DNA of 38,998 nucleotides from Chromatiales bacterium (GTDB lineage Bacteria; Pseudomonadota; Gammaproteobacteria; SZUA-152): the NCBI GenBank assembly GCA_026982475.1, contig JALSHB010000217.1, positions 1 to 38,998 of the forward strand, written 5' to 3'. Position numbers and translations under genes: made by a program. The notes under the pieces are model-generated. The model saw only the letters and a list, made by a program, of their open reading frames with translations, made no database searches and was not told where the DNA came from. This document shows positions 1 to 38,998 of this stretch, piece after piece (within the stretch, counting starts at the first letter, position 1; every line of letters starts with the position of its first letter).

Positions 1-1
1 T

Positions 2-520
2 GCAATCGAGGTAACCATCGCCGCTTACCTGAAACTGAACCCTGCAAACAGAGGTGGCAAATCTTATCCGAAGGTGGATGTTACGAAGTGGCTGCACAAT
101 TTCCACACCCGGCTTGATTTCTTCTTTAATGAGAACAAGGGCAGAGGGCTACCCGAACACAAGTCAAAGGAAGAGATTGTCTGGGAGCACGATCAGAGAA
201 ACGAACATTATCACGGCGGTGGCGCAGCGGTTCCAGAGCAGGCCACGCTGGAAGGCGTGCGCCAGACAGCGCTTTGGGTCTTCTCCGTGCTGTTTGATGT
301 GCCGAATATCGACCAGATACTCGCCGAAGAACTGGCGAAGAGAACAGCAACTCCGACCATACCGGATGATCTTGTCGTTCCTGAATACCCTGAGCCTTCG
401 ACCAGGGAGTATTCAGCGGCGCAGGCGAAAGCGATAGCGGCGGCCGCGCTGATTGGTCAGTGGGATGAGAGAAAGGAAGCAGATCTGGAGATAGTCAGGA
501 GGCTCGTCGATGAATTTTGA
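2..520 (+). CDS. C-terminal part of a protein with a HEPN-like motif (cut by window edge)
   Basis: The frame is open from position 2, so this is the 3' end of a gene that starts to the left of the window; the GTG at 74 is only an internal candidate start. The visible 172 residues are charged and probably helical. They contain R-N-E-H-Y-H (about codons 64-69), which fits the R-polar-x3-H signature of HEPN ribonuclease-like domains, followed by a hydrophobic helix (ALWVFSVLFDV). HEPN domains are common in abortive infection, toxin-antitoxin and CRISPR effectors; assignment of this protein to that fold is my inference from the motif. The stop codon overlaps the start of the next gene by 11 nt, so the two are very likely co-translated. 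The missing N-terminus could hold any partner domain. Confidence 0.6.
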   Translation, partial: AIEVTIAAYLKLNPANRGGKSYPKVDVTKWLHNFHTRLDFFFNENKGRGLPEHKSKEEIVWEHDQRNEHYHGGGAAVPEQATLEGVRQTALWVFSVLFDVPNIDQILAEELAKRTATPTIPDDLVVPEYPEPSTREYSAAQAKAIAAAALIGQWDERKEADLEIVRRLVDEF

Positions 521-3095
521 CGAATGGACGGGCATCCTGCGTGATGAGATTCAGGAGGATGAGCGTCATATCGATTACAGGGAAGGCCGCTGGAAGGTCA
601 AGGATCGGCGAGTGACTTGGCAACAGTTTGGGGGGCGAGTGTTTGATGCCCACCTTGATGTGTTCAGGTCATGTGCTCTCGATGTGCTGGGCGAGGTCGA
701 TCCCCAGTTGGATATGGCGCCGGAGGAGCGTTATGCCGCAGCAACGCAAGGAAAGGAGCTGCGACATTCCCGAAATCTAAGGGAGGGTATCGCACAAACT
801 ATCGCTTTGCTTGGCAATGACGGTGAAGCGCTCAAGCATTGTTCACATGGCAAAGCAAAGCTGACCGCTATTCTGATTGTCCGCGAGTTATTCGAGAAGG
901 ATGATTGGCGTATATGGGCAAGTCTCAACAGTTTCCTGCCGGCGATATCGGAGGGGGCGCCCGGTGAGTTTCTGGATGCGGTGGAAAATGCACTGCATAG
1001 TGAGGACGCGCCTTTCGATGAGCTGTTCAAACAGGAGGGCGGCGGTATCTTCGGTAGCACGTATCTGTCTGGTCTCTTGTGGGCTCTGGAGGGACTGGCA
1101 TGGAACGAGGACTACCTGGTAAGGGTTGCCACGATATTGGCGGATTTGGCGGCTCGCGATCCGGGTGGCCAATGGTCAAACAGACCAGACAACTCGTTAG
1201 TCTCGATATTGTTACCCTGGTATCCACAGACCCTCGCCCCGTTTGCAAAACAGTTGGCGTGTGTAAAGGCGGTTCGACAGGATCATCCCGATGTTGCCTG
1301 GAGTGTGTTGGTGCGTTTGCTACCTAATCAGCACCAGACAACATCAGGTACGCACAAGCCGTCATGGTTTATGGAGGTGCCTGACGATTGGACGCCGTCA
1401 GTGACCCACGCCGAGTACCGTAAGCAGATTGCCGAGTATGCGGAAATGGCCGTCGAGATGGCCTTTACAAATTTCGATAGGCTTGCTGATCTTGTCGGTG
1501 AACTGGATAACCTTCCGCAACCAGCACGCGACACGCTGATCGATTTTTTGTCCTCAGATGACCTTTCTTCCTTGGATGAGAAAACAAGACAGCCGATCTG
1601 GTCAACCCTTATGCGCTTCTCGTTGAAGCATCGTAGATACCAGGATGCAGACTGGGCGCTGCCGATAGACGTAGTAGAAAGATTGGAGGAAGTTGCGGGA
1701 AAACTGACTCCGGAATCACCCGAAGCACGATACCAGCATTTATTCACCGACGTTGATTCGGATCTATTCGAAGCAAGCGGTGACTGGGAAGAACAAGGCC
1801 GTTTGCTGGAAGAGAAGCGCCAGCAGGCTGTATCGGAGATATGGGATAGTGGCAATCTGGAGCGTGTCCTGGATTTTGCGAGGGTCGTTGCCTCGCCCTA
1901 TAAAGTTGGTTGGGCTTTTGCAAATGTAGAGGAGGCTAGTGCCGAAGCCAAACTACTGCCAGGCATGCTTGAGGCCGATGGCAAGGTTGCTCAATTCATC
2001 GGTGGGTATGTCTGGGTCAAGTACCAAACCCTGGGCGAGGAGTGGCTGGATCAACTATCCGCGGTGCAGTGGAATGCAGAGCAGCAGAGCCAGCTTCTGA
2101 TTCGTCTTCCGTTCGACAAGAATATATGGCGACTTGCAACTTCTTGGCTGGAAAGTGCCGAAGTGATGTATTGGGAGAGCGTGGGTGTAAATCCATACCA
2201 GGCCAAGGAAGAAGATCTTGGCCTCGCCGTTGATAAGCTGCTCCAATTTGGTAGGCCGATTGCTGCGTTGGATTGCCTGTATGCTCGTCTGCACAGTGGC
2301 TTGCAGCTGGAACATACCAAGACCATTTCTGCCTTGCTGGGCGCTCTATCTTCCGATGAACCAAGGGATACGCTGAATCAATATCATGTTCTGGAGCTGA
2401 TCAAGGCGCTACAAGAAGACCCAGATACCGACCCTGAAGACCTGTTCAGGGTTGAGTGGGCCTATGTGGCGCTGTTGGATCGTCATGGTGATGTCAGGCC
2501 CAAGCACTTAGAGCAAAAGCTGGCCAGTGATCCGGCCTTTTTCTGTGAAGTAATCCGGTTGGTTTATCTGCCAAAAGGGGTGGATAAACCAGAGACAGTT
2601 GATGAGGAAGCCAAATCTATAGCTGCGAACGCCTGGCGTCTTCTTCATGAGTGGAAACGTCCTCCAGGCCTTCATGATGACAATAGTTTTTCTGCTGAAG
2701 AATTCACTGCTTGGTTTGAATGGGTAAAAGAGCAGTGCATTGAGTCTGGCCATCTGGAAGTAGCGATGATAAAAGCTGGCGAAGTGTTGTTCCACTGCCC
2801 TGAGGACCCGGGCGGTTTGTGGATAAACGAGGATGTCGCGAATCAACTCAATGCGAGCGATGCGGGTGATATGAGAGATGGGTTCCGGACTGAGGTTTAC
2901 AACTCCAAGGGTGTCCACACGGTCGATCCTACAGGGCAGCCGGAAAGAGAGCTTGCTCAACAGTGGAGAGAGAAGGCTGGAGCCGTTGAGCAGGCTGGTT
3001 ATGCCCGGTTCGGCGCTACATTGAGGCAACTGGCTGACTCATATGAGCGGGAAGCCGAGCGGGTGCAGGCCGAACATGCCCAGAATGATGAGTGA
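510..3095 (+). CDS. Large all-helical protein, candidate sensor of a defence system
   Basis: The protein has 861 residues. The ATG at 510 is preceded by AGGAGG at 497-502 and overlaps the upstream stop codon. It has no signal peptide, no membrane segment and no P-loop that I can see. The sequence looks like stacked helical (TPR/HEAT-like) repeats rich in Trp, Leu, Asp and Glu. Stretches such as LLPWYPQTLAP (about residue 235) and HRRYQDADWALP (about 375) remind me of the helical C-terminal halves of large STAND-type NTPases linked to antiphage defence, but here they occur without the NTPase. This resemblance is from memory and is not a family assignment. The coupling to a HEPN-like protein and the position inside a tRNA-bounded accessory region suggest a two-gene defence or stress module. 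Function is unknown. Confidence 0.75.
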   Translation: MNFDEWTGILRDEIQEDERHIDYREGRWKVKDRRVTWQQFGGRVFDAHLDVFRSCALDVLGEVDPQLDMAPEERYAAATQGKELRHSRNLREGIAQTIALLGNDGEALKHCSHGKAKLTAILIVRELFEKDDWRIWASLNSFLPAISEGAPGEFLDAVENALHSEDAPFDELFKQEGGGIFGSTYLSGLLWALEGLAWNEDYLVRVATILADLAARDPGGQWSNRPDNSLVSILLPWYPQTLAPFAKQLACVKAVRQDHPDVAWSVLVRLLPNQHQTTSGTHKPSWFMEVPDDWTPSVTHAEYRKQIAEYAEMAVEMAFTNFDRLADLVGELDNLPQPARDTLIDFLSSDDLSSLDEKTRQPIWSTLMRFSLKHRRYQDADWALPIDVVERLEEVAGKLTPESPEARYQHLFTDVDSDLFEASGDWEEQGRLLEEKRQQAVSEIWDSGNLERVLDFARVVASPYKVGWAFANVEEASAEAKLLPGMLEADGKVAQFIGGYVWVKYQTLGEEWLDQLSAVQWNAEQQSQLLIRLPFDKNIWRLATSWLESAEVMYWESVGVNPYQAKEEDLGLAVDKLLQFGRPIAALDCLYARLHSGLQLEHTKTISALLGALSSDEPRDTLNQYHVLELIKALQEDPDTDPEDLFRVEWAYVALLDRHGDVRPKHLEQKLASDPAFFCEVIRLVYLPKGVDKPETVDEEAKSIAANAWRLLHEWKRPPGLHDDNSFSAEEFTAWFEWVKEQCIESGHLEVAMIKAGEVLFHCPEDPGGLWINEDVANQLNASDAGDMRDGFRTEVYNSKGVHTVDPTGQPERELAQQWREKAGAVEQAGYARFGATLRQLADSYEREAERVQAEHAQNDE

Positions 3096-3245
3096 GTGAT
3101 ATCTCCCACTTTCTCGGGATATCCGCTATCTGGTGTGCCAAGCTCGAGGAACCGTTCTCTCTGCCCTCGGCAAGGCCTTTAAGGGGAAGTTGTAGTGAGT
3201 CATAAGAAAAATCTATCGATAATCCCTCGCATTGACGGGCTTGAC

Positions 3246-3260
3246 TTACCATAATGGTAA
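3246..3260. promoter_or_regulatory. Palindromic operator candidate for the mqsRA operon
   Basis: TTACCATAATGGTAA is a perfect 7-1-7 palindrome. E. coli MqsA binds palindromes with ACC and GGT half-sites, so this is a plausible autoregulatory site. It lies between a TTGACT at 3241-3246 and a TACGAT at 3265-3270 (18 nt apart), where a bound repressor would block RNA polymerase. It also covers the ATG at 3254. Confidence 0.5.
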
Positions 3261-3688
3261 ATACTACGATCGTCAGCCGCTTTTCCGGCAGGCTTCCCCT
3301 TGCGGGCGAGAGCCGCAAGATTTCGGGCGGCCCCCTATATCCCGCCGAGGAAGTGCTGGCCCTGCTGGCGAACCCGGGCAGTCAAGCGATTCATGCGTGG
3401 ACCGCTAAGTGTGTCAGGGACATGCAGAAGTGGTCGCTGGACGCGGATGACCTGTGTGAGCTGCTGGCGATTGCGCTGAAGTCGGGGCGGTTTCTTGGTG
3501 CGGAGTGGTGTGTCCAGCGCCCCGATGGTCCTTGGGCGGCCTGTGATGCCTATGTGCTGGTGCGGCAGGAGTGGATCCCCTACGCGCACCGGGAAATGGA
3601 CATGGAGTACTACATCAAATACGCGATTGCGAAGACGGGAAAGGTTCTGCTGGTGGCTTCCTGCCACCCGCCGGAAGACAGGAGGTGA
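3254..3688 (+). CDS. mqsR: MqsR-family toxin of a toxin-antitoxin-chaperone operon
   Basis: The frame gives 144 residues; classical MqsR has about 98. The MqsR-like part starts near residue 28 (PLYPAEEVLALL), followed by helices around DADDLCELLAIAL and a strand region ending in YYIKYAIAKTGKVLLVASCHP, matching the RelE-like fold layout of MqsR ribonucleases, which cleave mRNA (mainly at GCU in E. coli). The identification rests mainly on its partners: an unmistakable MqsA gene follows after 4 nt, then a SecB-like gene. The start is uncertain, because the ATG at 3254 lies inside a probable operator, has no Shine-Dalgarno sequence and may lie upstream of the transcription start. I see no other ATG, GTG or TTG in frame before residue 35, so I keep it. 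Confidence 0.7.
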   Translation: MVNTTIVSRFSGRLPLAGESRKISGGPLYPAEEVLALLANPGSQAIHAWTAKCVRDMQKWSLDADDLCELLAIALKSGRFLGAEWCVQRPDGPWAACDAYVLVRQEWIPYAHREMDMEYYIKYAIAKTGKVLLVASCHPPEDRR

Positions 3689-3692
3689 CAAT

Positions 3693-4244
3693 ATGAGCGA
3701 TTCAGACAAGCTGTGCCCGATCTGTGGTGCGGGTCACTTGCAGCCTCAGGTTGGCAAGAGTCCTGTCGAGTACAAGGGTCAGGCCACGGAGCTCGATCTC
3801 CATTTTTCGGTCTGTGATGCCTGCGGGAGCGAGCAATCGGATGCCGCACAGCTGCGCGACAACAAGCGGGCCATGGTGGCCTTCAAGAAACAGGTAGACG
3901 GCCTGCTGACCGGTGCCGAAGTGCGTGCGCTGCGGGAGAAGCTGGGTCTGAGCCAGGCGGATGCCGCCAAGGTCTTTGGTGGTGGCCCGGTGGCCTTTTC
4001 CAAGTACGAAAGTGATGACGTGGCACAATCCGAGGCCATGGACAAGCTGCTACGGCTGGCCGCCGAAGATACCACTATCTTTGACGCGCTGGCGCGCAAG
4101 GCTGGGGTTGGGCAAGCGGTGGCCTGGACGAATGTCGATGCTGCCGTGATCAGGTCACCCGTACACAGGTCAGATCGTCCTCAGTTACGGGTAATTTCCA
4201 GCTCGACAACGGAAGAAGAACCGCACTGGAGCGATGCCGCATGA
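3693..4244 (+). CDS. mqsA: MqsA-family antitoxin with chaperone-addiction extension
   Basis: The protein has 183 residues; ATG 3693 is preceded by GGAGGT at 3681-3686, which overlaps the toxin's stop codon. The N-terminal zinc domain has C8-x2-C11 and C41-x2-C44, as in E. coli MqsA. The helix-turn-helix domain (about 67-118) includes LREKLGLSQADAAKVFGGG and AFSKYE, characteristic of MqsA. Unlike E. coli MqsA (131 residues), it has about 60 extra C-terminal residues containing AVAWTNVD and, at the end, PHWSDAA. In known toxin-antitoxin-chaperone systems such an extension (ChAD) makes the antitoxin unstable unless bound by a SecB-like chaperone. The SecB-like gene downstream starts in the stop codon (ATGA), which fits exactly. 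MqsA should neutralise MqsR and repress the operon. Confidence 0.9.
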   Translation: MSDSDKLCPICGAGHLQPQVGKSPVEYKGQATELDLHFSVCDACGSEQSDAAQLRDNKRAMVAFKKQVDGLLTGAEVRALREKLGLSQADAAKVFGGGPVAFSKYESDDVAQSEAMDKLLRLAAEDTTIFDALARKAGVGQAVAWTNVDAAVIRSPVHRSDRPQLRVISSSTTEEEPHWSDAA

Positions 4245-4756
4245 CGGCCAGCCCCGAGCTGCAACAGGCGATCGACAGCCTGAAGATCCGGGATGTCTAT
4301 CTGCGCGAACTCGATGCCCGTTGCCTGGGTGATTTCGATCCCAAATATGCGGCCGATCTCGACAAGCTTCTTGTTCAGCAGATGCATCTCGTCAGACAGT
4401 CGCAAATCGTGGAACTCGATGGCGAGGCCAGGCTGCTCAGGATATTTGTGCGCCTGGGTGCGCGGTGGGTAGATGCAAAGGAGCCGGACGAGGCGAGTTC
4501 CATCCGGGCGCTTGTCGAGTCCGAGTTTATTGCCGAGTATGAAATGGACGGCGCACTAGAGGAAGACGCCATCAACGAGTTCTCCCTGCAAAATGCCAGC
4601 TACCATATTTGGCCATACTGGCGAGAGTTGCTGAGCAGCCAGTGTGTGCGCATGAACTTGCCCAAGGTGATGCTTCCCATGGTGCAATTGGCGCACAACC
4701 GTCACCAGGAGGAATCCGGGAAAGCAGAATCTTCCGACGAGACAGCTGGGCAATAG
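4241..4756 (+). CDS. SecB-like chaperone of the MqsRA system
   Basis: The protein has 171 residues and its ATG overlaps the mqsA stop (ATGA), implying translational coupling. The middle and C-terminal part has the SecB layout: a strand region ending in EFIAEYEM, then EFSLQNASYHIWPYWRELLSSQ with the Tyr-x-x-x-Pro-Tyr-x-Arg pattern of SecB (which has YARE in that place), and then a MNLP segment like the NLAP/MNYL end of SecB. It is not the housekeeping SecB, which lies elsewhere in proteobacterial genomes. TAC-type SecB chaperones bind the antitoxin's C-terminal extension and allow it to fold; the extended MqsA supports this role. The three genes form one complete TAC operon in the accessory segment. 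Confidence 0.8.
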   Translation: MTASPELQQAIDSLKIRDVYLRELDARCLGDFDPKYAADLDKLLVQQMHLVRQSQIVELDGEARLLRIFVRLGARWVDAKEPDEASSIRALVESEFIAEYEMDGALEEDAINEFSLQNASYHIWPYWRELLSSQCVRMNLPKVMLPMVQLAHNRHQEESGKAESSDETAGQ

Positions 4757-4954
4757 TGCTCGAAAGGTTTTTCGCAGAGCGGGGTGTAGATCGGTCGGAT
4801 TCTGGGCGGGCTTTTCGGTACACCAGCGGTACATCCACGCGTTTTCAGGTCATTCGCCAAAGTTTGATAAGTTATTGATGGCAAAGTTATTTCTGTTTCG
4901 CTGGGTTTCGCAGCAATTTGCCGGATATTCAATAACTTATTGACTTCCAAGCAA

Positions 4955-5000
4955 ACTCATTATCCCTTGGTCCACGGTTCGAGCCCGTTCGGGCCCACCA
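4955..5000 (+). other. Displaced 3' fragment of a CAU-anticodon tRNA (attachment site)
   Basis: The stretch reads as the 3' half of a tRNA: anticodon loop CTCATTA, variable region TTGGTCC, T-arm with loop TTCGAGC, acceptor strand CGGGCCC, discriminator A and encoded CCA. The 5' half is absent. The anticodon CAU means elongator tRNA-Met or tRNA-Ile2. A lone 3' half is the standard trace of an element integrated at a tRNA gene. Orientation places the integrated element, including the TAC operon and the HEPN-like genes, to the left. One T-stem mismatch and CATTAT instead of the usual CATAAT suggest it is not under tRNA selection. Confidence 0.75.
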
Positions 5001-5130
5001 TAAAATCAATAAGTTATCTCGGCTTGTGCATGCAGGCATAAGTTGGCCGTTTTGGCCAACTTATTGTTACAGGAAAGCATAGTTGGTCCGGCTTCCTGGC
5101 ACAGCACATAGTTGGTTTTTTCGTTGAAAA

Positions 5131-5171
5131 CAAGCCGGGCTCCCGATTGGCGGGAGTCCGGCTTATTTTTT
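5131..5171 (+). terminator. Strong intrinsic terminator
   Basis: The arms AAGCCGGGCTCCCG and CGGGAGTCCGGCTT pair with one mismatch around a 5-nt loop and run into TATTTTTT. It may be the original terminator of the tRNA whose 3' end is copied at 4955-5000. Confidence 0.8.
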
Positions 5172-5274
5172 GTCATAATAACAAGACGTTACAGCATGGA
5201 AAATTAAATATTGACGACCGGATCGCTATCATCACATCATCCGTAAAGTCTCATGCGGTCAATCGAGTATTGAG

Positions 5275-5886
5275 ATGACGGACACTTCACAACAGATTGG
5301 GTCCTTGGCAAGAACCGGACTGGAATACAGTCAGCAAATAGATCAAATGTTGATGGAGCTGTGGCATGAGTTCAAGGCATTGGAACCCGACTATGCCGCC
5401 ATGTTCGAGAAAGCACTTGGCTCGGAAATACTTGCCGCATTGATTATCTCCGGCCGAAGGGATGAGCAACCATCCTTTCTTGAAGAACTGGCGCAAGGGT
5501 CCGTCTCGCCCGAGGAAATCGAAAACTCCCTGCAGTTAGGCCCGGTTTTTGTCTCACAGATAAAGGCAGGATTACAGGAGTCAGAAAGGGGTGAGGCCAC
5601 CGAATACCCGTTTGATGACAGCAAAGCACTGTCTGAGGCGGCACACCAGGCCCAGACGAATTATGAATTCGAGCTGGTGGATATATTCAAGCAGTTGAAG
5701 GCAAAAGACCCGGAAGTGGCATCCGCAGTTCTGGCGATAATGGAAGATCCGATTAAAGCCGCTGAGTTCATGGCAATACCGGCCCGCGGACTGGCCGGAA
5801 AATCACCTCTGCAGGCCATCGAAGATGGCGAACGGCAGGTTCTGCTGGATCTTATCGGCCGGTTGGAGCATGGAAGCGTTTTGTAG
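5275..5886 (+). CDS. Orphan protein with MbcA/ParS-like C-terminal segment
   Basis: The protein has 203 residues and an ATG start with no clear Shine-Dalgarno. It is acidic, helical and soluble. The C-terminus, ARGLAGKSPLQAIEDGERQV followed by LLDLIGRLEHG, resembles the toxin-binding domain of MbcA/ParS/Xre antitoxins (pattern L-x-G-K-x-P-L ... G ... V ... L-L-x-R-I-E-H-G). There is no N-terminal helix-turn-helix and no adjacent RES-type toxin gene, so it is not an ordinary antitoxin pair. A weak internal similarity (ELWHEFKALEPDY near residue 30 and DIFKQLKAKDPEV near 138) hints at a duplicated helical unit. It lies just outside the tRNA scar, between accessory and core DNA. Function unknown. 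Confidence 0.65.
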   Translation: MTDTSQQIGSLARTGLEYSQQIDQMLMELWHEFKALEPDYAAMFEKALGSEILAALIISGRRDEQPSFLEELAQGSVSPEEIENSLQLGPVFVSQIKAGLQESERGEATEYPFDDSKALSEAAHQAQTNYEFELVDIFKQLKAKDPEVASAVLAIMEDPIKAAEFMAIPARGLAGKSPLQAIEDGERQVLLDLIGRLEHGSVL

Positions 5887-6400
5887 CAGCTGGCATCTGC
5901 GTAAGCAGATATCGTTATCCTTGATAAACGGGCAATATCAAAGGGTTAGTCCAGAGGCCCGTTTATGTTTCCAGAACCCGGTCACTTTATGGTTTCGTGC
6001 GCACAAGCGTGCGAAAACGTGAAGGAGGTGGGCGGCCACTGATGTTACACCTGAATCCGTACCTTCATGACGGCGCATAGCACAAGCTCTTGATTCCACA
6101 GCGCTTCCAAAAAATACCCGCTTAACCTATGGGTGAAGCTAAGATTTTTTGAAAACACTGTGAAACCAATATCTTGCACTCTGCACCCACCCTGAAGATA
6201 CGGATTCAGGTTGCATTTTGGCAGCCCGGTTTCTTGGCGCAGTATTCGTAGAGCCCCTTTCCTCGATTGCGTTTTACCAGAATCAATGCTCTGCGTGAAA
6301 AATCGCAAAGCCGCCTGTCGCGCTCGTAACCGGCGGTAACCTCATGGCAGAGGGGGGCATTGAAGCCGAAAGGCTTGTATTGCTGTGGTGAGCGCTGTTG
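5887..6400. other. Intergenic stretch with hairpins and a MITE-like element
   Basis: No supported gene. It contains a hairpin with perfect 10-bp arms ATAAACGGGC / GCCCGTTTAT (5924-5933 and 5957-5966), probably ending transcription of the preceding gene, the MITE-like element at 6049-6211, and a small AAGCC-GAAA-GGCTT hairpin (6363-6376) after ybeL. Confidence 0.6.
6049..6211. repeat. MITE-like element with terminal inverted repeats
   Basis: The left end ACCTGAATCCGTACCTTCA and the reverse complement of the right end ACCTGAATCCGTATCTTCA are identical except for one base, about 19 nt of terminal inverted repeat around a 163-bp element with no gene. No clear target duplication is visible. The same end motif recurs at 6961, 27495 and 28346. 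Confidence 0.6.
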
Positions 6401-6922
6401 CTACTCGTCGTCAAGCTTGCGGCGGAAAACGCTTCCCTTGCACTTGGGGCAGGGTGGGATGTGGCCGGCTTTGCGGAAGTGCAGTTCTTCCCCGCAGTTG
6501 GTGCAGGTCAGGGTGCCGGGGCCGGTGATCTCGCCGGTGTGCCATTCCGCCAGGCGGGCCTGCTCGGCCAGCAGCGCAAGCTCCACCTTGGTGGGGTCGA
6601 CCAGCAGTGACAGGGCGTCGAGGATGCGCGCCTCAATCAGGTCGAGGTCCATGCGCAGCCAGTCTTTCAGCTCCTTGGCCTCGTCGCTGGCCAGGTATTC
6701 GCCGGCGGACTGCAGGTCGCGCTTCAGGTACTCGGCGATCTTTTCCGCCTCCTCTCGTGTTAACTCGCCCAGTTCGGTGGTTTTTTCCACCGCCGCGTCC
6801 AGTGCATGCTGCAGTTTCGGTTTCAGCTCCTCGCCCGCTTCGCTGAGGAATTCCCGTGTTCGCTCCAGCATGCGCTCGTAGGCGTGGACGTGTTTTTCGT
6901 CTTGCGGCTTTTTGGGGCTCAT
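6401..6922 (-). CDS. ybeL: YbeL-type zinc-ribbon protein (DUF1451)
   Basis: The protein has 173 residues, similar to E. coli YbeL (160). The N-terminal two thirds are helical and charged, with the family segment TELGELTREEAEKIAEYLKR. The C-terminus holds WHTGEITGPGTLTCTNCGEE and PPCPKCKGSVFRR, a zinc ribbon with two C-x2-C pairs (Cys at about residues 139, 142, 157 and 160). Its molecular role is not established. In E. coli ybeL also lies beside leuS, so this is conserved synteny and the first clear core gene in the window. It is transcribed in the same direction as, and downstream of, the SNF2 helicase gene, with an 80-nt gap. Confidence 0.9.
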   Translation of the reverse strand: MSPKKPQDEKHVHAYERMLERTREFLSEAGEELKPKLQHALDAAVEKTTELGELTREEAEKIAEYLKRDLQSAGEYLASDEAKELKDWLRMDLDLIEARILDALSLLVDPTKVELALLAEQARLAEWHTGEITGPGTLTCTNCGEELHFRKAGHIPPCPKCKGSVFRRKLDDE

Positions 6923-7002
6923 GGGGTGGTCCTTTTGGATTGGCTGAGGGTTTTTATCTTACCTGAATCTGTGCCAATCGGCGGTTGCCGATGCGCTATT
7001 TT

Positions 7003-12906
<5,904 letters not shown>

Positions 12907-13023
12907 TCCGTAGGTTGGCGTGAGTGATAACGAACTCCAACGGGTATCGTGCGCGGATTCTCAGCCTTGTTGGTGTAGAGGTTTTTTCTTTTTTGAGAAA
13001 GGCTGCGAGTTATTTTTCTTTAT

Positions 13024-13085
13024 CTCGTTACACCGCTCTGCGGTGTAACGGATGAGGGTGGGGTAATTCGCCTTGGGCGAGGTGG
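13024..13085. repeat. 62-bp direct repeat, copy A
   Basis: Identical to 14719-14780. It starts with a perfect hairpin, GTTACACCGC / GCGGTGTAAC around TCT (13028-13050). The similarity continues, with deletions, into the lptE leader and 5' coding region, so this is the left copy of a larger duplication bracketing the ATPase gene. Confidence 0.9.
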
Positions 13086-13164
13086 CGCGGAGCGGTGTCA
13101 CACGTGGTTTCCACGGAATCCGGGTCCACACGCCCAACCCCGGAATAAAGTACAATTCCGCCCT

Positions 13165-13323
13165 ATGCACCACCTGCTCATCCTCACCGCCTGCGGCTTC
13201 TACCTGCGCGGCAGCGTTACCATCCCGCCCTATCTGAAAACCATCCAGCTGCAGGACGCCAGCCCCGCCACGCGCATCGCGCCGGAACTGGAGCGCGCCC
13301 TGAGAGACATCGTCGTCAAGTAG
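13165..13323 (+). pseudogene. Truncated duplicate of the lptE 5' end
   Basis: The reading frame (MHHLLILTACGFYLRG...) closely follows the first third of intact lptE at 14929, including GSV-IPPYLKTI and PATRIAPEL, then departs and stops after 52 codons with RDIVVK. It has lost 18 nt within the signal peptide, leaving only nine residues before the lipobox Cys, too short for export as a lipoprotein. The upstream sequence, including GGAATAAAGTACAATTCC, is also duplicated. It is best read as debris of a duplication or of recombination with a related allele, connected with the arrival of the neighbouring ATPase gene. Translation of the remnant cannot be excluded. Confidence 0.85.
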
Positions 13324-13378
13324 ACAGGCGGTCGGAGGCCTGCCGTCTGGCCTGTCCATCCTTACAATCAGCCGCATC

Positions 13379-13445
13379 GTAAAGTTACGATTGGATGGCG
13401 TGAAAACTTGCGATTGGCCGACCGATAAAGTTACGATTGGCCGAC
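13379..13445 (+). promoter_or_regulatory. Three spaced repeats in front of the ATPase gene
   Basis: TAAAGTTACGATTGG occurs at 13380-13394 and 13425-13439, and a variant AAAACTTGCGATTGG at 13403-13417, at spacings of about 22-23 nt, ending a few bases before the ATG. The spacing of about two helical turns suggests sites for a regulator, possibly autoregulation. No Shine-Dalgarno sequence is evident here. Confidence 0.5.
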
Positions 13446-14690
13446 ATGGCCAATCCTGAAACATATCCCCGCCTGGTAGAGCCGCACCTCGAAGAGGCGC
13501 TGGCGGATACACCTGTCGTTTTGATTCACGGGCCGCGACAGTGTGGCAAGACCACATTGGCACGAATGGTGGGTGAGGCAAGGGGGTATGCGTACTTCAG
13601 TTTCGATGACGACGTCGTGCTGGCCGCCGCCCGGGAGGACCCGGTGGGCTTTGTCGGTGAACTGCCGGCGCGAGCCATTCTCGATGAGGTGCAGCGGGTT
13701 CCCCAGCTGTTCACCGCCCTGAAGAGCGCCGTGGACCGCGACCGCGCACCGGGCCGCTTCCTGCTCACCGGCTCCGCCAACGTGCTGCTGGTACCGAAAC
13801 TCGCCGATTCCCTGGCAGGGCGCATGGAGATCCTGCGGCTCCACCCCCTGGCCCAGGTGGAGTTGGCGAGGACGCCGCCTGCGTTCCTGAGCGCCCTGTT
13901 CGGGGCGGAATTCAAGATGGCGAACTGGCCCCGTCTCGGTGACGAGCTGCCCGAACGGATTGTTGCCGGCGGCTACCCCGCGGCGCTTGCCCGCCCGACG
14001 CCACGCCGGCGGGCCGCCTGGTATCGTGATTACATCGAGACACTGGTGCAGCGCGATGTCCGAGACTTGGCGCGTATCCGGCTACTGGACGCCCTGCCAC
14101 GCCTGCTGACGCTGGCCGCCGGACAGACCGCCCGGCTGCTCAACGTGAGCGATCTGGCTGCGCCCTTCCAGCTCAGCCGACAGACCATACGCGACTACAT
14201 CACCCTGCTCACACGGGTGTTCCTGCTGGAGGAGTTGCCGTCCTGGCACAGCAACCGCCTGCGGCGCCTGGTCAAGACCCCCAAGCTGCACCTGGGCGAC
14301 ACCGGCCTGGCCTGTGCCTTGATGGGGGTGGACGGGGCGGCGCTGAAGGCCGATCGCGCCTTGCTGGGCCAGCTGCTGGAAACCTTCGTGTTTCAGGAAC
14401 TGCGCCGCCAGGCCAGCGGCTGGGAACATGCCGTCAACTTCCACCATTTCCGCGACAAGGATGGCGCCGAGGTGGATATCGTGCTGGAAACGAGCGGCCA
14501 GCGGGTTGCCGGTGTCGAGGTCAAGGCGGCGGCCACGGTAAGGGCCTCGGATTTCCGGGGGCTGCGCAGACTCAGGCAGGCGGCCGCGCAACGCTTTGCC
14601 GGGGGCGTGGTGTTGTACGACGGCGAAGCCACGGTGCCGTTTGGCGATGGGCTGTACGCGGTACCCATCCGTTGTCTTTGGGAGACGTGA
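13446..14690 (+). CDS. AAA ATPase with DUF4143 C-terminus
   Basis: The protein has 414 residues from ATG 13446; a TTG at 13437 in the same frame is possible. The Walker A motif is GPRQCGKT (29-36), Walker B is AILDE (77-81), and sensor LLTGSAN is at 106-112. The C-terminal DUF4143 part includes LLNVSDLAAPFQLSRQTIRDY, a likely winged-helix region, and ends in a PD-(D/E)xK-like core, GAEVDIVLE followed by GVEVKAA (about 340-360). Genes of this family are common, mobile and often occur singly; their cellular role is unclear. It sits between leuS and lptE, which are otherwise adjacent in many gammaproteobacteria, and is bracketed by duplicated sequence, so it is an insertion. It runs in the same direction as its neighbours. 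Confidence 0.9.
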   Translation: MANPETYPRLVEPHLEEALADTPVVLIHGPRQCGKTTLARMVGEARGYAYFSFDDDVVLAAAREDPVGFVGELPARAILDEVQRVPQLFTALKSAVDRDRAPGRFLLTGSANVLLVPKLADSLAGRMEILRLHPLAQVELARTPPAFLSALFGAEFKMANWPRLGDELPERIVAGGYPAALARPTPRRRAAWYRDYIETLVQRDVRDLARIRLLDALPRLLTLAAGQTARLLNVSDLAAPFQLSRQTIRDYITLLTRVFLLEELPSWHSNRLRRLVKTPKLHLGDTGLACALMGVDGAALKADRALLGQLLETFVFQELRRQASGWEHAVNFHHFRDKDGAEVDIVLETSGQRVAGVEVKAAATVRASDFRGLRRLRQAAAQRFAGGVVLYDGEATVPFGDGLYAVPIRCLWET

Positions 14691-14718
14691 TGTGGTTGAA
14701 CCTTGAATTCAGTTTTTT

Positions 14719-14823
14719 CTCGTTACACCGCTCTGCGGTGTAACGGATGAGGGTGGGGTAATTCGCCTTGGGCGAGGTGGATCGGAGCGCCACGGGATGT
14801 GTGACACCGCAGAGCGGTGTCAC
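14719..14823. repeat. Palindromic repeat element, with direct repeat copy B
   Basis: The first 62 nt are identical to 13024-13085. The element begins with a GTTACACCGC/GCGGTGTAAC hairpin (14723-14745) and ends with a related one, GTGACACCGC/GCGGTGTCAC (14801-14823), so the two ends are also inverted repeats of each other. This is the build of a MITE or REP-like element. Copy A has lost the inner part of the second hairpin. Confidence 0.75.
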
Positions 14824-14928
14824 AAGTCAGAACGCGACCGATGCGGTTCGCAGGTCCACCGTCGAGGCTGATTTCCACGGAATCTGGGTCCATACACCCC
14901 TCCCCGGAATAAAGTACAATTCCACCCC

Positions 14929-15432
14929 ATGCGCCACCTGCTCATCCTTACGCTGCTGACGACCCTCACCGCCTGCGGCTTTCACCTGCGTGGCAGTGTC
15001 ATCATCCCGCCCTATCTGAAAACCATCTACTTGCAGGATGCCCGTCCCGCCACGCGCATCGCGCCGGATCTGAAACGCGCCTTGCAGAACGAAGGCGTCA
15101 TCGTCACCGACGATGCCGCGCGCGCCAACGCCGTGCTGCGCCTGCAGTCGGAGACCTTCACCCGCCGCGTGCAGGCGGTGGACGCCAGCGGCAAGGCGCA
15201 GGAGTATGGCCTGCGGTACGGCGTGACGTTTTCCGTGCTGGGGCCGGACGGCGCCGCGTGGCTGTCCCATGCCAGTGTCTCCGCCTCGCGTGATCTGCGC
15301 TTCGACGAGGCCGCGGTGCTGGGCGCCGGCGGCGAGCAGGAGCAGTTGCAGGCGGAGATGCGCGCCGAGGTGGTGCGCGGCATTCTGCGCCAGTTGGCGC
15401 GCGTTACACCAGTGGTGGAGGTGGCGCAATGA
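14929..15432 (+). CDS. lptE: LPS-assembly lipoprotein LptE
   Basis: The protein has 167 residues. The lipoprotein signal peptide ends in the lipobox LTAC with Cys16. The family segment CGFHLRGS follows directly, and the rest alternates beta strands and helices as in LptE (formerly RlpB). LptE plugs the LptD beta-barrel in the outer membrane and helps insert lipopolysaccharide. A possible -10 (TACAAT) lies in the leader. The gene ends in ATGA overlapping holA, matching the conserved leuS-lptE-holA-nadD order. A partial copy of its 5' end lies upstream at 13165. Confidence 0.95.
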   Translation: MRHLLILTLLTTLTACGFHLRGSVIIPPYLKTIYLQDARPATRIAPDLKRALQNEGVIVTDDAARANAVLRLQSETFTRRVQAVDASGKAQEYGLRYGVTFSVLGPDGAAWLSHASVSASRDLRFDEAAVLGAGGEQEQLQAEMRAEVVRGILRQLARVTPVVEVAQ

Positions 15433-16451
15433 ACCTGCGTGCCGAACAGCTGGCCACGCAGTTGAAGAAGGGCCTGGCGCCGGTCTACCTGATCAGCGGC
15501 GACGAGCCCCTGCAACAGGGCGAGGCCTGCGACGCCATCCGCCGCGCGGCGCGCGAACAGGGCTTCGGCGAGCGCCAGGTGATGCATGTCGAGGCCGGCT
15601 TCGACTGGAACGCGCTACTGGCCGAGGCCAATGCGCTGTCCCTGTTCGCCGAGCAGAAGCTCATCGAACTGCGCATTCCCAACGGCAAGCCGGGCACGGA
15701 GGGCAGCAAGGCCCTGCTGGCCTACCTGGAGCGCCCGCCCGAGGACACGGTGCTGCTGATCATCAGCGGCAAGCTGGACAAGAAGGCCCAGCAGGTCAAG
15801 TGGTACAAGGCCGTGGAGCGGGCCGGCGTCACGGTGCAGGTGTGGCCGGTGGACGCCCAGCAGATGCCGGGCTGGATCGAGCAGCGCCTGCGCGCGCGCG
15901 GCCTGCAGCCCGAGCCCGGCGCGGCGACCCTGCTGGCCGAACGGGTGGAGGGCAACCTGCTGGCGGCGGCGCAGGAGGTGGAGAAGCTGGTGCTGTCCTG
16001 CGACGGCGACGCGCTGAGCGTCGAGCAGGTGGAGGAGGCGGTGGCCAACAGCGCGCGCTTCGACGTCTTCGGCCTGGTGGACACCGCCCTGCTGGGCGAC
16101 GTGCCGCACCTGATGCGCATGTTCGACGGCCTGCGCGCCGAGGGCGTGGAGCCGCTGGGCGTGCAGTGGGTGCTGGCGCGCGAGATCCGCAGCCTCGCCG
16201 AGATGGCCGCGCAGATGCAGGCCGGTGCGCCCATGGATCGCGTCATGGCGCGGGTCTGGGGCAAGCGCAAGGGGCCGGTGCGCGCCGCCCTGCAGCGCCA
16301 CAACGCCGCCCGCTGGCAGCAACTGCTGCGCCGCGCCGCGCGCGTCGAGCGCCTGGCCAAGGGCGCGCCGGGCAATGCCTGGGACGAATTGTTACAATTG
16401 TGCCTGTTGATGGCCGGCGTGCCGCTGTTCCGGCCGGTGGCGGTGGTTTGA
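15429..16451 (+). CDS. holA: DNA polymerase III subunit delta
   Basis: The protein has 340 residues; E. coli HolA has 343. It is part of the clamp loader and opens the beta sliding clamp. The N-terminus MNLRAEQLATQLKKGLAPVYLISGDEPLQ is typical, with the degenerate ATPase fold of the delta subunit (no functional P-loop). Conserved stretches include EQKLIELRIPNGKPG, LLADR-like LLAERVEGNLLAAAQEVEKL and FDVFGLVDTALLGD. The ATG overlaps the lptE stop, so the two are coupled. Confidence 0.96.
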   Translation: MNLRAEQLATQLKKGLAPVYLISGDEPLQQGEACDAIRRAAREQGFGERQVMHVEAGFDWNALLAEANALSLFAEQKLIELRIPNGKPGTEGSKALLAYLERPPEDTVLLIISGKLDKKAQQVKWYKAVERAGVTVQVWPVDAQQMPGWIEQRLRARGLQPEPGAATLLAERVEGNLLAAAQEVEKLVLSCDGDALSVEQVEEAVANSARFDVFGLVDTALLGDVPHLMRMFDGLRAEGVEPLGVQWVLAREIRSLAEMAAQMQAGAPMDRVMARVWGKRKGPVRAALQRHNAARWQQLLRRAARVERLAKGAPGNAWDELLQLCLLMAGVPLFRPVAVV

Positions 16452-16459
16452 TTTTCTTG

Positions 16460-16620
16460 CCACAGAGGCACGGAGACACAGAGAAAGGCTGATCAAAAAA
16501 TAAAACCACGAAGGCCGCAAAGGTACACAAAGTCTTCAAATGTCTTTCTTCGCGTTCCTTTGCGTCCTTTGCGGTTTCATCTTTTCAGGTTTTCTCTGTG
16601 TCTCCGTGCCTCTGTGGTGA
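16460..16620. repeat. Palindromic CCACAGAGG-type repeat, copy 1
   Basis: The outer arms begin CCACAGAGGCACGGAGACAC and end with its reverse complement (GTGTCTCCGTGCCTCTGTGG, 16598-16617). Inner parts (ACCACGAAGGCCGCAAAGG and CCTTTGCGTCCTTTGCGG) are also partly inverted. It has no coding capacity. The same kind of element occurs at 20041-20203. Confidence 0.85.
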
Positions 16621-16655
16621 ACAATCTTTTAATTTGCGGTGACAGGTAAAGACGA

Positions 16656-17912
16656 ATGGACGTGAAACAGTACATGCAGGACCTGGGCCAGCGCGCCCGC
16701 GCCGCCTCGCGGGCCATGGCGCGCGCCAACACCGGGGCCAAGAACGATGCCCTGCTGCACATCGCTACGGCACTGGAGGCGGCGCAGGCGGAGCTGATCG
16801 CGGAGAACGCCAGGGACCTCGAACAGGGCCGCCGCGACGGCCTCGACGACGCCCTGCTGGACCGCCTGGCGCTGAACGAGGAACGCATCGCCGGCATGGC
16901 CGAGGGCCTGCGCCAGATCGCCGCCCTGGCGGACCCGGTGGGCGAGATCAGCGACCTCAACTACCGCCCCTCGGGCATCCAGGTGGGCAAGATGCGTGTG
17001 CCGCTGGGGGTGATCGGCATCATCTACGAATCCCGCCCCAACGTCACCGCCGACGCCGCCGCCCTGTGCCTGAAGTCGGGCAATGCCGCCATCCTGCGCG
17101 GCGGCTCCGAGGCGCGCCACTCCAACCAGGCCATCGCCGCGGCGATCCATGCCGGGCTGGAGCAGGCCGGCCTGCCGCGCGACGCGGTGCAGGTGGTGGA
17201 GACCACCGACCGCGCCGCGGTGGGTGAACTGATCGCCATGCCCGAATACGTGGACGTGATCGTGCCGCGCGGCGGCAAGGGGCTGATCGAGCGCATCTCG
17301 CGCGACGCCCGGGTGCCGGTGATCAAGCACCTGCACGGCGTCTGCCACGTCTACATCGACGCCGACGCCGACCTCGACAAGGCCCTGGCCATTGCCTTCA
17401 ACGCCAAGACTCACCGCTACGGCGTGTGCAACGCCATGGAAACCCTGCTGGTGGACGCCGCGGTGGCCGCCGAGGCGCTGCCGCCGCTGGCGGCGAAATA
17501 CGCCGAGAAGGGCGTGGAGCTGCGCGGCTGCGCCCGCACCCGCGCCATCCTGCCGGACATCGCCGCCGCCACGGACAGCGACTGGGACGAGGAATACCTC
17601 GCGCCGATCCTCGCCATCCGCGTGGTGGACGGCCTCGACGGCGCCATCGATCACCTGCACGCGCACAGCTCCGGGCACACCGAGGCCATCGTCACCGAGA
17701 ACTACACCAAGGCGCGGCGCTTCCTCGCCGAGGTGGATTCCAGCTCGGTGATGATCAACGCCTCCACGCGCTTCGCCGACGGCTTCGAATACGGTCTCGG
17801 CGCCGAGATCGGCATCTCCACCGACAAGATCCACGCCCGTGGCCCGGTGGGCCTGGAGGGGCTGACCTCGCAGAAATTCATCGTCCTCGGCGACGGCCAC
17901 GTGCGCCAGTGA
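16656..17912 (+). CDS. proA: Glutamate-5-semialdehyde dehydrogenase (gamma-glutamyl phosphate reductase)
   Basis: The protein has 418 residues; E. coli ProA has 417. It reduces gamma-glutamyl phosphate with NADPH in proline synthesis. The aldehyde dehydrogenase fold shows [28 protein letters not shown], and the active-site Cys258 lies in [40 protein letters not shown] near the C-terminus is diagnostic. The start ATG 16656 follows the palindromic repeat. Its stop overlaps the nadD start by 4 nt. In E. coli proA is with proB; here it is inserted between holA and nadD. Confidence 0.97.
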
Positions 17913-18571
17913 TCGGCGTCTACGGCGGCACCTTCGACCCCGTGCATTTCGGCCACCTGCGCGCCGCGCTGGAGGTCTACCAGGGACTCAAGCTGCGCGA
18001 GATGCGCCTGATCCCCTGCTACCGGCCGCCGCACCGCGAGCCGCCGGTGGCCGACGCCCGCGCCCGCCTCACCATGCTGCGCGCGGCGGTGGGCGACGAC
18101 ACCGGCGGCTTCAAGGTCGACAACCGCGAGATGCGCCGCGAGGGGGTGTCTTACATGGTGGACACCCTCGCCGAGCTGCGAGAGGAGATCGGCGACGAGC
18201 CCCTGTGCCTGGTGCTGGGCGCGGACGCCTTCGTGCAGCTGCACACCTGGCACCGCTGGGAGGCGATCACCGCGCTCACGCACCTCATCGTCACCCATCG
18301 CCCCGGCTGGTCGCTGGAGGTGGGCGATCTCGACCCGGCCCTGGCGCGGCTGTGGCGCTCGGCCCGGGTCGGCGATGCGGGCGAACTGGCGGCGGCCCCG
18401 GCGGGGCGCATCCTGCAATTCGCCATCACGGCGCTGGACATCTCGGCGACGCGCATCCGCGCGATGGTGGCAAGGGGCGAGAGCCCGCGATTTCTGCTGC
18501 CGGAGAAGGTCTGGAACCTGATCCGTCTGCAGGGCCTGTACCACATCAAGAGAGACGTAGATGAACACTGA
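17909..18571 (+). CDS. nadD: Nicotinate-nucleotide adenylyltransferase
   Basis: The protein has 220 residues and starts at GTG 17909 within the proA stop (GTGA). It adenylates nicotinate mononucleotide in NAD synthesis. The nucleotidyltransferase signature [13 protein letters not shown] begins at residue 5, and the C-terminal [13 protein letters not shown] motif is present. [18 protein letters not shown] is typical of NadD. An earlier start in the same frame would only read antisense-like sequence over proA. The gene overlaps rsfS by 11 nt. Confidence 0.96.
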
Positions 18572-18908
18572 AGAACTGACCACCCTGGTGGTGGACGCCC
18601 TCGAAGACCTCAAGGCGGTGGACCTGCACGTCATCGACGTGCGCGACAAGACCAGCATCACCGACGTGATGGTGATCGCCACCGGCACCTCCAGCCGGCA
18701 CGTCAAGTCGCTGGCCGACAACGTGGTGTTGAAGGCCAAGAAGGCCGGCCAGCAGCCCCTGGGCGAGGAGGGCCTGGACGCCGGCGAATGGGCGCTGATC
18801 GACCTCGGCGACGTGGTGGTGCACGTGATGCAGCCCGAGGTGCGGGATTTCTATCAGCTGGAAAAGCTGTGGGAGACGGACGAGCAGTCTGCCGATGCGG
18901 CGGGCTAG
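18561..18908 (+). CDS. rsfS: Ribosomal silencing factor RsfS
   Basis: The protein has 115 residues, the same size range as E. coli RsfS (105). It binds ribosomal protein L14 and prevents subunit joining during starvation. Family features are [41 protein letters not shown] and [30 protein letters not shown]. It overlaps nadD by 11 nt and is followed after 9 nt by rlmH, the usual order. Confidence 0.96.
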
Positions 18909-18917
18909 GCGTCTGTC

Positions 18918-19385
18918 GTGCGCATCCACCTGATCGCCGTGGGCACCCGGATGCCCGCCTGGGTGAGCCAGGGCTTCGAGGAATATGCCCGCCGCCTGCC
19001 GGCCGATTGCGCCCTGCGGCTGGTGGAGGTGCCCGCCGGCAAGCGCGGCAAGAACGCCGATATCGCGCGCATCACCCGTGACGAGGGCGAGCGCACCCTG
19101 GCGGCCATCCCCAAGGGCGCGCGGGTGGTGGCGCTGGACGTGCAGGGGCGGGCCTGGAGCACCGAGCAGCTGTCCGGGCGGCTCGACGACTGGCGGCACG
19201 ACGGCCGCGACGTTGCCCTGCTGGTGGGTGGCCCCGAGGGGCTGGCGGCGGACTGCCTGTCGCGCGCCGAGCAGCGCTGGTCGCTGTCGCCACTGACCCT
19301 GCCGCACCCCCTGGTGCGCATCGTCGTCGCCGAACAGCTGTACCGCGCCTGGAGCCTCCTCAACAACCACCCCTATCACCGCTGA
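18918..19385 (+). CDS. rlmH: 23S rRNA pseudouridine-1915 N3-methyltransferase
   Basis: The protein has 155 residues, as in E. coli, with a GTG start. It is a SPOUT-class methyltransferase that methylates pseudouridine 1915 in helix 69 of 23S rRNA. The N-terminus [16 protein letters not shown], the SAM-binding knot segment [11 protein letters not shown] and the C-terminus [13 protein letters not shown] are all conserved. It lies 9 nt after rsfS and 3 nt before maf. Confidence 0.97.
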
Positions 19386-19388
19386 GCC

Positions 19389-20036
<648 letters not shown>

Positions 20037-20040
20037 CTGG

Positions 20041-20203
20041 TTCACCACAGAGGCGCGGAGACACGGAGAAAAGCCTTTTGATTTCTCGCCAAGGCGCAGC
20101 GTGCGCAAAGAAAAGACATGAATTTTTCCAATCTTTGCGCGCTCTGCGCCTTGGCGAGAGACAAAATTCCCTGTTCTCTGTGCCTTCGTGTCTCTGTGGT
20201 GAA
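20041..20203. repeat. Palindromic CCACAGAGG-type repeat, copy 2
   Basis: It begins TTCACCACAGAGGCGCGGAG and ends CTCTGTGGTGAA. An inner pair, CTCGCCAAGGCGCAG and CTGCGCCTTGGCGAG, is nearly perfect, so the RNA or single strand would fold along its whole length. It is of the same family as 16460-16620 and lies 4 nt after the maf stop. Confidence 0.85.
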
Positions 20204-20282
20204 ATAGTTAAGCATGCAACCTGGCCATTTCGATGAAGGCCCCCTGACCGTCGGACCATATTCAAGGACACCACAACAAGCA

Positions 20283-21737
20283 ATGAGCGAAGAGATCCTG
20301 ATCAATGTCACCCCCCGCGAGACCCGCGTGGCGATGGTGGAGAACGGCGTGCTGCAGGAGGTGTTCATCGAGCGCGCCAGCCGCCTCGGCCTGGTGGGCA
20401 ACATCTACAAGGGCAAGGTGCAGCGGGTGCTGCCGGGCATGCAGGCGGCCTTTGTCGACATCGGCCTGGAACGCACCGCCTTTCTGCATGCCTCCGACAT
20501 CTTCCAGGGCAACGGCGGCGAGAAGAAGGAAGACAACATCCTCAACCTGGTGCGTCAGGGCCAGGAGGTGCTGGTGCAGGTGGTCAAGGACCCCCTCGGC
20601 ACCAAGGGTGCGCGGCTCACCACGCATCTGTCCATCGCCGCGCGCTTTCTGGTGTTCATGCCGGGGCAGGAGCACATCGGCGTATCGCAGAAGATCGAGG
20701 GCGAGGATGAGCGCCAGCACCTGCGTGAAATCATCACCGGACTGGTGAAGGAGATCGGCCAGGGCGGTTACATCGTGCGCACCGTGGCCGAGCGCATGAG
20801 CGAGGCCGAGCTGCGCTCCGACATGGAGTTCCTGCACAAGATGTGGGCCGAGATCCAGGAGCGCGCCGCCAGCGCGCCGGCGGGCTCGCTGGTCCACGAG
20901 GACCTGCGCCTGCTGATGCGCACCATGCGCGACCAGGTGGGCGCAGAGGTGGAAAAGGTGCGCATCGACTCGCGCGAGAACTTTGAAAAGGTGCTCAAGT
21001 TCGCCAGCAAGTTCATCCCCGAGCTGGCGCCGCGCATCGAATACTACCCCGGCGAACGGCCCATCTTCGATCTCTACAACATCGAGGACGAGATCCAGAA
21101 GGCCCTGGGGCGCAAGGTGCAGCTCAAGTCCGGCGGCTACCTGATCATCGACCAGACCGAGGCCATGACCACCATCGACGTCAACACCGGCGCCTTCGTC
21201 GGCCACCGCAACCTGGAAGAGACCATCTTCAAGACCAACCTGGAGGCCACCCAGGCCATCGCCCGCCAGCTGCGCCTGCGCAACCTGGGCGGCATCATCA
21301 TCCTCGATTTCATCGACATGTCCGAGCCGGAACACCGCGCCCAGGTGATGCGCGCGCTGGAGCGCAGCCTGGAGCGGGATCGCGCCAAGAGCCACATCTG
21401 CGAGGTCTCCGGCCTGGGGCTGGTGGAGATGACCCGCAAGCGCACCCGCGAGAGCCTGGAACACGTGCTCTGCGAGCCCTGCCCGACCTGCGAGGGGCGC
21501 GGCTCGGTGCGCACCGCGGAGACGGTGTGCTACGAGATCTTCCGTGAACTGTTGCGCGAGGCGCGCCAGTTCGATGCGCAGCAGTTTCTGGTGCTGGCCT
21601 CACAGGAAGTGGTGGACATCATGCTGGACGAGGAATCCACCAGCGTTGCCGAGCTGGAAGAATTCATCGGCAAGCCGATCCGTTTTCAGGTCGAATCCCT
21701 GTATACCCAGGAACAGTTCGATGTGGTGTTGCTGTAA
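20283..21737 (+). CDS. rng: Ribonuclease G
   Basis: The protein has 484 residues; E. coli RNase G has 489. It is an endoribonuclease that matures the 5' end of 16S rRNA and degrades some mRNAs. The S1 domain is at about 35-120 (GNIYKGKVQRVLPGMQAAFVDIG). The catalytic region includes TTIDVNTGAFVG (about 297-308) and ILDFIDM (about 340-346), with the acidic metal ligands. The zinc-link-like CEPCPTCEGRG is near 398. ATG 20283 matches the usual MSEEILINVTPRETRVA start; the upstream extension of 23 codons is not family-like. It is followed after 27 nt by yhdP. Confidence 0.97.
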   Translation: MSEEILINVTPRETRVAMVENGVLQEVFIERASRLGLVGNIYKGKVQRVLPGMQAAFVDIGLERTAFLHASDIFQGNGGEKKEDNILNLVRQGQEVLVQVVKDPLGTKGARLTTHLSIAARFLVFMPGQEHIGVSQKIEGEDERQHLREIITGLVKEIGQGGYIVRTVAERMSEAELRSDMEFLHKMWAEIQERAASAPAGSLVHEDLRLLMRTMRDQVGAEVEKVRIDSRENFEKVLKFASKFIPELAPRIEYYPGERPIFDLYNIEDEIQKALGRKVQLKSGGYLIIDQTEAMTTIDVNTGAFVGHRNLEETIFKTNLEATQAIARQLRLRNLGGIIILDFIDMSEPEHRAQVMRALERSLERDRAKSHICEVSGLGLVEMTRKRTRESLEHVLCEPCPTCEGRGSVRTAETVCYEIFRELLREARQFDAQQFLVLASQEVVDIMLDEESTSVAELEEFIGKPIRFQVESLYTQEQFDVVLL

Positions 21738-21764
21738 ATCCGTCCGCGCGTCTGTCGTCGTAGC

Positions 21765-24700
21765 GTGAAGATTTTTCTGTCTATTCTCCGTTATACCTGG
21801 GTTACCGCCTGGTACACCATCGCCACCCTGGTAGTGCTGCTGGCGGTGCTGTTCAGTGGCATGCGCCTGTTGCTGCCCCATGCGGTGGACTATCGCGACG
21901 AGATTCAGGGCGAGTTGTCGCGCTATATCGGCCAGCCCGTGCATATCGACAGCCTGGACGCCGAGTGGCGGGGCCTGGAGCCGTCGCTGGTGTTGAAGGA
22001 CGTCACCCTGCTGGATGCTAGCGCTGACACGGAGGTGCTGCAGCTCAGGAAGGTCCGTCTCGGCCTGGACTGGCTGGCCTCCCTTGCCCTGCGCGAGGTG
22101 GTGTTCAGCGGCATCACCCTGGTCGGTCTCGACCTGACGCTGACCAAGTTCGCCGATGGCCATGTTGCCTTGCAGGGCCTGGCGGACGGGGGCGGCGAGC
22201 AGGACCTGGATGCCGTGACGGCGTGGCTGTTTTCCCAGGGCGAGCTGCGTATCGAGGACAGCAGGCTCACCTGGATCGATCAGCGCCTGGCCAATTCGCC
22301 GCGGCTGAAATTGGCGGATGTCAACATCCTGCTGCGCAATGCGGGCGACAGACACTGGCTCGATGTCTCGCTCTCGTTGCCGGCGCAGGCCGGCGAGTCG
22401 TTGAGTCTGGCGGTGGAGATGCAGGGCGATCCGCTGAATCCCATCAAAGGCCGCGAGACGCGCATCTACATCGAAGGCAAGGCGATCAATGTTGCCAGGC
22501 TTGTGCCCGGCTTGCAGGTCTCCGGTATCGAGATCGGTGTTGAAGATGCCGATTTCCAGTTATGGATGGATTGGCGAAATGGCGATATCCACAAGGTGCA
22601 GGGAAGCGCCGATCTGAAGTCGATCACGCTTGCCAGCGGCCAGGGCAGGGCGCGGACGCGGCATTTCATGGAGCAACTCGCCGGGCGGATACGCTGGCAG
22701 AAACAGGCCGCGGGCTGGCGTTTCGATGGCGGCGACATGGTCCTCGCCGATGGCGAGGGCCTCTGGCTGCCGAGCCGGGTGTCGCTGTCCTACCGGCAGG
22801 ATGAGGCCCGTGACGGGGCGGCGGAGCCATTGCCGGCGCATATGGCGCTGGCGGCCAGCTTCCTGCGTCTCGATCCATTGAGCGAGCTGCTGCCTGTTCT
22901 CGATGCCGTCTTGCCTCAGCCTGACGAGGGGCAGCCGCCCGCGCGGAAACTGCTGCAGGCCCTGCAGACGATGCAGCCCCGCGGCGAGGTCTACGACCTG
23001 CGTGCGAGCTGGCAGGGCGGCAGTGAACCCCGCTTGCGCAGTTATGCCCGCTTTGAAGGTTTCGACAGCAAGGCCTGGAACGACGTGCCGTCGGTCAGTG
23101 ATGCCGCGGGACAGCTGTGGCTGCAAGACCACGCCGGACAGGTGCAGATCGAACGCGCGGCGCTGACGGTGGATCTGCCCAGGCTGTTTCGCGCCCCCCT
23201 GCCGCTGGACTATCTCAGCGGGCAGATCGCCTGGCGGACGGGCGTCGATGACTGGCAGCTGATGGCCCGCAACCTGCGGGCCGGGAATCAGGACATTCGC
23301 ACCCGCACCACGCTGGATCTGCACAAGACGGCGGATCAGCCTTCCCCCTTCATATCCCTGGTGGCGAATTTTTCCGAGGGCGATGGCAGCCAGGTGCCGC
23401 GCTATCTCCCCGTCGGCATCATGGGCCGGCACACGGTGGACTGGCTGGACCATGCCATCAAGGGCGGGCGCGTCAGCAGCGGCGGGGTGATCCTGCATGG
23501 CCGCCTGTCGGACTTTCCCTATGATGACGGCAATGGCCGTTTCGAGGTGCGTTTCCAGGCCGAGGATGCCCGGCTGGACTATGCCGAGGGCTGGCCCCCG
23601 ATTGCCGATATCGGCGCCGAGGTGGTGTTCCGCAGCCGCGGCATGGAGATCACCGCCGAACGCGGCAGGATCTTCCACTCGGCTATTCGCTGGGCAAAGG
23701 TCGCCATCGAGGACCTGCGGGCCACATCGGTGGTGGTTACGGTGCGGGGCGATATCGAGGGACCGACCCAGGAAAAGCTGGACTATCTGAGGCAAAGCCC
23801 GCCGTTGAAGCAGAAGTTTGGCCAGTACCTGGACATCCTGCGGGTGGAAGGCCGCAGCCTGTTGAGCCTGGACATGGCCCTGCCGATCCAGGAAATGGCG
23901 CAAAGCCGGGTCACTGGGGCGGTGCAAATGGACGACAATGCCCTGTTCGTCTCGCCCCTGGGCGAGGTGCTGAGCCATGCCCGGGGCAGGTTGCGCTTTT
24001 CCGCCGACGGCCTGCGGGCAGAAGGCATGACGGCCGATCTGCTGGGACAGCCGGTGGACCTCAACATCTCTCCCACCGCCAGTGGTCAGACCCGGGTGCA
24101 CGCCACGGGGCGCTTCGATGCCGTCGACCTCAGCCGCCGCTATTTGCCCCAGGTGTCCGATCTCCTCGAGGGGGGCAGTGACTGGGACATCAGCCTGGAC
24201 GTGCCCATGGGCGGCCATTCGCAGACGCCGCCGGCGACGGTGTTGCGGGTGAAGAGCAGCCTGCGGGGGGTGGCGTCGCGCCTGCCCTCGCCATTGGCCA
24301 AAGCGGCGGATGATTTACTGCCATTGACGCTGCAGGTGAATTTTCCGCCGGGGAAGGAGCCGTTGCTGCGCCTGGCCTATGGCGGCTTTCTGTCCGGCAT
24401 CTTCGAGTTTGGCGAGGGCGGGCCCATGGGCCTGCATCGCGGCGAATTGCGCTTCAATACCGATACGGCGGTGCTGCCCGGGCAGCCGGGGCTGCGCATC
24501 GTGGGCTGGCTGGACAGGTTTTCCCTCGACGACTGGGGCAGCATCCTGGGTGGCGATGGAAACAGCGCCGGCTGGCTGCTGTCCACGGACCTGGCGGTGC
24601 GCGAGGCGGAGGTGTTCGGCCAGACCCTGCACAACCTGAAACTGAAGGTGGTGCCGGAGGAGTGGTACTGGCAGGCCCGGGTGGAGAGCCGGGAGCTGCG

Positions 24701-25625
24701 CGGTCTGCTGCGCATCCCCCGTGGCGACGTGCACCGGCCGCTGGTGGTGGAGCTGGACTATTGCCGGCTCGATTCCCTGCATTTTTCGGCCGACCCCGAG
24801 GCCTCGCTGGATCCCCGCCGCCTGCCGCCGCTCAAGGTACGCATCGCCGACCTGCGCTACGAACAGTACCGCTATGGCGGCCTGCAGCTGGAAACCCTGC
24901 CGGTGCACAACGGCCTGAAGATCAAGCAGCTGCTGCTGACGCCCAAGAAGACGCGACTGACCGCCGAGGGTGGCTGGTTCGTGCAGGGCGGCAAGCCCTA
25001 TACCAAGGTCGATGTACGGATCGAGAGCAAGGATGTCGAAGAGACCCTGCGGGTATTCGGCTACCTGGACAGCATTCGCAGCGGCAAGGGGACGGTGAAG
25101 CTGTCGTTACAGTGGCCGGGGTCGCCGGCGGCGCTGGCTGAGAACCTGGAACTGGTGCGTGGCCGCGTCGACATGGACCTGCGCGACGGCCAGCTGCTGG
25201 AGGTGGATCCGGGCGCCGGCCGCCTGTTTGGCCTGTTGAGCCTGCAGACCCTGCCGCGGCGCCTGTTGCTGGACTTCGCCGATGTATTCCGCGAGGGCTT
25301 CCGCTTCGATCGCATCCGTGGTGATTTCCTGATCGAGGACGGTGACGCCTACACCAGCAATCTCTACATGGTGGGGCCGGCGGCGCGGGTGGATATCACC
25401 GGGCGCACGGGCCTGGTGGCGAAGGACTACGACCAGCTGGTGACGGTGACGCCAAAGGTTTCGGAGACGCTGCCGCTGATAGGGGCATTGGCGCTCACGC
25501 CGCAGATCGGCGCGGCGATCCTGTTCGTGCAGAAGATCATGGAGCCACAGATCAACAAGGCCACGCAGACGAAATACAGCATCACCGGCCCGTGGACGGC
25601 GCCGAAGGTCGTCAAGCTGAAATAG
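21765..25625 (+). CDS. yhdP: YhdP, AsmA-like phospholipid transport protein
   Basis: The protein has 1,286 residues (E. coli YhdP 1,266), with a GTG start. One N-terminal membrane anchor (about residues 10-35) is followed by a very long periplasmic region predicted to be mostly beta strands, as in AsmA-like bridge proteins. In E. coli YhdP, with TamB and YdbH, moves phospholipids from the inner to the outer membrane. Family features include LSRYIGQPVHIDSLDAEWRGLEPSLVLKDV near the N-terminus and the C-terminal DYDQLVTVTPKVSETLPLIG. The order rng-yhdP-nitrilase is conserved in gammaproteobacteria. Confidence 0.94.
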   Translation: MKIFLSILRYTWVTAWYTIATLVVLLAVLFSGMRLLLPHAVDYRDEIQGELSRYIGQPVHIDSLDAEWRGLEPSLVLKDVTLLDASADTEVLQLRKVRLGLDWLASLALREVVFSGITLVGLDLTLTKFADGHVALQGLADGGGEQDLDAVTAWLFSQGELRIEDSRLTWIDQRLANSPRLKLADVNILLRNAGDRHWLDVSLSLPAQAGESLSLAVEMQGDPLNPIKGRETRIYIEGKAINVARLVPGLQVSGIEIGVEDADFQLWMDWRNGDIHKVQGSADLKSITLASGQGRARTRHFMEQLAGRIRWQKQAAGWRFDGGDMVLADGEGLWLPSRVSLSYRQDEARDGAAEPLPAHMALAASFLRLDPLSELLPVLDAVLPQPDEGQPPARKLLQALQTMQPRGEVYDLRASWQGGSEPRLRSYARFEGFDSKAWNDVPSVSDAAGQLWLQDHAGQVQIERAALTVDLPRLFRAPLPLDYLSGQIAWRTGVDDWQLMARNLRAGNQDIRTRTTLDLHKTADQPSPFISLVANFSEGDGSQVPRYLPVGIMGRHTVDWLDHAIKGGRVSSGGVILHGRLSDFPYDDGNGRFEVRFQAEDARLDYAEGWPPIADIGAEVVFRSRGMEITAERGRIFHSAIRWAKVAIEDLRATSVVVTVRGDIEGPTQEKLDYLRQSPPLKQKFGQYLDILRVEGRSLLSLDMALPIQEMAQSRVTGAVQMDDNALFVSPLGEVLSHARGRLRFSADGLRAEGMTADLLGQPVDLNISPTASGQTRVHATGRFDAVDLSRRYLPQVSDLLEGGSDWDISLDVPMGGHSQTPPATVLRVKSSLRGVASRLPSPLAKAADDLLPLTLQVNFPPGKEPLLRLAYGGFLSGIFEFGEGGPMGLHRGELRFNTDTAVLPGQPGLRIVGWLDRFSLDDWGSILGGDGNSAGWLLSTDLAVREAEVFGQTLHNLKLKVVPEEWYWQARVESRELRGLLRIPRGDVHRPLVVELDYCRLDSLHFSADPEASLDPRRLPPLKVRIADLRYEQYRYGGLQLETLPVHNGLKIKQLLLTPKKTRLTAEGGWFVQGGKPYTKVDVRIESKDVEETLRVFGYLDSIRSGKGTVKLSLQWPGSPAALAENLELVRGRVDMDLRDGQLLEVDPGAGRLFGLLSLQTLPRRLLLDFADVFREGFRFDRIRGDFLIEDGDAYTSNLYMVGPAARVDITGRTGLVAKDYDQLVTVTPKVSETLPLIGALALTPQIGAAILFVQKIMEPQINKATQTKYSITGPWTAPKVVKLK

Positions 25626-25757
25626 GCGGATCGTGGCGGGGAGCGTGAAGGCGTGAGTGTTTTTGCTGTCTTTCCAGGATGTTATGCTAACGGTTCGAGG
25701 AATTCCCTTGCTCACCCCACCCGCCGGGAAGGCGGTAAATACCAACCAGGACATGCT

Positions 25758-26582
25758 ATGCATAAAGTGGCGGCAATCCAGATGGCTTCCGGGCCCAACG
25801 TCAATGCAAACCTCATCGAGGCCGGGCGCCTGATCGCCATGGCCGCGGATGCCGGCGCGGCGTTGGTGGTGTTGCCGGAAAACTTCGCCATCATGGGCCT
25901 GTCGGAGTTCGACAAGGTCAAGATCCGCGAGGCCGATGGCCAGGGTCCGATCCAGGCCTTCCTCAATGAACAGGCCGCCAGGCATGGCGTGTGGCTGGTG
26001 GGCGGCACCGTGCCGCTGGCCGCGCACGATGCCGACAAGGTGCGCAGCGCCTGCCTGCTCATCGACGACCAGGGCAACCGCGTCGCCCGCTATGACAAGA
26101 TCCACCTGTTCGATGTCGAGCTGCCGGACAATGGCGAACGTTATGTGGAGTCGGAGACCATCGAGGAGGGCGATCAGGTGGTGGTGGTGGATACGCCATT
26201 CGGCCGCCTGGGCCTGGCCATCTGCTATGACCTGCGTTTTCCGGAGCTGTTTCGCCGCATGCAGGCCCAGGGCGTCGACATCATCGCCATACCCTCGGCC
26301 TTCACCGCCATCACCGGCAAGGCCCACTGGGAGACCCTGGTGCGGGCGCGGGCGATCGAGAACCTGAGTTACGTGATTGCCGCCGCGCAGGGCGGCTATC
26401 ACGTCAATGGCCGCGAGACCCATGGCGACAGCATGATCATCGACCCCTGGGGGCGAGTGCTGGATCGCCTGGCCAGTGGCTCCGGCTTCGTGCTGGCCGA
26501 ACTGGACATGGGCAACCTGGCGTCCACGCGGCGTAATTTCCCGGTGCTGGAGCACCGCCACATGCATTGCGTGGCGGACTGA
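25758..26582 (+). CDS. Carbon-nitrogen hydrolase (Nit1/NitB type amidase)
   Basis: The protein has 274 residues from ATG 25758 (MHKVAAIQMASGPNVNANL); an upstream GTG at 25653 would add 35 unlikely residues. The nitrilase-superfamily catalytic triad is visible: Glu41 (LPENFA), Lys114 (YDKIHLFD) and Cys156 (AICYDLRFPELF). The sequence fits the group whose known members remove amide from deaminated glutathione or omega-amides; the substrate here is inferred only. In many gammaproteobacteria tldD follows this gene, but here the iron cluster begins instead. Confidence 0.93.
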   Translation: MHKVAAIQMASGPNVNANLIEAGRLIAMAADAGAALVVLPENFAIMGLSEFDKVKIREADGQGPIQAFLNEQAARHGVWLVGGTVPLAAHDADKVRSACLLIDDQGNRVARYDKIHLFDVELPDNGERYVESETIEEGDQVVVVDTPFGRLGLAICYDLRFPELFRRMQAQGVDIIAIPSAFTAITGKAHWETLVRARAIENLSYVIAAAQGGYHVNGRETHGDSMIIDPWGRVLDRLASGSGFVLAELDMGNLASTRRNFPVLEHRHMHCVAD

Positions 26583-26616
26583 GGCCGCGGCCGAGCGCGT
26601 TTTTCTGCTGTTTCCC

Positions 26617-26636
26617 GCCAGCCCGGCGCGGCTGGC
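26617..26636. terminator. Hairpin between converging genes
   Basis: GCCAGCC and GGCTGGC flank a 6-nt loop between the nitrilase gene and bfd, which converge here. There is no clear U-run, so termination is only suggested by position. Confidence 0.4.
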
Positions 26637-26640
26637 GATG

Positions 26641-26823
26641 CTATCCCTGAGCGCTGTTTTCGTTCAGCGTCTGATCGCGTAGCTGGCGCACCTGGCGGGC
26701 GCATTTTCCGCACTGGCCGGAGCAGCCAAGGCGGTCGCGCAGGCCGCGCATGCTGGTGGTGCCGTCCTCGACGGCGCCGCGGATGTCGGTGTCGGTCACG
26801 GCCTTGCAGATGCAGACGTACAT
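26641..26823 (-). CDS. bfd: Bacterioferritin-associated ferredoxin
   Basis: The protein has 60 residues; E. coli Bfd has 64. It carries a [2Fe-2S] cluster and donates electrons to bacterioferritin to release stored iron. The cluster ligands are C4-x-C6 and C38-x2-C41, spaced as in E. coli; C34 is additional. AAGGAGGT lies just before the start. It is divergent from the bacterioferritin genes, with a Fur-box-like palindrome between, which fits expression in iron shortage. Confidence 0.95.
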   Translation of the reverse strand: MYVCICKAVTDTDIRGAVEDGTTSMRGLRDRLGCSGQCGKCARQVRQLRDQTLNENSAQG

Positions 26824-26879
26824 GGTTGACCTCCTTTTGGTCTTTTTCCCGTTCTCGTTGTCATCACTCTAAATCTAAA

Positions 26880-26894
26880 TGCGAATGATTGTCA
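26880..26894. promoter_or_regulatory. Fur box candidate, bfd / bfr intergenic
   Basis: TGCGAATGATTGTCA matches the 7-1-7 Fur consensus TGATAATnATTATCA at 11 of 14 positions. It lies 56 nt upstream of bfd and 132 nt upstream of the first bfr start, so it more likely controls bfd. Confidence 0.65.
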
Positions 26895-27026
26895 ATAAGG
26901 GTCTGCGCCCGGCCACCTGCTGTATCCACACTGGTATTTTTCCTTGGCCTGACGCAGACTACGGGGCTTCCAATCCTCGGATGCCCCGGGCGGACCCGGC
27001 CGCATCGTGACCCAAGGGAGCTCTGC

Positions 27027-27491
27027 ATGAAAGGTGACGCCAAGGCCATCGAGTCTCTGAATCGCGTACTGAAGCAGGCGCTGACGGCCATCAACCAGCA
27101 TTTTCTGCATGCGCGCATCTACCGCCACCAGGGGCTGGGCCGCCTCGATGAGCGGGTCTACAAGCATTCCATCATCGACATGAAGCAGGCCGACGATCTG
27201 GTCGAACGCATCCTGTTCCTCGAAGGTCTGCCCAACCTGCAGGACCTGGGCAAGCTGAACATCGGCGAACACGCCGGCGAGATGCTGCAATGCGATCTGG
27301 CGATGAATCTGCAGCACCGCGAACTGTTGCTGGAGGCCATTACGGTGTGTGAGGCGCAGGCGGATTTCGTCAGCCGTGACCTGCTGCGGGGCCACCTGGC
27401 GAAGCGCGAGGCGATCATCGACTGGCTGGAGACCCAGCAACAGCTGATGGCCGAACTCGGCGCGGAAAATTATCAGCAGTCACAACTTTAA
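27027..27491 (+). CDS. bfr: Bacterioferritin, heme-binding subunit without ferroxidase site
   Basis: The protein has 154 residues from ATG 27027 (preceded by AAGGGAG); a longer frame from 26889 covers the promoter region. It aligns without gaps to E. coli Bfr for most of its length (ERILFLEGLPNLQDLGKLNIGE). The heme ligand Met52 is kept. The ferroxidase ligands are not: Glu18 is Ala, Glu51 is Asp, His54 is Gln, Glu94 is Asn, Glu127 is Arg and His130 is Ile. This is the known pattern of one subunit type in two-gene bacterioferritins (for example in Pseudomonas putida), where it binds heme and supports iron release. It pairs with the next gene. Confidence 0.93.
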   Translation: MKGDAKAIESLNRVLKQALTAINQHFLHARIYRHQGLGRLDERVYKHSIIDMKQADDLVERILFLEGLPNLQDLGKLNIGEHAGEMLQCDLAMNLQHRELLLEAITVCEAQADFVSRDLLRGHLAKREAIIDWLETQQQLMAELGAENYQQSQL

Positions 27492-27494
27492 TCA

Positions 27495-27518
27495 GACCTG
27501 AACCTACGGATTCAGGTC
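27495..27518. repeat. Palindrome between the two bacterioferritin genes
   Basis: Arms GACCTGAACC (27495-27504) and GATTCAGGTC (27509-27518) pair with one mismatch. It belongs to the CCTGAATCC family also seen at 6049, 6199, 6961 and 28346. It could be an attenuator or processing hairpin adjusting the ratio of the two subunits, or only a repeat. Confidence 0.65.
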
Positions 27519-27546
27519 AGAGATATTCAATGAGGGGAAAACCGGC

Positions 27547-28014
27547 ATGAAGGGTGAGCAAAGGGTCATCGACGTTCTGAACCAGCTGCTGGCCGGCGAG
27601 CTGGCCGCCATGGACCAGTATTTCATTCATTCGCGCATGTACGAGGACTGGGGACTGACGAAACTGCATGAGCGGATTGCCCACGAGATGGAGGACGAAA
27701 CCGGCCACGCCGCCAGCCTCATCGAGCGCATCCTGTTCCTCGGCGGCACGCCGGATCTGGCCACGCGCAGCGGCCTCAACATCGGCAAGGACGTGCCACA
27801 GATGCTCTGCAACGACCTCGAGCTGGAGTATGCGGTGGTCGCGGCGCTCAAGTCGGCCATCGCCCTGTGCGAGGAATGCCGCGACTATCAGACGCGCGCC
27901 ATGCTGGAAGAGATGCTCAGGGACACCGAGGAAGACCACGCCTACTGGCTGGAAAAACAACTGGGCCTGATCGACAAGATCGGCCTGCAGAACTTCCTGC
28001 AATCGCAGATGTAA
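27547..28014 (+). CDS. bfr: Bacterioferritin, ferroxidase subunit
   Basis: The protein has 155 residues, with GAGGGG 11 nt before the ATG. The di-iron ligands are all present: Glu18, Glu51, His54, Glu94, and Glu128 and His131 (numbers 127 and 130 in E. coli; one residue is inserted here). Position 52, the heme-ligand Met in E. coli, is Thr, so this subunit should oxidise iron but not bind heme on its own side. With the upstream gene it forms a complementary pair, probably a mixed 24-subunit shell. Confidence 0.93.
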
Positions 28015-28020
28015 CTCTGG

Positions 28021-28044
28021 CCCCGCCGGTTATGGCCGGCGGGG
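28021..28044 (+). terminator. Hairpin after the bacterioferritin genes
   Basis: CCCCGCCGG and CCGGCGGGG pair perfectly around TTATGG, 7 nt after the stop. The U-run is missing (ACCTCTCCC), so it may stabilise mRNA or need Rho. Confidence 0.5.
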
Positions 28045-28054
28045 ACCTCTCCCG

Positions 28055-28318
28055 TCACACCCCCCTTGCCCCCTTGCGGCGTCTTCTGGCGCATGCTCCC
28101 GCCGTTTGCTGCGTGGGTGCCAGCCCGGCGAGATAGCGGCTGCAATTCTTCTGACACAGCGCTCGCACGCAGCGGCGGGATTCGCCATCCAGGCAGCGAA
28201 AGTCGGCCGCGCAGAGTTGCCGTGAGGCCAGCAGTCGGGCCAGCTGTTCGGCGTCGATCTCGAGCCGGACGCGCCCGGCCGGGTGTTGTTGCGGAAGGGG
28301 AAGTGTGTGTGTGGACAT
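28055..28318 (-). CDS. Small cysteine-rich protein downstream of hemP
   Basis: The protein has 87 residues. A GAGGAGG ribosome site lies just before the ATG, which supports a real gene. After a short N-terminus comes RLEIDAEQLARLLASRQLCAADFRCLDGESRRCVRALCQKNCSRYL, a helical segment with Cys36, Cys42, Cys50, Cys55 and Cys60. The C-terminus is Arg-rich. I recall similar small proteins near iron genes but cannot name the family. It lies 120 nt after hemP on the same strand and so is probably in the same Fur-controlled transcript. The function is unknown; the Cys residues might bind metal or a cluster. Confidence 0.65.
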   Translation of the reverse strand: MSTHTLPLPQQHPAGRVRLEIDAEQLARLLASRQLCAADFRCLDGESRRCVRALCQKNCSRYLAGLAPTQQTAGACARRRRKGARGV

Positions 28319-28345
28319 GAAAAGCCTCCTCGATAAGCGTATTGC

Positions 28346-28363
28346 CTGAATCCACGGATTCAG
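28346..28363. repeat. CCTGAATCC-family palindrome
   Basis: CTGAATCC and GGATTCAG are perfect inverted arms around AC. It lies between hemP and the small Cys-rich gene, and is another member of the family at 6049 and 27495. Confidence 0.65.
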
Positions 28364-28438
28364 CTGTCGATCCTGTGGCTGGCTACCTTTGCCGGGAGGC
28401 GTGGGGGCTGGCGGTGGGGTTGTGCCGGGCGATGGGTC

Positions 28439-28606
28439 CTACTTGGTCAGAATCAGTTTTCCCTGCCGGGTGATGCGCAGGCGATAGGCCTGGCCGGCAT
28501 GCTCGATGCAGATCTCCCGTTGCCCCTGGAACAGTTGCTGGCTGTCGATGCGGAAGGTCCCGCTGGCCGCAGCGGCCGCGTTCGCGCCTGTTGTCTCTTT
28601 CCTCAT
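28439..28606 (-). CDS. hemP: Hemin uptake protein HemP
   Basis: A short gene of 55 codons, read on the minus strand from ATG 28606 to TAG 28439. The peptide runs MRKETTGANAAAAAS, then FRIDSQQLFQGQREICIEHA, then YRLRITRQGKLILTK. The LFQG-R-EI-I-H-G-YRLR-T-GKLILTK pattern is the HemP family signature. HemP is a small, Fur-controlled protein found beside heme or siderophore uptake genes; in Burkholderia it activates the heme receptor gene. A GAGGT ribosome site precedes the start. It is divergent from the TonB-dependent receptor gene, which it may regulate; that is inference. Confidence 0.88.
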   Translation of the reverse strand: MRKETTGANAAAAASGTFRIDSQQLFQGQREICIEHAGQAYRLRITRQGKLILTK

Positions 28607-28698
28607 GTTGAACCTCATATGCCTGTGCGATGTGCTGCGTGCGGTTATTGCCTCTCTTTGCTGTCCATCATAGGCATTCCTGCCGGACTGTCAATACG

Positions 28699-28717
28699 AA
28701 TAAGAATGATTCCTATT
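28699..28717. promoter_or_regulatory. Fur box candidate, hemP / receptor intergenic
   Basis: AATAAGAATGATTCCTATT is a 9-1-9 palindrome with a single mismatched pair, of the kind bound by Fur. It lies 93 nt from hemP and about 140 nt from the receptor start, and could control both. Confidence 0.65.
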
Positions 28718-28855
28718 TACTTTCTGTTCGCGTGCGGCCATAATTCCCCTCAGCCAGCCACGGGCGCTCTGATTGCGAGGGCCATTGCCAGCCAGTAACG
28801 CCGCCCGGCCACAGGAGCCGGCGTGGAACGACAATGTTTGTGGGAGATTTCTGAA

Positions 28856-31153
28856 GTGAACAATCAACGCTATCTGCTCCGCAGCGCCATCGCCGCTGCC
28901 ACCCTGAGCATGACCCTGCCGGCTGGCGCCGCAGACGAGGAAGCCGGGAAGGACGAAGATGCCGCCAAGGTGCTGGACAAGGTCATGGTGATCGGCAATC
29001 CGGCCAACATCGATGAAATGCCGGGCTCGGCCTATTCCGTCACCACCGAGGATATCCGTGAACAGAACTATGACGACGTGAGTCAGGTGCTGCGCAAGGT
29101 GCCGGGCGTGACCGTGCGCAGCGAGTTCGGCTATGGGCTTTTACCCAGCATTAGCCTGAGGGGCGTGGACACCACGCGCAGCGCCAAGGTGACCATCATG
29201 GAAGACGGCGTGCTCACCGCGCCGGCCCCCTATTCCGCGCCCGCGGCCTATTATGCGCCCACCATAGGCCGCATGAGCGGCTTGGAGATCCTCAAAGGCT
29301 CCAGCCAGGTAAAGTATGGCCCCCACACCACCGGCGGTGTCATCAACTACCTGTCCACCCCTATCCCCACCCGGGAGACCGCCTACCTGAAGTCGTCCTA
29401 CGGCAGTTTCGGTGACCAGCGCACCCACGCCTATTTTGGCAACACCCTCAGCACCGGTGCGGGTCAGGTGGGTTTTCTGCTGGAAGGCTACTTTCGCAAG
29501 AACGACGGCTACAAGACCATTGACCTGGCCCCCGACTTCCGTGACGGCGACAATACCGGTTTTACCAAGGCAGAGCCTATGATCAAGCTCTCCTGGGAAC
29601 CCGATACCGCCATCTACCAGCGTCTGGAGTTCAAGTACGGCAGCTCCGATCTGGACGCCAACGAGACCTACCTGGGTCTGAGCGAGGCCGACTTCGCGGC
29701 CGACCCCTACCGGCGTTATGCGGCCAGTCGTTTCGACAACATCAAGACCAAGCAGAAACGCAGCTACCTGCGCTACGCCGTGGCGCCCTCGGATGACCTG
29801 GACATCATCGCCACCCTGTACCGGAACACCTTTTGGCGCAACTGGTACAAGCTCAAGGATCTGCGCGATGTCGGTGGCATACCTGGCAATAACTATAGCC
29901 TTTCCTCCGCCTTGGCCGGGGCTGGGGGTGGCGAAGGGCTGAACTGCCTGAAGGGCGAGCTGGCTTGTACCCTGCGTATACGCGCCAACAACCGTGACTA
30001 TGAGGCCCAGGGCGTCGACGTGATGAGCTATTACCGCTTCGCCATCGGTGCGGCAGAGCATGAGATCGCCGCTGGCATCCGCTTCAACCAGGATCAGATC
30101 ACCCGCTTCCAGTGGGACGATCTCTATTCACAACTGCTCAACGGCGCCATCGACGACATGACCCCTGGCACCCCCGGTGGCGCGGGAGACCGCCTGCAGA
30201 AGACCGATGCCTTTGCCGTGTTCGTGCAGGACACCATCAAGGCTGGCGCCTGGGGCTTTACACCGGGCATCCGTGCAGAGCAGTTGGAACAGACCTATAT
30301 CGAAGACTACGCCGGTGTCGAGGCTCCCCCAGAAACCAAGACCAATACCATGAACCTGTGGGCCGCCAGCCTGGGCGTCACCTACAAGTTCAATGATTCC
30401 TGGGTCGGTTTCGGCAGCGTCAACCGGGGTTTCTCGCCACCCAGCCCCAAGAGCGCCACCAGCGGTTTCAACGAAGAAACCAGCCTGGCCTACGAACTGG
30501 GCGCGCGCTACACCAATACCAGCCAAGCCCTGGCGGTGGAGGCGGTGGCCTTCAGAACGGATTTCCGCGACATGATCGCGATCGACAACATTGGCGGTAC
30601 CGGCACGGGTACGGCAACGAATTTTGGCAAGGTGCGCAGCTATGGCCTGGAACTCTCCAGCCAGTACGACGCCGGTATCGCCAACGGCTGGGCACTGCGC
30701 AACCCCTGGTTCCTCACCGCCACCTACACCAACGCCACCCAGCAGAATACCGCATATTCCGATGATCCGGAGTCCATCTTCAGTTATGGCAAGGCCGGCA
30801 ACCAGGTGCCCTATATTCCTGAGTGGGTGTTCAGCCTGGGAACAGGTATCGATTCCGGTCGCTGGGGCGGCAATCTCAGCGGCAGCTACGTCAGCGAGAC
30901 CTTCGCCACCGCCAACAATGTGCGCGACCAGCGTAATGGCGAAAACCCAAGGGAACCCGATGCCCGTTTCGGTGTAACCGACGCCTACTTCGTGGCCGAT
31001 CTTTCCGTCTTCTACCAGATTCGCCAGGGTGCGAAGCTGTTCGGTGGTATTCAGAACCTCGGCAATGTCAGTTATGTCGTCTCGCGTCAGCCGGAAGGTC
31101 CGCGTCCCGGCATGCCGCTGTTCGCCTATGCCGGCCTGGAGATGGCGCTCTGA
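28856..31153 (+). CDS. TonB-dependent outer-membrane receptor, FecA-like
   Basis: The protein has 765 residues from GTG 28856, chosen because it gives a normal signal peptide (MNNQRYLLRSAIAAATLSMT, cleavage after AGA) and has GGGAG upstream; the frame could start at 28823. The plug domain (about 45-175) contains ISLRGVDTTRSAKVTIMEDG, YYAPTIGRMSGLEILKG and VKYGPHTTGGVINYLS, which resembles the FecA (ferric citrate) group. A 22-strand barrel should follow, ending in the aromatic-poor FAYAGLEMAL. The ligand cannot be told from sequence; an iron chelate is likely from the Fur box, hemP and the energising genes that follow. No FecIR-type regulator is adjacent and no signalling extension is seen. 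Confidence 0.92.
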   Translation: MNNQRYLLRSAIAAATLSMTLPAGAADEEAGKDEDAAKVLDKVMVIGNPANIDEMPGSAYSVTTEDIREQNYDDVSQVLRKVPGVTVRSEFGYGLLPSISLRGVDTTRSAKVTIMEDGVLTAPAPYSAPAAYYAPTIGRMSGLEILKGSSQVKYGPHTTGGVINYLSTPIPTRETAYLKSSYGSFGDQRTHAYFGNTLSTGAGQVGFLLEGYFRKNDGYKTIDLAPDFRDGDNTGFTKAEPMIKLSWEPDTAIYQRLEFKYGSSDLDANETYLGLSEADFAADPYRRYAASRFDNIKTKQKRSYLRYAVAPSDDLDIIATLYRNTFWRNWYKLKDLRDVGGIPGNNYSLSSALAGAGGGEGLNCLKGELACTLRIRANNRDYEAQGVDVMSYYRFAIGAAEHEIAAGIRFNQDQITRFQWDDLYSQLLNGAIDDMTPGTPGGAGDRLQKTDAFAVFVQDTIKAGAWGFTPGIRAEQLEQTYIEDYAGVEAPPETKTNTMNLWAASLGVTYKFNDSWVGFGSVNRGFSPPSPKSATSGFNEETSLAYELGARYTNTSQALAVEAVAFRTDFRDMIAIDNIGGTGTGTATNFGKVRSYGLELSSQYDAGIANGWALRNPWFLTATYTNATQQNTAYSDDPESIFSYGKAGNQVPYIPEWVFSLGTGIDSGRWGGNLSGSYVSETFATANNVRDQRNGENPREPDARFGVTDAYFVADLSVFYQIRQGAKLFGGIQNLGNVSYVVSRQPEGPRPGMPLFAYAGLEMAL

Positions 31154-31222
31154 TCCGCGCCCGTTTTTGAAACCGGGTGGCGCGCCGGCCGGCGCGCCAT
31201 CCACTGACTGGAAAAAGCAACG

Positions 31223-31891
31223 ATGTACGAACTCTTTCAACAGGGCGGGGCGGTGATGTATGTACTGCTGCTCATGTCCGTGCTCGCCACCGCCATCATT
31301 CTGTTGAAACTGTACCAGTTTTCCCGCAGCGGCCTGCGCCGCGTGGCCTTCGTCGACGAGGTGGTGGAGAGCCTGCAACGCGGCCAGCATGAGAAGGCCT
31401 TGCAGAGCCTGCGTCGGCAGAAGAGTCCGGTGGCGCGGGTGCTGGAGAGCGCCGTCGCCTGCGGCGCCGACCCGGCCATGTCGGCCGGTGATGTGGAGGC
31501 GGAGGTGAGTCGCGTCGGCAGCGCGCAGATCCGCGCCCTGGAGTCCTGGCTGCGCGGCCTGTCCTCCATCGCCCATCTGAGCCCGCTGCTGGGCCTGCTG
31601 GGCACGGTCACCGGCATGATCGCCGCCTTCATGAATCTCGAGGCGGCCGGCACCCGGGTCGATCCCTCGATTCTCTCCGGCGGCATCTGGGAGGCCCTGC
31701 TCACCACCGCCTTCGGCCTCACCGTGGCGATTCCCGCCATGGCGGCCTTTTATTATCTGGAAGGGGAGGTCGACCACGTGCGCGCCGCCATGAAGGACGC
31801 CAGCATTCGCGTGCTGCGCCTGTTCGGCAAGAGCCCCCACGTCGATTCACGTGACGACGCACGCATCGAGGACGAGACCCATGGACTTTGA
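31223..31891 (+). CDS. exbB: MotA/TolQ/ExbB proton channel family protein
   Basis: The protein has 222 residues. There are three membrane segments, at about 10-30 (VMYVLLLMSVLATAIILLKL), 107-130 (LSSIAHLSPLLGLLGTVTGM) and 148-172 (ALLTTAFGLTVAIPAMAAFYYL). The GLLGTVTGM and TAFGLTVAIPA motifs are diagnostic. With ExbD it forms the proton-driven motor that energises TonB. It follows the receptor gene by 69 nt and overlaps exbD by 11 nt. Confidence 0.94.
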   Translation: MYELFQQGGAVMYVLLLMSVLATAIILLKLYQFSRSGLRRVAFVDEVVESLQRGQHEKALQSLRRQKSPVARVLESAVACGADPAMSAGDVEAEVSRVGSAQIRALESWLRGLSSIAHLSPLLGLLGTVTGMIAAFMNLEAAGTRVDPSILSGGIWEALLTTAFGLTVAIPAMAAFYYLEGEVDHVRAAMKDASIRVLRLFGKSPHVDSRDDARIEDETHGL

Positions 31892-32279
31892 GGGACGCGC
31901 GCGCATCCATTCCCACCTGGACATCGCGCCGCTGATCGACATCGTGTTTCTGCTGCTGGTGTTCTTCATGCTCACCAGCACCTTTCTGGTGCCCGAGGCC
32001 ATCGAACTGGAGCTTCCGGAATCGAGTAGCGCCACGGTCACTGATGTCACGCCCATCGTCATATCGCTGAACGAGAATGGCGACCTGGCCCTCAACGGCG
32101 AGCGTATCGAGATGGGGCGATTGCGTGGCGCCGTCGAGGCCCTGCTGAAGGCCGATGCCGATGCCGCCATCACCCTGAAGAGTGATGCCCGCACCGAGGT
32201 GCAGCAACTGCTGGCGGTGATGGACGAGATCCGCGCCGCCGGCGGCACCGACGTGGCCCTGGCGACCTTGCAGAAATAG
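31881..32279 (+). CDS. exbD: ExbD/TolR family biopolymer transport protein
   Basis: The protein has 132 residues from ATG 31881; a GTG at 31851 would add ten residues but the family begins close to the membrane helix. It has one membrane helix (LDIAPLIDIVFLLLVFFMLTSTF, about 11-33) with the essential Asp of the APLIDIVFLLLVFF motif. A periplasmic domain follows. It couples proton flow through ExbB to TonB. The start is inside the end of exbB. Confidence 0.94.
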   Translation: MDFEGRARIHSHLDIAPLIDIVFLLLVFFMLTSTFLVPEAIELELPESSSATVTDVTPIVISLNENGDLALNGERIEMGRLRGAVEALLKADADAAITLKSDARTEVQQLLAVMDEIRAAGGTDVALATLQK

Positions 32280-32287
32280 GCCGCGCC

Positions 32288-33022
32288 GTGACCATCACCC
32301 GCCTGCACATGAGCGTGACACTGGCCCTGGCCCTGGCCCTGCACGGGGCCCTGGCGATGTGGCTCGTGCCGCCACAGGCGAGCCCGCCAGAGCCGCCGCC
32401 CGAGGCGCCCCTGCGCATCAACCTGCTGGCGATGGTGGCGGAGGAGACGGTCAGCGCCGAGCCGCCGCCCGCGCCTCGGCCCCCGCCGGAGCCGGTTCCC
32501 AAGAAGGAGCCGCCGCCCCCTCCGCCCAAGCCGGAGCCCAAGCCGGAGCCCAAACCGGAGCCCAAACCGGAGCCCAAACCGGAGCCCAAACCGGAGCCCA
32601 AGCCGGAGCCCGTTCCCGAACCCCTGCCTGAGCCGCCGCCACCCGCGCCGCCGCGCGAGCCGGTGGTCGAGACCGTGCCGGAGCCCGCGCCGCCGCCCGT
32701 GGCGGCGCCGACCAGCACGCCGCCGGATGCCATCGCCACCGCGCGCTACGAACAGCTACTGGTGGCCTGGCTGGAAAAGCACAAGAAATACCCGCGCCGC
32801 GCCAAGCGGCTGCGCATCGAAGGGGAGGGGATGTTGCGGATTCGCATCGACCGTGGCGGTCAGCTATTGCTGGTCGAGCTGGAAAAACGCACCGGCAACC
32901 GCTTCCTCGACAAGGGCGCGCTGGCCATGGCGCAGCGCGCCAATCCGTTTCCGCCCATGCCGGACAGCGATCCGCGCGCGGAGCTGGAATTCCGCGTGCC
33001 GGTGGCCTTCCGGCTCAATTGA
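32288..33022 (+). CDS. tonB: Energy transducer TonB
   Basis: The protein has 244 residues and a GTG start, 8 nt after exbD. An N-terminal membrane helix (about 7-28) with His at residue 20 is followed by a long Pro-rich spacer (35-145) with seven KPEP units (about 81-108) that would cross the periplasm. The C-terminal TonB domain (about 150-244) has YEQLLVAWLEKHKKYPRRAK, GEGMLRIRIDRGGQLL and a strand FRVPVAFRLN. It delivers energy to the receptor encoded upstream. The KPEP repeat is encoded by exact or nearly exact 12-bp units (32528-32611), which could vary in number. Confidence 0.94.
   Translation: MTITRLHMSVTLALALALHGALAMWLVPPQASPPEPPPEAPLRINLLAMVAEETVSAEPPPAPRPPPEPVPKKEPPPPPPKPEPKPEPKPEPKPEPKPEPKPEPKPEPVPEPLPEPPPPAPPREPVVETVPEPAPPPVAAPTSTPPDAIATARYEQLLVAWLEKHKKYPRRAKRLRIEGEGMLRIRIDRGGQLLLVELEKRTGNRFLDKGALAMAQRANPFPPMPDSDPRAELEFRVPVAFRLN
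32528..32611 (+). repeat. Seven tandem 12-bp repeats in tonB
   Basis: Seven copies of AARCCGGAGCCC (differing only at AAG/AAA) encode KPEP. Unit changes would keep the frame and alter the length of the periplasmic spacer. Confidence 0.95.
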
Positions 33023-33055
33023 GGCGTTGTTTTCGCAGGCTGGGTAGTGCCCACC

Positions 33056-33598
33056 CTACCCGGATGGCTGTCCGTCGGTGTCTTCTTCCATCAATTCACG
33101 CAGATAACGAAACAGCAGGCGCGCCGAGCGCGGCGGCTTGTTGGCCAGCTTTTCCTTCCCGGCGTTGCGCAGCAGTTGGCGCAGGTACTGGCGGTCCACC
33201 GCCGGGTGCCGCGCCACCAGTTCCTCCAGCACGTGATCACCTTCCTCCAGCAGCCGGTCGCGCCAGCGTTCGATGCGGTGCAGCTGCGCCGCGGCCTGGC
33301 GTGACTGGCCGCGCAGGGCGTCCAGCCTTTCGCGGATCGGCGCGGGATCGACGTCGCGCATTACCCGCCCCACGTACTGCAGCTGGCGCTTGAGGGCGCC
33401 GCGGCTGTGGATGCGCCGCGCCTCCACCACCGCGTCGTGCAGGGTCTCGGGCAGGTCGTCGAACTTCTTGAACTGCTCCGGGCTGAGGCTGACCAGCTCC
33501 TCGCCGAGGGCCTGCAGGGCGTGCATCTCGCGCTTGCGCTGCGATTTGCTCTTGGGCGCTTCGTTGTGCGCGTCGTTGTCGTCGATGCCTGTGCTCAT
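33056..33598 (-). CDS. darP: Ribosome-associated protein DarP (YjgA, DUF615)
   Basis: The protein has 180 residues from ATG 33598, close to E. coli YjgA (183); a longer frame to 33688 would overlap the upstream gene. DarP binds late 50S subunit precursors and helps assembly. Family features are KSKSQRKREMHALQALGEELVSLS near residue 17, DAVVEARRIHSRGALKRQLQYVGRVMR in the middle, and RSARLLFRYLREL near the end. It follows the large oxidoreductase gene on the same strand after 22 nt and converges with tonB. Confidence 0.94.
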   Translation of the reverse strand: MSTGIDDNDAHNEAPKSKSQRKREMHALQALGEELVSLSPEQFKKFDDLPETLHDAVVEARRIHSRGALKRQLQYVGRVMRDVDPAPIRERLDALRGQSRQAAAQLHRIERWRDRLLEEGDHVLEELVARHPAVDRQYLRQLLRNAGKEKLANKPPRSARLLFRYLRELMEEDTDGQPSG

Positions 33599-33620
33599 GA
33601 CTCTTATATCCCCTTGCCGC

Positions 33621-36600
33621 CTACAGCAGCACCTGTTCGATGCCGCCCTGCTTGACGTCTTCGACGAATTTCCGCTGCCAGTCGTCACCGAGCCGGCCGC
33701 GCGCCACTTCGACGACGATGTAGTCCGTCTCCAGGCCGGTGTCGTCGGCGTAACGCGACAGGCCCTGCACGCAAGCGGGGCAGGAGGTGAGCATCTTCAC
33801 GTTGCCGTCCTTTGCCTTCGGCGCGCCGGTGAGCTGCTCGATGCCCTTGTGCAGTTCCTCCTGCTTGCGGTAGCGCAGCTGGGTGGCGATGTCCGGGCGC
33901 GAGACGGCGAAGGTGCCGGCCTCGCCACAGCAGCGGTCGGAGAGCTGCACGTCCTTGCCCAGCAGCTCGCCGGCCACGCCCAGCGGGGCGTAGGTCTTCA
34001 TGGGTTCGTGACAGGGGGCGTGGTAGAGGTACTGGCGGCCCTCGATGCCTTCCATCTTCACGCCCTTCTCCATCAGGTATTCGTGGATGTCCAGCAGCCG
34101 GCAGCCGGGGAAGATCTGTTGGAAGCGGTACTTCTGCAACTGGTCCATGCAGGTGCCGCAGGAGACGATGACGGTCTTGATGTCGAGGTAGTTGAGGGTG
34201 TTGGCGACGCGGTGGAACAGCACCTGGTTGTTCACCGACAGCGCCTGGCCCTTCTGTTCGTCGCCGGTGGCGTTCTGCGGGTAGCCGCAGCACAGGTAGC
34301 CCGGCGGCAGCACGGTCTGCACGCCGGTCTCGTAGAGCATCGCCAGGGTGGCCATGCCGACCTGGCTGAACAGGCGCTCGGAGCCGCAGCCGGGGAAGTA
34401 GAATACCGCCTCGGAATTTTCATCGACCCGGGCCGGATCGCGCAGGATGGGCACGTTCTTGTCGTCTTCCAGGCCCAGGGTCTGGCGCATGGTCTGCGCC
34501 GGCAGGCTGGCGGGCAGGGGCTTGCGCACGAAGTTGACCACGTGCTCCTGCAGCGTCGGCTTGCCGTTGGTGGCCTTGGGCCGTTTGCCATTGGTGAGCA
34601 GCTTGAAGCGCCTGGCCAGCCGGTGGCCGAGGCGCTGGCCCTTGAAGCCCCATTGCAGCAGGGCCTTGTACATGAGCTTGATGGTGCGCGGGTCGCTGGC
34701 GTTGAGGTAGGCCATGGAGGCGCGCGTGGCGAGGCCGGTGCGTTTCTTGCCGAAGGCCTTGAGCAGCTTGCGCATGCGCACCGAGACGTCGCCGAAGTCG
34801 ATGTCCACGGGGCAGGGGTTGTAGCACTTGTGGCACACCGTGCAGTGATCGGCGACGTCGTTCATCTCGTCGAAGTGGCGCAGGGAGATGCCGCGCCGGG
34901 TCTGCTCCTCGTACAGGAAGGCCTCGATGATCAGGCCGGTGGCGAGGATCTTGTTGCGCGGCGAGTACAGCAGGTTGGCGCGCGGGATGTGGGTGGCGCA
35001 CACCGGCTTGCACTTGCCGCAGCGCACGCAGTCCTTGATGTCGTCGTTGAGGGCGCCCAGCTCGGAGGCCTCGAGGATCAATGCCTCCTGTTGCAGCAGG
35101 CGCAGCGAGGGGGTGTAGGCATTGTCCAGGCCCGAGCCGGCCATCAGCTTGCCGGGGTTGAAGCGCTGTTCGGGGTCCACCTGCTGCTTGTAGCGGGCGA
35201 AGGCCTCCACGGTGGGCGGGTCGAGGAACTGCATCTTGGTGATGCCGATGCCGTGTTCGCCGGATACCACGCCGCCCAGTGATTCCGCCAGTGCCATGAT
35301 GCGCTCCACCACCTCGTCGGCCTCCTGCAGCATCCGATAGTCATTGGAGTGCACCGGGATGTTGGTGTGCACGTTGCCGTCGCCGGCGTGCATGTGGGTG
35401 GCGACGAACAGGCGGCTGGCGCGGATCTCGCGGTGGATCTGGTCGAGGCGCGCGCGCACCGGCTCCAGCTCGCGGCCGCCGAAGATGGCCTTGAGCGGCC
35501 GTTCCACCGCCTGGCGGTAGGAGATGCGCAGGGCGCGGCGTTGCAGCAGGCGGAACAGGGTGTCTGTGTCGTCGATGTTCTCGCGGCGCTGATCCTCCAG
35601 CAGGGTGAACACCTCGGGGTGTTCGCCGACGGCGTCGTCGAGGTGTTCGAGGATGCAGGCCCACAGCTCGCGGATGGCCTCCAGGTGCTCGCGCGCGGCG
35701 GCCTTCTTGTTGTCGAGGATGGCGGTGGTTTCTTCGCAAGGCGCCTCGGAGGGCTCGAAGTTGCGTGCCTGGCGGTGCTCCGGCAGGTCGCCGGCCAGGT
35801 AGTCCAGTACGGCGTCGATCATGCGCAGCTTGTTGCGCGTGGAGTATTCGATGTTGATGCGCTCGATGGCCTCGCTGTAGTCGCCCAGGCGGTCGAGCGG
35901 GATTACTACGTCCTCGTTGATCTTGAAGGCGTTGGTGTGGGCGGCGATGGCGGCGGTGCGCGTGCGGTCCAGCCAGAAGCGGTGGCGGGCCTCGGCGCTG
36001 ACCGCGATGAAGCCCTCGGCATCGCGCGCGTTGGCCATGCGCACCACGGTGGAGGCGGCCTCGGCGACGCGATCGGCGTCGTCGCCGGCGATATCGATCA
36101 GCAGCACCATCTTCGGCCGCTCGCTGCGCGGTGCCTTGGTGCTGTAGTTGACGGCGTGCACGTAGCGTTCGTCGAGGTGCTCCATGCCGGCCAGCTGGAT
36201 GCCTTCGGCGGCGTCCAGGTAGTCCTTGGTCTCGACGATGGCCGGCACCGCGCGGCGCAGGTCGTCGCCGAAGAATTCCAGGCACACGGTGCGGATGTGC
36301 GCCGGCATGCGGTGCAGGATGAACACCGCCGAGGTGATGAGGCCGTCGCAGCCTTCCTTCTGCACCCCCGGCAGGCCGCCGAGGAATTTGTTGGTGACGT
36401 CCTTGCCCAGGCCTTCCTTGCGCAGTTCGCGGCCGGGGATGCGCAGGGTCTCGGGCTCGCCGAAGGGTGTTCTTCCGTCGGCCTCGTAGCGGGTGATGCG
36501 GAATTCCGTCTCCGGCTGCTCATGGATCTTGCCCAGGTTGTGGTTGATGCGCTCCACCTCCAGCCAGTGGCCGTCCGGGGTGACCATGCGCCACGAGGCC

Positions 36601-37496
36601 AGGTTGTCCAGGGTGGTGCCCCACAGCACCGCCTTCTTGCCGCCGGCGTTCATGGCGATGTTGCCGCCGATGCAGGAGGCGTCCTGCGAGGTGGGGTCGA
36701 CGGCGAACACGTAGCCGTGGGCAGCGGCCAGGTCCGAGACCCGGCGCGTGACCACCCCGGCCTCCACGTGCACCGTCGGCACGTCGTGGTCGACGCCGGG
36801 CAGCCGGCGTAGTTCGACCTTGCCGATGGCGTCCAGCTTCTCCGTGTTGATGATGGCGCAGCGTTCGCGCAACGGCACCGCGCCGCCGGTGTAGCCAGTG
36901 CCGCCGCCGCGCGGGATCAGCGGCAGGCCGAGGTCGATGCAGGCCTGCACCACGCGGGCCATCTCGGCCTCGCTGTCGGGGTGGACGACGACGAAGGGGT
37001 ATTCCACGCGCCAGTCCGAGGCGTCGGTGACGTGCGACACCCGCGCCAGGCCGCTGAAGTCGATGTTGTCCCTGCGGGTGACCCGCTTGAGTCTTTGCAC
37101 GGCCTTGCGGCGCAAACGCGCCTCGGCGGCAAAGTTGGCCTCGAAGTCCTTGACGGCGCCCCTGGCCGCCTCCACCAGCTCCAGCGCCAGGGGATTGGCC
37201 TCGGCGCGATCGATGATCTGCTGCAGGCGGTGATGCAGGGCGTGGATCAGCGAGTCGCGGCGCCTGGGATTCTGCAGAAGGTCGTCCTGGATGAAGGGGT
37301 TGCGCGTCACCACCCACAGATCGCCCAGCACCTCGAACAGCATGCGCGCCGAGCGGCCCGTGCGGCGGGAGCCGCGTAGCTGGTTGAGCGTCTCCCAGCC
37401 GCGTTCGCCGAGAAAGCGGATGATGATCTCGCGGTCCGAGAATGAGGTGTAGTTGTATGGGATCTCGCGCAGGCGAGTGGCGGCTGGGCTTGTCAT
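33621..37496 (-). CDS. FAD/FMN-binding and Fe-S oxidoreductase (DUF3683, D-lactate dehydrogenase-like)
   Basis: The protein has 1,291 residues from ATG 37496 ([20 protein letters not shown]); the frame could extend to 37580 but those residues do not look like protein. The order of domains is: N-terminal DUF3683 (about 10-120); FAD-binding PCMH domain with [13 protein letters not shown] (about 193-205); FAD-oxidase C domain with [12 protein letters not shown] (about 700); two 4Fe-4S clusters, [11 protein letters not shown] (about 822) and [12 protein letters not shown] (about 886); and two CCG domains with PGCGSE and LCCGYP (about 1035-1060) and CGTC, APCHEP and RCCGEAG (about 1110-1195). This is the build of quinone- or membrane-linked D-2-hydroxyacid dehydrogenases such as GlcDF or Dld-type enzymes fused into one chain. 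The substrate is not known. Confidence 0.93.
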
Positions 37497-37667
37497 CGGA
37501 ATGTGGCGCAGATTCGTGTCAGATGGCGTTGCATGCTTGCCGCCCAGCCCCCATACATAAAGCAGAGTGTCAGACGACAACGGCGTGGTTGAACCAAGTA
37601 TTTAAAGGAGCCGCGTAGTCTAGCACAAGGTCATTGCGGCCTGAGGCAGAAAAGGTGCGCGGTGTTG

Positions 37668-37695
37668 TTGACGCTGCCAAGCCCCCGTGTATAAT
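37668..37695 (+). promoter_or_regulatory. rRNA operon promoter-like site 1
   Basis: TTGACG (37668-37673) and TATAAT (37690-37695) are 16 nt apart, followed by a GC-rich discriminator (GCGCCGC), typical of stringently controlled rRNA promoters. Confidence 0.85.
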
Positions 37696-37765
37696 GCGCC
37701 GCTCGCTGGTCGAGGCCAGCGACTGAAGCGGCCGGGGATTGGCCGAACAAAGCTTCAGACAGGCG

Positions 37766-37793
37766 TTGACAGGCTTCGAGAAGCCCGTATAAT
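37766..37793 (+). promoter_or_regulatory. rRNA operon promoter-like site 2
   Basis: TTGACA (37766-37771) and TATAAT (37788-37793) are both perfect consensus, 16 nt apart, followed by TCGCGCC. This is the strongest of the three. Confidence 0.9.
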
Positions 37794-37850
37794 TCGCGCC
37801 TCGCTGGCCCGCTTGAGAGAATGGCGGGTTGGGCGGAAGATGGGTTCTGG

Positions 37851-37880
37851 TTGACGGTTGAGGCCGATTGATGCTAGAAT
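37851..37880 (+). promoter_or_regulatory. rRNA operon promoter-like site 3
   Basis: TTGACG (37851-37856) and TAGAAT (37875-37880) are 18 nt apart. It is weaker than the two upstream but nearest to the 16S gene. Confidence 0.6.
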
Positions 37881-37917
37881 TTTTGGCCCCGCTGAGCGGG
37901 TCCAAGCTCTTTGTATT

Positions 37918-37930
37918 TGCTCTTTAAAAA
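37918..37930 (+). promoter_or_regulatory. boxA antitermination signal
   Basis: TGCTCTTTAAAAA matches the rRNA leader boxA (TGCTCTTTA), where Nus factors assemble to prevent early termination. It lies about 165 nt before the 16S sequence, as usual. Confidence 0.85.
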
Positions 37931-38092
37931 TGAGATTAGGTAATTTGTGTGGGCACTTGCGTTGACGGTTTGGCGAATGTCAAAGACTGTCGATGATAAG
38001 TGACCTGTCAAAGAAATTCCAAGCGAATGAATTGACGGGATCGCTCTTCGTTGAAAAAGGTTTGGTTGCAACCAATGCAACTAAGTTGATTG

Positions 38093-38998
<906 letters not shown>

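Follow-up and report, generated by a model that had tools for sequence, protein, structure and literature searches.

What do the two overlapping genes at the start of contig JALSHB010000217.1 from a Chromatiales bacterium encode, and do they act together in defence? The window analysed here is the whole stretch of 38,998 nucleotides, which starts at the first base of this contig (C217) of a 3.0 Mb assembly. An initial annotation, made from the letters of the window, had proposed that a protein with an R-x4-H HEPN signature and a very large helical protein form a possible undescribed defence module. The two reading frames and their 11-nt overlap were borne out by the ORF listing: gene 1 (2-520) codes for 172 aa in a frame that is open at the contig edge, and gene 2 (510-3095) begins with ATG and codes for 861 aa. 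The pair comprises the following features:

2..520, + strand: gene 1, HEPN-domain protein and predicted RNase effector (ORF; homologs L002, L003, L006 and L007; AlphaFold2 model of the L002 homolog with PDB matches).
197..214, + strand: RNEHYH, the HEPN R-x4-H motif; R66 and H71 of the open frame correspond to R108 and H113 in L002.
497..502, + strand: AGGAGG, the Shine-Dalgarno sequence of gene 2, within gene 1 and 7 nt upstream of the ATG (read in the sequence).
510..520, + strand: overlap of genes 1 and 2, ATGAATTTTGA; gene 1 ends in TTT TGA C, with gene 2 in the +1 frame.
510..3095, + strand: gene 2, 861-aa NTPase-free HEAT-like alpha-solenoid, predicted receptor/regulator (ORF, AlphaFold2, Foldseek and family searches).

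The profile searches that had been called for were run on both proteins, and neither gene matched Pfam, PADLOC or NCBIfam at E up to 1. The pair recurs, again with an 11-nt overlap, in a WOR-3 bacterium and in gammaproteobacteria, and hence is not a product of chance. The length of the overlap is identical in the window, L002, L003, L006 and L007, and AGGAGG before gene 2 is also kept in L002 and L003. Both genes have been under purifying selection (dN/dS ~0.10-0.18), values that give no sign of a fast-evolving recognition surface and that count against reading the pair as an immune unit. As the initial annotation had it, the pair lies in DNA of lower G+C content (52-54% over 1-3000 versus mostly 60-73% from 7 kb onward).

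The intact homolog of gene 1 in L002 has 214 residues, and comparison with it indicates that the N-terminal ~42 residues of gene 1 are absent at the contig edge. The missing 5′ end was sought on the other contigs of the genome and was not found; one match at E 0.44 was dismissed. The L003 contig stops at the same base as the window, and the two are 100% identical over nt 1-200, 90-92% identical to nt 600 and ~70% identical through most of gene 2. A stretch exactly common to two genomes is a usual cause of an assembler stopping; thus, the sequence upstream of the window is probably common to both genomes and was collapsed in assembly. The fall in identity from 100% to ~70% also hints at a recent swap of the effector end between the lineages of the window and L003, with the receptor differing.

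Gene 1 is predicted to have a HEPN fold with its motif at the canonical place. All five gene 1 homologs share R, E, Y and H of RNEHYH. The AlphaFold2 model of the L002 homolog (pLDDT 77) is helical to residue 158 and puts the motif at the end of helix 3 (98-113), ahead of helix 122-140, which is the location described for the HEPN superfamily (PMC3710099). A HEPN fold around RNEHYH had been set beforehand as the main point on which the initial annotation would stand or fall, and the best PDB matches of the model are indeed HEPN proteins. In Foldseek these come first, the best being 2hsb (probability 0.99, E 0.22), and the HEPN toxins 8xeh, 8yuf and 8xdj have probabilities of 0.69-0.87, with E-values of only 0.2-0.6. 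VIA-align gives Z 10.9 and rmsd 3.8 over 123 aligned residues for 2hsb, and nearly all of its first 30 rows are HEPN proteins (HEPN toxins, AbiV, Csm6). An RNase activity of gene 1 is probable.

HEPN relatives of gene 1 also occur without this solenoid. On Leptospira plasmids they carry RNELYH and lie beside an HNH endonuclease gene, as in the L. interrogans plasmid locus L061 (7995-8693, downstream of that gene). A HEPN domain more weakly related to gene 1 is found near R-M genes on a Methanomethylovorans plasmid, again without the solenoid. The viral contigs searched for gene 1 gave none.

Gene 2 was modelled with higher confidence (pLDDT 86.8) and is helical throughout except for a short N-terminal hairpin. 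The best structural matches of the model are HEAT/ARM proteins, namely importins, transportins, CAND1 and PP2A-A, with importin/CAND/karyopherin proteins leading in Foldseek; their structural Z of 8-10 is in the range usual for helical repeats and speaks for the type of fold, not for kinship. The P-loop GxxxxGK[ST] was scanned for in gene 2 and the other homologous chains and was absent, and no NTPase was matched by Pfam, in agreement with the earlier description of a very large helical protein without an NTPase motif. A sequence profile of 14 solenoid members gave only noise among PDB chains at E<=1. We read gene 2 as a predicted sensor-like, HEAT-like solenoid without an NTPase. By eye, the L013/L043 type of homolog gives the impression of a degenerate NTPase region.

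How might the two products be connected? In homologs that are not split, a conserved stretch, roughly LalAvLiGsWdEknesDievitqLLg-xxYdeWlrklReLLhxxdsPLxxknGxWkVxdR, links the effector to the solenoid. A junction profile was built only from homologs in which this stretch is unbroken, with 200 shuffled decoys as a control. In 5/5 pairs it hits gene 1 at its end and gene 2 at its start, with E 2e-6 to 2e-9, and it hits none of the decoys (0/200). In the window it divides as follows:

410..514, + strand: first half (helices 1-2) of a predicted winged-helix domain at the gene 1 C-terminus; profile positions 7-41 match win_g1 residues 137-171, E=2e-9.
513..647, + strand: second half (helix 3 and wing hairpin) of the predicted winged-helix domain at the gene 2 N-terminus; profile positions 42-86 match win_g2 residues 2-46.

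On the gene 1 side, the L002 model has helices at 181-193 and 201-213, with a low confidence of pLDDT 53-60; on the gene 2 side, the model has a helix at 3-14 and strands at 21-24 and 27-30. This order, helix-helix followed by helix-hairpin, is the basis on which the junction domain is predicted to be a winged helix (wHTH-like). From the sequences, the gene boundary cuts one conserved domain at the same place in all five HEPN pairs, the domain being whole in other homologs. Since the boundary divides a single conserved domain, the simplest reading is that both products must meet to complete it.

The codons at the junction are TTT TGA C, CTT TGA T or TTC TAA G in the window (510-521) and in the equivalents of L006 and L007, with gene 2 in the +1 frame. 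This resembles an RF2 frameshift site and may be coincidence. Between the window and L002 the junction is conserved at the nucleotide level (rank 45 of 3047 windows compared), and its RNA folds slightly better than shuffles do (z -1.9). Both properties are explained equally well by translational coupling and dual coding as by a frameshift.

The solenoid has a wide and patchy distribution. Homologs were found in Gammaproteobacteria, a Methanosarcinales archaeon, Nitrosospira, WOR-3 and Treponema, and at the level of phyla in Pseudomonadota, archaea, WOR-3, Spirochaetota, Actinomycetota and Bacteroidota. It is present in 7/369 sampled genomes of the class and 12/398 of the phylum (1.9-3%), and in 3/24 of the order. 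Twenty-two plasmid records carry it, including those of Rhizobium, Arthrobacter and Adhaeribacter, as do islands of E. coli (8/5426 chromosomes) and viral contigs; the phage records searched for gene 2 itself gave none.

Its N-terminal partners are likewise varied: a SIR2 NADase, HetE-N, HEPN and several uncharacterised domains, all types except HEPN and HetE-N having the large N-terminal domain and the solenoid in one chain. SIR2 is a known type of abortive-infection NADase. In L005 it is fused to the solenoid (PF13289 E=6.7e-11; the solved Sir2 structures 8jkz/8in8 E=2e-29), and it matches the pAgo-associated SIR2 of PADLOC (E=1e-101). In L012 and L035, HetE-N is encoded by a gene of its own, 106 residues long, upstream of the solenoid (PF20701 E=1.5e-40 and 6.8e-39). 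The initial annotation had regarded a separate nuclease and sensor as an unusual layout; the layout does occur, as one of several, and most homologs are a single chain. Homologs of gene 2 were found with gene 1, as had been anticipated, in L006 and L007 (inside R-M operons), L002 (free-standing) and L003, and elsewhere with other effectors. The HEPN pairs come from just five loci, of which three are closely related. In a maximum-likelihood solenoid tree, HEPN-bearing L006 is sister to L005 with SIR2 (support 99/99), and HEPN-bearing L007 is sister to L008 with another N-terminal domain (support 100/99). Because these sisters bear different effectors, the effector has been replaced while the receptor stayed, in an exchange on a common solenoid.

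By eye, the end of the HetE-N gene and the start of the solenoid gene have a similar TGxNxxG(N/D) stretch in L012 (9480-9865) and in L035 (787-1250), the latter a prophage-like viral contig. Such stretches recall amyloid signalling motif pairs. Two impressions of N-terminal domains gained by eye, a PD-(D/E)xK/Cap4-like nuclease in L009 and a DUF4062-like domain in L008, were not confirmed by Pfam and had only chance matches in the PDB; both domains are left unassigned.

The two chains probably make up an effector-receptor immune unit that works by abortive infection; complex formation, a phage trigger, abortive infection and RNase activity are the parts of this reading that we infer. The HEPN ribonuclease of gene 1 would be kept inactive at rest, with the HEAT-like solenoid of gene 2 serving as receptor, and the two chains would dock by completing the winged-helix domain that the gene boundary divides. 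The solenoid would bind an infection cue, which may be a phage protein or, in R-M-embedded relatives, a changed state of the restriction complex. Cue binding would free or dimerise the HEPN domain to cut cellular RNA, so that growth is halted before phage release.

The R-M-embedded relatives bear on what is sensed. In the type I R-M operons of L004, L005, L006, L007 and L008 the unit comes after hsdM and hsdS, and hsdR is next where the contig is long enough (the start of hsdR alone is visible in L005). The Hsd proteins of these loci were confirmed by Pfam, the short hsdS of L008 being assigned by position only. The hsdS stop and the effector start overlap by 4 nt in L004, L005, L006 and L007. 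The HsdM proteins of the five operons fall into three groups that are only 33-40% alike (those of L005/6/7 are 73-75% alike), and for this reason entry into the slot after hsdS probably happened more than once. In L006 and L007 it is the HEPN pair that sits between hsdS and hsdR, a position which we take to be that of the PrrC gene. As a side observation, another member in L068 (935-10040) is preceded by hsdM, hsdS and, between them, what looks by eye like a DUF1016-like ORF; a near-identical copy of this member in L067 is without these genes and beside transposase-like ORFs.

These operons speak for the alternative of a PrrC-like guard of restriction, in which HsdMS holds the solenoid inactive and a phage anti-restriction protein, by inhibiting the restriction enzyme, releases the HEPN domain. 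The module stands directly after hsdS in five operons of three HsdM groups, and this slot is the one held by PrrC, the HEPN anticodon nuclease of an hsdMSR cluster, whose mechanism is established (PMC3506569, PMC3710099). Against guarding, the pair in L002, where the full upstream sequence is present, stands alone with no hsd gene nearby, and a Pfam search with working controls detected neither hsdM nor hsdS in the window's genome. An R-M partner is thus not general, given the window's genome, and given the free-standing L002 as well, R-M is not needed to retain the pair. Furthermore, most homologs (in E. coli, on plasmids and on viral contigs) are free of R-M. A guard would have to treat the window copy as a derived orphan, or place its R-M genes in the unassembled upstream stretch. 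We regard guarding as the unlikelier course, though one with appreciable weight. Because free-standing members without R-M exist, direct phage sensing by the solenoid is favoured over guarding as the common ground of the family.

The mobile setting of the pair raises a further alternative. Its 3′ neighbourhood contains the following:

3254-3688: small ORF of a toxin-antitoxin-chaperone operon.
3690-4244: MqsA-like antitoxin gene (TIGR03830 E=1.6e-39).
4241-4756: SecB/CmdC-like chaperone gene (PD-T4-9_C model E=6e-7).
~4967-5000: 3′ tRNA-like end with CCA, GGTCCACGGTTCGAGCCCGTTCGGGCCCACCA (by eye).

The toxin-antitoxin-chaperone operon named in the initial annotation is thus real in its MqsA-like and SecB/CmdC-like genes, and similar ORFs were noticed 3′ of the pair in L002. 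The tRNA integration scar fared less well: the CCA end is legible by eye, and ARAGORN calls no tRNA; the tRNA-like end is likely an integration scar.

In such surroundings, gene 2 could merely be the antitoxin of a HEPN toxin in a pair that stabilises a mobile element, as the overlapping genes, the neighbouring operon and the HEPN toxins recorded in TA pairs (PMC3710099) would allow. An 861-aa solenoid is, however, far larger than an antitoxin, and at other loci, where its chain also includes SIR2 or another domain, it cannot be a degradable antitoxin of its own; we consider this explanation improbable. A cellular RNA-processing or regulatory complex with no defence role, as known for the HEPN proteins Las1 and MtlR (PMC3710099) and compatible with the purifying selection, is hardly credible for a family of such patchy presence, with plasmid and viral-contig carriage, R-M operons and effector exchange.

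The defence role of the pair, which the initial annotation had put forward from its surroundings, is well supported by context (R-M operons, plasmids and viral contigs), and on this we infer it still. Solenoid relatives joined to different toxins on prophages, plasmids and restriction operons point to an undescribed family of anti-virus immune receptors. More tentatively, and with somewhat less than even confidence, we propose that prokaryotes have an NTPase-free, NLR-like family of immune receptors whose hallmark is the 850-residue solenoid and whose effectors are plug-in parts. Its HEPN branch would be linked via a winged helix split over two genes, perhaps with +1 frameshifting at TTT-TGA-C as a further link, and the family would repeatedly have been set after hsdS as a type I restriction guard. 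NLR-type immune receptors are thought to require an NTPase for switching; if the proposal is true, a bare solenoid with a similar range of effectors would be another way to switch. Given its repeated entry into the PrrC slot, the old idea of suicide as a back-up to restriction could be tested with one shared regulator and various effectors. The split domain would be a precise, testable docking site of toxin to receptor.

Among known systems, no defence family in PADLOC covers the solenoid/HEPN pair, and open-access literature on the homologs' accessions and combined features yielded none. Coupling of HEPN or Sir2 toxins to R-M is already known: Makarova 2012 (PMC3506569) and Anantharaman 2013 (PMC3710099) both describe R-M operons with HEPN or Sir2 proteins and suggest that immunity and suicide are coupled, and a term search of their text found no mention of a shared solenoid or of one domain divided over effector and regulator. 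None of the profile libraries searched contains the common NTPase-free solenoid, its effector exchange or the split domain.

PrrC, from the EcoprrI type I R-M locus, is likewise an RNase effector of the HEPN kind embedded in such an operon (here L006 and L007); it is, however, one chain with an ABC NTPase, whereas the regulator here is an NTPase-free solenoid from a second gene, an ABC-type NTPase domain being absent from genes 1 and 2. HEPN-MNT toxin-antitoxin pairs share the HEPN toxin fold (8xeh and 8yuf are among the best matches) and the two-gene operon, with a nucleotidyltransferase as partner in place of an 861-aa solenoid. The 1283-aa A protein of PD-Lambda-4 (Vassallo 2022, PMC9519451) has a weak profile match to L064 over ~95 residues (E=0.0012); only 1/14 family members matches it (E=0.006), and the window protein does not. 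DSR1/DSR2 are large NTPase-free helical receptors with an N-terminal SIR2, as in L005, but SIR2 is just one of several effectors on the present solenoid, whose 14-member profile matches no PDB chain by sequence.

The initial annotation had likened gene 2 to the sensor half of STAND-type proteins standing alone. Homology to STAND proteins appeared in no search, the sequence of the solenoid matches no solved structure, and the P-loop NTPase (NACHT, AP-ATPase) that STAND/NLR-like systems such as Avs and bNACHT have between effector and sensor is lacking here. The layout itself is the same: variable, interchangeable N-terminal effectors, a wHTH-like linker, and a conserved receptor with a C-terminal helical-repeat superstructure.
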